Source of the DNA: Jannaschia sp. M317
GTDB taxonomy: Bacteria > Pseudomonadota > Alphaproteobacteria > Rhodobacterales > Rhodobacteraceae
Assembly (NCBI RefSeq): GCF_025141175.1
Contig: NZ_CP081155.1
Coordinates: forward strand, 1,207,001 to 1,271,000
Direction of reading: 5' to 3'
Length of the DNA stretch: 64,000 bases
Part shown: positions 1 to 64,000 of the stretch, piece after piece
Numbering within the stretch: position 1 is the first letter of the stretch
How the letters are laid out: each line of letters opens with the position of its first letter
Program-made: the position numbers and the translations under genes
The notes under the pieces: generated by a model
What the model saw: only the letters and a program-made list of their open reading frames with translations
What the model was told of the DNA's origin: nothing
Database searches by the model: none

Positions 1-570
1 TCTGTCTGGATCGGGGTTCATGCCGGGCTCGACCGGTTCGGGGCCTTTGTGTTTCTGGTCGCCTTTGCGCTGTGGCTGGGCTGGCAGCTGCGCAACGATC
101 CCGATGGCGCAGAGGTGCCCGCGACCCCGCAGGGGGTGGGCCGCACGGTGTTCCTGTTCGCGGTCGGACTGGGCGGTGTTTTGCTGGGGGCCGATCTGCT
201 GGTGCGCGGCGGTATCGGACTGGCCCGCGATTTCGGCATCGGCGAGGCGGTGATCGGCCTGACGGTCGTGGCGGTCGGCACCTCTCTGCCGGAACTCGCG
301 GCCAGCGTTGCCGCCGCCCGTGCAGGACGCGGGGATCTGGCACTGGGCAACGTGCTTGGGTCCAACGTCTTCAACCTCTTGGGGATCCTTGGGGTTACGG
401 CACTCGTTGCCCCGCTGGAGGCGTCTGCCCGATTTGCAGTGCTGGACTTGCCGTTGATGGTCGGGGCCGTCGCGGTGCTGCTCCTGATTGGCCTGCGCGG
501 ACTGATCGGGCGGTTGGCGGGCCTGGCGATGGTCGGCGGTTACGGCGCCTACGTGGCACTCATGTTCTGA
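1..570 (+). CDS. Calcium/sodium antiporter (CaCA family), C-terminal part
   Basis: The reading frame is open from the first base, so the gene begins outside the window and only about 189 C-terminal residues are present. They are strongly hydrophobic, with five or so membrane spans. The second alpha-repeat of the CaCA cation-exchanger family is clear: VAVGTSLPELAASVAAAR followed by LGNVLGSNVFNLLGILG, the ion-coordinating segments of YrbG-type exchangers. The family swaps Ca2+ for Na+ or H+ across the inner membrane. The gene ends 87 bp before the malyl-CoA lyase gene and is probably transcribed separately. The family call is secure; the ion transported is inferred. Confidence 0.85.
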   Translation, partial: SVWIGVHAGLDRFGAFVFLVAFALWLGWQLRNDPDGAEVPATPQGVGRTVFLFAVGLGGVLLGADLLVRGGIGLARDFGIGEAVIGLTVVAVGTSLPELAASVAAARAGRGDLALGNVLGSNVFNLLGILGVTALVAPLEASARFAVLDLPLMVGAVAVLLLIGLRGLIGRLAGLAMVGGYGAYVALMF

Positions 571-657
571 TGCCGCAGCGCAGCGCTTGCAATTCCAAAA
601 GACAGAATGTAGCGCCTGACACCAAAGACACGCAATTTCGTTACCCGAGGATCCGCC

Positions 658-1626
658 ATGAGCTTCCGCCCGCAACCTACGCCCCCCGCCCGCCCGAACC
701 GCTGCCAGCTTTTCGGCCCCGGTTCCAATCCCAAGCTTTTTGCCAAGATGGCGGCCAGCGCTGCGGATGTGGTGAACTTGGATCTGGAGGATTCGGTCGC
801 GCCGTCTGACAAGGATGTGGCGCGGGCAAATGTGATCGAGGCGATCAACACCGTCGATTGGGGCGGCAAGGTGGTGTCGGTGCGGATCAATTCGCTCGAC
901 ACGCCCTATTGGTATCGGGACGTGGTGGACCTGCTGGAACAGGCCGGTGACCGGCTGGATCAGATCATGATCCCCAAGGTCGGCTGCGCGGCGGATGTCT
1001 ATGCGGTCGACGCGCTGGTAACGGCCATCGAGGCCGCCAAGGGCCGGGCCAAGCGCATCGACCTGGAGGTTATCATCGAAAGCGCGGCGGGCATCGCCCA
1101 TGTCGAAGACATCGCGGCATCCTCGCCGCGTCTGGTGGCAATGTCGCTGGGGGCTGCGGATTTTGCCGCCTCCATGGGGATGCAGACCACCGGCATCGGT
1201 GGCACGCAGGAAGATTATTACATGTTGCGCGATGGGGCGCGGCATTGGTCCGACCCGTGGCATTGGGCCCAAGCCGCCATTGTCGCGGCCTGTCGGACCC
1301 ATGGTGTCCTGCCGGTGGATGGCCCGTTCGGAGACTTCTCGGACGATGAGGGCTTCCGCGCCCAGGCACGCCGGTCTGCGGTCTTGGGCATGGTCGGCAA
1401 ATGGGCCATCCACCCCAAGCAAATTGCCCTTGCCAATGAGGTGTTTACACCCTCTGACGCCGCCGTGTCCGAGGCGCGCGAAATCCTGGCCGCGATGGAG
1501 GCCGCAAAAGCGGCGGGCGAGGGGGCGACCGTCTACAAGGGCCGTCTGGTGGACATCGCCTCGATCAAGCAGGCCGAGGTCGTGGTGCGCCAGTGGGACA
1601 TGATTGAGCAAAATTCGAAGGATTAA
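658..1626 (+). CDS. mcl1: L-malyl-CoA/beta-methylmalyl-CoA lyase (HpcH/HpaI family)
   Basis: A 322-residue HpcH/HpaI-aldolase-type CoA-ester lyase. It matches the length and character of Rhodobacter Mcl1, which cleaves beta-methylmalyl-CoA to glyoxylate and propionyl-CoA, and malyl-CoA to glyoxylate and acetyl-CoA, in the ethylmalonyl-CoA pathway. Visible marks are the N-terminal CQLFGPGSNPKLF segment, the acidic metal-binding VVNLDLEDSVAP stretch near residue 40, the IIESAAGIAHVEDIA strand and MSLGAADFAASMG. The ATG start is preceded by GAGGA at good spacing. No other pathway genes are adjacent. Citrate-lyase-beta-like paralogues are the alternative, but overall similarity favours Mcl1. Confidence 0.85.
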   Translation: MSFRPQPTPPARPNRCQLFGPGSNPKLFAKMAASAADVVNLDLEDSVAPSDKDVARANVIEAINTVDWGGKVVSVRINSLDTPYWYRDVVDLLEQAGDRLDQIMIPKVGCAADVYAVDALVTAIEAAKGRAKRIDLEVIIESAAGIAHVEDIAASSPRLVAMSLGAADFAASMGMQTTGIGGTQEDYYMLRDGARHWSDPWHWAQAAIVAACRTHGVLPVDGPFGDFSDDEGFRAQARRSAVLGMVGKWAIHPKQIALANEVFTPSDAAVSEAREILAAMEAAKAAGEGATVYKGRLVDIASIKQAEVVVRQWDMIEQNSKD

Positions 1627-1644
1627 ACGTTCGGCCTGAGCCGC

Positions 1645-2892
1645 TTGCTACCCTATTCTCCGGTGACCCCTGAAACACAGAGGGATCGGGATTTGCAGAG
1701 CGGAATCATCTTTGAGTATGGCGCGCCGATCGCCCTGTTGATCGGTATGGCCTACGGCTACGGCGTGATGCGTCGCCTGCTTCCGGGAACCGACCTGGCG
1801 CCGCAGATCCTGGGTGTTCTGTTTGGCCTTGTGGCGGTGTTGCAGATGAATCTGCCGCTGGAACCGGTCGATGGGTTGATCATCGACTTGCGCAGTGTGC
1901 CCGTCGCACTGGCTGGCGCGTTCCTAGGCTTGCGCGGTATGCTGATCGCGCTTTTCATCGCCTGCGCCACACGGATTTCCATCGGGGGGGTCGGCTGGAT
2001 GGCCGGGGTGGTTGGCCTCATGCTTGCCGGGGGCGCGGGCATGCTGTGGGATCATTTGACCAGAGGTGGGGCGCAGCGGCCGTTGCGGATGATGTTCGGC
2101 CTGGCTGCGATGATGTCTTCGCACAATCTGGCGGTGTTCTTTCTGCCTGCGTCCATGGCGCTTTGGTTTCTGACGAACGCTGCTCCGTTTCTGCTGGCGC
2201 TCAATTTCCTGGTGGTGCCCGTGGTGGCCTTGCTGATGGAAAAGCAGCGAATGCTGATGATGACAGAGGGCCGCCAGAGGCGAAGCCTGGCGCGCGCGGG
2301 ACACCGCCTGTTCGACAGCCCGGAGCTGCTGGCGCAGCGCATGGCCCAGGCAGACGGCAGCGTGGATTTTCCAGGCGGTGCCGAGGTTTGGGCCCTGCGG
2401 ATGCGGCGGAGCAGTACAATCGCCACCTTTTGGGGGCCCGAGGCAGAGGGCCACGTTCTGGGCACCCTGCACAGTCGCCTTGCGGAGGTTTTGCCGACGG
2501 CTGGCATGGTCGGTCTGGTCCGGGACGATCTGATCCTGATCTGCGTTCCGCGCCAATCGGACCAGGACCGTGACGACCTGTGCCAGGCCATCAGGACGCA
2601 GGTGGGCGGGACGCCCATCAAGGTGCCCGGCATGGCTGCGGTTCCCGTTCGGTTCGGGGTTCGCCACCACATCTTTGACTGTGTGCCGACGCTGCCCGTG
2701 GCAATGGAGCGTCTCGACAAGGGGCGTGGACGCATCTGGCGGCGCAAGGCGCACCTGATGACCGGAATCGAAGGCCTGCATGCCATGCCCGAACGGGTGG
2801 AACCAGGAACCGGCAGGTTATTCCATATCGCAGATCGTCTCCTTGAATCGGAACCCGCGCGGCAGGGCGCGAATGGGTCCGACACGGTCTGA
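1645..2892 (+). CDS. Membrane sensor-like protein: LytS/YhcK-type 5TM domain plus degenerate GGDEF-like region
   Basis: A protein of about 415 residues. Roughly residues 20-200 form five or six hydrophobic spans with a conserved-looking turn (IIDLRSVPVALAGAFLGLRG) like the 5TMR LytS-YhcK sensor domain. The cytoplasmic C-terminal half (about 220-390) has the strand/helix rhythm of a diguanylate-cyclase domain but no GG[D/E]EF motif, so it is presumably not catalytic. The first possible start is TTG at 1645, weakly supported; the ATG at residue 35 would remove part of the first span. It lies 19 bp after mcl1 and 72 bp before accA. Function unknown; a ligand-sensing regulatory role is an inference from architecture. 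Confidence 0.6.
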   Translation: MLPYSPVTPETQRDRDLQSGIIFEYGAPIALLIGMAYGYGVMRRLLPGTDLAPQILGVLFGLVAVLQMNLPLEPVDGLIIDLRSVPVALAGAFLGLRGMLIALFIACATRISIGGVGWMAGVVGLMLAGGAGMLWDHLTRGGAQRPLRMMFGLAAMMSSHNLAVFFLPASMALWFLTNAAPFLLALNFLVVPVVALLMEKQRMLMMTEGRQRRSLARAGHRLFDSPELLAQRMAQADGSVDFPGGAEVWALRMRRSSTIATFWGPEAEGHVLGTLHSRLAEVLPTAGMVGLVRDDLILICVPRQSDQDRDDLCQAIRTQVGGTPIKVPGMAAVPVRFGVRHHIFDCVPTLPVAMERLDKGRGRIWRRKAHLMTGIEGLHAMPERVEPGTGRLFHIADRLLESEPARQGANGSDTV

Positions 2893-2964
2893 TCCCGCTT
2901 CGGGTGCATTGCATCACTGCTCGGCGCGCTCCATATGGGTGCGAAACCGGCAGGGACTTGGGCA

Positions 2965-3927
2965 ATGACGCAGTATCTGGATTTCGAAAAGCCGCTCTCC
3001 GAGATCGAGGGCAAAGCCGAAGAGCTTCGGGCCATGGCGCGGGCCGACGACAAGATGGATGTCGAGAAGGAAGCCGCCGCGTTGGATCGCAAGGCGGGCG
3101 ACATGCTGACCCAGCTCTACCGTGGGCTTTCGCCCTGGCAGAAAGCCCAGGTCGCGCGCCACGGCGATCGGCCCCACTGCAAGGACTATATCGAGGCGCT
3201 GTTCACCGATTACACGCCGCTGGCCGGGGATCGGAACTTTGCCGATGATCACGCCGTCATGGGCGGGTTGGGGCGGATCGGCGACACGCCGATCATGGTG
3301 ATCGGCCATGAAAAGGGCAACGACACCCGCACCCGGATCGAGCGGAACTTTGGCATGGCCCGGCCCGAAGGCTATCGCAAGGCGATCCGCCTGATGCAGA
3401 TGGCCGACCGCTTTGGCCTGCCGGTCGTGACATTGGTCGACACCCCCGGTGCCTATCCCGGCAAGGGTGCGGAGGAGCGGGGCCAGTCAGAGGCCATCGC
3501 CCGCGCCACCCAGGCCTGTCTGCGCCTGGGCGTGCCGCTGGTCAGCGTCATCATCGGCGAAGGCGGCTCTGGCGGGGCCGTGGCCTTCGCGACCGCGAAC
3601 CGGGTCGCGATGCTGGAACACTCGATCTATTCGGTGATTTCGCCCGAGGGCTGTGCCTCGATCCTTTGGAAGGACTCCGAAAAGATGCGCGAAGCGGCCG
3701 AGGCGCTGCGCCTGACCGCGCAGGACCTGCAGAAACTGGGTGTGATTGACCGGATCGTGTCCGAACCCATCGGTGGGGCCCATCGGGATCGCAAGGCGGC
3801 CATCGCGTCGGTCGGGCAGGCGATCACCGCGATGCTGGGCGAATTCGCAGACAAGGATGCCGCATCCCTACGTCAGCAGCGCCGGACGAAATACCTGTCG
3901 ATGGGGTCCAAGGGCCTGGCCGCCTGA
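2965..3927 (+). CDS. accA: Acetyl-CoA carboxylase carboxyltransferase subunit alpha
   Basis: 320 residues, the normal AccA length. With AccD it transfers the carboxyl group from carboxybiotin to acetyl-CoA, giving malonyl-CoA, the first committed step of fatty acid synthesis. The crotonase-fold landmarks are present: [18 protein letters not shown] at about residue 157 and [18 protein letters not shown] with its oxyanion-hole glycines at about 196. I chose the ATG at 2965 ([11 protein letters not shown], the conserved AccA N-terminus) rather than the in-frame ATG ten codons upstream at 2935. It stands alone; accD and the biotin subunits are not nearby, as is common in alphaproteobacteria. Confidence 0.97.
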
Positions 3928-3930
3928 TCC

Positions 3931-4164
3931 CTATTCGCGGCGGTAGACGCCTTCGGGCAGGTCCAGCGCGACCAGCAGGTCGTGGACCTGTCCCATGGTC
4001 AGGGTGATCTGCACCGTTTCATCGCTGCGGGGGTCGACCTGAGACAGGGTGATGCATTCCTCGAAGGCAGACACGATGACGTCCTCCGCCGGGGGACGGG
4101 TGTCGTCGCCTTCGTCGACCAGGGTGACGACTGTGGCGTCGAATTCGTGCTCGATGGAAAACAT
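3931..4164 (-). CDS. Small acidic conserved hypothetical protein
   Basis: 77 residues, acidic, with no membrane segment and no domain I can name. A good ribosome-binding site (AAAGGA, about 7 nt before the ATG) supports it as a real gene. It is convergent with accA, the two stop codons being separated by 3 bp. The C-terminus (VHDLLVALDLPEGVYRRE) is amphipathic. Function unknown. Confidence 0.6.
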   Translation of the reverse strand: MFSIEHEFDATVVTLVDEGDDTRPPAEDVIVSAFEECITLSQVDPRSDETVQITLTMGQVHDLLVALDLPEGVYRRE

Positions 4165-4262
4165 GTCGTGATCCTTTGACTGCTGCGCACGGCTGGTCCT
4201 GACATTCGCGCAGCCCGGCCTATAACCTGTTCTGACGGTAGAAAACGATGGGAAGGAAATCC

Positions 4263-4970
4263 ATGCGTTCTGTGATCATGGCCGCAGTTTGCGGCCTGGC
4301 CCTGGCCGGGTGCCAGGTCGCCCCGGTAGAGACCGCGCCTGCGCCCACGCCGCGCAGCACATCGCCCGCCCCCGTCGGTGGGTCCGTCGCCGTTACGAAT
4401 TTCCGCGCGGCCGTCGCGCGGGTGGAACCGGCGGCAGAAACGCTGTGCCGGTCGCGGACCCAGGGGATCAATTGCGATTTCCTGATCCAGGTCGACCCCG
4501 ACCCGCGCAAACCCGCCAACGCCTTTCAGTCGCTGGACCGCAGCGGGCGGCCCGTCCTGACCTTTACCCAGGCCCTGATTGCGGACGCCCGCAATGTCGA
4601 TGAGATCGCCTTTGTTCTGGGCCACGAAAGCGCCCACCACATCGAACAGCACATCGCCCGCCAACGCCAATCCGCCGTGGCCGGGGCCGTCGTCGGCGGG
4701 CTGATCGGGACGGTGATCGGGGCCGATGCCTCGACCGTGGATGCCATCAGCCGCACCGGGGCCACCATCGGCGCGCGGCGGTTTTCCAAGGATCATGAGT
4801 TGGAGGCCGACGCGCTGGGCACGATCATCACCGCGCGGGCCGGGTTCAACCCGGTGCGCGGGGCGGCCTTTTTCACGCGTATTCCCGACCCGGGCGACCG
4901 GTTCCTGGGCACGCATCCGCCCAACGCCGACCGTATCGCGACGGTGCAGCGGGTGGCCTCCGGTCTCTGA
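4263..4970 (+). CDS. M48-family metalloprotease, lipoprotein
   Basis: 235 residues beginning with a lipoprotein signal whose lipobox LALAGC puts the acylated cysteine at residue 17. The zinc-protease motif HESAH (HExxH, about residues 121-125) lies in LGHESAHHIEQH, and the third metal ligand is probably the Glu of HELEADALG further on. This is the Peptidase_M48 (Oma1/LoiP/BepA-like) family, which degrades or remodels misfolded envelope proteins. The start at 4263 is chosen over an ATG five codons upstream because GGAAGGA lies just before it and the signal peptide then starts correctly. Between the signal and the protease domain is a short Pro/Ala-rich linker. Confidence 0.88.
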   Translation: MRSVIMAAVCGLALAGCQVAPVETAPAPTPRSTSPAPVGGSVAVTNFRAAVARVEPAAETLCRSRTQGINCDFLIQVDPDPRKPANAFQSLDRSGRPVLTFTQALIADARNVDEIAFVLGHESAHHIEQHIARQRQSAVAGAVVGGLIGTVIGADASTVDAISRTGATIGARRFSKDHELEADALGTIITARAGFNPVRGAAFFTRIPDPGDRFLGTHPPNADRIATVQRVASGL

Positions 4971-5018
4971 CCGGATCGTGATTGGCGCGCGGTGGGGTGG
5001 ACGGATAGGTCCGGGGAC

Positions 5019-5807
5019 ATGCGACTGATCCTGCTTTTGTTTCTCGCCCTCTCGGCCCTGACTGCGCCGCCCGCCGTTGCCTGCACCGGGGCCGAGGAAT
5101 GCCCGCTGGGCGAGCGTGCCTATCACGTGCGTGAGCCCGACGGCTGGGACGGGCGCAGCCCGTTGCCGGTCATGCTGCATTTCCACGGCTGGGGCCGTCA
5201 GGGCGAAACCATCATGGGGCACCCGCGCATCGCAGGGGCCACGGTCCCGCGCGGGGTTTTGCTGGTGGCCCCGGATGGGCTGGGCCGGTCCTGGGATTTC
5301 CGCCGCGCAGGCAGCCGGGACACGCCCTTTGCGCGGGCCGTTCTGGCGGATGTCGCCCGCCGTTATCCGACCGCAGGCCAGCCGTTGATCGTTTCGGGCT
5401 ACAGCTGGGGGGCGTTGATGGCCGCCCGTTTCGCCTGTGAGGGCGAGGCGGACATCGCCGCGCTTCTGCTGGTGTCCGGCGCGTTCCCGCCCTCCGTCTC
5501 CTGCGATGCCGCGCCGGTGCCCGCGCGTGTCAGTCACGTGCACGGGCTGACGGATGGCGTTCTGGATTTCCCCTATGGTCCGGGCGGCGAGGATACCCAC
5601 GCCGTCGCCCTGTGGCGCGCCCGGATGGGGTGTGACGCCCCCGAGGCACGGCGCTTTGACTGGCAGGCGGTCAGCTGGCTGACCCATGATCGCCGCGAAT
5701 GGGACTGCGCAGGCGGGCGCGTCACGATGGACATCCATCCGGCCAGCCACCTGATCCCGCGCGGTTGGTTCGCGCAGGTCCTGGACGAGGTCCTGGACGC
5801 CCGCTGA
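5019..5807 (+). CDS. Exported alpha/beta-hydrolase, poly(3-hydroxybutyrate)-depolymerase-like
   Basis: 262 residues with a Sec signal peptide (MRLILLLFLALSALTAPP, cleavage near AVA-C). The nucleophile elbow GYSWGALMA fits GxSxG, and an oxyanion-side segment MLHFHGWGRQGE precedes it, as in the esterase/PHB-depolymerase-like LpqC group. A C-terminal histidine in HPASHLIPRGW is the likely catalytic His. The signal peptide suggests a periplasmic esterase; the substrate cannot be read from sequence. The ATG at 5019 is preferred over an upstream in-frame ATG (4992) because it starts directly with the signal peptide. Confidence 0.75.
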   Translation: MRLILLLFLALSALTAPPAVACTGAEECPLGERAYHVREPDGWDGRSPLPVMLHFHGWGRQGETIMGHPRIAGATVPRGVLLVAPDGLGRSWDFRRAGSRDTPFARAVLADVARRYPTAGQPLIVSGYSWGALMAARFACEGEADIAALLLVSGAFPPSVSCDAAPVPARVSHVHGLTDGVLDFPYGPGGEDTHAVALWRARMGCDAPEARRFDWQAVSWLTHDRREWDCAGGRVTMDIHPASHLIPRGWFAQVLDEVLDAR

Positions 5808-5880
5808 CCGCTTGCGCCAGATCAAGGCGCGGCCCTTATCTGGTCGCTACCTTCCGGGGGCACAGTCTCAGGAGGATCCG

Positions 5881-6153
5881 ATGACCCGACCACACCCGAT
5901 GGGCGACGCACGCAAGCATCTCATGCTGCTGCGGACCATGGCGGCGCAGACCGGCGCGGATACCGTTCTGGCCTTTGACGAAGGTACGCTCGACGCCGAT
6001 GGCTGGAACAGCGCGATCACCCGCTGCCGCAACTGCGACTGGGCCCAAGGCTGCCGCGACTGGCTGGCCGATGCCTCTGCGGAATATCCGCGCGAGGTCC
6101 CAAAGGCCTGTGCGAATTCAGACATGTTGCGCGGACTGCGGTTGCCGGGGTGA
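5881..6153 (+). CDS. DUF6455 family protein
   Basis: 90 residues with a strong Shine-Dalgarno (AGGAGGA) before the ATG at 5881, which rules out the upstream in-frame codon. The paired-cysteine segment TRCRNCDWAQGCRDWL and the conserved C-terminal CANSDMLRGL region match the DUF6455 family, common in Rhodobacteraceae. The cysteines could bind a metal, but the role is unknown. Confidence 0.75.
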   Translation: MTRPHPMGDARKHLMLLRTMAAQTGADTVLAFDEGTLDADGWNSAITRCRNCDWAQGCRDWLADASAEYPREVPKACANSDMLRGLRLPG

Positions 6154-6156
6154 CCG

Positions 6157-6738
6157 CTAGTCATCCGAGGGTGAATGATCGACTCCAAAAATCGAATGAT
6201 CTGCATCCGCGCGCAGGGCCACAAAGTCGTCGAACGTCATCTCTTCTACAAACTGATCGGTGAGAATGAACATGATGGTTCCGGGACGTCGGCGGGACTC
6301 AAGATGGATCAGCTCAAACCGGAAACGTTCGGCGGCATCGCCTCTGACGTCGAAAAACCAGACGCATGACAAGGCTCCGTCCAGTGGCGCAGCCGTAGGA
6401 GCGTCGAAGTTCAGGTTCACCTGGAATTCAAACTGCTGCTGCTGATCCGTCAGTTGACGCGGCTGGTCGTCAGGCAGAAGGAATGTGACATAAACCGTGC
6501 TTTCCCCGCCCATGAAAGCACCGCGCGTGGGACGACAGCCGATGTGCCGGTTCGGTTGACCGCGCCCCGCTTCGTTCGAGGCAAATATGGAAAGCGTCCG
6601 GTAGGCGTAACTTCCTTGCTGCAGTTGTACGGAATAGCGGTCGCTGACAGGCCAGAAAGTAATTGCGAATGTCAGGATTGCGGCCAGGGCCGCAAGAGCG
6701 GCCAAGATCCCGCCCCCGGCTTTCGCAAGCGTCGTCAC
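6157..6738 (-). CDS. Hypothetical single-span membrane protein
   Basis: About 193 residues from the GTG at 6738; an alternative TTG at 6759 would overlap the rimO stop codon. There is one N-terminal membrane span (GGGILAALAALAAILTFAI), followed by a soluble, probably periplasmic domain rich in beta strands and Gln (LTDQQQQFEFQVNLNF). It follows rimO immediately, so it is probably co-transcribed. No family recognised. The start codon is uncertain because neither candidate has a strong ribosome-binding site. Confidence 0.6.
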   Translation of the reverse strand: MTTLAKAGGGILAALAALAAILTFAITFWPVSDRYSVQLQQGSYAYRTLSIFASNEAGRGQPNRHIGCRPTRGAFMGGESTVYVTFLLPDDQPRQLTDQQQQFEFQVNLNFDAPTAAPLDGALSCVWFFDVRGDAAERFRFELIHLESRRRPGTIMFILTDQFVEEMTFDDFVALRADADHSIFGVDHSPSDD

Positions 6739-6751
6739 GGATGGAGTCCGA

Positions 6752-8119
6752 TCAGACAATCCGCCCCCAGAGATCGTATTCCGATGCCTCGTCGACCTCC
6801 ACCGTGACGATGTCCCCCGGGGCGAGCGTATCGAAGCCTTCGTCGATGAACAGGTTGCCGTCGATTTCCGGCGCGTCGGCCTTGGTGCGGCAGGTTGCGC
6901 CCTCGGCGTCGATCGCATCCACGATGACGTCCTGCCGCGTGCCGACCTTTGCGGCCAGCTTGGCGGCGGAAATGGCCTGCGCCTTTTCCATGAACCGCTC
7001 GAACCGCTCTGCCTTGACCTCCGCGGGGACATGATCGGGCAGGGTGTTGGACCGGGCTCCGGCGACGTTTTCATATTGAAACGCGCCGACACGATCCAGC
7101 TGCGCCTCGTCCAGCCAGTCGAGCAGCGTTTCGAACTCCGCCTCCGTCTCGCCCGGGTAGCCGACGATGAAGGTCGAGCGGAGCGCGATGTCCGGGCAGA
7201 TGTCCCGCCATTCCGCAATGCGGTCCAGCGTCTTTTCGGCGGCAGCCGGGCGCGCCATGCGGCGCAACGTGTCCGGATGGGCGTGCTGAAACGGCACGTC
7301 CAGATAGGGCAGCACTAGACCCTCGGCCATGAGCGGGACGAGGTCACGCACAAAGGGGTAGGGGTAGACGTAGTGCAGCCGCACCCAGGCCCCGAGCGCC
7401 CCCAGCCCGCGCGACAGCTCGACGATTTCCTGGCCCGCAGCCTTGCTGCGATCCTTCCAGTCGGTGCCATAGGCAGAGGTATCCTGGCTGATCACCAGCA
7501 GTTCGCGCACCCCGGCCTCGACCAGTTTCTCGGCCTCGCGCAGCACCGCCTTCTGCGGGCGCGACACCAGCCGCCCGCGCATGTCGGGGATGATGCAGAA
7601 CTTGCATTTGTGGTTACACCCCTCGGCGATCTTCAGATAGCTGAAGTGGCGCGGCGTCAGGCTGACGCCGGACGCGGGCAGCAGGTCGACGAAGGGATCG
7701 GGTGCGGGCGGCACCGCCTGATGGACGGCGTCCAGCACCTGTTCGTATTGATGCGGACCGGTGACGGCCAGAACCTTGGGGTGGGCACCGGTAATATACT
7801 CCGGCTCCGCGCCCAGGCAGCCGGTGACGATGACGCGGCCGTTTTCGCGCAGGGCCTCGCCGATGGCGTCCAGGCTTTCGGCCTTGGCTGAATCCAGGAA
7901 CCCGCAGGTGTTGACGATGACGGCTTCGGCGCCGGCATAATCTGGGCTGATGGCATAGCCTTCGGCGCGCAACCGGGTCAGGATGCGTTCACTGTCGACC
8001 AGCGCCTTGGGACATCCGAGCGACACCATCCCGATCCGGGGCTGGCCCGGTCGGGCGTCGGTGGGCAGCACGGCGCGAGGGGCCAGATCGGGGCGGAGGT
8101 CGGGCGGGTTCTGGGACAT
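6752..8119 (-). CDS. rimO: Ribosomal protein S12 methylthiotransferase
   Basis: 455 residues. RimO is a radical-SAM enzyme that methylthiolates the conserved aspartate of ribosomal protein S12. The N-terminal UPF0004 domain carries the auxiliary-cluster cysteines, the first in [17 protein letters not shown]. The radical-SAM motif is CNHKCKFC (CX3CX2C), and a C-terminal TRAM domain follows. S12 specificity rather than tRNA (MiaB) is indicated by the SLGCPK signature and the overall RimO pattern. I prefer the ATG at 8119 (MSQNPPDL); a GTG three codons upstream is possible. Confidence 0.95.
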
Positions 8120-8214
8120 GCCGCCCACATAGGCCGCACAGCCCCCACACGGAAGCCCTTGCAGCCCGCGCCCGCGCGATTCATCGTGGCGCGACGTTTA
8201 CCCGGAGGTCCCGT

Positions 8215-10200
8215 ATGAGGTGGCTCATTCGCATTTCCTTGACCTTGGTTGCCTTGGTCTTGGTGGCCGTGGTGGCCCTGCTGCTGGTCCCGACAGAGCG
8301 GATCGCCCAGTTGGCCGCCGACCGGTTCGAGGCGTCTACGGGGCGCGCCCTGACCATCGACGGTGGTCTGCGCGCGACGCTTTGGCCGCGCCTGGGTGTT
8401 CACGCCGAAGGGGTGGAAATCGCGAATGCCGCCTGGTCCGACGCGGGCCCGCTGTTGCGCGCCGACAGTCTGGAAATCGGGGTGACCGCGGCCGCCCTCT
8501 TGGGGGGCGCCCTGGAGGTCGAGACCCTGGAGGCCAGGGGCGCAAGGATCCTGCTGGAACGCCGCGCCGACGGCACCGGAAACTGGGAATTCGGCACGGC
8601 CCAGGGTGCGGCACGTGGCCCGGGCGGGGCAGGGGCGGCCCCGGCCCTGACCGTCGCGCGCGCCGTGCTGACCGGGGCGGAGGTCACCTATGTCGACCGC
8701 GCCGAAGGCACCCGGTGGGAGCTGCGCGCCCTGGACGTGTCGACGTCCATCGCGGATCTGTCGCAACCCGTGGAAGTGACCGCATCGGCCCTTTTGGGCG
8801 GCGTCGCCCTGAACGCTGACGTCACGGTCGAAAACCTGCTCGCGCTCAGCGAGGGTGAATTGACGGGCCTGACGGGCACCTTGTCGTCGGGGGCGACGAC
8901 CGTTTCGCTGGACGGGCGCGCCGATCTGGATCCACTGTCCTTCGAAGGGCGCATCGACGCGCAAAGTACGGATCGCTTTGCCCTGCTGGCGGCGTTGGAT
9001 ATCCCGCAGCCGGATCTGCCTGCGGGTCTGGGTGCCGAACGGATCGCGCTTGCCTCCGGCCTGACACTGGCCCCTGCCGGTAGCCTGCATCTGCGCGGGA
9101 TGGAGTTGTCGCTGGACGGAAACGTCCTGACCGGTGCCATGGATGTCGCGCCCGGCGCGGACCGGCCCCGCATCACCGCCACGCTCGCGGCCCCCGCGCT
9201 GGACCTGACCGGCCTGAGCCGCAAGGGACAGGGCGGTGAGACGGCGCTGGTGGCCGAAACCGGCTGGGGGCGAGAGGTGATCGACGTCTCCGGCCTGTTC
9301 GCGGCGGATGCGCAGGTCAGTTTTACCTCCGGCCCGATCACGCTGGGCGACGCGCGGCTGGACCAGGCTGGCATCGGTATCGTTCTGGACCAGGGTCGCG
9401 CGGTCGTCACCCTGCGCCCGGTCGTGGCCTATGGGGGTACGGTTACGGGGGACATCGTGATCAACGGGCGGGGCGGGCTGTCGTCGCGGGCGACGCTGGA
9501 CCTGTCTGGCCTGCAGATGCAGCCTTTTCTGACGGAATTCGTGGACTTCGACCGGCTTGTCGGTCAGGCCGATCTGTCCGTGAACCTGCTGGGCGTCGGA
9601 AACACCACGCAGGCCCTGATGGACAGCCTGGATGGCGATCTGTCGTTCCGCCTGGGTCGGGGGGAAATCCTGGGGCTGGATGTCGGCGGCATGATCCGCA
9701 ACCTGGACGCGAATTTCCGGGGCGAGGGGCAGAAAACGATCTTCGACGGGCTGTCGGGCCGTTTTGCGGTGACCGACGGCGTGGCGCGGGGGGATGACCT
9801 GTCGTTACAGGCCCCTTTGCTGGCCGCGACCGGCGCGGGGCAGGTCGATCTGGGGGCGCGGACGCTGGATTATCGCCTGCTGCCCACGCTGCGCCGCGAC
9901 GCCGAAAGCGACGGCATCTCGGTCCCGATCCTGATCACCGGCCCCTGGTCCGATCCCCGCATTCGCCCGGATCTGGAATACCTCGCAAAGCAGCGGTTGG
10001 AGATCGAGCGCGCCGAGCTGGAGGCCCGCGCCCGTGCCGAGGCCGACGCCGCCCGCGCCCGCGCAGAGGAGGCGACGCGCCAAAAGCTTGCCGAAGAGCT
10101 GGAGGTCGCGCCCGAGGTTCTGACCGATCGAGGTGCCGTCGAGGACGCGATCAAGGAGCGGGTCGAGGAACAGTTGCTGGACCTGCTGCTCAACCGCTAG
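8215..10200 (+). CDS. AsmA-family envelope protein
   Basis: 661 residues. An N-terminal membrane anchor ([18 protein letters not shown]) is followed by the AsmA N-terminal domain (about 30-200: [20 protein letters not shown]) and a C-terminal AsmA_2-like beta-rich domain. The last ~70 residues are a charged, Ala/Glu/Arg-rich coiled coil ([17 protein letters not shown]). AsmA-like proteins are inner-membrane-anchored, extend into the periplasm and are linked to lipid transport to the outer membrane. A good ribosome-binding site (CGGAGG) precedes the ATG. The next genes, psd and pssA, make phospholipids, which fits a lipid role though it may be coincidence. Confidence 0.85.
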
Positions 10201-10280
10201 GCGACTGGAACTTCGGTCCGGCCCGCGCTATCTGCCGAAAGGTCCGGGATGACCCGGCGCAACCCACCGGAGAGCATCGC

Positions 10281-10976
10281 ATGGGCGTCAGCCTCAAAGA
10301 CACCGTCATCAAGCCGATTCACAGCGAAGGCCCGAAGTTCATCGGCATCTTCGCCATCGTTTCGCTGATCCTGTTCATGCTGTGGGAACCGCTGGGCGTG
10401 ATCGGTCTGGGCCTGACGATCTGGTGCTATTACTTCTTTCGTGATCCGGTGCGGACGGTCCCGATGGGGCCGAACCTGGTCGTTTCTCCGGCTGACGGCC
10501 TTGTGTCGCTGATCGAGCCCGCGGTTCCCCCGGCGGAACTGGGTCTGGGCGATGCGCCCCTGATGCGGGTGTCGGTTTTCATGTCGGTGTTCAACTGCCA
10601 CGTGAACCGCGCGCCGGTCGCGGGCGAGGTCACGGTCATCGGCTACCGGCCGGGCAAGTTTCTGTCGGCGGAACTCGACAAGGCGTCCGAAGAAAACGAG
10701 CGCAACGGCCTGGTCCTGACCATGGACGATGGCACCAAGATCGGCGTCGTGCAGATCGCGGGCCTGGTGGCGCGACGTATCCTGTGCGAGGTGACCGAGG
10801 GCGCACAGCTGGGCCGTGGTGACCGGTTCGGGATCATCCGCTTCGGCTCTCGCCTTGATGTGTACCTGCCCGAGGGCACCGCCCCCAAGGTGTCGGTCGG
10901 TCAGACCATGATCTCCGGCGAGACGGTGCTGGCGGTGCTGGACGATCCGACCCCCGCCATCGCGCGCGAGGTCTGA
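10281..10976 (+). CDS. psd: Phosphatidylserine decarboxylase proenzyme
   Basis: 231 residues, the short alphaproteobacterial type. It decarboxylates phosphatidylserine to phosphatidylethanolamine at the inner membrane. The proenzyme self-cleaves at a Gly-Ser pair to give a pyruvoyl group; here this is the FGS of [13 protein letters not shown] near residue 198. The N-terminus has two hydrophobic stretches. The histidine-containing [13 protein letters not shown] segment is the family's conserved active-site region. pssA follows after 1 bp, so the two consecutive steps form one operon. Confidence 0.95.
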
Positions 10977-10977
10977 C

Positions 10978-11715
10978 ATGGGCCGCAGGGATCGCGACAA
11001 GCCGCTGCCGGTAGTCTTGCTGCTGCCGAACCTGGTCACGATCCTTGGCCTCTGCTTCGGCCTCACCTCGATCCGCTTTGCCTTTGAGGACCGGTTCGAA
11101 CTGGCGGCAGGCCTTTTGATCCTGGCGGCGCTGGTCGACGGCATGGACGGGTTGCTGGCGCGGCGCCTGAACGCGGCCTCGCCGTTCGGGGCGGAACTCG
11201 ACTCGCTGTCGGACTTCGTCTGCTTTGGTGTGGCCCCGGCGATGATGGTCTACCACTTCGGGCTGGAGGGCATGGGCGGCATGGGCTGGATCGCCGCCCT
11301 GACGTTTGCCATCTGCTGCTGCCTGCGGCTGGCGCGGTTCAACGTGGCCGCCAAAGATGAAACCAACGACAGCGGCTCCTTCACCGGGGTGCCTGCCCCG
11401 GCGGGGGCGATGCTGGGCCTGTTTCCGGTCACGCTGCATCTGGCTGAATTTGTCGACCTGCGCGACTATCAGTGGGTCATCGGGCTTTGGATGCTGGCGG
11501 TTGGCGGGCTGATGATCGCGCGGTTCCCGACGATATCGCTCAAGTCGATGAAGATCAGCCGCGACAATGCCGTCTATGTGCTGCTGGCGGCGGCCGTGGT
11601 CATCGGCCTGATGCTGACCCGGATCTGGGTATTCCACGTGGGCGCGACGTTGCTTTATCTGATGATACTGGTTTGGGGCCTGATCCAGCACCGCCGGGCC
11701 TGTGCCCAGGACTGA
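10978..11715 (+). CDS. pssA: CDP-diacylglycerol-serine O-phosphatidyltransferase
   Basis: 245 residues with about six to eight membrane spans. It condenses CDP-diacylglycerol with L-serine to phosphatidylserine, the substrate for Psd encoded just upstream. The CDP-alcohol phosphatidyltransferase signature DGx2ARx8Gx3Dx3D is complete, starting at DGLLARRLNAASPFGAELD in the first third of the protein. It ends 133 bp before the leader peptide of leuA, and no obvious terminator was seen in the gap. Confidence 0.95.
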   Translation: MGRRDRDKPLPVVLLLPNLVTILGLCFGLTSIRFAFEDRFELAAGLLILAALVDGMDGLLARRLNAASPFGAELDSLSDFVCFGVAPAMMVYHFGLEGMGGMGWIAALTFAICCCLRLARFNVAAKDETNDSGSFTGVPAPAGAMLGLFPVTLHLAEFVDLRDYQWVIGLWMLAVGGLMIARFPTISLKSMKISRDNAVYVLLAAAVVIGLMLTRIWVFHVGATLLYLMILVWGLIQHRRACAQD

Positions 11716-11848
11716 CGCCGTCCCGGTCCTGTTTCGTCGGGGTTACGCGCCCTCCTTCCTATGGCCGCAAATACGGCGGTGGCAGGCCCCCCTGCGATGG
11801 TGCAGATTTCCTCTTCCATCCCCGGCAGATTTCCGTATCTTCCGGCTC

Positions 11849-11893
11849 ATGACGCAGACCCTGATCCTGGACCTTCTTCTTATCCGCTCCTGA
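11849..11893 (+). CDS. Leucine-rich leader peptide of leuA (attenuator)
   Basis: A 14-codon frame, MTQTLILDLLLIRS followed by TGA, ends 73 bp before leuA. Five of the 14 residues are leucine and two isoleucine, as in leu-operon leader peptides whose translation rate reports leucyl-tRNA charging. The TGA stop lies within the first arm of the hairpin annotated next, the coupling expected of attenuation. The upstream ribosome-binding site is weak. The same frame is open further upstream, but only this ATG gives a leader-like peptide. Confidence 0.65.
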   Translation: MTQTLILDLLLIRS

Positions 11894-11934
11894 GCGTGCC
11901 ATCCGGCGCGACCGCTCGGGAGAGGTGCAGCGCC
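11887..11934 (+). promoter_or_regulatory. Candidate attenuation hairpins before leuA
   Basis: CTCCTGAGCG (11887-11896) can pair over ten positions, one a wobble, with CGCTCGGGAG (11913-11922). A competing stem pairs GGCGC (11905-11909) with GCGCC (11930-11934); the two cannot form fully together. The first arm contains the leader peptide stop codon, so ribosome position should choose between them. No T-run follows either stem, so this may act on translation or through a non-canonical terminator. The pairings are read directly; regulation is inferred. Confidence 0.5.
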
Positions 11935-11966
11935 GAAGAAGACACCCACCAGATCAGGACAGAGCC

Positions 11967-13529
11967 ATGACTTCAGACAGCAACCGCGTCGTTATTTTCG
12001 ACACCACCCTGCGTGACGGCGAACAATCGCCCGGCGCCACGATGACCCATGCCGAAAAGCTGGAGATCGCCTCCATGCTCGACGACATGGGCGTCGATAT
12101 CATCGAGGCCGGGTTTCCCATCGCCTCGGAAGGCGATTTTGCCGCCGTTTCCGAAATCGCGAAGAACGCGCGAGGCGCCACGATCTGCGGATTGGCGCGG
12201 GCGAACTTCAAGGATATCGACCGCTGCTGGGAGGCGGTGAAGCATGCGAAATCCCCGCGTATCCACACCTTCATCGGCACCTCGCCGCTGCACCGCGCCA
12301 TCCCGAACCTGACCCGTGACGAGATGGCCGACCGGATCCACGACACGGTCACCCATGCGCGCAACCTCTGCGACAATGTGCAGTGGTCGCCGATGGATGC
12401 GACCCGGACGGAGTGGGACTATCTGGCGCGCACGGTCGAGATCGCGATCAAGGCCGGGGCCACGACGATCAACATCCCCGACACCGTGGGCTACACCGCG
12501 CCCAACGAGAGCGCGGAGCTGATCCGGCGCCTGATCGCCGAGGTTCCCGGTGCCACCGATGTCATCTTTGCCACCCATTGTCACAACGATCTGGGCATGG
12601 CGACGGCGAACTCGCTCGCCGCGGTCGAGGGCGGCGCGCGGCAGATTGAATGCACCATCAACGGTCTGGGCGAACGCGCCGGCAATACCGCTCTGGAAGA
12701 GGTGGTGATGGCGCTCAAGGTGCGCCATGACATCATGCCTTTCACCACCGGCATCGACACCACGAAGCTGATGGCGATTTCGCGCCGGGTCAGTGCCGTG
12801 TCGGGCTTTGCGGTTCAGCCCAACAAGGCCATCGTCGGCAAGAACGCCTTCGCCCACGAGAGCGGGATTCACCAGGACGGCATGCTCAAGAACGCCGAGA
12901 CCTTCGAGATCATGCGCCCCGAAGATGTCGGCCTGACCGAGACCTCGCTGGTCATGGGCAAGCATTCGGGCCGCGCGGCGCTGCGGTCCAAGCTGGCGGA
13001 ACTGGGCTATGACGTGGAGGGCAATCAGCTCGCCGACGTCTTCGTGCGGTTCAAGGCCCTGGCGGACCGCAAGAAAGAGGTGTTCGACGACGACCTGATC
13101 GCGCTGATGCAGGATGAGGAACGGTCTGGCGAAGACCGCATCAAGGTCGGCACGCTGCGTGTTGTCTGCGGCACCGAAGGCCAAGCGGAAGCGGCGCTGA
13201 CGCTGATGATCGACGGCGAGTCCGTGTCGTCGGACGCCGTCGGCGATGGTCCTGTGGACGCGGCCTTCAACGCCGTGAAGGACCTGGTCGCGCACCAGGC
13301 ACGCCTGCAGCTTTATCAGGTGTCGGCAGTGACCGAGGGCACCGACGCCCAGGCCACCGTGACCGTGCGGATGGAAGAGGACGGGCGCATCGTATCGGGG
13401 CAATCCGCCGACACCGACACGGTCGTGGCCAGCGTGCGGGCCTATGTCAACGCGCTCAACCGGCTGCTGATGCGCCGCGAGAAGGCGGGCAAGGACGCGC
13501 GCGAAATCTCCTACAAGGACGTCAGCTAA
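11967..13529 (+). CDS. leuA: 2-isopropylmalate synthase
   Basis: 520 residues. It condenses acetyl-CoA with 2-ketoisovalerate, the first step committed to leucine. The N-terminal DRE-TIM barrel shows FDTTLRDGEQSPGATM, the metal-binding THCHNDLGMATAN and the conserved NGLGERAGN. The C-terminal ~130 residues form the LeuA allosteric (leucine-binding) domain, so feedback inhibition is expected in addition to the attenuator upstream. The ATG at 11967 gives the conserved MTSDSNRVVIFDTTLRDG start. leuB and leuCD are not in the window. Confidence 0.95.
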   Translation: MTSDSNRVVIFDTTLRDGEQSPGATMTHAEKLEIASMLDDMGVDIIEAGFPIASEGDFAAVSEIAKNARGATICGLARANFKDIDRCWEAVKHAKSPRIHTFIGTSPLHRAIPNLTRDEMADRIHDTVTHARNLCDNVQWSPMDATRTEWDYLARTVEIAIKAGATTINIPDTVGYTAPNESAELIRRLIAEVPGATDVIFATHCHNDLGMATANSLAAVEGGARQIECTINGLGERAGNTALEEVVMALKVRHDIMPFTTGIDTTKLMAISRRVSAVSGFAVQPNKAIVGKNAFAHESGIHQDGMLKNAETFEIMRPEDVGLTETSLVMGKHSGRAALRSKLAELGYDVEGNQLADVFVRFKALADRKKEVFDDDLIALMQDEERSGEDRIKVGTLRVVCGTEGQAEAALTLMIDGESVSSDAVGDGPVDAAFNAVKDLVAHQARLQLYQVSAVTEGTDAQATVTVRMEEDGRIVSGQSADTDTVVASVRAYVNALNRLLMRREKAGKDAREISYKDVS

Positions 13530-13541
13530 GGGCGCAGACAG

Positions 13542-13563
13542 GGCGGCGTGAACCCCGCCCTAC
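13542..13563 (-). repeat. REP element, single (reverse orientation)
   Basis: A 22-bp sequence, the exact reverse complement of the copies at 13864-13885 and 21609-21630. Read on the minus strand it starts with GTAG and then a GGCGG...CCGCC hairpin. It lies 12 bp after the leuA stop codon and 36 bp before the RAYT gene, so it could also affect leuA mRNA ends. GTAG-headed hairpins are the known substrate type of RAYT transposases. Confidence 0.8.
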
Positions 13564-13598
13564 ACCTTACGTTAACCACTGGTGGGGCAGGCTGAGGC

Positions 13599-15367
<1,769 letters not shown>

Positions 15368-15412
15368 CGGACCCGCTGGACGCGGGGCCGCCATCGCATA
15401 GACTGAGACCCC

Positions 15413-16312
15413 ATGGCGCGTAACCCGTCCTCCGAGGAGATTTATCAACGGCCGCTCCGGCGGCTGGTGATCGTGATCCTCTGCGTGCTGTTGTTCGCGC
15501 TGGCGTTGCTGTGGCGGATCGACAACCCCCGTGCGGAGCGTATTCGGGCGGGGCTGGTCGACCGGGTCGTGCCCAGTTTCGAATGGGCGCTGGCCCCGGT
15601 GACCTGGGCGGGACGGCTGATCGAGGATTTCGAAGGCTACGCCCGCGTCTATGAACAAAACCAGGAACTGCGGCGCGAGTTGCAGCAGATGAAATCCTGG
15701 CGCGAGGCCGCAATCCAGCTGGAGCAGGAGAACGCGCGCCTGCTGGATCTCAACAAGGTGCGGCTGTCGCCGGACCTGACTTATGTCACGGGTGTGGTGC
15801 TGACCGACAGCGGGTCGCCGTTCCGGCGGTCGGTTCTGTTGAACATCGGGGCGCAGGACGGGATTCAGGACGGTTGGGCGGCGATGGACGGGCTGGGCCT
15901 GGTCGGGCGCATCGCGGGTGTGGGACAGCGGACGGCGCGGGTGATCCTGCTGACCGATGGCAACAGCCGCATTCCGGTGACCATCCAGCCCTCGGGCAAG
16001 CGGGCGATCCTGGCGGGCGACACCACCGCCACCCCGGCATTGGAATTCGTCGAAAACCCCGAAGATGTGCGCCCCGGCGACCGGATCGTCACCTCGGGCG
16101 ATGGCACGGTCTTCCCACCCGATCTGCTGGTGGGGCAGGTGGTGCGGTCTTCGGACGGGTTGCTGCGGGTGCGTTTGTCGGCAGACACCGCGCGGCTGGA
16201 ATTCTTGCGCGTCCTGCGCACGCGCGCGGCCCCGACCATCGATACCACCGGCGGGTTGATCACGCCGCCTGCCGGGCCGGTCCAGGGGCCGCCCCCGCCA
16301 GAGGGGGGCTGA
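15413..16312 (+). CDS. mreC: Rod shape-determining protein MreC
   Basis: 299 residues. It has an N-terminal membrane span (LVIVILCVLLFALALLW), then a coiled coil rich in Glu/Gln/Arg (about 75-115, ending QLEQENARLLDLNK), and the two periplasmic beta-barrel domains of MreC. MreC links the MreB filament to PBP2 and RodA. The C-terminal tail is proline-rich and disordered. It is separated from mreB by 45 bp and from mreD by 3 bp. Confidence 0.93.
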   Translation: MARNPSSEEIYQRPLRRLVIVILCVLLFALALLWRIDNPRAERIRAGLVDRVVPSFEWALAPVTWAGRLIEDFEGYARVYEQNQELRRELQQMKSWREAAIQLEQENARLLDLNKVRLSPDLTYVTGVVLTDSGSPFRRSVLLNIGAQDGIQDGWAAMDGLGLVGRIAGVGQRTARVILLTDGNSRIPVTIQPSGKRAILAGDTTATPALEFVENPEDVRPGDRIVTSGDGTVFPPDLLVGQVVRSSDGLLRVRLSADTARLEFLRVLRTRAAPTIDTTGGLITPPAGPVQGPPPPEGG

Positions 16313-16315
16313 CAC

Positions 16316-16843
16316 ATGGCGCAGCGCAACGTCTGGGGCTATCGCGCGGTGTTCGCGCTGCTGTCGTTTGTGATCCTGTTTTTCGCGCTGCTGCCGTTTG
16401 GCCGTTCGGACGGCGGGGTGCCGGGGCCGGACCTGATGCTGTGCCTGGCCTGTGCCTGGATCTTGCGACGCCCGGACTATGCGCCGATCTGGCTGTTGGT
16501 GCCGCTGGTGTTGCTGGACGATGCGCTGCTGATGCGGCCCTTGGGGGTCTGGACGATGGTCGTGATGTTGGCCACCGAATACCTGCGCCGGCGCGTCGAT
16601 CATACCGAGGCGCAGACGTTTTCCTCGGAAATCCTGATTGTCTCGGGCCTGATCGCGGGAACGTTCGTGGCCAATCACCTGGTGATGTTGCTGCTTCTTG
16701 CTCAAACACCGCCGCTGATCGGTCAGGCCTTGCACGCGCTGGTCACGATTGTTTTTTACCCGCTGACGGCCATATTCTCACAATTGATCGGCGTGCGCAG
16801 GTTGGCTCCGGGTGAGCTGGACAGTCTGGGCACGCGCGCCTGA
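16316..16843 (+). CDS. mreD: Rod shape-determining protein MreD
   Basis: 175 residues, almost entirely hydrophobic with about five membrane spans, as usual for MreD. It is poorly conserved in sequence; identity rests on its size, hydrophobicity and place between mreC and mrdA. It is part of the elongasome membrane complex. The start codon follows the mreC stop by 3 bp, so translation is probably coupled. Confidence 0.9.
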   Translation: MAQRNVWGYRAVFALLSFVILFFALLPFGRSDGGVPGPDLMLCLACAWILRRPDYAPIWLLVPLVLLDDALLMRPLGVWTMVVMLATEYLRRRVDHTEAQTFSSEILIVSGLIAGTFVANHLVMLLLLAQTPPLIGQALHALVTIVFYPLTAIFSQLIGVRRLAPGELDSLGTRA

Positions 16844-16879
16844 CATCCGGCGGGCCTGCAAGCCGCCGCATGGGAGACG

Positions 16880-18823
16880 ATGATGAAACGCAATCCACAG
16901 GAATTGTCCCTGTCGTCCAAACGGATCACCCGCCGCGCCCTGGTTCTGGGCGGGGCGCAGGTGGCGTTCGGGGGGCTGTTGGTGGCGCGGATGAATCATC
17001 TGCAGGTCGATCAGGCGGACAAGTTCCTGCTGCTGGCCGAAGAGAACCGCATCAAGGTCCGCCTGCTGGCACCGGCGCGGGGCAATATCTTCGACCGCAA
17101 TGGCCTGATGCTGGCGGGCAACGAACAGATTTATCGCGTGTCGATGATCCGCGAAGACGCCGATGATGTCGATCAGGTCATCGCCAACCTGCGCGGCCTT
17201 GTCCGCCTGGACGAAGAAACGTTGCAGCGCGCGCTGCGCGAAATGGACCGGCGCCCGCACCAGGCCGTCACCCTGGCCGACCGTCTGACCTGGGAGGAGC
17301 TGTCGACCATCGCCGTCAACGTGCCTGCCCTACCGGGTGTCACCCCCGAAGTCGGGCTCAGCCGGGTCTATCCGCTGACCGCCGATTATGCCCATGTCAT
17401 CGGCTACGTCGGTCGCGTGTCCGAACGGGACCTGGAGAACGAGGAAGACCAGGACCCGCTGTTGCAGACGCCGCAATTCCAGATCGGCAAGATCGGCGCG
17501 GAGCGGCGGCTGGAAAGCGTGCTGCGTGGCAAGGCCGGGTCGCGGCGGGTCGAACAGAATGCCGCGGGGCGCATCATGCGCGAGCTGGGGCGCACGCCGG
17601 GCGAATCCGGGCGCGATGTGCAGTTGACCATCGACGCGGGGCTACAGAACTTCACGCAGGCCCGACTGGGCACCGAAAGCGCCAGCGCCGTCGTCATGGA
17701 TGTGCGCAACGGGGACGTGGTGGCCGCCGTGTCCTCGCCCAGCTTCGATCCGAACCTGTTCGTGTCCGGTATCTCGGTCCCGGATTACGCGGGGCTGCGC
17801 GACAACGATCACCGTCCGCTGCACAACAAGATCGTGCAGGGGCTTTATCCACCCGGCTCCACCTTCAAGATGGTGACCCTGCTGGCGGCGATGGAGGCGG
17901 GCCTCGTTTCCCCCGGAGAGACGGTCTATTGCCCCGGCCACGCCGATGTGTCGAACCGCCGGTTCCACTGCTGGAAACGGGGCGGTCACGGGGCGGTGGA
18001 CGCGGCCAAGTCGCTGCGCGAAAGCTGCGACGTCTATTACTACGACATGGCACAGCGCGCGGGGATTGATCGCATTTCCGCCATGGCCCGAAAGCTGGGC
18101 CTTGGGGTTGCCCACGACCTGGAGATGACCTCCGTTTCGGATGGCCTGATCCCCACACGCGAATGGAAGCGGGATCGCCGCGGAGAGGATTGGGTCGTCG
18201 GCGACAGCCTGAACGTCTCGATCGGGCAGGGCTTCGTTCTTGCGTCGCCGATGCAATTGGCGGTGATGACGGCGCGGCTGGCCTCCGGGTTGGAGGTGTC
18301 GCCCCGCCTGGTGCGGTCGGTTGGCGGCGTGGCGCGTCCGTCTGGCGTCAAAGGTCCGCTGCAGATTCAGCGCAGCCTGCTCGATCGGGCACGGGACGGC
18401 ATGTACGAGGTCGTCAATGCCCGTGGCGGCACCGCCGGTCGGTCCCGGTTCGATCTGGACGGGATCAAATGGGCGGGCAAGACCGGCACCAGCCAGGTCC
18501 GCAACATCACCGCCGCCGAACGGGCGCGTGGCGTGTTCCGCAACGAGGATCTGCCCTGGAACCGGCGCGACCATGCGCTGTTCGTCGGATATGCCCCCTA
18601 CGATGATCCAAAATACGCCATTTCCGTCGTTGTGGAACATGGCGGTGGCGGATCGACGGCGGCCGCGCCGGTGGCACGCGACATCATGCTTTACGCCTTG
18701 CACGGGGGCGTCCCCCCGCTGGCGGCCTATCCCTCCAATCAGCGCAACCAGATGGAGGAGCTGCTGTCGAACCTGCCGCTTAGCGACCTGCCCGCGCGGC
18801 GCACGGATACCAGCCAGGCGTGA
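16880..18823 (+). CDS. mrdA: Penicillin-binding protein 2 (elongasome D,D-transpeptidase)
   Basis: 647 residues. An N-terminal membrane anchor is followed by the pedestal domain (PARGNIFDRNGLMLAGN near residue 70) and the transpeptidase domain. The catalytic serine is Ser327 in PPGSTFKMVTL (SxxK), and the KTG box is in WAGKTGTSQVRN. It cross-links peptidoglycan during side-wall growth together with RodA. Two consecutive ATGs (16880, 16883) could serve as start. The coding end overlaps rodA by 4 bp (GTGA). Confidence 0.96.
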   Translation: MMKRNPQELSLSSKRITRRALVLGGAQVAFGGLLVARMNHLQVDQADKFLLLAEENRIKVRLLAPARGNIFDRNGLMLAGNEQIYRVSMIREDADDVDQVIANLRGLVRLDEETLQRALREMDRRPHQAVTLADRLTWEELSTIAVNVPALPGVTPEVGLSRVYPLTADYAHVIGYVGRVSERDLENEEDQDPLLQTPQFQIGKIGAERRLESVLRGKAGSRRVEQNAAGRIMRELGRTPGESGRDVQLTIDAGLQNFTQARLGTESASAVVMDVRNGDVVAAVSSPSFDPNLFVSGISVPDYAGLRDNDHRPLHNKIVQGLYPPGSTFKMVTLLAAMEAGLVSPGETVYCPGHADVSNRRFHCWKRGGHGAVDAAKSLRESCDVYYYDMAQRAGIDRISAMARKLGLGVAHDLEMTSVSDGLIPTREWKRDRRGEDWVVGDSLNVSIGQGFVLASPMQLAVMTARLASGLEVSPRLVRSVGGVARPSGVKGPLQIQRSLLDRARDGMYEVVNARGGTAGRSRFDLDGIKWAGKTGTSQVRNITAAERARGVFRNEDLPWNRRDHALFVGYAPYDDPKYAISVVVEHGGGGSTAAAPVARDIMLYALHGGVPPLAAYPSNQRNQMEELLSNLPLSDLPARRTDTSQA

Positions 18824-19986
18824 GCTATCTCGAATATAACGTCGCCCGCGTTCCGCAGGGCCTGCAAAAGGTGCTGGCGCTCAATTGGGCGCTGATCCTG
18901 CTGATCTGTGCCGTGGCCTCGATCGGATTCATCGTGCTCTATTCCGTCGCCGGGGGGGACTGGCGCTGGGCGGAGCCGCAGATCGAGCGGTTCATCCTGG
19001 GGCTGTCGGTGATGTTCGTGGCTGCGATGATTCCGATCTGGTTCTGGCGTAACGTCTCGGCGCTGGCCTATGCGGTGACGCTGGTCATGCTGGTGGCGGT
19101 CGAGGTGGTCGGCGTCACGGGCGGGGGCGCGCAGCGCTGGATCGACCTGGGGTTCATGCGTCTTCAACCGTCAGAGCTGATGAAAGTCGCGCTGGTGATG
19201 ATGCTGGCGGCCTATTACGACTGGCTGCCGCCCAGTAAGGTCAGCCGCCCGCAATGGGTCATCGTGCCGGTGGTGATCATCATCGTGCCGGTGTTCCTGG
19301 TTCTCAAGCAGCCGGACCTCGGCACCTCCATCCTGTTGATCACCGGCGGGGGCGCGGTGATGTTCCTGGCGGGTGTGCACTGGGCGTATTTTGCCACTGT
19401 GGTCGCGGCGGGCGTTGGCCTTGTGACGGCTGTGCTGAAGTCGCGGGGCACCGACTGGCAGATCATCAAGGATTATCAGTACCGCCGCATCGATACCTTC
19501 CTCGACCCCGAAAGCGACCCCTTGGGGGCGGGCTATCACATCACCCAATCCAAGATCGCCCTGGGATCAGGGGGATGGACCGGCAAGGGGTTCATGCAGG
19601 GCACGCAGGCGCGCCTGAACTTTCTGCCGGAAAAGCACACCGATTTCATCTTCACCACACTGGCCGAAGAATGGGGCTTTATCGGCGGGCTCAGCCTGTT
19701 GCTGCTGTACCTGCTGATCATCGGATTCTGCATCACCTCGGCCCTGCGCAACAAGGACCGGTACTCGTCGCTTGTGATCCTGGGCGTTGCGGTCGCGTTC
19801 TTCCTGTTCTTTGCGGTCAACATGTCGATGGTGATGGGGCTGGCCCCGGTCGTGGGCGTGCCCTTGCCGCTGGTCAGCTACGGCGGCTCGGCGATGCTGG
19901 TGTTGATGCTGGCCTTCGGGATCGTACAGTCGGCCCACGTGCACCGGCCCCGCGCCGCCGGAGAGGGTCGCCTGCTGCGACGCTGA
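18820..19986 (+). CDS. rodA: Rod shape-determining protein RodA (SEDS glycosyltransferase)
   Basis: 388 residues and ten or so membrane spans. RodA is the SEDS-family peptidoglycan polymerase that works with PBP2. Characteristic segments are FMRLQPSELMKVALVMMLA, KQPDLGTSILLITGGG and the C-terminal VGVPLPLVSYGGSAML. It starts at GTG within the mrdA stop region (4-bp overlap), indicating translational coupling. Last gene of the cluster. Confidence 0.96.
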   Translation: MSYLEYNVARVPQGLQKVLALNWALILLICAVASIGFIVLYSVAGGDWRWAEPQIERFILGLSVMFVAAMIPIWFWRNVSALAYAVTLVMLVAVEVVGVTGGGAQRWIDLGFMRLQPSELMKVALVMMLAAYYDWLPPSKVSRPQWVIVPVVIIIVPVFLVLKQPDLGTSILLITGGGAVMFLAGVHWAYFATVVAAGVGLVTAVLKSRGTDWQIIKDYQYRRIDTFLDPESDPLGAGYHITQSKIALGSGGWTGKGFMQGTQARLNFLPEKHTDFIFTTLAEEWGFIGGLSLLLLYLLIIGFCITSALRNKDRYSSLVILGVAVAFFLFFAVNMSMVMGLAPVVGVPLPLVSYGGSAMLVLMLAFGIVQSAHVHRPRAAGEGRLLRR

Positions 19987-20110
19987 CCGGTTTCTTGCGG
20001 CGGCAATCGCCCTAGGGCCTGCGAACCATCGCTGTGCGGGTATGAGCCTGTCGCCGTGGTTCTTGCGACTTATCTTCGGGGCAACGCAACGCGATCGAAA
20101 GGATCCCCTG

Positions 20111-21028
20111 ATGTCCGACAAACACATCGCCGGCCTGCACCACGTCACTGCCATTTCCGGACCGCCGCAGGCCAACGTCGATTTCTTTACCAAGCTGCTG
20201 GATCAGCGCCTGGTGAAGAAGACCGTCAATTTCGATGATCCCGGCACCTATCATTTGTACTACGGCAACCAGACTGCTGACCCCGGTACGATCCTGACGT
20301 TCTTCCCCTTTGTGGGCGCGCGCCCCGGGCGGCCCGGTCCCGGCATGGCGTCGGCCTATGGCTATTCGGTCGGCGCGGAGGTTTTCGAGCATTGGACGAC
20401 CGAGGTCCGCCAACGCGGGGCGCAGGTCTCCTCTCCCGAAGAGCGGTTCGGTCAGTCTGTTGTCACCGTCACCGACCCCGATGGCGCGGCGGTAGAGCTG
20501 ATTGCAGAACCGGGCGACCACGCCCCGGTTGACGGCGGCTTTCATTCCACGACGCTCTGGCTGGACGATCTGGCCCCGACGCAGCGGTTGCTGGTCGACC
20601 ACATGGGCTATGTCGAGGCGGGCCATGAGGCGACAGACGGGGTCGAGCGACTGCGCCTGCAGGCCCCCGGTGACGCGCGGGGCACCGTCGTCGATCTGTT
20701 CCGCCGTGAGGGGGCCGCGCCGGGCGTGTCCGGCACCGGCACCATCCACCACATCGCATTCCGCGCCCGCGACGATGCCGATCAACTGGATTGGCGGGAC
20801 CGGATGCTGGCCGCAGGCATGCAAGTCACGCCGGTCATCGACAGGCAGTATTTCAACGCGATCTACTTTCGCGAACCGGGCGGCGTCCTGTTCGAGATCG
20901 CGACCGATCCGCCGGGGTTCACCCGCGACGAGCCGCTCGAAAGCCTGGGTGAGGCGCTGAAGCTGCCCGACAAGTATGAGCCGCTGCGCGACCGGATCGA
21001 GGCGGCGCTGCCCCGGATCGAACGTTGA
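20111..21028 (+). CDS. Ring-cleaving dioxygenase-like VOC protein (MhqO type)
   Basis: 305 residues with two vicinal-oxygen-chelate (glyoxalase/bleomycin-resistance) modules. The N-terminal IAGLHHVTAISG and the mid-protein TIHHIAFRARDDA carry probable iron-ligand histidines, and the last ligand is probably the Glu in REPGGVLFEIATD. It resembles Bacillus MhqO, a hydroquinone-specific extradiol dioxygenase. The next gene is an MhqD-like hydrolase overlapping by 4 bp, the same pairing as in quinone-resistance loci, so a role in quinone or electrophile detoxification is inferred. The ATG at 20111 is preceded by AAAGGA. Confidence 0.8.
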   Translation: MSDKHIAGLHHVTAISGPPQANVDFFTKLLDQRLVKKTVNFDDPGTYHLYYGNQTADPGTILTFFPFVGARPGRPGPGMASAYGYSVGAEVFEHWTTEVRQRGAQVSSPEERFGQSVVTVTDPDGAAVELIAEPGDHAPVDGGFHSTTLWLDDLAPTQRLLVDHMGYVEAGHEATDGVERLRLQAPGDARGTVVDLFRREGAAPGVSGTGTIHHIAFRARDDADQLDWRDRMLAAGMQVTPVIDRQYFNAIYFREPGGVLFEIATDPPGFTRDEPLESLGEALKLPDKYEPLRDRIEAALPRIER

Positions 21029-21612
21029 AGGGGCTGGTGCTGATCCACGGGCGGGGCGGGTCGGGTCGCGACATGCGCGGCCTGCTCGCCCCGCTCGGGG
21101 CCGAGGGGCTGGCCATCGCCACGCCCGAGGCACCGGGCCACAGTTGGTGGCCCACGTCCTTTCTGGCCCCCACCGCACAGATGGAGGGCCCGCTGGCCGC
21201 CGGGCTTGCGGCGGTTGATGCCGCCATCGACGGGTTGGCGGTGCCCCGTACGGATATCGCCATCCTGGGGTTCAGTCAGGGGGCCTGCCTCGCGTTGGAA
21301 TATGCCGCGCGGCGGGGGCAGGGGTTGGGCGCGGTTATCGGGCTGTCTGGCGGGCTGGTGGGCAACGGGGACGCGCCGGGGACGGTCTATGGGTTCGGGG
21401 AGAAGGTCTTTGACTACGACAGCGACCTGTCAGGGGTGCGGGCGCTGGTCACCTGTCACGAGGCGGATCCGCACATCCCCCTTGGGCGCGCTGCGCACAG
21501 TGCCAGGGTGCTGGGCGGGCTGGGTGCCACGGCGCAGTTCATTGCGCACCCGGGTCCGGGGCATCAGCCGATGCCCGACGGGATCGCGGCGGCGCGGGCG
21601 CTGTTGGCGTAG
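21025..21612 (+). CDS. Alpha/beta-hydrolase (phospholipase/carboxylesterase, MhqD-like)
   Basis: 195 residues. Starts at TTG (21025) inside the preceding stop region, giving MKGLVLIHGRGGSGRDM. The catalytic serine is in ILGFSQGACLALEYA (GxSxG), the Asp region is in TCHEADPHIPL and the His is in HPGPGHQPMP, completing the triad of the carboxylesterase/phospholipase fold. Pairing with the upstream dioxygenase suggests breakdown or detoxification of quinone-like compounds. The stop codon TAG lies inside a REP element, so the element has been tolerated at the gene end. Confidence 0.8.
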   Translation: MKGLVLIHGRGGSGRDMRGLLAPLGAEGLAIATPEAPGHSWWPTSFLAPTAQMEGPLAAGLAAVDAAIDGLAVPRTDIAILGFSQGACLALEYAARRGQGLGAVIGLSGGLVGNGDAPGTVYGFGEKVFDYDSDLSGVRALVTCHEADPHIPLGRAAHSARVLGGLGATAQFIAHPGPGHQPMPDGIAAARALLA

Positions 21613-21630
21613 GGCGGGGTTCACGCCGCC
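21609..21630 (+). repeat. REP element overlapping a stop codon
   Basis: A 22-bp GTAG-headed hairpin identical to the copy in the RAYT gene at 13864-13885. Its GTAG supplies the TAG stop of the upstream hydrolase gene. It is 10 bp from the terminator of the convergent Bax-inhibitor gene. Confidence 0.85.
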
Positions 21631-21640
21631 GCCCGAAACG

Positions 21641-21666
21641 AAAAGGGCCGCCCCGAAGGGCGGCCC
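21641..21666 (-). terminator. Rho-independent terminator of the Bax-inhibitor-1 gene
   Basis: On the minus strand, GGGCCGCCC and GGGCGGCCC form a perfect 9-bp stem closed by a TTCG tetraloop, followed by TTTTCG. It lies 22 bp after the stop codon of the gene at 21689-22471. Confidence 0.85.
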
Positions 21667-21688
21667 GATCAGCGTCATGCGCCGGACG

Positions 21689-22471
<783 letters not shown>

Positions 22472-22592
22472 GGAACTCCTCCAAAGGATGAAAGATGAGG
22501 GCCGCGACCTGCGGACCCCTTCGCAATCGAATATCGGGGCGCTTCGAAGGCTTTTCAAGCAGGCATTGGCTCAGAAACGGCTTGTTTTGATT

Positions 22593-22650
22593 GATAATAC
22601 CTATCGACTGTGCGCCTTGGACCGATTCATGCTATCGCAAATCGTGATAG
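22593..22650. promoter_or_regulatory. Candidate LysR-type operators between divergent genes
   Basis: Two inverted motifs of the T-N11-A kind lie between the BI-1 gene and the lysR gene: GATA-N5-TATC at 22593-22605 and CTATC-N9-GATAG at 22632-22650. LysR regulators commonly bind such sites in front of their own gene. The symmetry is visible; binding is inferred. Confidence 0.35.
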
Positions 22651-22717
22651 ACGGCATGACGACATTCAATTTCCAGAATGGCGACGTGCCCGCTACGGTT
22701 CCGGGGAAGGAGTTTCC

Positions 22718-23611
22718 ATGGCCCGAAATCTTGACCTGACCGCGTTGCGCGCCTTTGCGACCGTTGCCGCCACTGGCGGTGTTACGCGCGCTGCCGCGCT
22801 GCTGAACCTCACGCAATCTGCCGTGTCGATGCAGGTCAAGCGGCTGGAGGAGGCATTGGACGCGACCCTTCTGGAACGCACAGGGCGGGGGATGCGCCTG
22901 ACGTTGGAGGGCGAAAAGGCGCTGGGTTATGCCCGCCGCATGCTGGCGCTGAACGACGAGTTGCTGGACCGGATGCGCGACACCACCCCCGAGGGGGAAA
23001 TCATCGTCGGCGTGCCCCATGACATCGTCCCCCGCGCGATCCCCGAGGTGCTGCGCGCCTTTGCGGCGGAATACCCCCGCATCCGCATCACGCTGATCTC
23101 TTCGGTGACCTCGATCCTGCATGAGATGTACGCGGCAGGCGAATGCGACGTGATCCTTGGCACCGAAATGGCCTGCCGCGACGGGGGCGAGGAACTGATC
23201 CGCCTGCCGTTGATCTGGGTCGGGGCCGAAGACGGCCGCGCCTGGCAGCAGCGCCCCCTGCGCCTGGCCTTTGAGGAGGCCTGCGTGTTCCGCGTCACCG
23301 CGCAAACCGCACTGGACCGGGCCGACATCCCCTGGGAGGTGGCGATCACCGCCAAGTCCAGCCGGGCCATCGATGCCTCGGTCAGTGCGGATCTGGCGTT
23401 GCACGTGTTGATCGACGGCTTCGAGACGTCGGAACTGGTGCCCGTCGAACACGGCGGCAGCTTGCCGGACATCGCGGACGTGGCGATCACGCTTTACCAC
23501 AATCCGGCGGTGCGCGACCCGGCGCGGGATCGGTTGCTGGATCTTTTGCGGCAATCCTATCGCAGCTTCAGGGGGTCACGACGACCTTCCCTGTTGAGCG
23601 TCGCGTCCTGA
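22718..23611 (+). CDS. LysR-family transcriptional regulator
   Basis: 297 residues. The N-terminal winged helix-turn-helix (about 6-65: LTALRAFATVAATGGVTRAA, then LNLTQSAVSMQVKRLEE) is typical, followed by the periplasmic-binding-like effector domain. The ATG at 22718 follows GGGGAAGGAG. Its target is unknown; candidates are itself and the divergent BI-1 gene, with symmetrical motifs between them. Its 3' end overlaps the convergent oxidoreductase gene by 44 bp. Confidence 0.9.
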   Translation: MARNLDLTALRAFATVAATGGVTRAAALLNLTQSAVSMQVKRLEEALDATLLERTGRGMRLTLEGEKALGYARRMLALNDELLDRMRDTTPEGEIIVGVPHDIVPRAIPEVLRAFAAEYPRIRITLISSVTSILHEMYAAGECDVILGTEMACRDGGEELIRLPLIWVGAEDGRAWQQRPLRLAFEEACVFRVTAQTALDRADIPWEVAITAKSSRAIDASVSADLALHVLIDGFETSELVPVEHGGSLPDIADVAITLYHNPAVRDPARDRLLDLLRQSYRSFRGSRRPSLLSVAS

Positions 23612-24527
23612 GCAGATCCAGCGCCTCGGGCACCTGATCCAGCGGCAGCACATGGCTGATGTGCGGGTCCAGATCACCGCGCGCGTGCATCTCGAACAGG
23701 GCGGCGATGCTGTCGGTCAGAACCTTGGCGTCAAAGGCCAGGTAGCCACCCCAATAGACCCCCATCAGGTCGATGTTCTTGACCAGCAGATGATTGGCCT
23801 TGACCTGGGGCACGTCCCCGCTGGCGAAGCCGATGACCAGGATGCGGCCGCCGGGATTGGTGGCGCGGAAGGCCGCTTCGAACCCGGCCCCGCCCACCGC
23901 GTCATAGACAACGTCCGCCCCGCCCAACGCCTTGAGCCGCCCGCGCAGGTCCGGGTCTTCGGCGTCGATCAGGTGCGTGGCGCCATGGGCGCGCGCGATG
24001 TCCAGCTTGGCGGCCCCGCGGGCCACGGCCACCACCTCCGCGCCCATCTTCGCGCCCAGCTCTACCGCTGTCAGACCGACGCCGCCCGCCGCCCCCAGAA
24101 CGACCAGACGCTCGCCCGGCTGCAGGCGGGCACGGTGGGCCAGGGCGACGTGGCTGGTGGAATAGGCGACGATGAAACCGGCGGCGACCTCGGCGGCCAT
24201 TCCGCCCGGTACCGGAACGCAGCGGTCGGCGGGAAAGCAGCCGACTTCGGCCAGGCCGGCGTTCCCACCGAAGACGGCGACGCGGGTGCCGACGGTAGGG
24301 CTCGTGACGCCGGGGCCTTGGGCGATCACGGTGCCGCAAACCTCCATGCCCGGAACGAAGGGCGTGGCGGGGGTGTCCTGATAGGTGCCTTTGATCATCA
24401 AGAGATCGGCAAAGTTCAACCCGCAGGCCGCGATCCGCAAGGCGACCTCACCGGGGCCGGGCGAAGGCTCCGGCAGGTTGCGCAACACCGGGTCCGTCCC
24501 GCTTTCCTCGACAACCCATCCACGCAT
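23568..24527 (-). CDS. Zinc-type alcohol dehydrogenase-like NADPH:quinone oxidoreductase
   Basis: 319 residues of the MDR superfamily, quinone-oxidoreductase branch: an N-terminal GroES-like domain (LRIAACGLNFADLLMIKGTY) and a Rossmann domain with the NADPH motif VLGAAGGVGLTAVELGAKMG near residue 145. The structural-zinc cysteine cluster of true alcohol dehydrogenases is absent, as expected for this branch. The ATG at 24527 has GGAGGG upstream. It probably reduces quinones or enoyl compounds; substrate unknown. Confidence 0.88.
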   Translation of the reverse strand: MRGWVVEESGTDPVLRNLPEPSPGPGEVALRIAACGLNFADLLMIKGTYQDTPATPFVPGMEVCGTVIAQGPGVTSPTVGTRVAVFGGNAGLAEVGCFPADRCVPVPGGMAAEVAAGFIVAYSTSHVALAHRARLQPGERLVVLGAAGGVGLTAVELGAKMGAEVVAVARGAAKLDIARAHGATHLIDAEDPDLRGRLKALGGADVVYDAVGGAGFEAAFRATNPGGRILVIGFASGDVPQVKANHLLVKNIDLMGVYWGGYLAFDAKVLTDSIAALFEMHARGDLDPHISHVLPLDQVPEALDLLRTRRSTGKVVVTP

Positions 24528-24803
24528 GTCCCGCCCTCCAAAGCCCGTCTGCTCCGGGATGCCGGTCTTTGGGTGCTGCGGCAAGGGGGGAAAGGTCGCA
24601 GGCGCAGCGGCCGGAACCGGGCATGTCATGGTGCTGAAATCTTTTACGAAACCACCGGTGACTCCATGGTCTGTCACACGCCGTTCACAATTCTGCAAAG
24701 GCACAACAGCACGTCTGGATCTCGTCCCTGCCGCCGGAATATGCGAAAACAACCTTTACGTGCATTGGGAGTGTGCGGATCGAGGAAGATCGGGAGGACG
24801 ACC

Positions 24804-25163
24804 TTGAAGCATCCGGTAGATGAACACGTGGGCAAGCGCATCCGGCAGCGTCGCTGGATGATCGGGACAACCCAACAGCAGCTGGCCGAAAAGGTCGGGA
24901 TCAAGTTCCAGCAGATCCAGAAATACGAGACCGGTGCGAACCGCGTCTCCGCATCGCGGATGTGGGACATCGCCGAGGCACTTCAGGTGCCCGTCGCCTA
25001 TTTCTTCGAAGGCCTGGAGGAAGGACCGACCCGGACGCCCTGCAAGGATGTGCTGGGCGACAAGGAAGCGTCGGACCTCGTGCGGTGTTATTACGCGATG
25101 CCCGAAAATCAGCGCCGCCGCCTGTTCGAGTTGGCCCGCGTCCTGTCCGAGAGCGCGGCCTAG
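24804..25163 (+). CDS. XRE-family helix-turn-helix regulator (TTG start)
   Basis: 119 residues. It begins at TTG, supported by a strong GGGAGG site 7 nt upstream, to give KHPVDEHVGKRIRQRR after the initiator Met. The HTH_3 domain occupies about residues 10-65 (TTQQQLAEKVGIKFQQIQKY). The C-terminal helix (MPENQRRRLFELARVL) is typical of a conserved Rhodobacteraceae regulator with unknown targets. It stands alone between the oxidoreductase gene (divergent) and hisN. Confidence 0.88.
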   Translation: MKHPVDEHVGKRIRQRRWMIGTTQQQLAEKVGIKFQQIQKYETGANRVSASRMWDIAEALQVPVAYFFEGLEEGPTRTPCKDVLGDKEASDLVRCYYAMPENQRRRLFELARVLSESAA

Positions 25164-25239
25164 CCCTCCGCCCGCTCGCATGTCTTGACCCTCCGGTCCC
25201 GCCCATGCCACCGCAGGGAGGCCCGATACCGGAGGTGCC

Positions 25240-26022
25240 ATGACCCATGATCTGACCGCGCTGGCCGCCGTCGCGCAGCAGTTGGCCGATGCGGCCCGCG
25301 TGGCCACCCTGCGCCATTTCCGCAAGCCGCTGACCATCGACAGCAAACGCGCGGATTTCGACCCCGTCACCATTGCCGACCGCGAGGCGGAGGCCGCGTT
25401 GCGTGCCGTTCTGGCCCGGCTGCGACCCCAGGACGGCGTTCTGGGAGAGGAGCAGGCCGCGACCCCCGGCACCTCTGGTCTGACCTGGGTTCTGGATCCG
25501 ATCGACGGCACGCGCGGGTTCATTTCCGGCACGCCGACCTGGGGCGTGCTGATCGCGCTTCAGGACGACACCGGCCCGATCCTGGGGATCATCGACCAGC
25601 CCTTTACCGCGGAACGTTTCGCCGGTGGCCCGGATGGCGCGACCTGGACCCGTGGCGCGGAACACCACCCGATCAGCGTTCGCGACACCAAGACCCTGTC
25701 CGAGGCCACCATCCTGACGACCTTCCCGGAGGTCGGGACCAAGGCCGAGGGGGCCGCCTTCCACCGCGTCGCGGGGGCCTGTCGCCTGACCCGGTATGGC
25801 ATGGATTGCTACGGCTATGCCTTGCTGGCGGCAGGTCACGTGGACCTCGTGATCGAGGCGGGGTTGCAGGCCTATGACATCGCCGCCCCCGTGGCCGTCG
25901 TGCAGGCGGCCGGTGGGATCGTCACCGACTGGCAGGGCGGCCCGGTTCACGCAGGCGGCCAGGCCATCGCTGCTGCCACGCCGGAGCTGCACGCCGCCGC
26001 GATGGAGCTGTTGCATGGCTGA
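25240..26022 (+). CDS. hisN: Histidinol-phosphatase, inositol-monophosphatase type
   Basis: 260 residues of the Mg2+-dependent inositol-monophosphatase fold. The metal-binding motif VLDPIDGTRGFISGTPTWG (about residue 85) with its TRGF variant is diagnostic of HisN-type histidinol-phosphatase, as opposed to SuhB (DGT.NF). A second acidic site lies in LQAYDIAAPVAVVQAAGG. It removes phosphate from histidinol phosphate in histidine synthesis. A GGAGG site precedes the ATG. Overlaps the next gene by 8 bp. Confidence 0.88.
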   Translation: MTHDLTALAAVAQQLADAARVATLRHFRKPLTIDSKRADFDPVTIADREAEAALRAVLARLRPQDGVLGEEQAATPGTSGLTWVLDPIDGTRGFISGTPTWGVLIALQDDTGPILGIIDQPFTAERFAGGPDGATWTRGAEHHPISVRDTKTLSEATILTTFPEVGTKAEGAAFHRVAGACRLTRYGMDCYGYALLAAGHVDLVIEAGLQAYDIAAPVAVVQAAGGIVTDWQGGPVHAGGQAIAAATPELHAAAMELLHG

Positions 26023-27334
26023 GACCCTGATTTCCGGCGCGACCCTCTGGCGACCAGACGGGGCCGAGACCGCGGACCTGTTGATCCGTGACGGCGTGAT
26101 CGCCGCCATCGGCCCGGCCCTTTCGACCACGGGTGCGCGGGTGCTGGCCCACGGCTGCCTGGTGACACCCGGCCTCGTGAACACGCACCACCACCTGTAC
26201 CAGACGCTGACCCGCGCGGTGCCTGCGGGGCAGGATGCGCTGCTGTTCGGGTGGTTGCGCGCGCTTTATCCGATCTGGGCCCGGTTCACGCCGGATCACA
26301 TGGCGGTTGCCACGCAACTGGGCCTCGCGGAACTGGCGCTCTCGGGCTGCACCACCTCTTCGGATCACCTCTACCTCTATCCCAACGGCGCGCGGTTGGA
26401 GGATACGATCCACGCCGCCGCCGAAATCGGCTTGCGGTTCCATCCCACCCGTGGGGCCATGTCCATCGGCGAAAGCGACGGCGGCCTGCCACCCGATTCC
26501 CTGGTCGAGGACGAAGCGGCGATCCTGGACGATTGCATTCGCGTCATCGACGCCTTTCACGACCCGGCACCCGGATCCATGTGCCGCGTGGGGATCGCGC
26601 CCTGCTCGCCGTTTTCCGTCAGTCGTGATCTGATGCGCGACGCGGCCCTGCTGGCGCGGGACAAGGGCGTGCGGCTGCACACCCATCTGGCCGAGAACGA
26701 CGAAGATGTGGCCTATTCGCTCGACACGTTCGGCTGTCGCCCCGGCACCTACGCCGAGGATCTGGGCTGGACCGGCGACGACGTCTGGCACGCCCATTGC
26801 GTCAAACTGGACCCGGGCGAGATCGACCTGTTCGCCCGCAGCGGCACGGGCGTCGCGCATTGCCCCTGTTCCAACTGCCGCCTGGGATCGGGCGTGGCCC
26901 CCCTGCGCGACATGCTGGACGCGGGCGTGCCCGTGGGGCTGGGGGTGGACGGGTCGGCGTCCAACGACATGGCCAGCCTCGTGGGCGAGGCGCGCCAGGC
27001 GATGCTGTTGCAGCGGGTCACCCGTGGGGCCGACGCCATGTCGGGGGCCGAGGCGCTGCGCGTCGCGACCGAAGGCGGGGCGCGCGTGCTGGGCCGTGAC
27101 GACATTGGCGCGCTTGTGCCGGGACTGCGGGCCGATCTGGCGATCTGGGACATGACGGGCGTGGACGCCGCCGGCAGTTGGGACCGCGCCGCCCTGTTAT
27201 TGGCCGGGCCACGCCGCGTCCGCGACCTGTTCGTCGAGGGCCGGCAGGTGGTGCGCGACGGACAGCTGACCACGCTGGACCTGCCCCGTTTGCTGGAACG
27301 CGGCGAAGGCCTGCTGCGCGATCTGATGCGCTAG
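26015..27334 (+). CDS. Amidohydrolase, 8-oxoguanine deaminase-like (AtzB/TrzN group)
   Basis: 439 residues of the amidohydrolase superfamily (subtype III, cytosine-deaminase-like). The metal ligands are visible: LVNTHHHLYQTLTR (HxH), VRLHTHLAENDED, DDVWHAHCVKLD and the Asp in GLGVDGSASND. The pattern fits 8-oxoguanine deaminase and the related hydroxyatrazine ethylaminohydrolases; native 8-oxoguanine deamination to urate is the more likely role. It starts 8 bp inside hisN. A solute ABC transporter of the NMT1 type lies 1 kb downstream on the other strand, possibly for a related base. Confidence 0.8.
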   Translation: MAETLISGATLWRPDGAETADLLIRDGVIAAIGPALSTTGARVLAHGCLVTPGLVNTHHHLYQTLTRAVPAGQDALLFGWLRALYPIWARFTPDHMAVATQLGLAELALSGCTTSSDHLYLYPNGARLEDTIHAAAEIGLRFHPTRGAMSIGESDGGLPPDSLVEDEAAILDDCIRVIDAFHDPAPGSMCRVGIAPCSPFSVSRDLMRDAALLARDKGVRLHTHLAENDEDVAYSLDTFGCRPGTYAEDLGWTGDDVWHAHCVKLDPGEIDLFARSGTGVAHCPCSNCRLGSGVAPLRDMLDAGVPVGLGVDGSASNDMASLVGEARQAMLLQRVTRGADAMSGAEALRVATEGGARVLGRDDIGALVPGLRADLAIWDMTGVDAAGSWDRAALLLAGPRRVRDLFVEGRQVVRDGQLTTLDLPRLLERGEGLLRDLMR

Positions 27335-27723
27335 AGCGTCCAGAGCACGAGACCGACCACCACGGCCGAGACCGAGAAGACGCTCGCCAGAACCGTGAAA
27401 AGCCGCGTGGACTGCGGATCGGTGTCGTGGGACTCGAGCCGCCTCATCGCCTTGCTTGCCTGCCTGCGCGCCGACCAGAAGATCAGGAAGGCTGCGGCCA
27501 GAAACAGGGTCGAAACCAGCTTCGGCACCCAGGACGGTTCCGCTTCGTTGAACACGGCCTTCAGGCCGACGGCGATGGCGATGGCCGCCATGCCGGTGCG
27601 CATCCAGCCCGCGAAGGTCCGCTCATTGGCGAGGATGGTGCGATCCTCGGCCCAGTCGGTGCGGTCCTCGGCCCAAGCGGTCTTGGCTTCGGGGTCGGGG
27701 GTTTCTGCGGGTCTATCGGCCAT
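27331..27723 (-). CDS. DUF202 (YidH-like) membrane protein
   Basis: 130 residues with three membrane spans. The family motif is ILANERTFAGWMRTGMA. A charged N-terminus contains a short internal repeat (WAEDRTDWAEDRT). Function of the family is unknown. The ATG at 27723 is the family-like start; an upstream in-frame codon would add unrelated residues. It is convergent with the deaminase gene, overlapping by 4 bp. Confidence 0.85.
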   Translation of the reverse strand: MADRPAETPDPEAKTAWAEDRTDWAEDRTILANERTFAGWMRTGMAAIAIAVGLKAVFNEAEPSWVPKLVSTLFLAAAFLIFWSARRQASKAMRRLESHDTDPQSTRLFTVLASVFSVSAVVVGLVLWTL

Positions 27724-27870
27724 GAGGACGGAGGTAGGGCGCGATAGCCACAGGACGAGGGGCCTTGGACGCCGCGCGCGGCTGCCAGCAGACTGGACGG
27801 TCAACAAGACGGACCGGCTGATCAACGGGGCGGCGTGGCCGAAGGTCCCCTAGGGTGGATTTGTCACGGG

Positions 27871-28110
27871 ATACGGCGCGCTTACGGGACAGTTTGTTCC
27901 AAACTGCCCTGTCACTTGCGATGCTGGGTATGGTGACGTGGCAGACTTTGGCTTTGCCAAAGTCGCCGGGGGCGACGGGGCGCGGATTGCTTGGTGCGAT
28001 CTTGCGAGATACGGCTCGCTTTCGGGACAGTTTGTTCCAAACTGCCCTGTCGCTTGCGATGCTGGGTGTGGTGACGTGGCAGACTTTGGCTTTGCCAAAG
28101 TCGCCGGGGG
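27871..28110. repeat. Two-copy direct repeat downstream of ffs, each unit with two hairpins
   Basis: Two ~100-bp units, 27871-27971 and 28009-28110, are offset by exactly 138 bp and nearly identical. Each carries the hairpins CAGTTTG-TTC-CAAACTG and GACTTTGGC-TTT-GCCAAAGTC. Frames are open on both strands, but the predicted peptides look like translated repeat and I do not call a gene. The second unit ends 2 bp from the 3' end of the SRP RNA, so these could be transcript-end or processing structures. Confidence 0.75.
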
Positions 28111-28111
28111 T

Positions 28112-28205
28112 GAGAGGCTGGACGACGACCCAAGCGGGACTCGTTGTGGCTGCTACCTTCCGGTCCTGACCAGGTTGGCGAGGCGCCTGCCCGCGCCAAC
28201 CTCTC
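28112..28205 (-). ncRNA. ffs: Signal recognition particle RNA, small bacterial type
   Basis: On the minus strand the universal SRP RNA core is plain: GGTCAGGACCGGAAGGTAGC followed by AGCC, with the GGAA tetraloop and the symmetric loop bound by Ffh. The ends pair (GAGAGGUUGG with CCAGCCUCUC, one wobble), defining a molecule of about 94 nt, the usual size in bacteria. It works with Ffh and FtsY to target membrane proteins to the translocon. The core differs from the common GGTCCGGAAGGAAGC form at two positions. Ends are set by pairing and the promoter position, so are good to a few bases. Confidence 0.92.
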
Positions 28206-28212
28206 GCTGGTT

Positions 28213-28241
28213 GAGATAGGACAGGGGCGGGCCGGATGCAA
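28213..28241 (-). promoter_or_regulatory. Promoter of ffs
   Basis: Read on the minus strand: TTGCAT (-35), a spacer of exactly 17 bp, TATCTC (-10), then 7 nt to the predicted first base of the SRP RNA at 28205. Position and spacing fit a housekeeping sigma-70 promoter. Confidence 0.7.
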
Positions 28242-28301
28242 GACGTAGCGCCGCCTGCGTGCGCAGGCCCCCGGTAGGTATGTGACACACCGCGGGCGGG
28301 G

Positions 28302-29066
28302 TCACCCGGGGTTGCGTTCGGCCCAGCCTGCAAAGATCTTTTCCAGCAAGACGACGACGTAGAACAACGCAATGCCCAGAACTGCCAGCGCGATCAGCAC
28401 GGCAAACATCAGCGGGTAATCCGCGTTGATCTTGCCGGAATCGAACAGGTGGCCGAGGCCCCGGCCATGAGGTTCCACGATCTCCATCAGGTTGGTGCCG
28501 ATGAAGGCCAGGGTGACCGATACCTTCAGCGCGCCAAAGAATTCGGGCAGGGTCTTGGGCAGGGCGATCTTCCAGAAGATCGTCATATTGGATGCCCCCA
28601 ACGACCGCAGGATATCGCGGTACTCCGGCTCCAGCGTGCTGAGCCCGATGGAGACGGAGACGGCGATGGGAAAGAAGCTGATCATGAAGGCGATCAGGAT
28701 CGTGTTGAAATCGTGCTGGCCTACGAACAGCAGCGCGATGACCGGCACCACGGTCGCCTTGGGCACGGCATTGAAGCCGACAAGAAGGGGATAGAGCGCC
28801 TCGCGCGCGGTGCGCGAGAAGCCCATGACCATGCCCAGACCGATCCCGAAGACGACCGCCACCAGCAGCCCCACGACCGTGCGCCACAGCGTTTGCCAAG
28901 CGTAAATGGCGAACAATTCCCGGAACTTCCAGAACGCGGGCCAAAGATCCGAGGGCGAGGCCATCTTGTAGTTTGGCCAGCCGTTGACCCAGACCAGAAA
29001 CTCCCACGCGATGAGGAAAACGATACAGGCCCCGACGGGGACGGCGATCTTGCGCAACATGTTCAT
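28302..29066 (-). CDS. ABC transporter permease (NitT/TauT/SsuC type)
   Basis: 254 residues with about six membrane spans and the binding-protein-dependent transport loop (EPEYRDILRSLGASNMTIFW). It forms the membrane channel with the ATPase encoded just upstream (4-bp overlap) and the NMT1-type binding protein before that. The family covers taurine, nitrate, sulfonate and thiamine-precursor importers; the substrate cannot be decided from the permease. Confidence 0.9.
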   Translation of the reverse strand: MNMLRKIAVPVGACIVFLIAWEFLVWVNGWPNYKMASPSDLWPAFWKFRELFAIYAWQTLWRTVVGLLVAVVFGIGLGMVMGFSRTAREALYPLLVGFNAVPKATVVPVIALLFVGQHDFNTILIAFMISFFPIAVSVSIGLSTLEPEYRDILRSLGASNMTIFWKIALPKTLPEFFGALKVSVTLAFIGTNLMEIVEPHGRGLGHLFDSGKINADYPLMFAVLIALAVLGIALFYVVVLLEKIFAGWAERNPG

Positions 29067-29848
29067 GCCTCCACCTCACGGCCTTGGGCGATCTGGATTT
29101 CACGGCGCAGCGTGGCCAGCAATTCGACCGCTTTCGGTGTGTAAAGATCGTCGAGGGTCCGGTGCCCCTCCAGGTCGATTTCCACGACGCGCTGCGCGCG
29201 GGCGGGGCGGGCGGAAAAGACGACGGTGCGGTCCGACAGAAACACGCTTTCGCGCAGATCGTGGGTGATCAGGACGGTGGTGAACCGTTCGATCCGGCGC
29301 AGGTCGTGCATCGTTTGCCACAGGTCTTCGCGGGTAAAGGCGTCAAGCGCGCCAAAGGGTTCGTCGAGGATCAGAACCTCGGGCCGGTGCACGATGGACC
29401 GGCACAGCGAGGCGCGTTGGCGCATGCCGCCGGACAGCTCGGACGGGCGCTTGTCTTCGAAACCCTCCAGCCCGACCAGCGCCAGCAATTCGCGGGCGCG
29501 GTCCTGCTGTTGGGTCTTGGACATGCCGGTGGATACGATTTCCAGCGGCAGCATCACGTTTTGCAGGATCGTGCGCCATTCCAGCAGAACCGGGTTCTGA
29601 AACGCCATGCCGACGGTCTTGCGCGGGCCTGTGACCGGTTCTCCGCCCAGGCGGACGATGCCCTGGTCGGGCTTCATCAGGCCTGCGATCAGGCGCGTCA
29701 GCGTGGACTTGCCACACCCCGAGGGGCCAACGACGGCGGTAAAGCTGCCTTCGGGCATGTCGATGCTGAGGTCATCCAGAACCGGCAGCGGACCGGCCGC
29801 CGTTCGATAGGCGTGGGTGACGTGTTCAAGGGCGATGGGCAGCGACAT
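29063..29848 (-). CDS. ABC transporter ATP-binding protein (SsuB/TauB-like)
   Basis: 261 residues with all nucleotide-binding motifs: Walker A GPSGCGKSTLTRLI, Q-loop in VGMAFQNPVLLEW, signature ELSGGMRQRASLCRS, Walker B EVLILDEPFGALD and the switch His in VLITHDLRESVFLSD. It energises the importer formed with the neighbouring permease and binding protein. The ATG at 29848 (MSLPIALEHVTHAY) is preferred over an upstream in-frame codon as it matches the family start. Confidence 0.93.
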   Translation of the reverse strand: MSLPIALEHVTHAYRTAAGPLPVLDDLSIDMPEGSFTAVVGPSGCGKSTLTRLIAGLMKPDQGIVRLGGEPVTGPRKTVGMAFQNPVLLEWRTILQNVMLPLEIVSTGMSKTQQQDRARELLALVGLEGFEDKRPSELSGGMRQRASLCRSIVHRPEVLILDEPFGALDAFTREDLWQTMHDLRRIERFTTVLITHDLRESVFLSDRTVVFSARPARAQRVVEIDLEGHRTLDDLYTPKAVELLATLRREIQIAQGREVEA

Positions 29849-29953
29849 GGCGGACTTTCGGCAGGCGGCAAGGGGGCCGGGATACGGCCTGAAATCGAAG
29901 GGGGGATGCACGTCGGACCAAGGGGTGACCCGGGTCCGACGTGCAACCGGGTC

Positions 29954-30967
29954 TTATTTCAGCATCCGGTCTGCCGCGTCGGGCAGGTAGCTGCCGTCGA
30001 AGATGACGGACATGTCCGGGTCGTTCTGGAATTCATAAACCAGTTTGGTCTGTTCCAGCGCCGAGGCCATGCGGTCCGCGTCGACACCGCCCATGCCGTT
30101 CTCAATCACGTAGTCGGTCAGCACGTTGGCATCGATCGCCAGTTGCAGGCGCCGCTCTTCGAGGGCGACGTCGCCGGCGGGGTTGCGGTCGATGACCATC
30201 TGCGCGCCCGCGGCGGGATCGGCGATGACGTCCTTCCATCCGGCGGCCACGGCCTTGAGGAAGCCGGTCACCAGCGCCGGGTTTTCGGCGGCGAAGTCGG
30301 TGTTGACGATGATCGCGTTGCCGTAAAGGTCGACACCGTGGTCGGCCATCAGGATCGTGGTCAGATCATCCTCTGGCACGCCCAGGCGGACGAGGTTCAG
30401 ATAGGATGAAAAGCTGAAACCGGTGACCGAATCGACGTTGCCTTCGGCCAGCATCGGCTCGCGCGTGGGGAAGCCGACGGGCTCGACCGTGATCTTGGAC
30501 ACGTCGATGTTGTTCTCGGCGGCGAAGATCGGGAACTGCGCCCAGGCGCCGTCGGGCGGCGGCGCGCCCAGGGTGGACCCCTCCAGATCGGCCACGCCGT
30601 TGATGCCCTGGCTCTTGCGACCGACGATGGCAAAGGGCGGCTTGTCATAGACCATCATCACGGCGGTCACGGGCGCGCCAGGGTTCTGGTCGAGGAATTT
30701 GACCAGGCTGTTGATATCGGCAAAGCCCAGCGGAAAGGCCCCGGTCGCGACCTTTGGAATGGCGTCGAGCGAGCCCTGACCCGCGCTGACCTCGACCGAG
30801 AGGCCCTCGGCCTCGAAGTGGCCGTTGTCGATGGCGGCGAAATAGGCAGCGGACGGCCCCTCGAATTTCCAGTCGAGCGCGAAAGGCACGGCGGTGGCGT
30901 GGCCATCGGCAAAGGCCGGCGCGGCCAGCATAAGCGCGGCGGCGACGCCGGTGAAACGGTTGAACAT
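29954..30967 (-). CDS. ABC transporter substrate-binding protein, NMT1/THI5-like
   Basis: 337 residues with a Sec signal peptide (MFNRFTGVAAALMLAAPAFA). The mature protein has the NMT1/THI5 fold typical of binding proteins for pyrimidine precursors, taurine or nitriles; the segment LDWKFEGPSAAYFAAIDNGH is characteristic. GGGGAG lies upstream of the ATG at 30967. No thiamine or other riboswitch was recognised upstream. The nearby 8-oxoguanine-deaminase-like gene suggests a nucleobase-like substrate, but this is only context. Confidence 0.88.
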   Translation of the reverse strand: MFNRFTGVAAALMLAAPAFADGHATAVPFALDWKFEGPSAAYFAAIDNGHFEAEGLSVEVSAGQGSLDAIPKVATGAFPLGFADINSLVKFLDQNPGAPVTAVMMVYDKPPFAIVGRKSQGINGVADLEGSTLGAPPPDGAWAQFPIFAAENNIDVSKITVEPVGFPTREPMLAEGNVDSVTGFSFSSYLNLVRLGVPEDDLTTILMADHGVDLYGNAIIVNTDFAAENPALVTGFLKAVAAGWKDVIADPAAGAQMVIDRNPAGDVALEERRLQLAIDANVLTDYVIENGMGGVDADRMASALEQTKLVYEFQNDPDMSVIFDGSYLPDAADRMLK

Positions 30968-31180
30968 GATTACTCCCCATCTTTTCGGACGCCTGATTTG
31001 CCAGCAGGCCCCGTGAAAGGACCAGACGGTTCGGCTGTCTCGGGGCAGGCTGACGGGCGCGGGCAGGGCGATCAACTGATTCTTGAGCAGCCTGCCCAAA
31101 AAAGTGGCAGACGGTCTGGTCTGTGGACACGGCTGCGCCTTTGCCCCAGACCCGCACGGCGCAGCGACAGGAGACCCGCC

Positions 31181-32122
31181 ATGAAGATTGCCGAAACCGT
31201 TACCTTTGGCGGTGGCGGGCTGAACCGGGCAGAGGATCTGCGCCGTCACCCCGAATTGCTGGCCGAGCTGCCGGTGCGGACCTTGCCGGTCTGGCGTGGC
31301 AAGCTGCTGATGAATGCGGCCCGTGACGGGCTGGCGACGCTGGACGGCCCCGCGTTCGATGGCCACGGCACACCCGTTCTGATCGGCAAGCTGGAGGGCG
31401 CGGCCCTGATGGCCCGCGATGTTTCCAGCCTGGAGACGGAGGGCATCGACGACACCATGGGTCAGTTCGTGGACCCGTCGGAACAGACCCACCCGGACCT
31501 GCCCGAGGGCACTGCCTTTGCCGAGTTGCGCGCCGTGATGCCCCGGTTGTCGCCCCTGGACGCGGAAATCGCGGCCACCGCCAAGGGCGTGTTGGAATGG
31601 CACCGCACCCACGGGTTCTGCGCCAATTGCGGGACCGAAACCCAGGTCGGCAAGGCGGGCTGGATGCGCGGCTGCGCGGGCTGCGGGCGGATGCATTTCC
31701 CGCGCACGGACCCGGTGGTGATCATGTTGATCACCCATGGTGACCGCACGTTGCTGGGCCGCTCGCCCGCCTGGCCCGAGGGGTTCTTTTCCTGTCTCGC
31801 CGGCTTCATGGAACCGGGCGAGACGATGGAATCCGCCGTGCGCCGTGAAGTCTGGGAAGAAACCGGCGTGCGGGTCGGGCCGGTGCGCTATCTGGCGTCG
31901 CAGCCCTGGCCGTTTCCCGGTTCCCTGATGCTGGGTGCCCACGGCGAGGCGGTCACGGAGGAGATCGAGATCGACCCGGAGGAAATCGCCGAAGCGATCT
32001 GGCTCGACCGATCCGAGGTTCTGGAGGTCTTTGCAGGCACCCATCCGCGCATCACCCCCGCGCGCAAGGGGTCGATCGCGCGGTTTCTCCTGGAAAACTG
32101 GCTGGCAGATCGGCTGGACTAG
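31181..32122 (+). CDS. nudC: NAD+ diphosphatase (Nudix), NudC
   Basis: 313 residues. After an N-terminal domain there is a zinc ribbon (FCANCGTETQ and RGCAGCGRMHFPR, four Cys) and then the Nudix box GFMEPGETMESAVRREVWEE. The SQPWPFPGSLM motif downstream is diagnostic of NudC. It hydrolyses NAD(H) to NMN and AMP and removes NAD caps from RNA. CAGGAG lies upstream of the ATG. Confidence 0.95.
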   Translation: MKIAETVTFGGGGLNRAEDLRRHPELLAELPVRTLPVWRGKLLMNAARDGLATLDGPAFDGHGTPVLIGKLEGAALMARDVSSLETEGIDDTMGQFVDPSEQTHPDLPEGTAFAELRAVMPRLSPLDAEIAATAKGVLEWHRTHGFCANCGTETQVGKAGWMRGCAGCGRMHFPRTDPVVIMLITHGDRTLLGRSPAWPEGFFSCLAGFMEPGETMESAVRREVWEETGVRVGPVRYLASQPWPFPGSLMLGAHGEAVTEEIEIDPEEIAEAIWLDRSEVLEVFAGTHPRITPARKGSIARFLLENWLADRLD

Positions 32123-32158
32123 GCTAGACCTAGTCAAAACATGACCGCCGGAGTCCCC

Positions 32159-32611
32159 ATGAAATTCACCGCCACCGAAGACATCGCCGCCCCGATCGAA
32201 ACCGTCTGGGCGCGGGTCAGCAACTTCGACGGCTTCGAAGGGGCGTTGAAGGGACGCGCCCGCGAGATCCGGCGGAGCCCGGACGGACCTGCCACGCCGG
32301 GCACCAGATGGACGGCGACCGGCACGGTTCTGGGCAAGCAACGGGACGTAGAAATCACGCTCGACGAGATGACGGTGCCGACGCGTGTCTGTGCCTCCGG
32401 CGGCAGCGATGGGCTGTCGGTCGTGCTGGACGCGACACTGGAATCGCTGGGCCCCAACCGCACCCGCCTGACCGTGACGAGCGAGGCCAAGGCCAGAACG
32501 ATGACCGCGAAACTGATGCTCAAGACCGCGTCGCTGGCCCAAGGCAAGATGGCGGAACGCTATGGCAACCGCATCGAAAGCTTTGCCCGCCGGATCGAGA
32601 AATCCGCCTGA
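32159..32611 (+). CDS. SRPBCC-fold protein (CoxG/polyketide-cyclase-like)
   Basis: 150 residues of the START-like SRPBCC fold (MKFTATEDIAAPIETVWARV start). The start at 32159 is preferred because CGGAG lies 5 nt upstream; an ATG six codons earlier is possible. Members bind hydrophobic ligands; no catalytic residues can be assigned. It lies 36 bp after nudC and may be co-transcribed. Confidence 0.75.
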   Translation: MKFTATEDIAAPIETVWARVSNFDGFEGALKGRAREIRRSPDGPATPGTRWTATGTVLGKQRDVEITLDEMTVPTRVCASGGSDGLSVVLDATLESLGPNRTRLTVTSEAKARTMTAKLMLKTASLAQGKMAERYGNRIESFARRIEKSA

Positions 32612-32797
32612 TCAATCGTCGTCCACGCCGATGTCGCGCAAGAGGTGCGGGGCCGTATCCCGCAGCCGCTCAACGCCTTGGTGGCGCAGGTTTTCCAGCC
32701 GATGCCGCGCCTGGAGTGCGTATAAAAAGCTGATCCAGTCGCGGAGCATGGAGCGGGCCGGCGTGGTAACGTCTGTTCTGCGGTCCAAGGTGATCAT
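32612..32797 (-). CDS. Small DUF1127-like protein
   Basis: 61 residues ending RLRDTAPHLLRDIGVDDD, close to the pattern of DUF1127 (YjiS-like) proteins, where an arginine-rich helix precedes LxDIG. A GAGG site lies before the ATG. DUF1127 proteins in Rhodobacter and Agrobacterium act in RNA metabolism and phosphate or stress responses. It is directly convergent with the SRPBCC gene. The family call is tentative. Confidence 0.5.
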   Translation of the reverse strand: MITLDRRTDVTTPARSMLRDWISFLYALQARHRLENLRHQGVERLRDTAPHLLRDIGVDDD

Positions 32798-32904
32798 CTG
32801 CGCCTCACGTGGTCATCCTGATTGCAGGATAGGGGTGCCGGACCCCGGCGCACAAAGCAGGAAAACGCTGGCCTGCGTCAGGAAACCTGTGCCAACCTTG
32901 TGCC

Positions 32905-33810
32905 ATGCGCCTGCCCCCGCTCAACGCCCTGCGCGCCTTTGAGGCGGCCGCCCGCCACGGCGGGTTTCTGGCTGCTGCCGATGAGCTGGGGGTTTCGCGG
33001 GGTGCGGTCAGCCGCCACGTCAAACTGCTGGAGGATGACCTGGGCACCGCGCTGTTCATCCGCAGCCACAACGGCGTGGCCCTGACCCCGGCGGGTCAAC
33101 GGCTGAGGCCCGTGCTGACCGAGGCGTTTCGCGCCATCACCGATGAGGTGGCGCAGGTGTCGGGGCACGGCGGCGCGCTGCGCATCATCTGCCCGCCCGC
33201 CTTGTCGATCCGCTGGCTGTTCCCCCGGCTCGACGGATTCCGCGCGGCGCACCCGGAGATCCGTCTGCAGCTGACGACTGATTTCTATGGTGAGGCGGGG
33301 TTCGATACGGGGGCTTTCGACCTTGGCATCACGACCCTGCACGCGCGCACCCGGCCCGACAGTCTGCGCAGCCAGGTTCTGTTTCCGATGCGGGTGACGC
33401 CGGCCTGTGCGCCGGACTTTCTGGCGGCCCATCCATTGCGGCACCCCGCCGATCTGGCGGGCCTGCCCCTGCTGCACGAGGCGGCGTCGCGGGCGGACTG
33501 GCGACAGTGGCTGACGGTGTTCGGTGCGGGGGGTGCCTCGGCAGAGGACGGCACGGTTTTTCCCAATCTCGACATGGCGTTGCGGGCCGCCGTGATGGGC
33601 GGGGGCGTGGTCATGGCCGATCTGGCGCTGGCCGTCGAGGAGCTGTCGCGCGGCGATCTGGTGCTGCCGTTTCCCACGATGACGCTGGACCCGCCGGAGG
33701 GGCCCTTCGGTCTGATCGGTCCGCGCGACCGGTGGAACAGCCCGTCGGTCGCGGCTTTTCGGCGCTGGGTTGTGGGCGTGCTGCCCGAGGGTCCCGTCGG
33801 CTCAGTCTGA
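32905..33810 (+). CDS. LysR-family regulator, GcvA-like
   Basis: 301 residues. The N-terminal sequence (LPPLNALRAFEAAARHGGF, VSRGAVSRHVKLLEDDLG) is that of the GcvA subgroup, which controls glycine cleavage in enterobacteria and beta-lactamase or metabolic genes elsewhere. The effector domain follows. No gcv or other obvious target gene is adjacent, so the regulon is unknown. Confidence 0.88.
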   Translation: MRLPPLNALRAFEAAARHGGFLAAADELGVSRGAVSRHVKLLEDDLGTALFIRSHNGVALTPAGQRLRPVLTEAFRAITDEVAQVSGHGGALRIICPPALSIRWLFPRLDGFRAAHPEIRLQLTTDFYGEAGFDTGAFDLGITTLHARTRPDSLRSQVLFPMRVTPACAPDFLAAHPLRHPADLAGLPLLHEAASRADWRQWLTVFGAGGASAEDGTVFPNLDMALRAAVMGGGVVMADLALAVEELSRGDLVLPFPTMTLDPPEGPFGLIGPRDRWNSPSVAAFRRWVVGVLPEGPVGSV

Positions 33811-33858
33811 CAGCAGGCGATTCGCGAGGGGCCAGCCGACGGCCACATTTTCCGACCG

Positions 33859-34338
33859 TCAAAGCGGACCGGCATCGGTAAAGCGCTCCGTCTCGACCCC
33901 GCCGCTGCGCGCATAAAAGGCGCGCGCGCGGTTGTTCGCCGTCACCACCGCCAGGGCCGCACGGGCGTGTCCCGCCCGCGCCAGCCGGTCCAGCGCCAGA
34001 TCCAGCAGTCGCCGCCCAAGGCCCGCGCCGCGCGCGTTCGGGTCGACATACAGGTGCTTGATCTCTGCCGTGGCCCCGAGGTCAGCCTGCGAGGCGGGCC
34101 CGAAGGCGACGACACCCGCGATCCCGTCCCGCCCCTGGGCCAGGACCGCCCCGCGATCCGGCGCGGGGCTGGCAAGCAACGCGTCCCAGGCGGGCAGACG
34201 GCGCGCGATGTCCAACGCGTCATAGGCGGCGGCTGGTGCCAGGTCGCGATAGGTCAGCCGCCAGATCCGGACGTGAAATGCCGCCAGGGCCGCTGCGTCG
34301 GACGGGTCCGCCTGCCGAAGGCGCGGGCCGTCTGTCAC
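33859..34338 (-). CDS. GNAT-family N-acetyltransferase
   Basis: 159 residues from a GTG at 34338, overlapping the pheA stop by 4 bp, so coupled to it. The acetyl-CoA-binding motif A is clear: HLYVDPNARGAGLGRRLLDL (R-G-A-G-L-G), and the final strand/Tyr region is NNRARAFYARSGG. The substrate is unknown. No link to phenylalanine synthesis beyond co-transcription is evident. Confidence 0.85.
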   Translation of the reverse strand: MTDGPRLRQADPSDAAALAAFHVRIWRLTYRDLAPAAAYDALDIARRLPAWDALLASPAPDRGAVLAQGRDGIAGVVAFGPASQADLGATAEIKHLYVDPNARGAGLGRRLLDLALDRLARAGHARAALAVVTANNRARAFYARSGGVETERFTDAGPL

Positions 34339-35183
34339 CCGGCCCCGCCGTCGAAATGCTCCGGGTCCGCGGGGTAGACGCCCAGAATGTCCAGAGAGGA
34401 GGTGAAATAGGCCAGCTCCTCCAGGGCGCGGGCGACGGGGGCATCGTCGGGGTGCCCCTCGATGTCGGCATAGAACTGGGTCGCCGAAAAGCTGCCGTCG
34501 ACCATGTAGCTTTCCAGCTTGGTCATGTTGACGCCATTGGTCGCGAATCCCCCCATCGCCTTGTAAAGCGCGGCGGGAATGTTGCGGACGCGGAACACGA
34601 AGGTGGTCTTGATCGGGCCCGACCCGGTGACCGGGCGGTGCGGCTCGCGCGACATGATCAGAAACCGCGTGGTGTTGCGGTCGTGATCCTCGATGTGGCG
34701 CGCCAGAACGTCGAGGCCATAGATCTTGCCCGCCATCTCGGAGGCCAGGGCCGCCTCGGACGGATTGCGCGCCTCGGCGATCTGCTTGGCGGATCCGGCC
34801 GTGTCCGCACCGACGCGCGGGCGGATGCCGTTCCGGCTGAGGTAGTCGCGGCACTGCCCCAGCAGAACCGTGTGCGACTGGGCCACCTTCACATCGCTCA
34901 GCGCCGTGCCAGGCAGGGCCAACAGGTTGATATGCACCCGCACGAAGGCTTCTTCGATGATGTGCAGGCCTGAATGCGGCAGGAGCGAATGGATGTCGGC
35001 CACCCGGCCATAGGTGGAATTCTCGACCGGCAGCATGGCCAGATCGGCGCGTCCGTCGCGCACCGCGTCGATCGCATCCTCGAAGGTCGGACAGGGCAGG
35101 GGGGCGTGGTCGGGGCGGGCCTCGTGACAGGCCTGATGGGAATAGGCGCCCAGTTCCCCCTGGAAGGCGATGGTGGCTGACAT
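34335..35183 (-). CDS. pheA: Prephenate dehydratase
   Basis: 282 residues, a monofunctional enzyme without chorismate mutase. It converts prephenate to phenylpyruvate in phenylalanine synthesis. The PDT domain has AFQGELGAYSHQA, VENSTYGRV and the catalytic TRF motif (RNTTRFLIM). The C-terminal ACT domain (TNGVNMTKLESYM) is the phenylalanine-feedback site. A GGAGAGG site lies just before the ATG. Confidence 0.95.
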   Translation of the reverse strand: MSATIAFQGELGAYSHQACHEARPDHAPLPCPTFEDAIDAVRDGRADLAMLPVENSTYGRVADIHSLLPHSGLHIIEEAFVRVHINLLALPGTALSDVKVAQSHTVLLGQCRDYLSRNGIRPRVGADTAGSAKQIAEARNPSEAALASEMAGKIYGLDVLARHIEDHDRNTTRFLIMSREPHRPVTGSGPIKTTFVFRVRNIPAALYKAMGGFATNGVNMTKLESYMVDGSFSATQFYADIEGHPDDAPVARALEELAYFTSSLDILGVYPADPEHFDGGAG

Positions 35184-35314
35184 ATCCTCTCCCCGTCAGA
35201 TGATGCGTTTCGTCGCGGTCGGTATCTCTTGCGCCGAGCCGTTGAAACCCCATACATACCCGCGACGCGAGACACGACCCGCAAGACGGGCCCCAGGACG
35301 GAAAGAGGCATCAT

Positions 35315-35839
35315 ATGGATACCATGACGATCACCAAGGCTGGCGGTGCCCTGTGCGGCGCGCTCCTGATCTTCTTGCTGGGTGCCTGGGCGGCCGAAGG
35401 TCTGTATCACGTGGGCGGTGGCCACGGCGACGATCACGCCATGGGCTATGAGATCGAAGTCGCCGAAGCAGGCGCCGCCGCAGCCGAAGTCGAGGCCGAG
35501 CCGGAAGTCCCCTTCGAAGAGGTTTACGTCAACGCCTCTGCTGATGCGGGCGAGGGCCTGTGGCGTCAGTGTTCCGCCTGTCACAAGCTGGAGGCAGGCG
35601 CCAACGGCACCGGCCCCTATCTTCATGGCGTGGTCGGTCGCGACAAGGGCGCGGCAGAGGGCTACAGCTACTCCGACACGCTGGCCACGATGGAAGGCGA
35701 CTGGACCCCCGAGAACCTGTCCGGGTTCCTGGCCGACCCCAAGGGGTACGCGCCCGGCACCAAGATGGCCTATCGCGGCATGCGCGACATCGAAGATCGC
35801 GCCAACCTGATTGCCTATCTGGCCACCATCGGCGGCTGA
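35315..35839 (+). CDS. Membrane-anchored c-type cytochrome (cy/c552-like)
   Basis: 174 residues. An uncleaved N-terminal membrane span (GALCGALLIFLLGAWAAEGL) is followed by a His/Asp-rich then acidic Ala/Glu linker (about 35-70) and a single heme domain. The heme site is C86-S-A-C89-H90, and the distal ligand is probably the Met of PGTKMAYRGM. The architecture matches cytochrome cy/c552 (CycM-like) of Rhodobacter and Paracoccus, which carries electrons from the bc1 complex to terminal oxidases. A terminator follows 26 bp after the stop. Confidence 0.9.
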   Translation: MDTMTITKAGGALCGALLIFLLGAWAAEGLYHVGGGHGDDHAMGYEIEVAEAGAAAAEVEAEPEVPFEEVYVNASADAGEGLWRQCSACHKLEAGANGTGPYLHGVVGRDKGAAEGYSYSDTLATMEGDWTPENLSGFLADPKGYAPGTKMAYRGMRDIEDRANLIAYLATIGG

Positions 35840-35865
35840 CACCCGAGGCAATCTGACGTGACAAG

Positions 35866-35890
35866 CGACCGCCCCCGGGCGGTCGTTTTC
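35866..35890 (+). terminator. Rho-independent terminator of the cytochrome c gene
   Basis: CGACCGCC and GGCGGTCG form an 8-bp stem with a CCCG loop, followed by TTTTCGTTT. It is 26 bp downstream of the cytochrome stop codon. Confidence 0.85.
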
Positions 35891-35927
35891 GTTTGCGGCG
35901 CCGCGCGTCCGGTTGCGATCATACGGC

Positions 35928-35983
35928 GTAGGGCGGGTTTTCAACCCGCCTTGGTGGGGCGGCGGGTTGAAAACCCGCCCTAC
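35928..35983. repeat. REP pair (BIME) with AT-containing stem
   Basis: Two 23-bp elements, 35928-35950 and 35961-35983, are exact reverse complements separated by 10 bp. Each begins GTAG on its own strand and forms GGCGGGTT-TTC-AACCCGCC, an 8-bp stem. The head is the same as that of the 22-bp REP class, but the stem differs with compensating changes. It lies in the gap between the cytochrome terminator and the peptide-transporter operon. Confidence 0.85.
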
Positions 35984-36142
35984 GTCTTACGCCCGCGGAC
36001 CGGTTCGCGACCTGCGACCGCTGCGTGGTTCCGGCTTTCCTGACGCTTGCAGCGGCCTAAATCACGCGCAGGTGACGTGCAGGCCCTTGAAACTGGGGCG
36101 CACGGCTCGTTACGTGATGGGAACCCCAAAGGGAGGTGCCGT

Positions 36143-37990
36143 ATGATCCACCGTTTTGCTTCGACCTTCGCCGCCGGGCTGGTGCTTGCCGCCCCCGTCC
36201 TGGCCCAGGATCTGATCGTCAGCCATGGCTACAGCAACTTCGGGGAGCTAAAATACGGACCGGATGAGCCGTTTTCCTACGTGAACACCGATGCGCCCAA
36301 GGGGGGCGAGATCAGTTTCGATGCGCTGGGCAATTTCGACAGCTTCAACCTGTATACCCGCAACGGCAATGTCGCGACCGGCACGCAGGTGATGTACGAG
36401 GATATCTTCATCTCTGCCGCTGACGACCCGTACGGCAGCTATTGCTACCTTTGCACCACGATCGAATACCCCGCCGACCGATCCTATGTGATCGTCAATC
36501 TGCGCGAGAACATCACCTTTGCCGACGGCACGCCGATGACCGCAGAGGATGTGAAGTTCACCGTCGATCTGTTTCTGGAACAGGGCCTGCCGGAGTTCCG
36601 CTCCGTGGTCGAAAGCTATTTCTCGGCAGTGGACGTGACCGGCCCCTATCAGGTCCGTTTCGATTTCAACGACGAGGCGCCGTTCAACGACCGCCTGGGA
36701 CTGGTGGGCATCTGGAATCCCTTCTCCAAGGCGTGGTTCGAGGAAACCGGGGCGCGGCTGGACGAATCCACGACGACACCGTTCCTGGGGACTGGTCCCT
36801 ATGTGTTGGGCCCGGTCGACATGGGCCGGTCGCTGACATACGTGCGCAATCCCAATTGGTGGGGCGCGGATCTGCCGCTCAACCAGGGGCGGCACAACTT
36901 CGATTCCATCCGGTACGAATATTTTGGCGACGCCGCCGCCGCCATTCAGGGCTTTTTCGCGGGCGAATATACCGTGCGGGTCGAGAACAGCTCCAAGGAA
37001 TGGGCCACCTCCTACGACGTGCCCCCGGTGGAGCGTGGCGACATCATCCGCGAAACGCTGCCGGACGGGAATATCTCTACCGCGCAGGGGTTCATCTTCA
37101 ACCTCAAGCGGGACAAGTGGAACGATCCGCAGGTGCGCGATGCCATCCGCATGATGTTCAACTTCGAATGGTCGAACGAGACGTTGTTCTACGGTCTCTA
37201 TTCCCGTCCCGCCAGCTTTTGGGGCGGCTCCGACCTGGCGGCCGAGGGCGTGCCAACCGAAGGAGAGCGCGCCGTGCTGGCACCGCTGGTCGAGGAAGGT
37301 CTGCTTGACGCCTCGATCCTGACCGACGAGGCGGTGATGCCGCCGGTCAACGGCGCGGACCGCAATCAACCCGACCGCCGCACCCGCCGCGCCGCGCTGC
37401 GCCTGCTCAACGAGGCCGGCTGGGAAACCGGCAGCGACGGCATGTTGCGCAATGCAGAGGGTCAGACGCTGGATCTGATCATCATCCAGTTCAGCCCGAC
37501 CTTCGACCGCATCGTGAACCCCTACGTGGAAAACCTGCGCGACATCGGGGTCAACGCCCGCCTGGAACGGATCGACCGTGCGCAATACATCGAACGGCGC
37601 CGGTCGGGCGACTGGGACCTGACCAATCAGTCGCTGGGCCAGGGCTTTGAGCCGGGCGGCGGGTTGAAGCAATGGTTCGGCTCCGAGACGGCCGAGAATT
37701 CGTCGCGGAACCTCATGGCGCTTGCCGATCCTGCGGTGGACCGCCTGATCGACATCGCCATCGACAGCAAGGACCTGGACGACGTCCGCGACCGTCTGCG
37801 GGCGCTGGACCGGGTGCTGCGCGCCTGGGGGTTCTGGATCCCGCAATGGGGCAATTCGGAACATTGGATCGCCAGCTGGAACATGTTCCGCCACCCCGAT
37901 GAATTGCCGCCGCTGGCCCCAGGCGTGATCGACTTCTGGTGGCTCGACGCCGAGGCCGAGGCCGCGTTGAAAGCCTCCGGAGCCCTCTAA
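36143..37990 (+). CDS. yejA: Peptide ABC transporter substrate-binding protein (YejA-like, SBP family 5)
   Basis: 615 residues with a Sec signal peptide ([19 protein letters not shown]). The family-5 extracellular solute-binding fold is evident, and the large size and mid-protein pattern ([20 protein letters not shown]) match YejA rather than OppA/DppA. It binds oligopeptides, such as microcin C-like peptides, for import through YejBEF, encoded directly downstream. The ATG at 36143 has GGGAGG upstream and starts with the signal peptide. Overlaps yejB by 1 bp. Confidence 0.9.
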
Positions 37991-39069
37991 TGGGAGCTTA
38001 CATCCTGCGGCGTCTGCTGCTGATGATCCCCACCCTTCTGGGGATCATGATCATCAACTTTGCGCTGATCCAGTTCGTCCCCGGCGGCCCGGTGGAACAG
38101 GTTCTGGCCCAGTTGGAAGGTGGCGGCGACGCCTTCGACAGCTTTTCGGGCGGCGCGTCCGAGATCCAGTCGACCGGCAACGATTCGGGCTACACCGGGG
38201 CGCAGGGCCTGCCGCAGGAGTTCATCGACGAGCTGGAGCGCCAGTTCGGGTTCGACAAGCCGCCGTTGGAACGGTTTCTCAACATGATGTGGGACTACGT
38301 GCGCTTCGACTTCGGCGAGAGCTATTTCCGATCCATCTCGGTCGTCGACCTGGTGCTGGAAAAGATGCCGGTGTCGATCACGCTGGGCCTTTGGACGACG
38401 CTTCTGGCCTATCTGATCTCGATCCCGCTGGGCATCCGTAAGGCGGTGCGCGACGGGTCCAGTTTCGACACCTGGACCAGCGGCATCGTCATCGTGGCCT
38501 ATGCCATTCCGGGCTTTCTGTTCGCGATCCTGCTTTTGGTGCTGTTCGCGGGCGGGTCCTACCTGAAGCTGTTCCCCCTGCGCGGCCTGACGTCGCCGGG
38601 GTCCGAGGACCTGTCGATTCCGATGCAGATCGTCGACTATTTCTGGCACATCACCCTGCCGGTCCTGGCCGCAACGATTTCCGCCTTTGCGGGTCTGACG
38701 TTGCTAACCAAGAACTCGTTCCTGGATGAAATCCGCAAGCAATACGTGGTGACCGCCAAGGCCAAGGGCCTGTCCGAGGGGCGGGTCCTTTATGGCCACG
38801 TCTTCCGCAACGCCATGCTGATCGTGATCTCGGGGTTTCCTGCGCTTTTTGTGTCGGTTTTCTTCGGCGGCTCGCTTATCATTGAAACGATCTTCTCGCT
38901 CGACGGGCTGGGGCGGCTGGGGTTCGAGGCCGTGGTGAACCGCGACTATCCGGTGATGTTCGGCACGCTGTTCGCGTTCTCGCTGCTGGGTTTGATCGTG
39001 GGTCTGATCACCGATCTGACCTATATCTGGATCGACCCCCGCATCGACTTCGAAAGCCGGGAGACGTGA
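37990..39069 (+). CDS. yejB: Peptide ABC transporter permease YejB
   Basis: 359 residues. Starts with [20 protein letters not shown], the standard N-terminus of YejB/OppB permeases, and has six membrane spans with the EAA-type loop [20 protein letters not shown]. The ATG overlaps the yejA stop by 1 bp (TAATG), showing coupled translation. An extra periplasmic loop (about 40-85) rich in Ser/Gly is typical of the Yej subtype. Confidence 0.93.
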
Positions 39070-39070
39070 C

Positions 39071-40189
39071 ATGGCCCTGCTGACCCTGTCCCCCCTGAAC
39101 CAGCGCCGATTGCGCAACTTCCGCAAGAACGGGCGGGCCTATTGGTCGCTGTGGATCTTTGGCGTGCTCTTCATCCTGTCGCTCTTTGCCGAGGTGCTGG
39201 CCAACGACAAGCCGCTGTTGGTCAGCTACCGCGGAGAGGTGCACGCGCCTTTCCTGACCTTCTACCCGGAGACGGCCTTTGGTGGCGATTTCCAGACCGA
39301 AGCTGTCTACCGCGACCCGGAGGTGGAATGCCTGATCGTGTCCGGCGGGTTGGAGGATTGCTTCGACTTTCCCGAAGAGATGCTGACCGAAATCGACGCC
39401 AGCGGCACCTGGAACGGGGAGGCGGTGGACAAGGGATGGGTTCTCTGGCCGCTGATCCCCTACAGCTACAACACCGTCAACGACATCGACGGCGCGGCCC
39501 CGTCCGCCCCGGATGCGCAGCACTGGCTGGGCACCGATGACACGGCGCGCGACGTGACCGCGCGGGTGATCTACGGCTTCCGCCTGTCCGTGGCCTTTGC
39601 GCTGATCACCACCTTTTTCACCAGCATCATCGGCATCGCGGCAGGTGCCGTGCAGGGCTTTTTCGGGGGCTGGACCGACCTGATCATGCAGCGCGTGGTG
39701 GAAATCTGGGCTGCGATCCCGTCGCTTTACATCATCATCATCGTGGCGGCGATCATCCCGATGAACTTCTGGCTGCTGGTGGGTCTGACCGTGTTCTTCG
39801 GCTGGATCGGCCTGGTGGGCGTGGTGCGCGCAGAATTCCTGCGGGCCCGCAACTTCGAATACGTCCGCGCCGCGCGCGCGCTGGGCGTATCCAGCGCCAC
39901 GATCATGTTCCGTCACCTGCTGCCCAACGCCATGGTGGCGACGCTGACCTTCCTGCCGTTTCTGGTCACCGGGGCGATCGGCGGGCTCGCCGCGCTTGAT
40001 TTCCTGGGCTACGGCCTGCCGTCGTCGTCCCCCTCGTTGGGCGAGATGACCTTGCAGGCCAAGCAGAACCTTCAGGCCCCCTGGCTGGCCTTTACGGCCT
40101 TCGTCACCTTTGCGGTGATGCTGTCGCTGCTGGTCTTCATCTTCGAGGGCATCCGCGACGCCTTTGACCCGCGAAAGACCTTCGCATGA
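39071..40189 (+). CDS. yejE: Peptide ABC transporter permease YejE
   Basis: 372 residues, six membrane spans plus a long periplasmic segment between the first and second (about 50-155), characteristic of YejE. The cytoplasmic loop is ARALGVSSATIMFRHLLPNA. It pairs with YejB as the channel. One base separates it from yejB and it overlaps yejF by 4 bp. Confidence 0.93.
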   Translation: MALLTLSPLNQRRLRNFRKNGRAYWSLWIFGVLFILSLFAEVLANDKPLLVSYRGEVHAPFLTFYPETAFGGDFQTEAVYRDPEVECLIVSGGLEDCFDFPEEMLTEIDASGTWNGEAVDKGWVLWPLIPYSYNTVNDIDGAAPSAPDAQHWLGTDDTARDVTARVIYGFRLSVAFALITTFFTSIIGIAAGAVQGFFGGWTDLIMQRVVEIWAAIPSLYIIIIVAAIIPMNFWLLVGLTVFFGWIGLVGVVRAEFLRARNFEYVRAARALGVSSATIMFRHLLPNAMVATLTFLPFLVTGAIGGLAALDFLGYGLPSSSPSLGEMTLQAKQNLQAPWLAFTAFVTFAVMLSLLVFIFEGIRDAFDPRKTFA

Positions 40190-41793
40190 GCCTTCTGACC
40201 GTCAAAGACCTGCGCATCGCCTTCCGTCAGGACGGCCAGGTGACCGAGGCCGTCAAGGGCGTCTCGTTCTCGGTCGAAAAGGGCGAGACCGTCGCCCTGG
40301 TCGGCGAATCCGGCTCCGGCAAATCGATCACCGCGCTGTCGACCGTGTCGCTCCTGCCCGATTCGGCGCAGGTGACCGGCTCGATCACCTACGACGGCGC
40401 AGAGATGGTCGGCGCCCCCGAGGCAGAGCTGCGCCGCGTGCGCGGCAACGACATCAGCTTCATCTTCCAGGAGCCGATGACTTCGCTCAATCCGCTCCAC
40501 ACCATCGAAAAACAGCTGAGCGAGGCGCTCCTCCTCCATCAGGGGCTCAGCGGTGGCGCAGCCCGCAGCCGTATTCTGGACCTGCTGGACAAGGTCGGTA
40601 TCGTCGACGCCGAAAGCCGATTGTCCGCCTACCCGCATGAGCTGTCGGGGGGGCAACGGCAGCGGGTGATGATCGCCATGGCGCTGGCGAACGGGCCGGA
40701 CCTGCTGATTGCGGACGAACCCACGACCGCGCTCGACGTGACGATCCAGGCGCAGATTCTCGAACTCCTGGCAGAGCTTCAGCGGGCAGAGGGCATGTCC
40801 ATGCTCTTCATCACGCATGACCTGGGCATCGTGCGTCGCTTTGCGGACCGCGTCTGCGTCATGCAGCACGGGGAAATCGTGGAAACCGGTCCCGTGGCCG
40901 ACATCTTCGATAACCCACAGCATCCCTACACCCGCAAACTGCTGGCCGCTGAACCGACGGGCCGCCCCGATCCGGTGCCCGCCGGCGCAACAGAGGTGGT
41001 GTCCACCGACCACCTGCGCGTCTGGTTCCCGATCAAGACGGGCCTGCTGAAACGCACCAGCGGCCACGTCAAGGCGGTCAACGACGCCACGCTTTCGGTC
41101 CGTGCGGGCGAAACGCTGGGCATCGTGGGGGAATCCGGTTCCGGCAAGACGACGCTGGCGCTGGCGATCATGCGGCTGATTTCCTCCGATGGGCCGATCA
41201 CGCTTGAAGGCAGACGCATCGACGGGCTCAAGACCCGCGACATGCGCCCCCTGCGTCAGGCCACGCAGATCGTGTTCCAGGATCCCTACGGCAGCCTCAG
41301 CCCGCGCATGACCGTGGCCGAAATCGTGGCCGAGGGTCTGCGCCTGCACGACACCGGCGACAGCCGCCCGCACCGCGAACAGGTGGCCGAGATCCTGGCG
41401 GAAACCGGCATCGACCCGGCGTCGATGGACCGCTATCCGCATGAATTCTCCGGCGGCCAGCGACAGCGCATCGCCATTGCCCGTGCCATGATCCTGCGCC
41501 CCCGTCTTGTTGTCCTGGACGAGCCGACCTCTGCCCTGGACCAGACCGTGCAGGTCCAGATCGTCGACCTTCTGCGCGATCTGCAACGACGCTACGGGCT
41601 GGCCTACCTCTTCATTTCTCACGACCTCAAGGTGGTGCGCGCCCTGTCCCACAAGGTCATGGTGATGAAACGCGGCGATGTGGTCGAGGCGGGCGAGGCA
41701 GCCCAGGTCTTCGACGATCCCGCCGATCCCTACACCCGCGCCCTCATGGCCGCCGCCTTCGATCTGCGCACCTCCGAGGCCATCGCCACCTGA
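40186..41793 (+). CDS. yejF: Peptide ABC transporter ATP-binding protein YejF (two ABC domains)
   Basis: 535 residues with two complete nucleotide-binding domains fused in one chain. The Walker A motifs are [15 protein letters not shown] and [15 protein letters not shown], the signatures [16 protein letters not shown] and [16 protein letters not shown], and the Walker B motifs [12 protein letters not shown] and [12 protein letters not shown]. The fused form is usual for YejF. Last gene of the operon. Confidence 0.95.
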
Positions 41794-41799
41794 CCCGGG

Positions 41800-41858
41800 A
41801 CTTTTTCTCGGCGAAAATACTCCGGGGGAGTCCCGCAGGGACGGGGGCAGAGCCCCCC
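41800..41858. repeat. Palindromic intergenic element of the Rhodobacterales type
   Basis: Downstream of yejF lies TTTTTCTCGGCGAAAATACT, followed by CCGGGGGAG and the small stems GTCCC-GCA-GGGAC and GGGGG-CAGAG-CCCCC. From memory, closely similar stretches recur between genes in Rhodobacteraceae genomes; this window has only one copy, so that cannot be shown here. It may also act as the yejF transcript end. Confidence 0.45.
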
Positions 41859-41864
41859 ACAAGC

Positions 41865-41888
41865 AAAAAGGCCCGGCGCAGCCGGACC
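41865..41888 (-). terminator. Rho-independent terminator of the carboxypeptidase gene
   Basis: On the minus strand GGTCCGGC-TGC-GCCGGGCC forms an 8-bp stem (one wobble) followed by TTTTTGC, 24 bp after the stop codon of the gene at 41913-43202. Confidence 0.85.
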
Positions 41889-41912
41889 TTGTCGCAGTGG
41901 GGCGGTGGTAGC

Positions 41913-43202
41913 TCAGCTACCGGTGAGGACGCTGCATTCCACGTCGCGGGCCCGCAGGCGGGTGCAGGCGCGGTTCGCCTCCCGCTCCGACAGGCCGACG
42001 AAGCTGGGCTCATAGCCGCCGCGCACGCGTTCCACCTGGCGCAAGGCATCGTCCAGGGCGTCCAGTTCCTGCAGGGCGGTGCGCAACAACAGCTTGTCCG
42101 CGGCCGATCGCGACGGCTGGTTGCTCAGTGAAATGGCATAGCTCCGCCCGCCGCTGGTGGACGCGCGGGTGACCACCTCGCGCGGGGCCGGGGCCACATC
42201 GGGGCGCGGGGCCGGGGTGGGCGAGGGCAGGACGGCCGGGCCGGAGGCATTGGCCATCAACGTGATCTGCCCCGATCCCCCACGCGCCACGGGCCGCATC
42301 GAGACCGCCGGTGCGGTCGGTCCGGGCAAGGTGGCCCCGCCATAGGTTGGCAGTGCGGGTTTACGCTCCGCGACGCGGCTGGGAGCCCGTTGAAAGCCGA
42401 GGTCCAGCAACTCCGCGATCCGGGCGTTCCGCGTGGCGGTGGATCGCCCGCCGAACACGGTGGCGATCACACGCTCGCCGCCCCGCTCGGCGCTGGCGAC
42501 CAGGTTGAACCCGGCGGCATTGGTGAACCCGGTCTTGATGCCGTCGGCCCCTGGATAGGCATCCAGTAGACGGCGATTGGTGTTGCGCACGCGGGTCACC
42601 CCCGCATCGGTCGTGCGGCGCGAGAACAGGTTGTAATACTGCGGGTAATCGTAGAACAGCCGCCGCCCCATCACGGTCATGTCGCGGGCCGTGCTCATAT
42701 GTCCCGACTGGGTCAGCCCGTGGGCGTTGCGGAAGGTGGTGGACGTCATGCCAAGCGCGCGCGCGGTCATGGTCATCCGCTCGGCAAAGGCGCTCTCGGA
42801 GCCGCTGATCGCCTCACCGATGGCCGTGGCCGCGTCGTTGGCCGATTTCACGGCTGCCGCACGGATCAGATAGCGCAGCGCGATCTTCTGACCCGCGCGC
42901 AGGCCCAGTTTGCTGGGCGGCTCGTTGGCGGCATTGCGGCTGATACGGACCTGCGTATCCAACGTGATTTCGCCGCGTCGCACCGCTTCGAAGGCGATGT
43001 ACAGGGTCATCATCTTGGTCAGCGACGCGGGATGCAGCCGGGTGTCGGCATTGCGCGACCGCAGCACCTCGCCGGTGCGCGCGTCCATGACCATCTCGGC
43101 ATAGGGGGCGGCGCGCACCGTCATCGTGGCGGATGCCAGGAGGATCAGGATCACGACGAACGGCGTCAGGGCCCTCAAGGCCCGGTTCATTCCAGTTTTC
43201 AT
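41913..43202 (-). CDS. dacA: D-alanyl-D-alanine carboxypeptidase (PBP5/6-like) with SPOR-like C-terminus
   Basis: 429 residues with a signal peptide. Penicillin-binding motifs: Ser60-x-x-Lys63 in HPASLTKMMTL, SxN at S120-A-N122 (KSANDAAT), and KTG in GIKTGFTNAAG. This type trims the terminal D-Ala of peptidoglycan side chains. After the catalytic domain comes a Pro/Ala-rich linker (about 275-345) and a C-terminal ~80-residue module ending RACTRLRARDVECSVL, which fits a SPOR (peptidoglycan-binding) domain instead of the usual PBP5 anchor domain. Start could also be Met5. Confidence 0.9.
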   Translation of the reverse strand: MKTGMNRALRALTPFVVILILLASATMTVRAAPYAEMVMDARTGEVLRSRNADTRLHPASLTKMMTLYIAFEAVRRGEITLDTQVRISRNAANEPPSKLGLRAGQKIALRYLIRAAAVKSANDAATAIGEAISGSESAFAERMTMTARALGMTSTTFRNAHGLTQSGHMSTARDMTVMGRRLFYDYPQYYNLFSRRTTDAGVTRVRNTNRRLLDAYPGADGIKTGFTNAAGFNLVASAERGGERVIATVFGGRSTATRNARIAELLDLGFQRAPSRVAERKPALPTYGGATLPGPTAPAVSMRPVARGGSGQITLMANASGPAVLPSPTPAPRPDVAPAPREVVTRASTSGGRSYAISLSNQPSRSAADKLLLRTALQELDALDDALRQVERVRGGYEPSFVGLSEREANRACTRLRARDVECSVLTGS

Positions 43203-43457
43203 CAGCGACTGCTCTGCTGCCTGCGACCCGATCTGTGCCAGGTCTGCGTTATGATTAAGGTCAGGCTAGCCGCTCTGACGGCACGAATCCATCCTCGAAT
43301 CGGCTGCCTCAAAAAGACCTAATTCCTTAGGAAACGGCGCAATATCTGGTGCAATCGGGGCACCACTCCTACTATGGTCGGGTTGAAAGATGGCGAAATC
43401 TGGGCAGTCAGGGGGGAACTCCGCCACTGCTCTGCATTGTTGCAAAAGAAGGTTCTC

Positions 43458-44360
43458 ATGCTCGCAAATCCCGAATCCCGAAAGGCCGAAGCCGCCGCCT
43501 GGTTCCGCAGCTTGCGCGACCGTATCACCCAGGCCTTCGAGGCGTTGGAGGATGCCGGCGCCCCCGGACCCTTTGGCGATCTGGAACCGGGCCGGTTCGA
43601 CGTGTCCGAAACCCGCCGCGACCCCGGCGACGGCAGCGACGCGGGCGGCGGAATCATGTCGGTGATGCGCGGTGGTCGCGTGTTCGAAAAGGTCGGCGTC
43701 AACTGGTCCGAGGTTCACGGAACGCTGGCCCCCCGCGCGCAAAAGGCGATGGCCGCGCGCGGCGTGCCGGGGATGGAGGACGACCCCCGTTTCTGGGCGT
43801 CGGGGATCAGTCTGGTGGCGCATATGCGCAACCCGCACGTCCCCGCCGTGCATATGAACACCCGGATGTTCTGGACCCCCCACGCCTGGTGGTTCGGCGG
43901 CGGGGCCGACCTGAACCCGTGTCTGGAATACGCAGAGGACACCGCCCATTTCCACGCCCGGATGCAGGCCGCCTGCGACGCCCACGGACCCCTCGATGGC
44001 GAGGATCGCTATGCCAAGCTCAAGGCCTGGGCGGATGAGTATTTCTTTGTCCCCCACAGGGGCCGGGCGCGGGGCGTCGGCGGGATTTTCTACGACGATC
44101 TGAACACCGGCGACTGGGATGCGGATTTCGCCTTTACCCGCAATGTCGGGGCCGAATTCCTGCCCGCCTATCAGCCCCTGGTGGAAAAGCGCCGGGCGCA
44201 GTCCTGGACCGATGCCGACAAGGACGCGCAGCTGGTGCACCGGGGTCTCTATGCCGAATACAACCTGGTTTATGATCGGGGCACCAAGTTCGGGCTGGAG
44301 ACGGGGCACAACGCTGATGCGGTGCTGATGTCCCTGCCGCCCGAGGCGAAATGGCCGTGA
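43458..44360 (+). CDS. hemF: Oxygen-dependent coproporphyrinogen III oxidase
   Basis: 300 residues, the normal HemF size. It decarboxylates coproporphyrinogen III to protoporphyrinogen IX using O2. Conserved blocks are MRNPHVPAVHMNTRMFW, WWFGGGADLNPCLEY, PHRGRARGVGGIFYDDL and the C-terminal YNLVYDRGTKFGLETG. Start chosen at 43458 (MLANPESRKAEAA) with AGAAGG upstream, not the in-frame ATG at 43374. The 255 bp upstream hold no FNR-type site (TTGAT-N4-ATCAA) that I could see. Confidence 0.95.
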   Translation: MLANPESRKAEAAAWFRSLRDRITQAFEALEDAGAPGPFGDLEPGRFDVSETRRDPGDGSDAGGGIMSVMRGGRVFEKVGVNWSEVHGTLAPRAQKAMAARGVPGMEDDPRFWASGISLVAHMRNPHVPAVHMNTRMFWTPHAWWFGGGADLNPCLEYAEDTAHFHARMQAACDAHGPLDGEDRYAKLKAWADEYFFVPHRGRARGVGGIFYDDLNTGDWDADFAFTRNVGAEFLPAYQPLVEKRRAQSWTDADKDAQLVHRGLYAEYNLVYDRGTKFGLETGHNADAVLMSLPPEAKWP

Positions 44361-44361
44361 T

Positions 44362-44426
44362 GTAGGGCGGGGGGCACCCCGCCGTGCGACCTCGACCCGG
44401 GGCGGCGGGGTGAACCCCCGCCCTAC
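44362..44426. repeat. REP pair (BIME) after hemF
   Basis: A forward element, 44362-44383 (GTAG then GGCGGGG-GGCA-CCCCGCC), and an inverted one, 44404-44426 (same head; loop GTTCA), face each other across 20 bp. Both share the GTAGGGCGGGG head with the other REP copies. The pair starts 1 bp after the hemF stop, and its last 4 bp overlap the end of the convergent gene at 44423. Confidence 0.8.
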
Positions 44427-45103
44427 ACGGCCACCGGCACCAGAACCCGCAGCGCGCCGATCGTCTCGAACCCGGCCTTCTGCGCCGCCTCTAGGTCCGC
44501 GCCGCGCTCATAGCCCACGACCGGGCGGCCCGCGCCAAAGTTTTCTGCCGATGCGGCGGCCTCCGCGAAGGTCTCCGGCCCATCGCCGAAGACATTCGAC
44601 AGTCCCACCACCTCCGCCGAACGATTGACGATGCAGCCCGCCGTCACCCGCCCGGCCTCGATGCGCCCAAAGAAGGCCAGGCCCGGGTCTGTCAGGCAGG
44701 TGTCCGGAAACATCCGCTGCTCCGTGGGGGAGGTCGCGCCCCAGGCACCTTCCCAGGCGGCCAGCAACGCCGGTGTGTCGATCCGCCGCCAGTCGCTCTC
44801 GGGCCCCTCCGCCGCGCGCCAGATCCACCGCGCCTCAAAGAGCACCCTTCGCCTAGCCTCGTCGATCTCGCAGAAGCTGTCCTTGATCGCCGTGCGTGCC
44901 CCGAAGGTCCGCTCCAACCGCGCCAGCAGCCCGGCCGCGCTACCTGGCCGGGTCACGACGCCATGACCGTAGAACGGCGGCGGCGGGTCGAGCGCGGCGA
45001 AGCCGTCGGGCAAACGGGCAAACCGCAGCCCCTGCGCGCGGAACACCGCTTCATAGAGGTCCGCATTGTTCCCGGCCGCCAGAACCGCGCGCCTGTCTGT
45101 CAC
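44423..45103 (-). CDS. Conserved hypothetical protein, GNAT-like C-terminal half
   Basis: 226 residues. No clear family. The C-terminal ~90 residues (GLAFFGRIEAGRVTAGCIVN onward, ending AQKAGFETIGALRVLVPV) have the strand order of an acetyltransferase fold, but the acetyl-CoA pyrophosphate motif is not recognisable. It starts within the end of the oxidoreductase gene (4-bp ATGA overlap), so it is co-translated with it. Its last codons lie inside a REP element. Function unknown. Confidence 0.6.
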   Translation of the reverse strand: MTDRRAVLAAGNNADLYEAVFRAQGLRFARLPDGFAALDPPPPFYGHGVVTRPGSAAGLLARLERTFGARTAIKDSFCEIDEARRRVLFEARWIWRAAEGPESDWRRIDTPALLAAWEGAWGATSPTEQRMFPDTCLTDPGLAFFGRIEAGRVTAGCIVNRSAEVVGLSNVFGDGPETFAEAAASAENFGAGRPVVGYERGADLEAAQKAGFETIGALRVLVPVAV

Positions 45104-46272
45104 GCCCAGACCGCCGCGAAATCCTGCGCGTAGCCTTCGCCTGCGAACTCGGTGCCCGTGGCCATCAAGGCCCCCAAGCGGCCCAGTTCATCCCCGCATT
45201 TCGCCGCCGCGCCGTTGCCACCGCACAGAACGGTGATCCCCGGTCCGGCGGTGTCGATGTAGGGAAACCCGGTTTCGGACCAGACCACGGCGCAGGGGCC
45301 GCTGTGCGTGGCCTCTGCGGTCAGGCCGGGCAGGATGCGCTGCATCTCTGCCAGCAACCGCGCACCGACCTCGGCGTCGCCGGGCCCGTGGAACCAGGTC
45401 GCCATCTCTGCGGCGGTGCGGATCCTGGGCGAATCGACCTGGCCACCGATCTTCAGATACAGCCGCCCATCCGGATAGCGCACCGGTGGCAACATATAGA
45501 GATCGTGGTCCCAGCCCTCGGGCACCCAGATGACCGAGGGCATGGCAGCCAGCCGCGCGCCCTCTGCCTCCGACAAGCGGGCAAAGGCGATGGTGCGCGC
45601 CCAGACCTTCAGTTTGGGCACCGCGGGCAGCAACCCGTCCGACGCCGCATGGGGCCCGGTGGCGATGACAACATGCCCGCCCGACAGCCGCGTGCCGCAG
45701 GCCAGGGTCACATCAGTGCCGTCCCGCGACACGGCGGGTTGCGCGAACAGTTCGGCCCCCGCCGTTTGCGCCAGTTGCCACTGCGCGGTGCGCATGGCGC
45801 GGGGGGCCATCCAGCCGCCCTGCGTCGCCTCATGGGTCGCACGCGTGCCCTCGGGCAGGGTCAGGCCAAGGCCCGTGCGAACCGCGTCGACGTCCAGCAC
45901 ATCCGGTGGGTCGGGCAGGGCGCGTGCGATGCCGAGAAACCGCGCGGTCGCCCCGGCCATTGGCCCGTCCGTGGGACCGGCCATGACGGCACCGGTCTGG
46001 TGGAAGATGCGGTGCCCGGACCGGACCTCCAGATCCCGATACCGCGCGATGGATCGGCATGACGCCAGCGACCAATCCGGGTCCGACGCCACCCGCCGCG
46101 TGATCCGCGCGGCGTCGAAATGGCTGCCGAACGGCCCCTGCGAGGTCCCCCAGTCCGCCGGTTCCGGGGCGGCGATCAGGGCGACCGAATGCCCGGCCTC
46201 GGCCAGATGACGGGCACAGGGCCCGCCCATCATGCCGCCACCGACGACGATGAAATCGAAGGTCTGGGTCAT
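45100..46272 (-). CDS. FAD-dependent oxidoreductase (DAO/sarcosine-oxidase-like)
   Basis: 390 residues. N-terminal FAD-binding FDFIVVGGGMMGGPCARHLA (GxGxxG) and the DAO fold through to GPGITVLCGGNGAAAKCGDE at the C-terminus. The family oxidises secondary or tertiary amines and D-amino acids such as sarcosine or N-methyl-amino acids; the substrate is unknown. The ATG at 46272 fits the dinucleotide-binding fold start; an upstream in-frame start would add unrelated residues. It is followed by the hypothetical gene with a 4-bp overlap. Confidence 0.88.
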   Translation of the reverse strand: MTQTFDFIVVGGGMMGGPCARHLAEAGHSVALIAAPEPADWGTSQGPFGSHFDAARITRRVASDPDWSLASCRSIARYRDLEVRSGHRIFHQTGAVMAGPTDGPMAGATARFLGIARALPDPPDVLDVDAVRTGLGLTLPEGTRATHEATQGGWMAPRAMRTAQWQLAQTAGAELFAQPAVSRDGTDVTLACGTRLSGGHVVIATGPHAASDGLLPAVPKLKVWARTIAFARLSEAEGARLAAMPSVIWVPEGWDHDLYMLPPVRYPDGRLYLKIGGQVDSPRIRTAAEMATWFHGPGDAEVGARLLAEMQRILPGLTAEATHSGPCAVVWSETGFPYIDTAGPGITVLCGGNGAAAKCGDELGRLGALMATGTEFAGEGYAQDFAAVWA

Positions 46273-46338
46273 GGCAGCGGATTCCCCCAAAACGTGAATT
46301 GGTCCCCGGTGGATTGCCCCAAAACGGGGCATTTTGTG

Positions 46339-47367
46339 TCAGGCGTGTTCGCGCAGGGTTTCGATCATCAGGGCGACATTTTCGGGATCCGCATCCGGTG
46401 TGATCCCGTGGCCCAGGTTGAAGATATGCGGCCCCTTGGACAGCGCATCGCGAATGCGCCGCACCTCGGACACCAGGTCCGCACCGCCCGTGACCATGTG
46501 AGAGGACTTCAGATTGCCCTGCACACAGCCGTGGGGCTGCAGGTGTTCCGCGACCCATTCCGCGCTGACCGAATCGTCGACGGCAACGCAGTCGGCCCCG
46601 GTCGCCGCGTGAAACCCGACATAGCCCTGACCCGCTTCGCGCGGGAAGGCGATGATCGGCAAGGTTGGGTGACGACGCTTCAGCTCGGCGATGATCTGCT
46701 TGGCCGGTTCCAGCGCATAGCGTTGAAAATCATCCCCTTTCAGGGATCCGGCCCAGCTGTCGAAGATCTTGACCACCTCGGCCCCGGCCTGCACCTGCAT
46801 GTCTAGATACTCGATCGTGGCGGCGGTGATCCGGTCCAGCAGCGCCTCGAACACGGGGCGATTGCCGTCCTTGAGCGCATGGGCCGGGGCCTGATCCGGT
46901 GTGCCACGGCCCGCAATCATGTAGGTCGCCACCGTCCAGGGCGCGCCCGCAAAGCCGATCAGCGCCGTCTCGGAGGGCAGGGCAGAGGCCAGATTGCGCA
47001 CGGTCTGATAGATCGGGGCCAGGTGTTCGTGAATGTCGTCGGGGCCTTTCAGCTTGGCCATGCCCTCCGCATCGGTGATCGTCGACAGGCGCGGTCCCTC
47101 GCCGGTGACGAACCAAAGATCAGCACCCAGGGCCTGTGGCACCAAGAGGATGTCGGCAAAAAGGATAGCCGCGTCAAACCCATAGCGCCGGATAGGCTGT
47201 AGCGTGACCTCGGTCGCCAGGTCGGAATTGTAGCACAGCGACAGGAAATCGCCGGCTTCGGCCCGTGTCGCACGATATTCAGGCAGGTAGCGGCCCGCTT
47301 GCCGCATCATCCAGATCGGGGGCACGGGCAGGGTCTCTCCGGCCAACGACCGCATCAGCTTCTTCAT
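46339..47367 (-). CDS. hemE: Uroporphyrinogen decarboxylase
   Basis: 342 residues. It converts uroporphyrinogen III to coproporphyrinogen III. The conserved N-terminal [17 protein letters not shown] and the metal-free catalytic region [19 protein letters not shown] (with the essential Asp) are present. It is divergent from hemC, with 125 bp of shared promoter region. Unlike in some related genomes, hemF is not in the same operon. Confidence 0.96.
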
Positions 47368-47443
47368 TTTCTTCGCGCTTCCTTGGGTCTCGGGTCTGGA
47401 CAGGATGTCTCAAGTTGGTGTCACAGTGTCAAACGCCGCGCAG

Positions 47444-47463
47444 CTGTCAACCTATCCTGACAG
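47444..47463. promoter_or_regulatory. Candidate operator in the hemE/hemC divergent promoter
   Basis: A perfect inverted repeat, CTGTCA-N8-TGACAG, lies between the divergent heme genes, 30 bp before the hemC start codon. Similar half-sites (TGTCA) occur nearby. The regulator is unknown. Confidence 0.4.
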
Positions 47464-47492
47464 TCAGGCGTGCTGGACAGACAGGACGTTTC

Positions 47493-48431
47493 ATGACCCC
47501 GACCCCGACCGCCCCTCTCAAGATTGGTACCCGCGGCTCTCCGCTGGCGCTGGCGCAAGCCTATGAAACCCGCGCCCGCCTGATGGCCGCACTCGACGCC
47601 CCCGAAGCGGCGTTCGAGATTGTCGTGATCAAGACCACGGGGGACAGGGTACTGGACCGACCGCTGAAGGAGATCGGCGGCAAGGGTCTGTTCACGCGGG
47701 AAATCGAAGACGCCTTGCTGGACGGCGGGATCGACATCGCCGTGCATTCGATGAAGGACATGCCGACGTTGCAACCCGACGGCCTGCTGCTGGATACCTA
47801 CCTGCCGCGCGAGGATCCGCGCGATGCCTTTGTGACCCTGGACGGACGGCAATTGTCCGACCTGGAAGCGGGCACCGTGGTCGGCACCTCGTCGCTGCGC
47901 CGTCGTGCGCAACTGGCGCACCGGCGGCCCGATCTGAACGTGGTGGAGTTTCGCGGCAACGTACAGACGCGCATGAAGAAACTGGCCGACGGCGTGGCCG
48001 ATGCGACCTTTCTGGCGATGGCCGGTCTGAACCGTCTGGGCATGGCAGAGGTGCCGCGCGCCGCCATAGAGACCGCCGATATGCTGCCTGCCGTGGCGCA
48101 GGGTGCCATCGGGATCGAGCGGCGCGCAGACGATGACGGCGTGGCCGAGATGCTGGCGTTGATCCATGATCGGGACACCGGGCTGCGCCTGGCGGCGGAA
48201 CGCGCGTTCCTGCTGACGCTGGACGGATCCTGCGAAACACCGATTGCGGGTCTGGCGGAGCTGGACGGCGATCATCTGCGATTGCGCGGCGAGGTGTTGC
48301 GGCCCGACGGCTCGGAGGTGCTGGCCGAGGCGGGCGAGGCCCCCGCCGCCGAGGGGGCCGACCTGGGGCGGGCGGTGGCCCAGCGATTGCTGGACCGTGC
48401 CCCGGAAGGGTTCTTCGACTGGCGCGGGTGA
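47493..48431 (+). CDS. hemC: Hydroxymethylbilane synthase (porphobilinogen deaminase)
   Basis: 312 residues. It polymerises four porphobilinogens to hydroxymethylbilane. The N-terminal LKIGTRGSPLALAQA, the substrate-binding GTSSLRRRAQLAHRR and the dipyrromethane-cofactor cysteine (Cys247 in LDGSCETPIAG) are all present. The ATG at 47493 gives the standard N-terminus after AGGA. Divergent from hemE. Confidence 0.96.
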   Translation: MTPTPTAPLKIGTRGSPLALAQAYETRARLMAALDAPEAAFEIVVIKTTGDRVLDRPLKEIGGKGLFTREIEDALLDGGIDIAVHSMKDMPTLQPDGLLLDTYLPREDPRDAFVTLDGRQLSDLEAGTVVGTSSLRRRAQLAHRRPDLNVVEFRGNVQTRMKKLADGVADATFLAMAGLNRLGMAEVPRAAIETADMLPAVAQGAIGIERRADDDGVAEMLALIHDRDTGLRLAAERAFLLTLDGSCETPIAGLAELDGDHLRLRGEVLRPDGSEVLAEAGEAPAAEGADLGRAVAQRLLDRAPEGFFDWRG

Positions 48432-48483
48432 CGCGTTTTCGGGCAAGGCTCTGGCCCGGCGTTTCAGCGAAACCTGTCCGCCG

Positions 48484-49878
48484 TCATCCTGCCCAGGGTC
48501 CGTGCTGATCGGTCTTGCCATTGCTGTGAACAAAGCCGTGCAGGCCAAAATAGTCCCGTTGCGCCTGCACCATGTTCGCGGTTCCGCGCGCCGTGCGCAT
48601 CGCATCGAAGTAGGCCAGACCGGAGGACAGCGCGGGCGTCGGGTGCCCGTGCAACGCCGCCTGGGCCACGACCTGGCGCAGTGCGTCGTGGCTGTCGCGC
48701 ATCAGTTGGGCGAAATGGTCGGTAAACATCAGGTTCGTGCCCGGTGACGCAGCCAGCGCCTGGGCCATGTCGTCCAGCATGGCGGACCGGATGATGCAGC
48801 CCTCGCGCCAGATCTGTGCGATTCGCGCCATGGGCAGGTCCCACCCGAAATCCCGTTGCGCGGCGGACAGCATCTCGAAGCCCTGAGCGTAGCACAGGAT
48901 CTTGCCCGCGATCAGCGCCCGTTCCAGCAGGTCGTGGTTGACCGTCACGGGTTGCGGGGCCGCGCCAAAGATCCGTTCTCCCTCGGCGCGCTCGTCCAAC
49001 CGCGCGGACAGGTTGCGGGCGACGACAGCCGCCTCGATGGCGGGGACAGGGGCCAGGCGGTGCTGGCTTTCGATGGCGGTCCAGCGGCCGGTGCCCTTTT
49101 GCCCGGCGGCGTCCACGATGACCGACAACAAAGGCGCGCCGGTGGCGGTGTCTTGGGCCTGCGCCACGATGCCCGTGATCTCGATCAGGTAGGAGGCGAG
49201 GGTGCCCTCGTTCCAGCGTTCGAACACCTTGCCAATCGCATCGGGGGCCAGCCCCTCACCGTCGCGCAGCAGGCCGTAGACCTCTGCGATCATCTGCATG
49301 TCGGCATATTCGATGCCGTTGTGCACCATCTTGACGAAATGCCCCGCACCGCCGGGGCCCATCAGCGCGGCGCAGGGGTCGCCGTCGTGCTTGGCCGAAA
49401 TGGCAAGCAGAACCTCTTCGACGCGGTCCCAATGGGCCGGATCCCCGCCCCCCATGATCGACGGACCGTGGCGCGCGCCTTCTTCTCCGCCGGACACCCC
49501 GACCCCAAGGAAGGGGCCGCGGTCGTCGTGCACCCGCCGGTCGGTGTCGGAAAACAGGGCGTTGCCGCAGTCCACGATCAGGTCGTCGTCATCCAGCAGG
49601 GGGCGCAGCGCGTCGATCTGATCATCGACCGGCTGGCCTGCGGGCACCATCAGGATGATCGCGCGCGGTTTGGCGATGGCGGCGACGAAGGCCTCCAGGC
49701 TTTCGGTTGCGGTGATGCGCGCGGACAGGTCCCCGGCCGCAGCCGCAAAGTCGCGGGTCACCTGCGTCGTGCGGTTGAAAACCGCGATGTCGAACCCTTT
49801 CTCCGCGATGTTCGACGCCAGTGCCGCCCCCATCGTGCCCAGTCCGATCAAGCCGATCCGTGCGCCTGTGTCCGTCAT
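48484..49878 (-). CDS. gnd: 6-phosphogluconate dehydrogenase, decarboxylating
   Basis: 464 residues. It oxidises 6-phosphogluconate to ribulose 5-phosphate with NADP+ in the oxidative pentose phosphate pathway. N-terminal Rossmann motif GLIGLGTMGAALASNIAE, and the catalytic Lys in GGAGHFVKMVHNGIEYADMQ. The length is typical of the dimeric enzyme. It is convergent with hemC and divergent from the radical-SAM gene, whose control region it faces. Confidence 0.96.
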   Translation of the reverse strand: MTDTGARIGLIGLGTMGAALASNIAEKGFDIAVFNRTTQVTRDFAAAAGDLSARITATESLEAFVAAIAKPRAIILMVPAGQPVDDQIDALRPLLDDDDLIVDCGNALFSDTDRRVHDDRGPFLGVGVSGGEEGARHGPSIMGGGDPAHWDRVEEVLLAISAKHDGDPCAALMGPGGAGHFVKMVHNGIEYADMQMIAEVYGLLRDGEGLAPDAIGKVFERWNEGTLASYLIEITGIVAQAQDTATGAPLLSVIVDAAGQKGTGRWTAIESQHRLAPVPAIEAAVVARNLSARLDERAEGERIFGAAPQPVTVNHDLLERALIAGKILCYAQGFEMLSAAQRDFGWDLPMARIAQIWREGCIIRSAMLDDMAQALAASPGTNLMFTDHFAQLMRDSHDALRQVVAQAALHGHPTPALSSGLAYFDAMRTARGTANMVQAQRDYFGLHGFVHSNGKTDQHGPWAG

Positions 49879-50002
49879 CGCAAATCCTCCGTTTTGTTCG
49901 TCCTATCGGGCGACGGCCCCTCGCGAAAGGCGAAGCCTACCCCGCGCCCGCGCACAGTCGGTCTGGGTGCGACGTCGGGGCGCTGTCTGTCGGGATTGTA
50001 AG

Positions 50003-50028
50003 GAACGAGTGGGGAACATATACCGAAC
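50003..50028 (+). promoter_or_regulatory. Triple SOS (LexA) half-site array
   Basis: GAAC occurs three times at exact 11-bp intervals: 50003-50006, 50014-50017 and 50025-50028, i.e. GAAC-N7-GAAC-N7-GAAC. The alphaproteobacterial LexA box is GTTC-N7-GTTC, whose complement is GAAC-N7-GAAC, so there are two overlapping boxes. The last half-site ends 2 bp before the start codon, so bound LexA would cover the start region. Confidence 0.8.
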
Positions 50029-50030
50029 GA

Positions 50031-51260
50031 ATGGCAAAAATGACGATCAAAGACAAACTGGCCTTGCTGTCGGATGCGGCGAAATACGATGCGTCTTGCG
50101 CGTCGTCTGGCACATCCACGCGCGGGTCGCGGGATGGCAAGGGGCTGGGGTCCACCACCGGGTCGGGAATTTGCCATGCTTATGCGCCTGACGGGCGCTG
50201 CATCAGCCTGCTGAAGATCCTGATGACGAACTACTGCGTCTATGATTGCGCCTACTGCGTGAACCGCGTGTCCTCCAACGTGCCCCGCGCGCGTTTCACG
50301 GTAGAGGAGGTGGTCTGGCTGACCACGGAATTCTACCGTCGCAATTACATCGAGGGGCTGTTCCTGTCGTCGGGGATCATCAAATCCTCGGACTACACCA
50401 TGGAGGAGATGGTCCGCATCGCGGAAACCCTGCGCAAGGGTGGCTTTCGCGGCTACATCCACCTGAAGACCATCCCCGATGCCAGCCCCGAGTTGATCGA
50501 ACGGGCGGGCCTGGTGGCGGATCGTCTGTCGATCAATATCGAGCTGCCGACAGATGCCAGCGTCAAGGCCTATGCCCCCGAAAAGGACCCGGCGGGCATC
50601 CGGCAGGCCATGGGCAAGGTGCGCCTGACCAAGGAGGATTATTCCGACCGGACCCACACCGGGCGCAGGCGGGGCAATTTCGCGCCCGCCGGGCAATCGA
50701 CGCAGATGATCGTGGGGGCGGATGCCGCCGACGATGCCACGATCCTGGGCAATTCCACCCGGCTCTATTCTTCCTACGGGTTGAAGCGGGTCTATTATTC
50801 CGCGTTTTCGCCCATTCCCGACAGCTCCTCGGTGCTGCCGCTGGTCGATCCGCCCCTGATGCGGGAACACCGGCTGTATCAGGCGGATTGGCTGCTGCGG
50901 TTCTATGACTTCTCGCTCGATGAAATCGTGACGCGGGATGCGGGCGGGATGCTGGACCTGGAGGTGGACCCGAAACTGGCCTGGGCGCTGGCGAACCGGG
51001 ATCGGTTTCCGGTGGATGTGAACCGCGCCCCGAAAGAGGATTTGCTGCGCATCCCCGGCTTTGGCACCAGGATCGTCCAGCGGATCCTGAAGGCCCGGCG
51101 ATCCGGTGCACTGGGGTTGGAGGATATTCGCCGCATGGGCGGGCGGGTCAGGGCGGCGCGCCCCTTTGTCGTGACCCGCGACCATCATCCCGGTGCCCGT
51201 CTGGATCAGGCCGACCTGCGCGCCCGGTTCGTCAAGCCCAAGCAGATGGAGCTGTTCTGA
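50031..51260 (+). CDS. Putative DNA modification/repair radical-SAM protein (UDG-linked)
   Basis: 409 residues. The radical-SAM cluster motif is C-x3-C-x2-C in TNYCVYDCAYCVNR, and the C-terminal domain contains a helix-hairpin-helix (APKEDLLRIPGFGTRIVQRI), a DNA-binding fold. This is the rSAM_link_UDG family, usually found next to a DUF4130/UdgX gene, as here (1 bp apart). The reaction is unknown. The start codon ATG at 50031 has no good ribosome-binding site; ATG at 50040 is an alternative. SOS control is indicated by the LexA array. Confidence 0.88.
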   Translation: MAKMTIKDKLALLSDAAKYDASCASSGTSTRGSRDGKGLGSTTGSGICHAYAPDGRCISLLKILMTNYCVYDCAYCVNRVSSNVPRARFTVEEVVWLTTEFYRRNYIEGLFLSSGIIKSSDYTMEEMVRIAETLRKGGFRGYIHLKTIPDASPELIERAGLVADRLSINIELPTDASVKAYAPEKDPAGIRQAMGKVRLTKEDYSDRTHTGRRRGNFAPAGQSTQMIVGADAADDATILGNSTRLYSSYGLKRVYYSAFSPIPDSSSVLPLVDPPLMREHRLYQADWLLRFYDFSLDEIVTRDAGGMLDLEVDPKLAWALANRDRFPVDVNRAPKEDLLRIPGFGTRIVQRILKARRSGALGLEDIRRMGGRVRAARPFVVTRDHHPGARLDQADLRARFVKPKQMELF

Positions 51261-51261
51261 C

Positions 51262-52662
51262 GTGTTCGCCCCTCGGTTGCCGCGATTGGGGACCCATGCC
51301 GCCTGGCGCGAGGCCGCGCGCGCCTTGGCCACCACCCCGCCCGAGGCGGTCGACTGGGGGTGGCAGGATCGGGGGGCGTCGATGTTCGATGCGCCCTTGC
51401 CGGTGTCCTCGGCGGCATTGTCGGTGCCCAAGGGGTTCGACGCACTGAGCCGGACCTTGATGGCGGAACGGACGGGCGAAGGCTTTGCGGTGTCGCATGC
51501 GCTGCTCCATCGTTTGCAGGCCGAGCGCGGGCTGATGTCGCGTCGCGCCGATCCGTTGGTGGCGCGGGCCGAAAGGGTGGCCAAGGACGTCCGCCGCGAC
51601 ATTCACAAGATGCATGCGTTCCTACGCTTCAAGGAGGTGCCGGGCGATGGCCGCCGCCGCCGCTTTGCCGCCTGGTTCGAGCCGTCCCACCGCATCGAAG
51701 AGACGACGGCCGATTTCTTCGTGAACCGTTTCGGCGATATGGATTGGGTGATCGTCACGCCCGAGGTGACGCTGCGCCATCTGGGCGGGACGCTGGAGAT
51801 GCAGGCCGTTGCCTCCGGCAGGCCGGACGAAAGCGACCCGTTGGAGCAGCTCTGGACGACGTATTATTCCAACATCTTCAATCCTGCGCGGCTGAAGCTG
51901 AACGCGATGCGCGCCGAGATGCCCAAGAAATACTGGAAGAACATGCCCGAAACGGCGGCCATTCCGGGTCTGGTCGCCGAGGCCCGCAAGCGGGTGGAGG
52001 CGATGCAGGCGGCCCCGATGCGCGCCCCTCGAACCGCCGCGCCCCGCCAGATCGCGCCGATTGCCGACGATTTGCCGGGGCTGGCTGTGCGGTTGCAGGC
52101 GTGCACTGCGTGTCCGATCCATTGCGGGGCGACCCAGGCGGTCATGGGCGAGGGCCGCCCGCAGGCGCCAGTGATGATCGTCGGCGAACAACCCGGCGAC
52201 CGGGAGGATCTGGTCGGGCGTCCGTTCGTCGGGCCCGCCGGTCAGCTGTTCGATCAGGTCGCGGCGCGCGCCGGGCTGGATCGCAGCGCCTGTTATGTCA
52301 CCAACGCGGTCAAGCATTTCAAATACATCCAGCGGGGCAAGACACGGCTGCATCAACGTCCCGATGCCGCCGAGATCCGCGCCTGCCGCAGCTGGCTTAT
52401 GCAGGAGATCGCGCTGGTCCGGCCGCGCCTGCTTGTCGCGATGGGGGGCACCGCGGCAGAGGCGTTGACGGGGCGCGGCACAGGCGTCTTGGCCCGGCGC
52501 GGCACGCTGGAGGAGACGCCTTTTGGTTTGCCGGTCTGGATCACGATCCATCCCTCGGCCTTGCTGCGGATGCCCGACGCGACGGCCCGTGCCGATGCGC
52601 GCCGCCAGTTCGAGTCGGATCTGGCTGCCATCCCGGATATGCTTAAAAAACAGGCGGAATGA
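51262..52662 (+). CDS. DUF4130 domain fused to a UdgX-type uracil-DNA glycosylase
   Basis: 466 residues from a GTG 1 bp after the previous stop. The N-terminal ~240 residues are the DUF4130 putative DNA-repair domain (RRDIHKMHAFLRFKEV). The rest is a family-4-like UDG with GEQPGDREDLVGRPFVGPAG and IHPSALLRMPD, and Fe-S cysteines in CTACPIHCGA. UdgX enzymes bind DNA uracil covalently through the His of a KRRIH loop; here the loop reads GKTRLHQRP, with the His kept. Function as a suicide-type uracil binder is inferred. Confidence 0.88.
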   Translation: MFAPRLPRLGTHAAWREAARALATTPPEAVDWGWQDRGASMFDAPLPVSSAALSVPKGFDALSRTLMAERTGEGFAVSHALLHRLQAERGLMSRRADPLVARAERVAKDVRRDIHKMHAFLRFKEVPGDGRRRRFAAWFEPSHRIEETTADFFVNRFGDMDWVIVTPEVTLRHLGGTLEMQAVASGRPDESDPLEQLWTTYYSNIFNPARLKLNAMRAEMPKKYWKNMPETAAIPGLVAEARKRVEAMQAAPMRAPRTAAPRQIAPIADDLPGLAVRLQACTACPIHCGATQAVMGEGRPQAPVMIVGEQPGDREDLVGRPFVGPAGQLFDQVAARAGLDRSACYVTNAVKHFKYIQRGKTRLHQRPDAAEIRACRSWLMQEIALVRPRLLVAMGGTAAEALTGRGTGVLARRGTLEETPFGLPVWITIHPSALLRMPDATARADARRQFESDLAAIPDMLKKQAE

Positions 52663-52812
52663 CGCTGCGCTGCGGCGAAATTGACCTCGGCTAGGCGGGT
52701 CTTTGCTGCTGCGCAGAAAAATGTCCCGAATGGTGGAACTTGTCGCCTGTTTGTCGCTTCTTATCGTCAGAATGTCGGAAATTTGTCCGGCGCACGAGAA
52801 GGAGTTTGCCCC

Positions 52813-53661
52813 GTGAGAACCTTGAACACCGTGATTTTTCCCGTCGCCGGTCTTGGAACACGGATGCTGCCAGCCACCAAGGTGATGCCCAAGGAGCTGC
52901 TCCCGGTTTACGACACACCGCTGTTGCAATTCGCCATCGACGAGGCGCTTGCTGCAGGTGCAAAGAGGATTGTCCTCGTTTCGCACCCCGACAAACCCGC
53001 GATTGCTGAATATTTCCGCCACGACGCCGCGTTGGAGGCGACGCTGGCCGAAAAGGGCAAGCACGACCTTCTGGCCGCGGTCGAGGCCAGCAACCTGCCC
53101 GAAGGGGTCGACCTTCATATCGTCATGCAACACGAGCAGTTGGGCCTGGGGCACGCGGTCCTGTGCGGTGCGGACTACGCAGGCGACGGCCCGGTCGGGG
53201 TGATCCTGCCCGACGATCTGATTCTGGGCGCGCCTTGCCTGGCCGAGATGACCGCCGCCTATGATCCCGAAACGATGAACAGCCTGGTTGCCGCGCAGCA
53301 GGTCGCGCCGCAGCACGTCTCTCGCTACGGGATCTTTGATTGCGACGAAAGCGTCCGGGACGACGCGCTGCCCTGCGCCCGTTTCGTGGAAAAACCTGAT
53401 CCGTCGGTTGCCCCCTCTCGTCTTGCTGCGGTCGGGCGCTACATCCTGGATCAATCGGTGTTCGACATCCTGCGCGGCACGGGTCGCGGCGCCGGGGGCG
53501 AGATTCAGTTGACCGATGCCATTGCAGACATGGGCGGCATTCATGCCTTCCGGTTTTCGGGCACGCGTCACGATTGTGGGTCGAAGGACGGTCTGGTCGA
53601 AGCGACCCTGGCCGTTCAGAAAATGCGGAAGCGCGCACATCTGAGTGTTGCTGCTAAATGA
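52813..53661 (+). CDS. galU: UTP-glucose-1-phosphate uridylyltransferase
   Basis: 282 residues from a GTG start with AAGGAG upstream. It makes UDP-glucose. The signature VIFPVAGLGTRMLPATKVMP and the substrate-binding KELLPVYDTPLLQFAIDEAL are typical of GalU. It supplies UDP-glucose to OtsA, encoded two genes downstream, as well as to cell-surface polysaccharide synthesis. The otsB start follows after 19 bp. Confidence 0.95.
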   Translation: MRTLNTVIFPVAGLGTRMLPATKVMPKELLPVYDTPLLQFAIDEALAAGAKRIVLVSHPDKPAIAEYFRHDAALEATLAEKGKHDLLAAVEASNLPEGVDLHIVMQHEQLGLGHAVLCGADYAGDGPVGVILPDDLILGAPCLAEMTAAYDPETMNSLVAAQQVAPQHVSRYGIFDCDESVRDDALPCARFVEKPDPSVAPSRLAAVGRYILDQSVFDILRGTGRGAGGEIQLTDAIADMGGIHAFRFSGTRHDCGSKDGLVEATLAVQKMRKRAHLSVAAK

Positions 53662-53680
53662 TTACTTTGGGGAGGAAAGG

Positions 53681-54460
53681 ATGCTCTACTATCAAATGAC
53701 TGGCTTCATGGAGGGGGATAGCCCCACCGATCAGGGGCGCATCACCCTCCCCAAGCACGAAGATGCGGCTCTGTTTCTCGACTTCGACGGAACCTTGGTA
53801 GAAATCGCGGACCGCCCCGATGGCATCACCGTGCCCGAGCGTATCACGACGATGCTGAAGCGGGCGCAGGATCGTCTTGATGGGCGCGTGGCGCTCGTCT
53901 CCGGTCGCTCCGTCTCTGATCTCGAAGCGTTTTTGCCCGATTTCGATGGGCCGCTGATCGGGGCCCATGGGGCCGAGCGGCGGATTGAGGGGACGACCGA
54001 ACACACCCAGGATTTCGACCTGGGCAAGATCGCGACCTTGCAGAAACTGGTCGAGGACTACGCCAGTCTCCAATCCGGTTTTCTGGTCGAAACGAAGCCC
54101 ACGGGCGTCGTGCTGCATTACCGTCAGGCACAGGAACACGGGGCGCTTGCTCTGCACTTCATGGAAAGCCTGGCCGAGGCGGCTGATGGTTTCCGTCTGC
54201 AGCCCGCGCTTTGCGCCTATGAGATCAAGCCCGACAGCGTGGGCAAGGATATCGCGCTGTCCGACCTGCTGGAGACGGCGGCCTTCAAGGGCAAGACGCC
54301 GATCTACGCGGGGGACGACCTGACGGATGAACCCCCGCTGGAGCTTGTGAAATCTCTGGGTGGGACGGCGATCAAGATCGGCGGTCGGGAAAGCGTTGCC
54401 GAGTACGGGTTGGAAACGCCGGAGATGCTTCTGCGACTATTGGAGAAGTGGCTTGCCTGA
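53681..54460 (+). CDS. otsB: Trehalose-6-phosphate phosphatase
   Basis: 259 residues, HAD superfamily. The nucleophile motif is AALFLDFDGTLVEIADRP (DxDGT), with the metal motif in PIYAGDDLTDEPPLEL. It hydrolyses trehalose-6-phosphate to trehalose, an osmoprotectant. The start at 53681 follows GGAGGAAAGG. It overlaps neither neighbour and comes before otsA, 10 bp away. Confidence 0.93.
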   Translation: MLYYQMTGFMEGDSPTDQGRITLPKHEDAALFLDFDGTLVEIADRPDGITVPERITTMLKRAQDRLDGRVALVSGRSVSDLEAFLPDFDGPLIGAHGAERRIEGTTEHTQDFDLGKIATLQKLVEDYASLQSGFLVETKPTGVVLHYRQAQEHGALALHFMESLAEAADGFRLQPALCAYEIKPDSVGKDIALSDLLETAAFKGKTPIYAGDDLTDEPPLELVKSLGGTAIKIGGRESVAEYGLETPEMLLRLLEKWLA

Positions 54461-54470
54461 CGGTTCGAAA

Positions 54471-55844
54471 ATGGAACCCCGCCCCAACGGCCAGCTTCTT
54501 GTCCTGTCCAACCGCATCCCGAAAGGCGATGTTCCGGCAGGCGGTCTGGTTTATGCCCTGCACGAGGCCCTGACCGGTGCCGGCGGCACCTGGATCGGCA
54601 CGGCTGATCCCAGCCATTCTGCCGAGCCGGTGCTCAGCCCGATCGGCAGCGGCGATTACGACCGCATGACCTTTCCGGTGACGGGTACGGAATATGACGG
54701 TTTCTATCTGGGTTACGCCAATGGCGTGCTCTGGCCGCTGTTTCACCACCGTGCCGACCTGCTGGATATTCAAGAAGGGCACTTTGATGCCTATGCTGCG
54801 GTCAACCGGCGCGCCGCCCGTGTGATTGCCGATCGGATCGGGCCCGAAGACACGATCTGGATCCACGACTATCACTTCTTGATGGTCGCCTCCGAACTGC
54901 GCAAGCTGGGTGTCGAGAACCGCATCGGCCTGTTCCTGCATATCCCGTTTCCCAACGTCACCGACATCATGGCCCTGCCCGAGGCGTCGATGCTGGCGGG
55001 TTGGCTGGCGGCGCATGATCTGGTCGGGTTGCAGACGGAACGTGACGTCGCCGCGGCCAACGATATCGTCGCACAGGACGGTCAGGCGCAGCATCTCAAC
55101 GATGGCACCTGGGTCCGGGACGGTCGCGTGTTCAACGTAGAGGCCTTTCCGATTGGCATTGACGCCAAGGGCTTTGCCGAAACGGCGGCCCGCGTGCCCG
55201 CTCCCGATCTGTTGCTGCGCCCCGGTGCGCCCCTATTGATCGGGGTGGACCGTCTGGATTATTCCAAGGGCCTCGTCCATCGGTTCGAAGCCTTCGGGGA
55301 ATTCCTGGAACGCCGGGCCGACCAGACGATCCGTCCGACGTTCCTGCAGATCGCGCCGGGTTCACGCGAAGACGTCAGCGCCTATCAGGACATCCGCGAA
55401 GAGTTGGAGCGTGCGGCGGGCTCGATCAACGGCGAACACGCCTCGCTCGACTGGACCCCGATCCGCTATATCCGCCACCACATCGACCGGGACACGATCG
55501 CCGCGCTGTATCGCAAGGCCGACGTCGCGCTGGTGACGCCCTTGGCCGATGGCATGAACCTTGTGGCGAAGGAATTCGTGGCCGCCCAGGATCCCGAGGA
55601 CCCGGGCGTTCTGATCCTGTCCCATTTCGCCGGCGCGTCGGAACAGATGGACAGCGCGCTGATGGTCAACCCGTTCGACGCGGGCAGCTTTGCCCAGGCC
55701 ATCGAACAGGCATTGACCATGCCCCTGGCAGAACGTCAGGCCCGCCACGCCTCGCTGCGCGACAGCGTGTTCGAGCAGGACGTCGCATGGTGGACCGATC
55801 GGTATCTGAAGCGACTGCGCGGCGGGTCCATGGTCCCGGTCTGA
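54471..55844 (+). CDS. otsA: Trehalose-6-phosphate synthase
   Basis: 457 residues, GT20 family. It joins UDP-glucose to glucose-6-phosphate. Conserved blocks: LLVLSNRIPKGDVPAGG at the N-terminus, IWIHDYHFLMVASELRKLG, the active-site LIGVDRLDYSKGLVHR and the UDP-binding DGMNLVAKEFVAAQDP. The start at 54471 gives MEPRPNGQLLVLSNR. With galU and otsB it forms a complete trehalose synthesis cluster. Confidence 0.95.
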   Translation: MEPRPNGQLLVLSNRIPKGDVPAGGLVYALHEALTGAGGTWIGTADPSHSAEPVLSPIGSGDYDRMTFPVTGTEYDGFYLGYANGVLWPLFHHRADLLDIQEGHFDAYAAVNRRAARVIADRIGPEDTIWIHDYHFLMVASELRKLGVENRIGLFLHIPFPNVTDIMALPEASMLAGWLAAHDLVGLQTERDVAAANDIVAQDGQAQHLNDGTWVRDGRVFNVEAFPIGIDAKGFAETAARVPAPDLLLRPGAPLLIGVDRLDYSKGLVHRFEAFGEFLERRADQTIRPTFLQIAPGSREDVSAYQDIREELERAAGSINGEHASLDWTPIRYIRHHIDRDTIAALYRKADVALVTPLADGMNLVAKEFVAAQDPEDPGVLILSHFAGASEQMDSALMVNPFDAGSFAQAIEQALTMPLAERQARHASLRDSVFEQDVAWWTDRYLKRLRGGSMVPV

Positions 55845-55960
55845 CGGGCTACGGCCCGCCCGCGCCCGACAGGGTGACACGCTGACAGGACGCCGCCAGC
55901 CGACCCCGTTGCGGGCGGGGGCGGTCCGTCTTGGTCCGGAAAACCGTGTCGCGGCCGTTC

Positions 55961-56617
55961 TCAGGTTTGCGTGCCGTCGGCGGGTCGCGCAAGCCGCGCC
56001 GCCAGTTGGGACACTGCGATTGACGCCGCGGCCTTCGATGCCTCGTGCCGATGATCGCCGAATTCCTGATACTCTATGCCGATATGGTGGAAATCCGACA
56101 TGCCGAGGTATTTCGACGCGACGCGCAAATGCGGCACCAGATTGTCCAATCCCTCGTTGAGCTCGCCCGCCCCGAAACCGAATTCACCCCATGAGGTCAA
56201 GGCGACGACGGTCTTGCCGCTCAGAACCGGCAGAAGTGGCCGGTCACCACGGGCGAGATCGAAGGTGAAGGTCTTGTTGATCCGCACGACCTGATCGAAC
56301 CACGCCTTCAGGGCCGCAGGCATGCCGTAGTTGTACATCGGCGTCGTGAAGACGATAAAATCGGCTGCGACCACCTCGGCGATCAGCTCATCGGAGATCC
56401 TGGTGATCTGCTGCTGCTCCGAGGTCGTGCCGTCACTGAACACCGCCGCGATCCATGCTTCGGAGATAAGCGGCGGCGGGCGCGTTCCGACGTCCCGCGT
56501 CGTAACCACCACGTCCGGTTCGCGAAGGGTCCATTCGCTGATGAACCGGTCGCCAAGGCGGCGAGAGAGGGAGCGCGTCGTGCGGGCGCTGGCATCGACT
56601 CTGAGGATGTGTGTCAT
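55961..56617 (-). CDS. azoR: FMN-dependent NADH-azoreductase
   Basis: 218 residues, flavodoxin-like fold. FMN-binding ILRVDASARTTRSLSRRLG and the flavin-contact TPMYNYGMPAALKAWFDQVV followed by NKTFTF are diagnostic of AzoR. It reduces azo bonds and, more physiologically, quinones, using NADH. It begins the cassette azoR-YHS-isochorismatase with the AraC gene at its far end; genes are on the same strand but with gaps of 40-270 bp. Confidence 0.93.
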   Translation of the reverse strand: MTHILRVDASARTTRSLSRRLGDRFISEWTLREPDVVVTTRDVGTRPPPLISEAWIAAVFSDGTTSEQQQITRISDELIAEVVAADFIVFTTPMYNYGMPAALKAWFDQVVRINKTFTFDLARGDRPLLPVLSGKTVVALTSWGEFGFGAGELNEGLDNLVPHLRVASKYLGMSDFHHIGIEYQEFGDHRHEASKAAASIAVSQLAARLARPADGTQT

Positions 56618-56884
56618 GTGCGGGATCCTTTCTTCGGGTTTCGCGAAGGCCTTTCTGCGCAGTCAGATCGGGCCCCGTCGGTGGGCGGGAAACGCATGAG
56701 ACGGTCTGGGCAGGGTTGCGTGGTTCGGGCCGCATCACGGACAAGCGATGATGCTGGCCAATGGACGCGCCAGTGTCGGGGCGCGGGTCGTCCGCGATGT
56801 GACTGACGCCTTGGCGCGTCCGGTAGCAGCGGGCGTTCCGGGCCCCAAAGATCGGGACCCGGACCGGGCTGCTGAGCCCCCGGA

Positions 56885-57370
56885 TCAGAGATCGTCGATG
56901 GAGGTCGACAGGATGCCGGGCCAGGTTTCATTGGCCACCTCAATCACCTCGGCACTGTTTTCCTTATACTTTTCGAAGATCGCGGCGTTGACGAAAAGAT
57001 AGAGCTTGCCGTCCACGATGTCGGCAAAGCGAACGTCTCCGTCGAGTTTCTTGCCGACGTAGACGCCGAAGGCGCAGAACCCTCCGAACTGCGGAAGGTA
57101 ACCTGCTGGATCCGCCTCGAAGAGCTGCTGAGCCTCTGCGGTGGCAAAGTAGTAGTCCACGCCGTCATGGGCCGTGCTGTAAGCGGCATCGCCGATCTGC
57201 GGCACCGGGCCGTCGAACATCGACACCGGATCGACGCCGTGCAGGCCCAGCGGATTGCCCGCAAGCGTCAGGCCGTTCGAGACATTGTATTCGTCGGCGG
57301 CCATCGCGGACGAGCCGCAGGCAAGCACAGCAACAAGGGCAAGTGCGGAAAGGGTGAGAAGGGATTTCAT
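56885..57370 (-). CDS. Exported YHS-domain protein
   Basis: 161 residues with a Sec signal peptide (MKSLLTLSALALVAVLACGS). The YHS domain (about 45-120) includes GVDPVSMFDGPVPQIGDAAY and the FGGFCAFGVYVGKKLDGD segment. In some relatives of this family the corresponding position holds selenocysteine; here it is cysteine. YHS domains bind metals in some metal ATPases and monooxygenases; the exported single-domain form is of unknown function. It lies 40 bp upstream of the AzoR-side gap and after the hydrolase gene. Confidence 0.85.
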   Translation of the reverse strand: MKSLLTLSALALVAVLACGSSAMAADEYNVSNGLTLAGNPLGLHGVDPVSMFDGPVPQIGDAAYSTAHDGVDYYFATAEAQQLFEADPAGYLPQFGGFCAFGVYVGKKLDGDVRFADIVDGKLYLFVNAAIFEKYKENSAEVIEVANETWPGILSTSIDDL

Positions 57371-57410
57371 GGGTCTGTTCCTTTCAGGGTATGAGATCAG
57401 GGGGGAGGGG

Positions 57411-58280
57411 TCAGGCCCCTCGGGCGATGCGCTCGACGGCGTCGTCGGTCCACCAGACGCCGTTTGCGACCATGCGGAAGTTGATGATCGCGGCCAGGTA
57501 GCCGTCGCCTTCGGGCACCTTCGCGCCGGCGGTCGCGTCGCGCACCACGGCGACCTCGAACCCGAGCTCCAGAAGTTCGTAGAGATGCGCCTGGGTGCAG
57601 AGGTTGGCGGACATGCCTGCCAGGATGACCTTGTCGATCCCGCGCTTGCGCAATTGCAGGTTCAGATCGTTCTGGGCCGGGCTGTAGACCTTGTGGGGTG
57701 AGCAGATGACGGTCTCTCCGTCTTCGATGTATTTCTTGTACTGCGGCATCCAGTCGGCGCCGGAGCCGTCAAAACCCTCAAGGTTCAGCGGGCCGGGGCG
57801 ATCGAACATGCCGATGCCGTGCATGGTCTTTTCGAGGGTGCCTTCGAAGTCCCACCGGTGATCGTGTGGATAGTAGTAGTGCGGCGAGATGAAGACCGGC
57901 ATGTCCGCAGCCTTGGCCGCAGCGAAAAGACGCTCGATGTTATCGACGGTGCCCTGTTCGGTCACGCTTTCGCCAACGACGCCCCAGGTGACGCCATCTT
58001 CGGACAGGAAATCGATCTGAGGGTCGGTGACGACAAGCGCGGTGCGGCCCGGCGCGATTTCCATATCGACTTGCGGCAGGCCCGGCTCGGCGGGGTCGGC
58101 ATAGGTCGCGCGTGCCTGGGGCGTCGCGGCCATCGCGGCGGCACCTGAAACGGCGACGCCGCCCGCAGCGGCGGCCCCGGCTGCGCCGGCCATCAGGCGC
58201 CGTCGTGCCATGTCGACCCGTTCGGGGGTGACGTCGCAGCCGCAGGCGCGGTCATTGTGGTGGGTGTGATCGTTGTCCAT
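57411..58280 (-). CDS. Tat-exported isochorismatase-family cysteine hydrolase
   Basis: 289 residues. The N-terminus has a twin-arginine signal (MARRRLMAGAAGAAAAGG) after a His-rich head, and the hydrolase domain is of the isochorismatase/nicotinamidase type with the Asp in ALVVTDPQIDFLSEDG, the Lys in VICSPHKVYS and the catalytic Cys in ILAGMSANLCTQAHLYELL. Tat export of this fold is unusual and suggests a periplasmic substrate. It is followed by the YHS gene. Confidence 0.88.
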   Translation of the reverse strand: MDNDHTHHNDRACGCDVTPERVDMARRRLMAGAAGAAAAGGVAVSGAAAMAATPQARATYADPAEPGLPQVDMEIAPGRTALVVTDPQIDFLSEDGVTWGVVGESVTEQGTVDNIERLFAAAKAADMPVFISPHYYYPHDHRWDFEGTLEKTMHGIGMFDRPGPLNLEGFDGSGADWMPQYKKYIEDGETVICSPHKVYSPAQNDLNLQLRKRGIDKVILAGMSANLCTQAHLYELLELGFEVAVVRDATAGAKVPEGDGYLAAIINFRMVANGVWWTDDAVERIARGA

Positions 58281-59012
58281 TTCGGGACTCCTTTCTGGGG
58301 TGTGATGACAGCGCGCCGGACGGTGTGCTGTCGGGGGAACAGGGTCGTGCCTCGTCGTTTGGGCACATGTCATCTGCGCGCAGCCGAAGGGCGCGCGGGG
58401 CAGGCAGGTGTCGTTGCGGAGGACCTCGCGCCCCGGCGTAAGGGGCGCGATCCGTGACGCTTTAGGTCAGAGGGTGCCGCGCGCCGGGTTCGGCTGGGCG
58501 CAATCGGTGCCTGAGGCGCGGATTACCGGCAGGAGGCGCGCGAACACCTTTCACCGCATGGTGAACGGAAACGTCAGGATGCCGGTCATCAGGGCGGCGG
58601 CGATGGCGGCCAGAACAAGCTGGGCCATGTCACCGGTGACCGAAGGAACCGAGGGTTTCGAAATCTGGGGGGCGTCGTGCCGCTTTGCCGCGGTCCGTGT
58701 CATCTTGCTTTTCATTCTCATAGTCTTGGTCTCTCGGTTGGCAGGACGGGCTTTCGGGTCGCGTTGCAGCATCCGAACCTTCCTGTGTGTGCTGAGATGA
58801 CGCTAGATGACCGGGCGTCCTGCGGTATCGGCCAGACCTGCCAGGCAGATGGCCGAACCTGCCAATGTTGGCTGGCGGCAGACCCGGGTTCAAAGGGCTT
58901 GACCGTTTTCAACGCGCAGGTTTCGCGGCGCTTGATCAGGGCGGGCACGTGGGTGGCGTGAGGACCGTCGGTTGTTCAACCCGTCCAGCCTGATCGAGGG
59001 GGGCTGCGGGTT
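58281..59012. other. Gap between hydrolase and AraC genes
   Basis: Apart from the small gene at 58551-58772 I see nothing certain in these 732 bp. Open frames on the plus strand (such as 58408-58800) have no start support and no recognisable product. Confidence 0.4.
58551..58772 (-). CDS. Possible small membrane protein
   Basis: 73 residues: a basic N-terminal half (KTMRMKSKMTRTAAKRHD) and one C-terminal membrane span (MAQLVLAAIAAALMTGILTF). A strong ribosome-binding site (AGGAAGG) lies at correct spacing before the ATG, the main reason for calling it. No family recognised; it could be a truncated relic of a two-span protein such as DUF2798. Confidence 0.4.
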   Translation of the reverse strand: MLQRDPKARPANRETKTMRMKSKMTRTAAKRHDAPQISKPSVPSVTGDMAQLVLAAIAAALMTGILTFPFTMR

Positions 59013-60023
59013 TTACCGGTTCGGACGTTGTTGCCTGAACTGGGCAGGGGCCTGGCCGACCCACCGCTTGAAGGCCCTGCTGAACGTGCTCTGCTCCGAG
59101 AAACCGGTCAGAAAGGCGATTTCCGCGACCGAGCTGGTGCTGTCCCTGAGAAGATCCTGCGCGAGCGAAGACTGCGCTTCGGTCAGCACATCGCGAAACG
59201 TCAGCCCCTCTGCGGCAAGACGACGGTAGAGCGTGCGTTCGCTCATCCCCAACGCGCGCGCGGTCTCCGCTGCCTGCGGCACGCCATTGCTGAGCGCCGG
59301 TGTGAGGTGACGCAAAAGCGTCGCCCTGAGCGAGGTGTCATCCCTGAGCGAGCCGATTTCCGTTTCGAGGTGCGCAGTCAGAAAGTCGGACACCGCCCGG
59401 TCCCCCAGCAGGTTCGGCAGATCGAGCGTCGCGGGCGGCAAGGCTATGGCGTCATGATCTGCCTCGAAGTGTACAGGGCAGTTGAAAAGCGCGGCATAGC
59501 GGTCTGGATCACTGCGGCAGGCATGCCGGAACGAGACATGGTCGAGAACCAATTCGCCTTGGACGAACAGACGCATGTTGTGGGCGAACCCGGCAAGGGC
59601 GATTTCAGTGCGCAAGGTCAACACCGGATGATGATCTGTCCGCGCCTCGAAGGCGAAGAGCGCGGGATCCCGCGTTTCGTCCAGGCGATAGATGGCTGTG
59701 TCGGTGACAACGCGCCAATAGCGCGCAACCCGTTCCAGCGAGCATCGCAATGTCGGAGACGTCTTGACCGCCAATCCAAGAATGCCGATGTCATCAACCC
59801 GGATTTTCCGCGCATAGGCCTCCATCAGGCCGATATCGTCCTCGTAGCGAAGGCGGATCCAATCCAGCAGCTCGAAATAATCGCTGTCCGAAATACGACT
59901 GTCAGACGATTGCGGCAGGCTCCGCAGGACAACACCATCGGACACGAGGTCCCCGTCGTCGCTCAGGGACATGCCCGCGGCCTGGGCCATGGTTTTTGCA
60001 AAGGCAGCGATCACACTCGGCAT
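59013..60023 (-). CDS. AraC-family transcriptional regulator
   Basis: 336 residues. The N-terminal ~210 residues match the arabinose-binding-type (AraC_binding_2 / OruR-like) sensing domain, and the C-terminal ~100 residues contain two helix-turn-helix motifs (ARALGMSERTLYRRLAAEGL and SSVAEIAFLTGFSEQSTFSR). The ATG at 60023 is used; a TTG two codons earlier is possible. It lies upstream of the azoR/YHS/hydrolase cassette on the same strand and is the natural candidate to control it. Confidence 0.88.
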   Translation of the reverse strand: MPSVIAAFAKTMAQAAGMSLSDDGDLVSDGVVLRSLPQSSDSRISDSDYFELLDWIRLRYEDDIGLMEAYARKIRVDDIGILGLAVKTSPTLRCSLERVARYWRVVTDTAIYRLDETRDPALFAFEARTDHHPVLTLRTEIALAGFAHNMRLFVQGELVLDHVSFRHACRSDPDRYAALFNCPVHFEADHDAIALPPATLDLPNLLGDRAVSDFLTAHLETEIGSLRDDTSLRATLLRHLTPALSNGVPQAAETARALGMSERTLYRRLAAEGLTFRDVLTEAQSSLAQDLLRDSTSSVAEIAFLTGFSEQSTFSRAFKRWVGQAPAQFRQQRPNR

Positions 60024-60459
60024 GGGCAAACGTAAGCCGAAAGCGGTCAGGGTGCCAGTTTTTCCAGCTCGTCTGAAATCCTGTCGGATCTGTCAGCCGC
60101 TCAATCCGCACGCGCGCGTCGCTGTCGTCTCAGGCGCGCTTTCGGGAAGGGCGATCCGCTCCCGCAGGGCCACGGGTTTCCCCCCGCGGTCAGGATCGGT
60201 CAGGCCCACCGGGACGCGCTGCGGGCTGGAACGGTCGTGGCCGATCATCTGGCTGACGGTGCCGCGCGCGGTCCACAGGGACCGGCGACACCTTTCAGGC
60301 GACAGGACCGGTCCCGGTTTGTCGCCCATCCTCAGACCACCTTTGCTGCGGCACAGGGTATTGGAAAGTGTGTCGAGGCACAGCCGTCCGGTACCTCAGG
60401 CGAGATCGCTGGGCGGCCAAGACGTTGACCACGCAAGACCGCACCGCAAAGGTGAACCC
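60024..60459. other. Non-coding gap upstream of the AraC gene
   Basis: No gene is supported here. A frame on the minus strand (60093-60329) has no domain or ribosome-binding site. The stretch may be decayed coding DNA like the aldolase relic that follows. Confidence 0.4.
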
Positions 60460-60708
60460 GGCGACCAGAGCACAGCGCTGACGTTCCTGCCCGCCCGCCG
60501 GGTTGGCCCGGTCGGACTGTCAGCGATCAAGACGGTTGTTCCCAAAGGCACGCCGACCTATGCGTTCGGTGGCGTCGGACCGGTCAGTTTGCGGAACGGT
60601 TCCAGGCCGGGATTGCCGGTTGCGGTATCGGGACAGGCCCCGTGCCGCCCCGACGACCCGGCTGGGGACGGTCACACGGGTGCCACGCAGGCCAACGTGC
60701 CATGCTAG
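60460..60708 (+). pseudogene. Relic of 2-dehydro-3-deoxy-6-phosphogalactonate aldolase (C-terminal part)
   Basis: Translated pieces in several frames line up with the C-terminal end of KDPGal aldolases: LTFLPARRVGPVGLSAIKTV then VPKGTPTYAFGGVGP in one frame; after a shift near 60585, FQAGIAGCGIGTG in a second; then CRPDDPAG and ATQANV in another. No start or N-terminal half is present. It is therefore a truncated, frameshifted relic. It ends 38 bp before fbp. The assignment is by remembered family pattern. Confidence 0.6.
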
Positions 60709-60746
60709 GATGCAGCGCGGGCGCAATTGAAGGGATCAAATCAGAC

Positions 60747-61757
60747 ATGAGCGAAGCACAAGTAACTTTCCGGCAGTTCCTGCTGAACAACCGGCGGGCG
60801 CATGGGACGGACAAGGATCTGATATTCTTGCTGGAGGATATCGCCACAGCCTGTCGGATCATTTCCCACCGGATCCGCAGCGGCGCTTTCGCGGGCACGC
60901 TTGGCGCGACCAAGGACGTCAACGTGCAGGGCGAGACGCAAAAGCAGCTCGATGTGATCGCCAACGAAGTCTTCGTCAAACACTGCTCCAACTGCGGGCG
61001 GGTGGCGGCGCTTGTCTCGGAGGAGGTGGATGAGATCATCTGGCTCAAGGATCGGCCGGCCGCAGGGGACTATCTGGTTTACTTCGATCCTCTCGACGGT
61101 TCCTCCAACCTGGATGTGAACCTATCGGTCGGTTCGATCTTTTCGGTGGTCGCGCTGGAAGACGCGCTGGAGCGGACATCGGACGAAGCGGTCCTTCAAA
61201 AGGGAAGCCGACAGATCTGCGCGGGCTACGCGATCTACGGACCCTCCACGTCGCTGGTCATCACAACCGGAAGCGGGGTCGACGGTTTCACGCACCAGCA
61301 GGGCACGGGCGAGTTTCGCCTGACGTTTCCGGACATGCGCATCCCTGAAACCACGCGGGAATTTGCCATCAACGCTTCGCGCTATCACCATTGGGACGCA
61401 TCGATGCGGCGCTATGTGGATGAATGCCTCAGCGGCGAAAACGGCCCACGCGCGCAAAGCCACAATATGCGCTGGACCGCGTCGATGGTGGCCGACATCC
61501 ACCGCATCCTGACGCGCGGTGGCGTCTTCATCTACCCGGTGGACCGCGAAAATGCGTCGATGGGCGGGAAACTTCGCCTGATGTACGAGGCAAACCCCCT
61601 GGGGATGGTGGTCGAACAGGCGGGTGGCATGGCCTCGACCGGAACGGATCGTATTCTCGACCTGCCGCCACAGTCGCACCATCAGCGGGTGGCTGTGGTC
61701 ATGGGGTCTTCGGATGAGGTGCGGCGGATCAATCGCTATTATCAGGAGGCGCAATAG
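60747..61757 (+). CDS. fbp: Fructose-1,6-bisphosphatase, class I
   Basis: 336 residues. It hydrolyses fructose 1,6-bisphosphate in gluconeogenesis and, in autotrophs, the Calvin cycle. The metal and substrate site YFDPLDGSSNLDVNLSVGSI is complete, and GVFIYPVDRENASMGGKLRL contains the C-terminal active-site lysine region. The start at 60747 (MSEAQVTFRQFLL) is preceded by GAAGGGA. No Calvin-cycle genes flank it, so its role in this genome is most safely gluconeogenic. Confidence 0.95.
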   Translation: MSEAQVTFRQFLLNNRRAHGTDKDLIFLLEDIATACRIISHRIRSGAFAGTLGATKDVNVQGETQKQLDVIANEVFVKHCSNCGRVAALVSEEVDEIIWLKDRPAAGDYLVYFDPLDGSSNLDVNLSVGSIFSVVALEDALERTSDEAVLQKGSRQICAGYAIYGPSTSLVITTGSGVDGFTHQQGTGEFRLTFPDMRIPETTREFAINASRYHHWDASMRRYVDECLSGENGPRAQSHNMRWTASMVADIHRILTRGGVFIYPVDRENASMGGKLRLMYEANPLGMVVEQAGGMASTGTDRILDLPPQSHHQRVAVVMGSSDEVRRINRYYQEAQ

Positions 61758-62165
61758 CACCACCTGACCAGGCGTCTCAGGCCGCGTTCAGCTTCAGGGG
61801 CGTCGCGAATTCTTGTTCTCGATGCCCCTGCGGGTAAAGGCGCGCAACCGCCGCAGGAAACCCCCTCCATGGTGGGGGCCCGACGAGGGCATCCTATGGG
61901 GGCGCCATGGGAAGAACGGTCTGTTCGTCTTCATGCGGACCGCAGATCGGCCCGTCCCTCGGAGAGCCACGGACGAGGACTATTCAGGGTGAGCGTCGCT
62001 GACAGGGCCCGTCCGCAACGGCCCGCGTGCAGATCCTCGCGTCCGTCTAAGCAGCGACCAATCTAGGAGACGCGGGTCACGTCACCCCGCCGCCCCCAAC
62101 GAATTGCCGAGACACTAGCGGACGCCTCAAACCGGATAAGATCCACGCAAGCAATAGGGGCATGA
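61758..62165. other. Non-coding region between fbp and the tRNA fragment
   Basis: No gene is supported in these ~400 bp. A short near-palindrome, CCCCCTCCATGGTGGGGG, lies at about 61861-61878. Nothing else recognised. Confidence 0.4.
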
Positions 62166-62210
62166 TGGTGGCGGTGCAGGGACTTGAACCCCGGACACGC
62201 GGATTATGAT
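62166..62210 (-). other. 3' fragment of a CAU-anticodon tRNA; probable integration (att) site
   Basis: On the minus strand this reads as the last ~45 nt of a tRNA: ATCATAATCCGCG (anticodon CAU and 3' side of the anticodon stem), GGGGTTCAAGTCCC (T arm), then the acceptor strand CACCGCC, A and CCA. The 5' half is missing: upstream bases do not pair to complete an anticodon stem. Such 3' fragments arise when a tyrosine integrase inserts an island into a tRNA gene. It is likely elongator tRNA-Met. Confidence 0.75.
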
Positions 62211-62437
62211 GACGCGGACAGTATGGCATAACAGTATGTTACGACCGTTTGTCTAAATCGGTGTCTAACTTTTGTAACGGACTGATAACAGGATGTTTTG
62301 TGATCTGAGCGGGATCAGTATCCGTTGGTCGAGAGCGTGTGCATGCTTCCACGTTGTGCTCGAACCGTGCTCAGACCCAAGGACATCGATGACGAAGAGG
62401 GTCGCCACAGCTCAACGCTCACCCAATAAAAGCGCTC
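62211..62437. other. Integrase-arm-like flank of the att site
   Basis: AT-richer than the surrounding DNA. Contains the near-repeats TTTGTCTAA and GTGTCTAACTTTTGT close together and an inverted GTTAC/GTAAC pair, resembling arm-type binding sites of P4-like integrases. No gene is supported. Confidence 0.35.
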
Positions 62438-64000
62438 TTAGGCCAAGAGGTCGAAGTCCTGTCCCGCGATCCGCAGCGTGATCTCGTCGTTGCCCATGCC
62501 GTCGACCAATGCCCAAAGGATCTGGCCGGAGGGTTTGAAGATCACGAAGGCCTCGTCGACGCCCGCTGCGCCTGCGTTGGCTGTGTTGGCCTGGTTCACC
62601 TGGAACTGGTCAATAGTTGCACTGCCGCCAAACTGCAGCACGTCGCCCTCGGCAAAGCTGTAGTCCTGGATCCAGTCGCTGCCGTGATCCCGAATGCCGA
62701 GATGGAAGAAGCGATCCGCGTCTGCACCGCCATTGACCCGATCCGACCCGAACCCGCCATTGATGAAATCGAACCCGTCGCCACCGACGATCAGGTCCCC
62801 GAACGCGCTGCCGGTCAAGGTGTCGTCGCCGGTGCCACCTATCACCGTATCGGTCCCGAACCCGCCTGCTATGTTGTCGTTCCCTGCATCCCCTCGCAGT
62901 TCATCATTGCCGAAGCCGCCGTCGATGTTGTCGTCGCCGTCACCGCCGTAGATCACGTCGCGCAGGTCGGAGTCCGTGTCTCCTCCCACGAGCAGATCGT
63001 TGCCGATGCCGCCGATCAGAGTGTCGTTGCCGTCGCCACCACGAAGTGTATCGTTGCCGGCGTCGCCGCTCAGCCGGTCGTTGCCGCCGTCGCCGGACAG
63101 GTCGTCATTGCCGCCGCCCCCCGCGATGGTGTCGTTGCCGTCAGACCCGACATAACTTTCGTCGGCATCGGTGCCGGTCCACACATCGTCCCCAACAGTG
63201 CCTGCAACGGGAACTGAAAAGAACTGGCCGAAAACGCCCTTGCCGTTGTGATCGCCAATCAAGCCATTATTGTCTCCCATTGTCCAGGCGATTGCCACAC
63301 CGCCTTGTGTGCTGGTGGCCATAGCCGGCGAGCGCTGCCAATCCTCTACAAAGGTATTGACCACTTGTTCCGTGCCGACCGGCGTACCGGTCGCGTCAAA
63401 ACGTTGGGTCGCGATATCGCCAAGCTGGGTGGCGTGATAGGTTTCCCACGTCGCCTGAAAGCCGCCATCGGGCAGCGCGGAAAGCTGAACATTATGCTGA
63501 TCCCCAACGGTGATCGTATTGACCAGGAACTCGCCCCCCAGCGCGAGGCCGTCCGCGTCAAAGCGTTGCGCCCAAATGCCGTTAGCGTCGGTATCGTCGC
63601 CGTGGCCAAAAGACATCCACGCCACGACGAAACCACCGCCCGTAAGCCCGGTGACAGATGGCAATCCCTGATTCATATCGCTAAAGGTGTTGACGTGAAA
63701 TTCCCCCCCCACACGTTCGGACAGGTTGTTGTAGCGCTGGCCAAAGATATCCCGCCGCACAAAGCCGTCCTGGCCATCGGACTGCCAGACCACCACATAG
63801 CCACCGTCGCTAAGGGCCGCGATATCGGGATAGTCCTGATTGTTGGTGGTCGTGGTGTTGACGCGGAAATCCGGGCCCAGACTGATGCCCGTCGCCGAAA
63901 GTTGCTGGACGACAACACCCGCTTGCGATCCGTCCCACGACCACGTCGCGGCACTGACGATGCTGCCATCTATCAACGTTGCCAGTTTCGAGTAGTGGGT
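62438..64000 (-). CDS. RTX-type calcium-binding protein, C-terminal part
   Basis: About 520 residues are in the window; the frame is open to the right edge (the first in-frame start-like codon at 63976 is only a TTG), so the N-terminus lies outside. The first ~250 residues hold repeats of about 50 residues with GGYVVVWQS and GGEFHVNT or GGEFLVNT motifs. Then follow about 15 nonapeptide RTX repeats of the GGxGxDxLx kind (such as GGDGNDTLIGGIGNDLLVGG), which bind Ca2+ outside the cell, and a C-terminal ~70-residue secretion-like tail. Export by a type I system is expected; adhesin or enzyme function is not decidable. Confidence 0.88.
   Translation of the reverse strand, partial: THYSKLATLIDGSIVSAATWSWDGSQAGVVVQQLSATGISLGPDFRVNTTTTNNQDYPDIAALSDGGYVVVWQSDGQDGFVRRDIFGQRYNNLSERVGGEFHVNTFSDMNQGLPSVTGLTGGGFVVAWMSFGHGDDTDANGIWAQRFDADGLALGGEFLVNTITVGDQHNVQLSALPDGGFQATWETYHATQLGDIATQRFDATGTPVGTEQVVNTFVEDWQRSPAMATSTQGGVAIAWTMGDNNGLIGDHNGKGVFGQFFSVPVAGTVGDDVWTGTDADESYVGSDGNDTIAGGGGNDDLSGDGGNDRLSGDAGNDTLRGGDGNDTLIGGIGNDLLVGGDTDSDLRDVIYGGDGDDNIDGGFGNDELRGDAGNDNIAGGFGTDTVIGGTGDDTLTGSAFGDLIVGGDGFDFINGGFGSDRVNGGADADRFFHLGIRDHGSDWIQDYSFAEGDVLQFGGSATIDQFQVNQANTANAGAAGVDEAFVIFKPSGQILWALVDGMGNDEITLRIAGQDFDLLA

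Follow-up and report, generated by a model that had tools for sequence, protein, structure and literature searches.

Three in-phase GAAC half-sites precede a radical-SAM gene in the window (the whole 64-kb stretch of DNA that was analysed). We consider it quite probable that they belong to a sigma70-type, leaderless, LexA-repressed SOS operator-promoter, which would drive an operon coding for a radical-SAM protein (TIGR03916) and a DUF4130/UdgX fusion. The predicted SOS control of this operon is well supported by conservation of the proximal pair of half-sites among orthologs. The third, distal half-site is sporadic, and a special role for it is unproven.

The predicted operator array and the genes behind it

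The earlier note had described three GAAC half-sites that form two overlapping boxes before the radical-SAM start codon, and each of these details proved exact (Table 1). Both spacers are N7, the two boxes have the middle half-site in common, and 2 bp separate the last GAAC from the ATG. The usual ribosome-binding site is indeed missing, as had been remarked, with no Shine-Dalgarno seen at this start; the 15-bp proximal box fills the position expected of one.

The TIGR03916 family of the first gene presumably corresponds to COG4277. The second gene, which begins after a gap of 1 bp and likely belongs to the same operon, codes for a fusion whose DUF4130 half scores 167.7 bits against TIGR03915, above cut-off. 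Its UdgX half scores 291.4 bits against TIGR03914 (cut-off 189.95) and aligns with the solved Uracil DNA glycosylase X 6ail at 9.1e-46. By a simple pattern, a downstream UdgX-type motif is found in 64 of the 78 named ortholog loci whose sequence extends far enough, and is lacking in 14. The histidine of the KRRIH-type loop in UdgX proteins cross-links to DNA. The loop here reads KTRLH, in which the His is retained and the T is replaced by R (17) or Q (1, locus L159) in the 18 genus relatives compared.

Table 1. Features of the predicted operator-promoter and adjacent genes (window positions)
Feature	Position	Strand	Remarks
gnd, 6-phosphogluconate dehydrogenase	48484..49878	-	Divergent neighbour; outside the switch
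Predicted -35 element TTGTAA	49996..50001	+	TTG at -35..-33 frequent among orthologs
Distal (third) GAAC half-site	50003..50006	+	Exact; at N7 in 2/19 genus orthologs and 2/187 proximal-box orthologs
Candidate distal-register LexA box, alternative operator	50003..50017	+	Starts at -28; 36 other orthologs use the distal group (-31..-27) only
Middle GAAC half-site	50014..50017	+	Common to both registers; 1 bp upstream of the -10; GAAC at -17 in the -17 and -28 classes
Proximal LexA box GAACATATACCGAAC, very likely main operator	50014..50028	+	Box start at -22..-16 in 187/243 orthologs, 128 of them at -17
Predicted -10 element TATACC, within the proximal box	50019..50024	+	TATAAT-like letters at -12..-7 in both register classes
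Proximal GAAC half-site	50025..50028	+	Exact
Radical-SAM protein TIGR03916 (rSAM_link_UDG)	50031..51260	+	556.6 bits (cut-off 343.5)
DUF4130 (TIGR03915) - UdgX (TIGR03914) fusion	51262..52662	+	GTG start assumed; PF13566 and PF03167

Conservation of the proximal box among orthologs

The array would not be convincing by its own numbers. GAAC-N7-GAAC pairs occur 3 times in the window against 1.89 expected, which is chance level, and 114 times genome-wide against 71 for the reversed pattern. The exact triple is found once in the 3.94-Mb genome, where 0.43 would be expected by chance from 114 pairs. The proximal site rises above chance because most orthologs have the pair in the corresponding position, which is not so for the third half-site.

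We took 254 ortholog loci from the matches listed (up to 80 of them named), of which 252 were read and 243 distinct upstream regions were kept. Two loci whose N-terminus was unrecognised by the script (L286 and L288), nine duplicates, the broken copy of genome G201 (L160 and L161) and the fragments of genome G147 were dropped. Start codons were set 5-9 codons from a conserved K-L-A motif, blind to the box. An exact direct GAAC-N7-GAAC is present in the last 60-70 bp of 224 of these 243 upstream regions. Twelve others carry the inverted form (GTTC-N7-GTTC), six have one mismatch, and one (L107, from a Polaromonas MAG) has no box. Given that GAAC has a background rate of 0.0039, about 0.2% of upstream regions should contain a box by chance. 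The proximal pair is thus very likely a LexA operator, as judged from its recurrence.

In six orthologs (L098, L217, L218, L222, L245 and L268) the inverted box sits at the unchanged place, at -17 or -16 from the ATG. The radical-SAM gene was found in all 20 genus genomes searched, and in G201 it is broken, lying in pieces with an internal stop on contig C5 (1036165-1036618; L160 and L161).

Predicted membership in the LexA regulon

The genome encodes its own lexA, and the motif precedes this gene (by 35 bp), uvrA (by 80 bp), an ImuA-like gene (24.9 bits, under its cut-off) and a PA0069-family radical-SAM gene. Among the 12 boxes with AT-rich spacers that were opened in this genome, the rest do not clearly precede SOS genes. 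Across the best-scoring lexA loci of the family, 28 upstream regions were read of 30 tried, and the motif is in all 28, as an exact triple in 9 and as a pair in 19. PMC12700426 and PMC9578287 describe the SOS box of Caulobacter with the same half-site and spacing, in the GTTC-N7-GTTC orientation, and PMC8565304 does so for the LexA motif of Alphaproteobacteria. Given the lexA promoters, the other SOS genes and these published motifs, it is highly improbable that the repeat is bound by a regulator other than LexA. The earlier proposal of a LexA-type operator before this gene pair is therefore upheld by the proximal box in most orthologs, the lexA gene in the genome and the motif before other SOS genes.

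Compared with the alphaproteobacterial LexA box (GTTC-N7-GTTC / GAAC-N7-GAAC), the proximal box shows no difference: half-site, spacing, promoter overlap and the repair gene behind are the same. The array differs in its extra third half-site. PMC8565304, citing da Rocha 2008, states that a uracil-DNA-glycosylase repair operon is SOS-regulated in Alphaproteobacteria. The earlier note's view of the radical-SAM/UdgX pair as a DNA-damage system was therefore a correct inference that is not new. The COG1573-COG4277 operon described there resembles the present one in having a UDG-family gene, a two-gene organisation and LexA control, whereas UdgX is fused to DUF4130 here. Our literature search, which left subscription journals mostly outside its scope and so says little about what is in print, found no pairing of UdgX with LexA; within the same scope, the triple string was not found.

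Elsewhere in this genome, a LexA-type box lies 4 to 19 bp before possible starts of a staphylococcal-nuclease-like gene (PF00565; locus L290, 1217-1877, contig C1 near 1774816).

A predicted leaderless promoter

The putative promoter reads TTGTAA-N17-TATACC, and its elements recur at fixed distances from the start codon. When the 126 orthologs whose only box is at -17 are aligned by ATG, TTG appears at -35..-33 in 87, 84 and 83% of sequences, and after a 17-bp spacer the letters at -12..-7 are T99 A98 T60 A41 A54 T56 (%). The 19 orthologs with a box at -28, two triples included, have TTG (89, 89, 84%) at the same positions as the -17 class and T95 A95 T63 A47 T47 T79 (%) at -12..-7. A TTG within -38..-32 is present in 152 of 185 proximal-only orthologs versus 25 of 36 distal-only ones. 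Nine of the 185 proximal-only orthologs have a Shine-Dalgarno-like GGAG, GAGG or AGGA within -17..-4; among the 36 distal-only orthologs, 4 have an SD-like motif.

A start 6-7 bp past the -10 would hit the A of the ATG, and transcription is predicted to begin at or adjoining this position (50031). At the sequence level the site has the features of a leaderless promoter, with a -10 that would put +1 on the AUG, no Shine-Dalgarno and an AUG start. The radical-SAM mRNA is therefore probably leaderless, which would account for the missing ribosome-binding site. This is the best explanation that we have for that absence, and it did not form part of the earlier proposal. There is precedent in S. meliloti, for which PMC3616915 lists 171 start sites of leaderless mRNAs, all at AUG. 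In Caulobacter, the SOS gene CCNA_01391 likewise combines a LexA box with a leaderless start, according to PMC4287350 and PMC12700426; that start is mapped, whereas the one here is predicted.

The layout is not universal, because rhizobial boxes at -21 come with about 15 bp from -35 to -10, and some Bosea orthologs have GGAGG plus a TTG start. In 66 of 185 proximal-only orthologs, moreover, an alternative in-frame start codon occurs shortly upstream, often within the box. Transcription might instead begin further upstream, which would leave the box in a leader that is translated without a Shine-Dalgarno. The frame in this genome is indeed open far upstream, as part of an ORF from 49821. However, the -35 and -10 elements are conserved at a fixed distance from the ATG, and in 79 of 185 proximal-only orthologs an in-frame stop occurs shortly before the ATG, ahead of other starts. 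On balance, an upstream start seems unlikely.

Under the leaderless arrangement, the sigma70-type promoter would start the mRNA at or adjoining the first base of the ATG. LexA bound as a dimer to the proximal box should hide both the -10 element and the start point and thereby block RNA polymerase, and an alternative dimer on the distal-register box, in the spacer from -35 to -10, should block polymerase as well. Upon DNA damage, RecA-driven LexA cleavage would free the promoter.

The third half-site

At N7 upstream of the proximal box, a GAAC is present in 2 of 187 orthologs (0.72 expected, P 0.16). These are the present gene and its counterpart in genome G208 (L144), the only 2 of the 243 orthologs with both registers together. 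They account for 2 of the 19 genus orthologs compared, our own included, and one more (L158) has the extra GAAC at N6. Conservation in close relatives had been named in the earlier note as a check on this half-site, and when run the check went against it: 1 of the 18 other genus orthologs compared carries the third GAAC, which is absent at both N7 and N6 from the nearest relative (L142, 92% identical) and at N7 from 16 others. With counts that lie within chance, we rejected the idea that the operator includes the third half-site as a conserved component. A search for worn remnants was also unproductive, as 3-of-4 matches at offset 11 occur in 12 of 187 orthologs, inside the 0-16 range of offsets 4-49; on the downstream side of distal boxes such remnants number 3 of 38, two of which are the exact triples.

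On these figures, there is about an even chance that the third half-site is a neutral match in a fast-changing promoter spacer and that the proximal box works alone. That reading must contend with a GAAC at N6 in 4 of 187 orthologs (P 0.006), which becomes 6 of 187 for N6 or N7 (P 0.0036, a pairing picked post hoc), with the orthologs that use the distal register alone, and with the frequency of triples before lexA.

The earlier note had also suggested that three sites might allow tighter or cooperative LexA binding. The exact 11-bp phasing does place all three half-sites on one face, and there is a parallel in R. sphaeroides, whose lexA operator GAACN7GAACN7GAAC was reportedly dissected by Tapias, Campoy and Barbe (2000), with a middle motif that is said to be essential and a contribution from either outer one. 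Such an outcome agrees with two overlapping registers. Because the boxes here share their middle half-site, two dimers should not both be fully seated, and two alternative registers are the simpler reading. Moreover, the third site is not conserved at this gene, and about 97% of SOS promoters in Caulobacter have a single LexA box, as reported in PMC12700426. It is thus very unlikely that the three half-sites bind more than one LexA dimer cooperatively and more tightly than a single box would.

Since the two registers exclude each other, the third site would most likely give modest extra occupancy or be neutral, rather than support stacked cooperative binding, and its effect is probably small. 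Our triple and the R. sphaeroides lexA triple are alike in their three N7 half-sites and two overlapping boxes. They differ in the gene concerned and in that the lexA triple is conserved in many genera while this one is sporadic. The triple is real and of a known type, and at this gene it is sporadic.

Exact triples elsewhere in the family

Of the 198 family genomes, 93 contain an exact triple; within the genus, 5 of 20 do. One genome (G023, contig C11 and others) holds 46 mutually similar exact GAAC-N7 triples that have the appearance of a dispersed repeat. When it is left out, the remaining 197 genomes contain 132 triples versus 94 for the reversed control. Fifty triples that were chosen as lexA-like or doubtful, and are not the full list, were joined to lexA positions, and 40 of these 50 lie no more than 250 bp upstream of lexA, a share that is about the whole excess of 38. 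One further triple, in G089, has a LexA frame beside it. We thus rejected the notion that triples are family-wide noise; they are mainly a feature of lexA promoters (at least 40 of 132).

A LexA frame adjoins each of the eight lexA-type triples that were opened, two of which were confirmed by profile. By inspection, the middle half-site in the lexA promoters read is within TAGAAC at the place of the -10, whereas here it is 1 bp upstream of TATACC. The family lexA upstream regions (L192, L325-L353) share TTGACA-N17-TAGAAC, and, besides the 9 with an exact triple, at least two (L328 and L338) have a third GAAC at N6. In the genome studied here, lexA is preceded by a pair, and GATT stands where a third half-site would be.

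Sixteen other triples were opened (five of class 2, seven of class 3 and four from the genus). Twelve of them could be assigned, L302, L304, L314 and L324 being the exceptions. Two precede an ImuB-like Y-family polymerase frame (PF00817, PF11799), L301 precedes a PA0069-family radical-SAM gene, and L303 is the radical-SAM site of G208 itself. Triples with the core GAACATTCATGGAAC were rejected as a further SOS class: in four of the five opened (L313, L315, L316 and L317), GTTC-N7-GTTC-N7-GTTC covers the ATG and the codons next to it in a photolyase-like gene, while the short frame at L314 is another one. For the photolyase-like genes, part of the pattern may simply reflect codon use. The photolyase-like genes score under NCBIfam cut-offs, and PF00875 was matched by L313, the one run against Pfam.

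Four more triples (L318, L319, L320 and L323) come after an apparent recG, recognised by eye, and before a tiny frame. Our own genome has a LexA-type box in the same setting, just past recG and before a tiny frame (locus L294, 1274-1475, contig C1 near 2362073). All five of these frames align; they are 39-56 aa long and end in what looks like one membrane helix, closing with L-x-L-P (LAF in L319). They gave no Pfam or NCBIfam family, apart from one spurious weak match. SidA is a division inhibitor of Caulobacter, and the tiny frame may code for an SOS-induced membrane peptide that is perhaps SidA-like.

Two predicted operator registers over one promoter

Box starts among the orthologs fall into two groups, at -22..-16 (187 of 243) and at -31..-27 (38 of 243), with both triples counted in each. 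None start at -26..-23, and in two orthologs the box is at -43. The commonest starts in the two groups are -17 (128) and -28 (19), which differ by one half-site period; a half-site at -17, beside the -10, belongs to both. With the promoter elements described above, this pattern indicates that the promoter is fixed while the operator moves. The distal box alone occurs in 36 orthologs and in none of the 19 genus orthologs compared.

On a FastTree phylogeny of 151 full-length proteins, the proximal and distal states need 5 changes when triples are scored as proximal. Scoring the distal class versus every other label requires 6, of which starred branches force at least 4. These 5-6 changes imply that the register shift occurred several times. 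The two triples need two changes on the tree; both may come from a single origin.

We tentatively propose a model in which the start codon holds a leaderless SOS promoter in place and the operator moves in steps of one half-site (-17/-6, -28/-17, or the two together), with the half-site beside the -10 kept. The triple could then be a two-register state that permits a one-turn shift with repression intact and raises LexA occupancy meanwhile. We consider this possible, though somewhat against the odds.

Implications for the LexA regulon

The one-turn shift of register over a stationary promoter is the freshest part of the finding. Two registers 11 bp apart, above a promoter that appears unmoved, would make this a clean case of the evolution of a direct-repeat operator. 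The radical-SAM partner is without an assigned chemistry (its model name says 'putative'), and the exact promoter for testing is now named. Conservation across Alphaproteobacteria, rather than a single motif match, places the radical-SAM - DUF4130/UdgX operon in the predicted LexA regulon.
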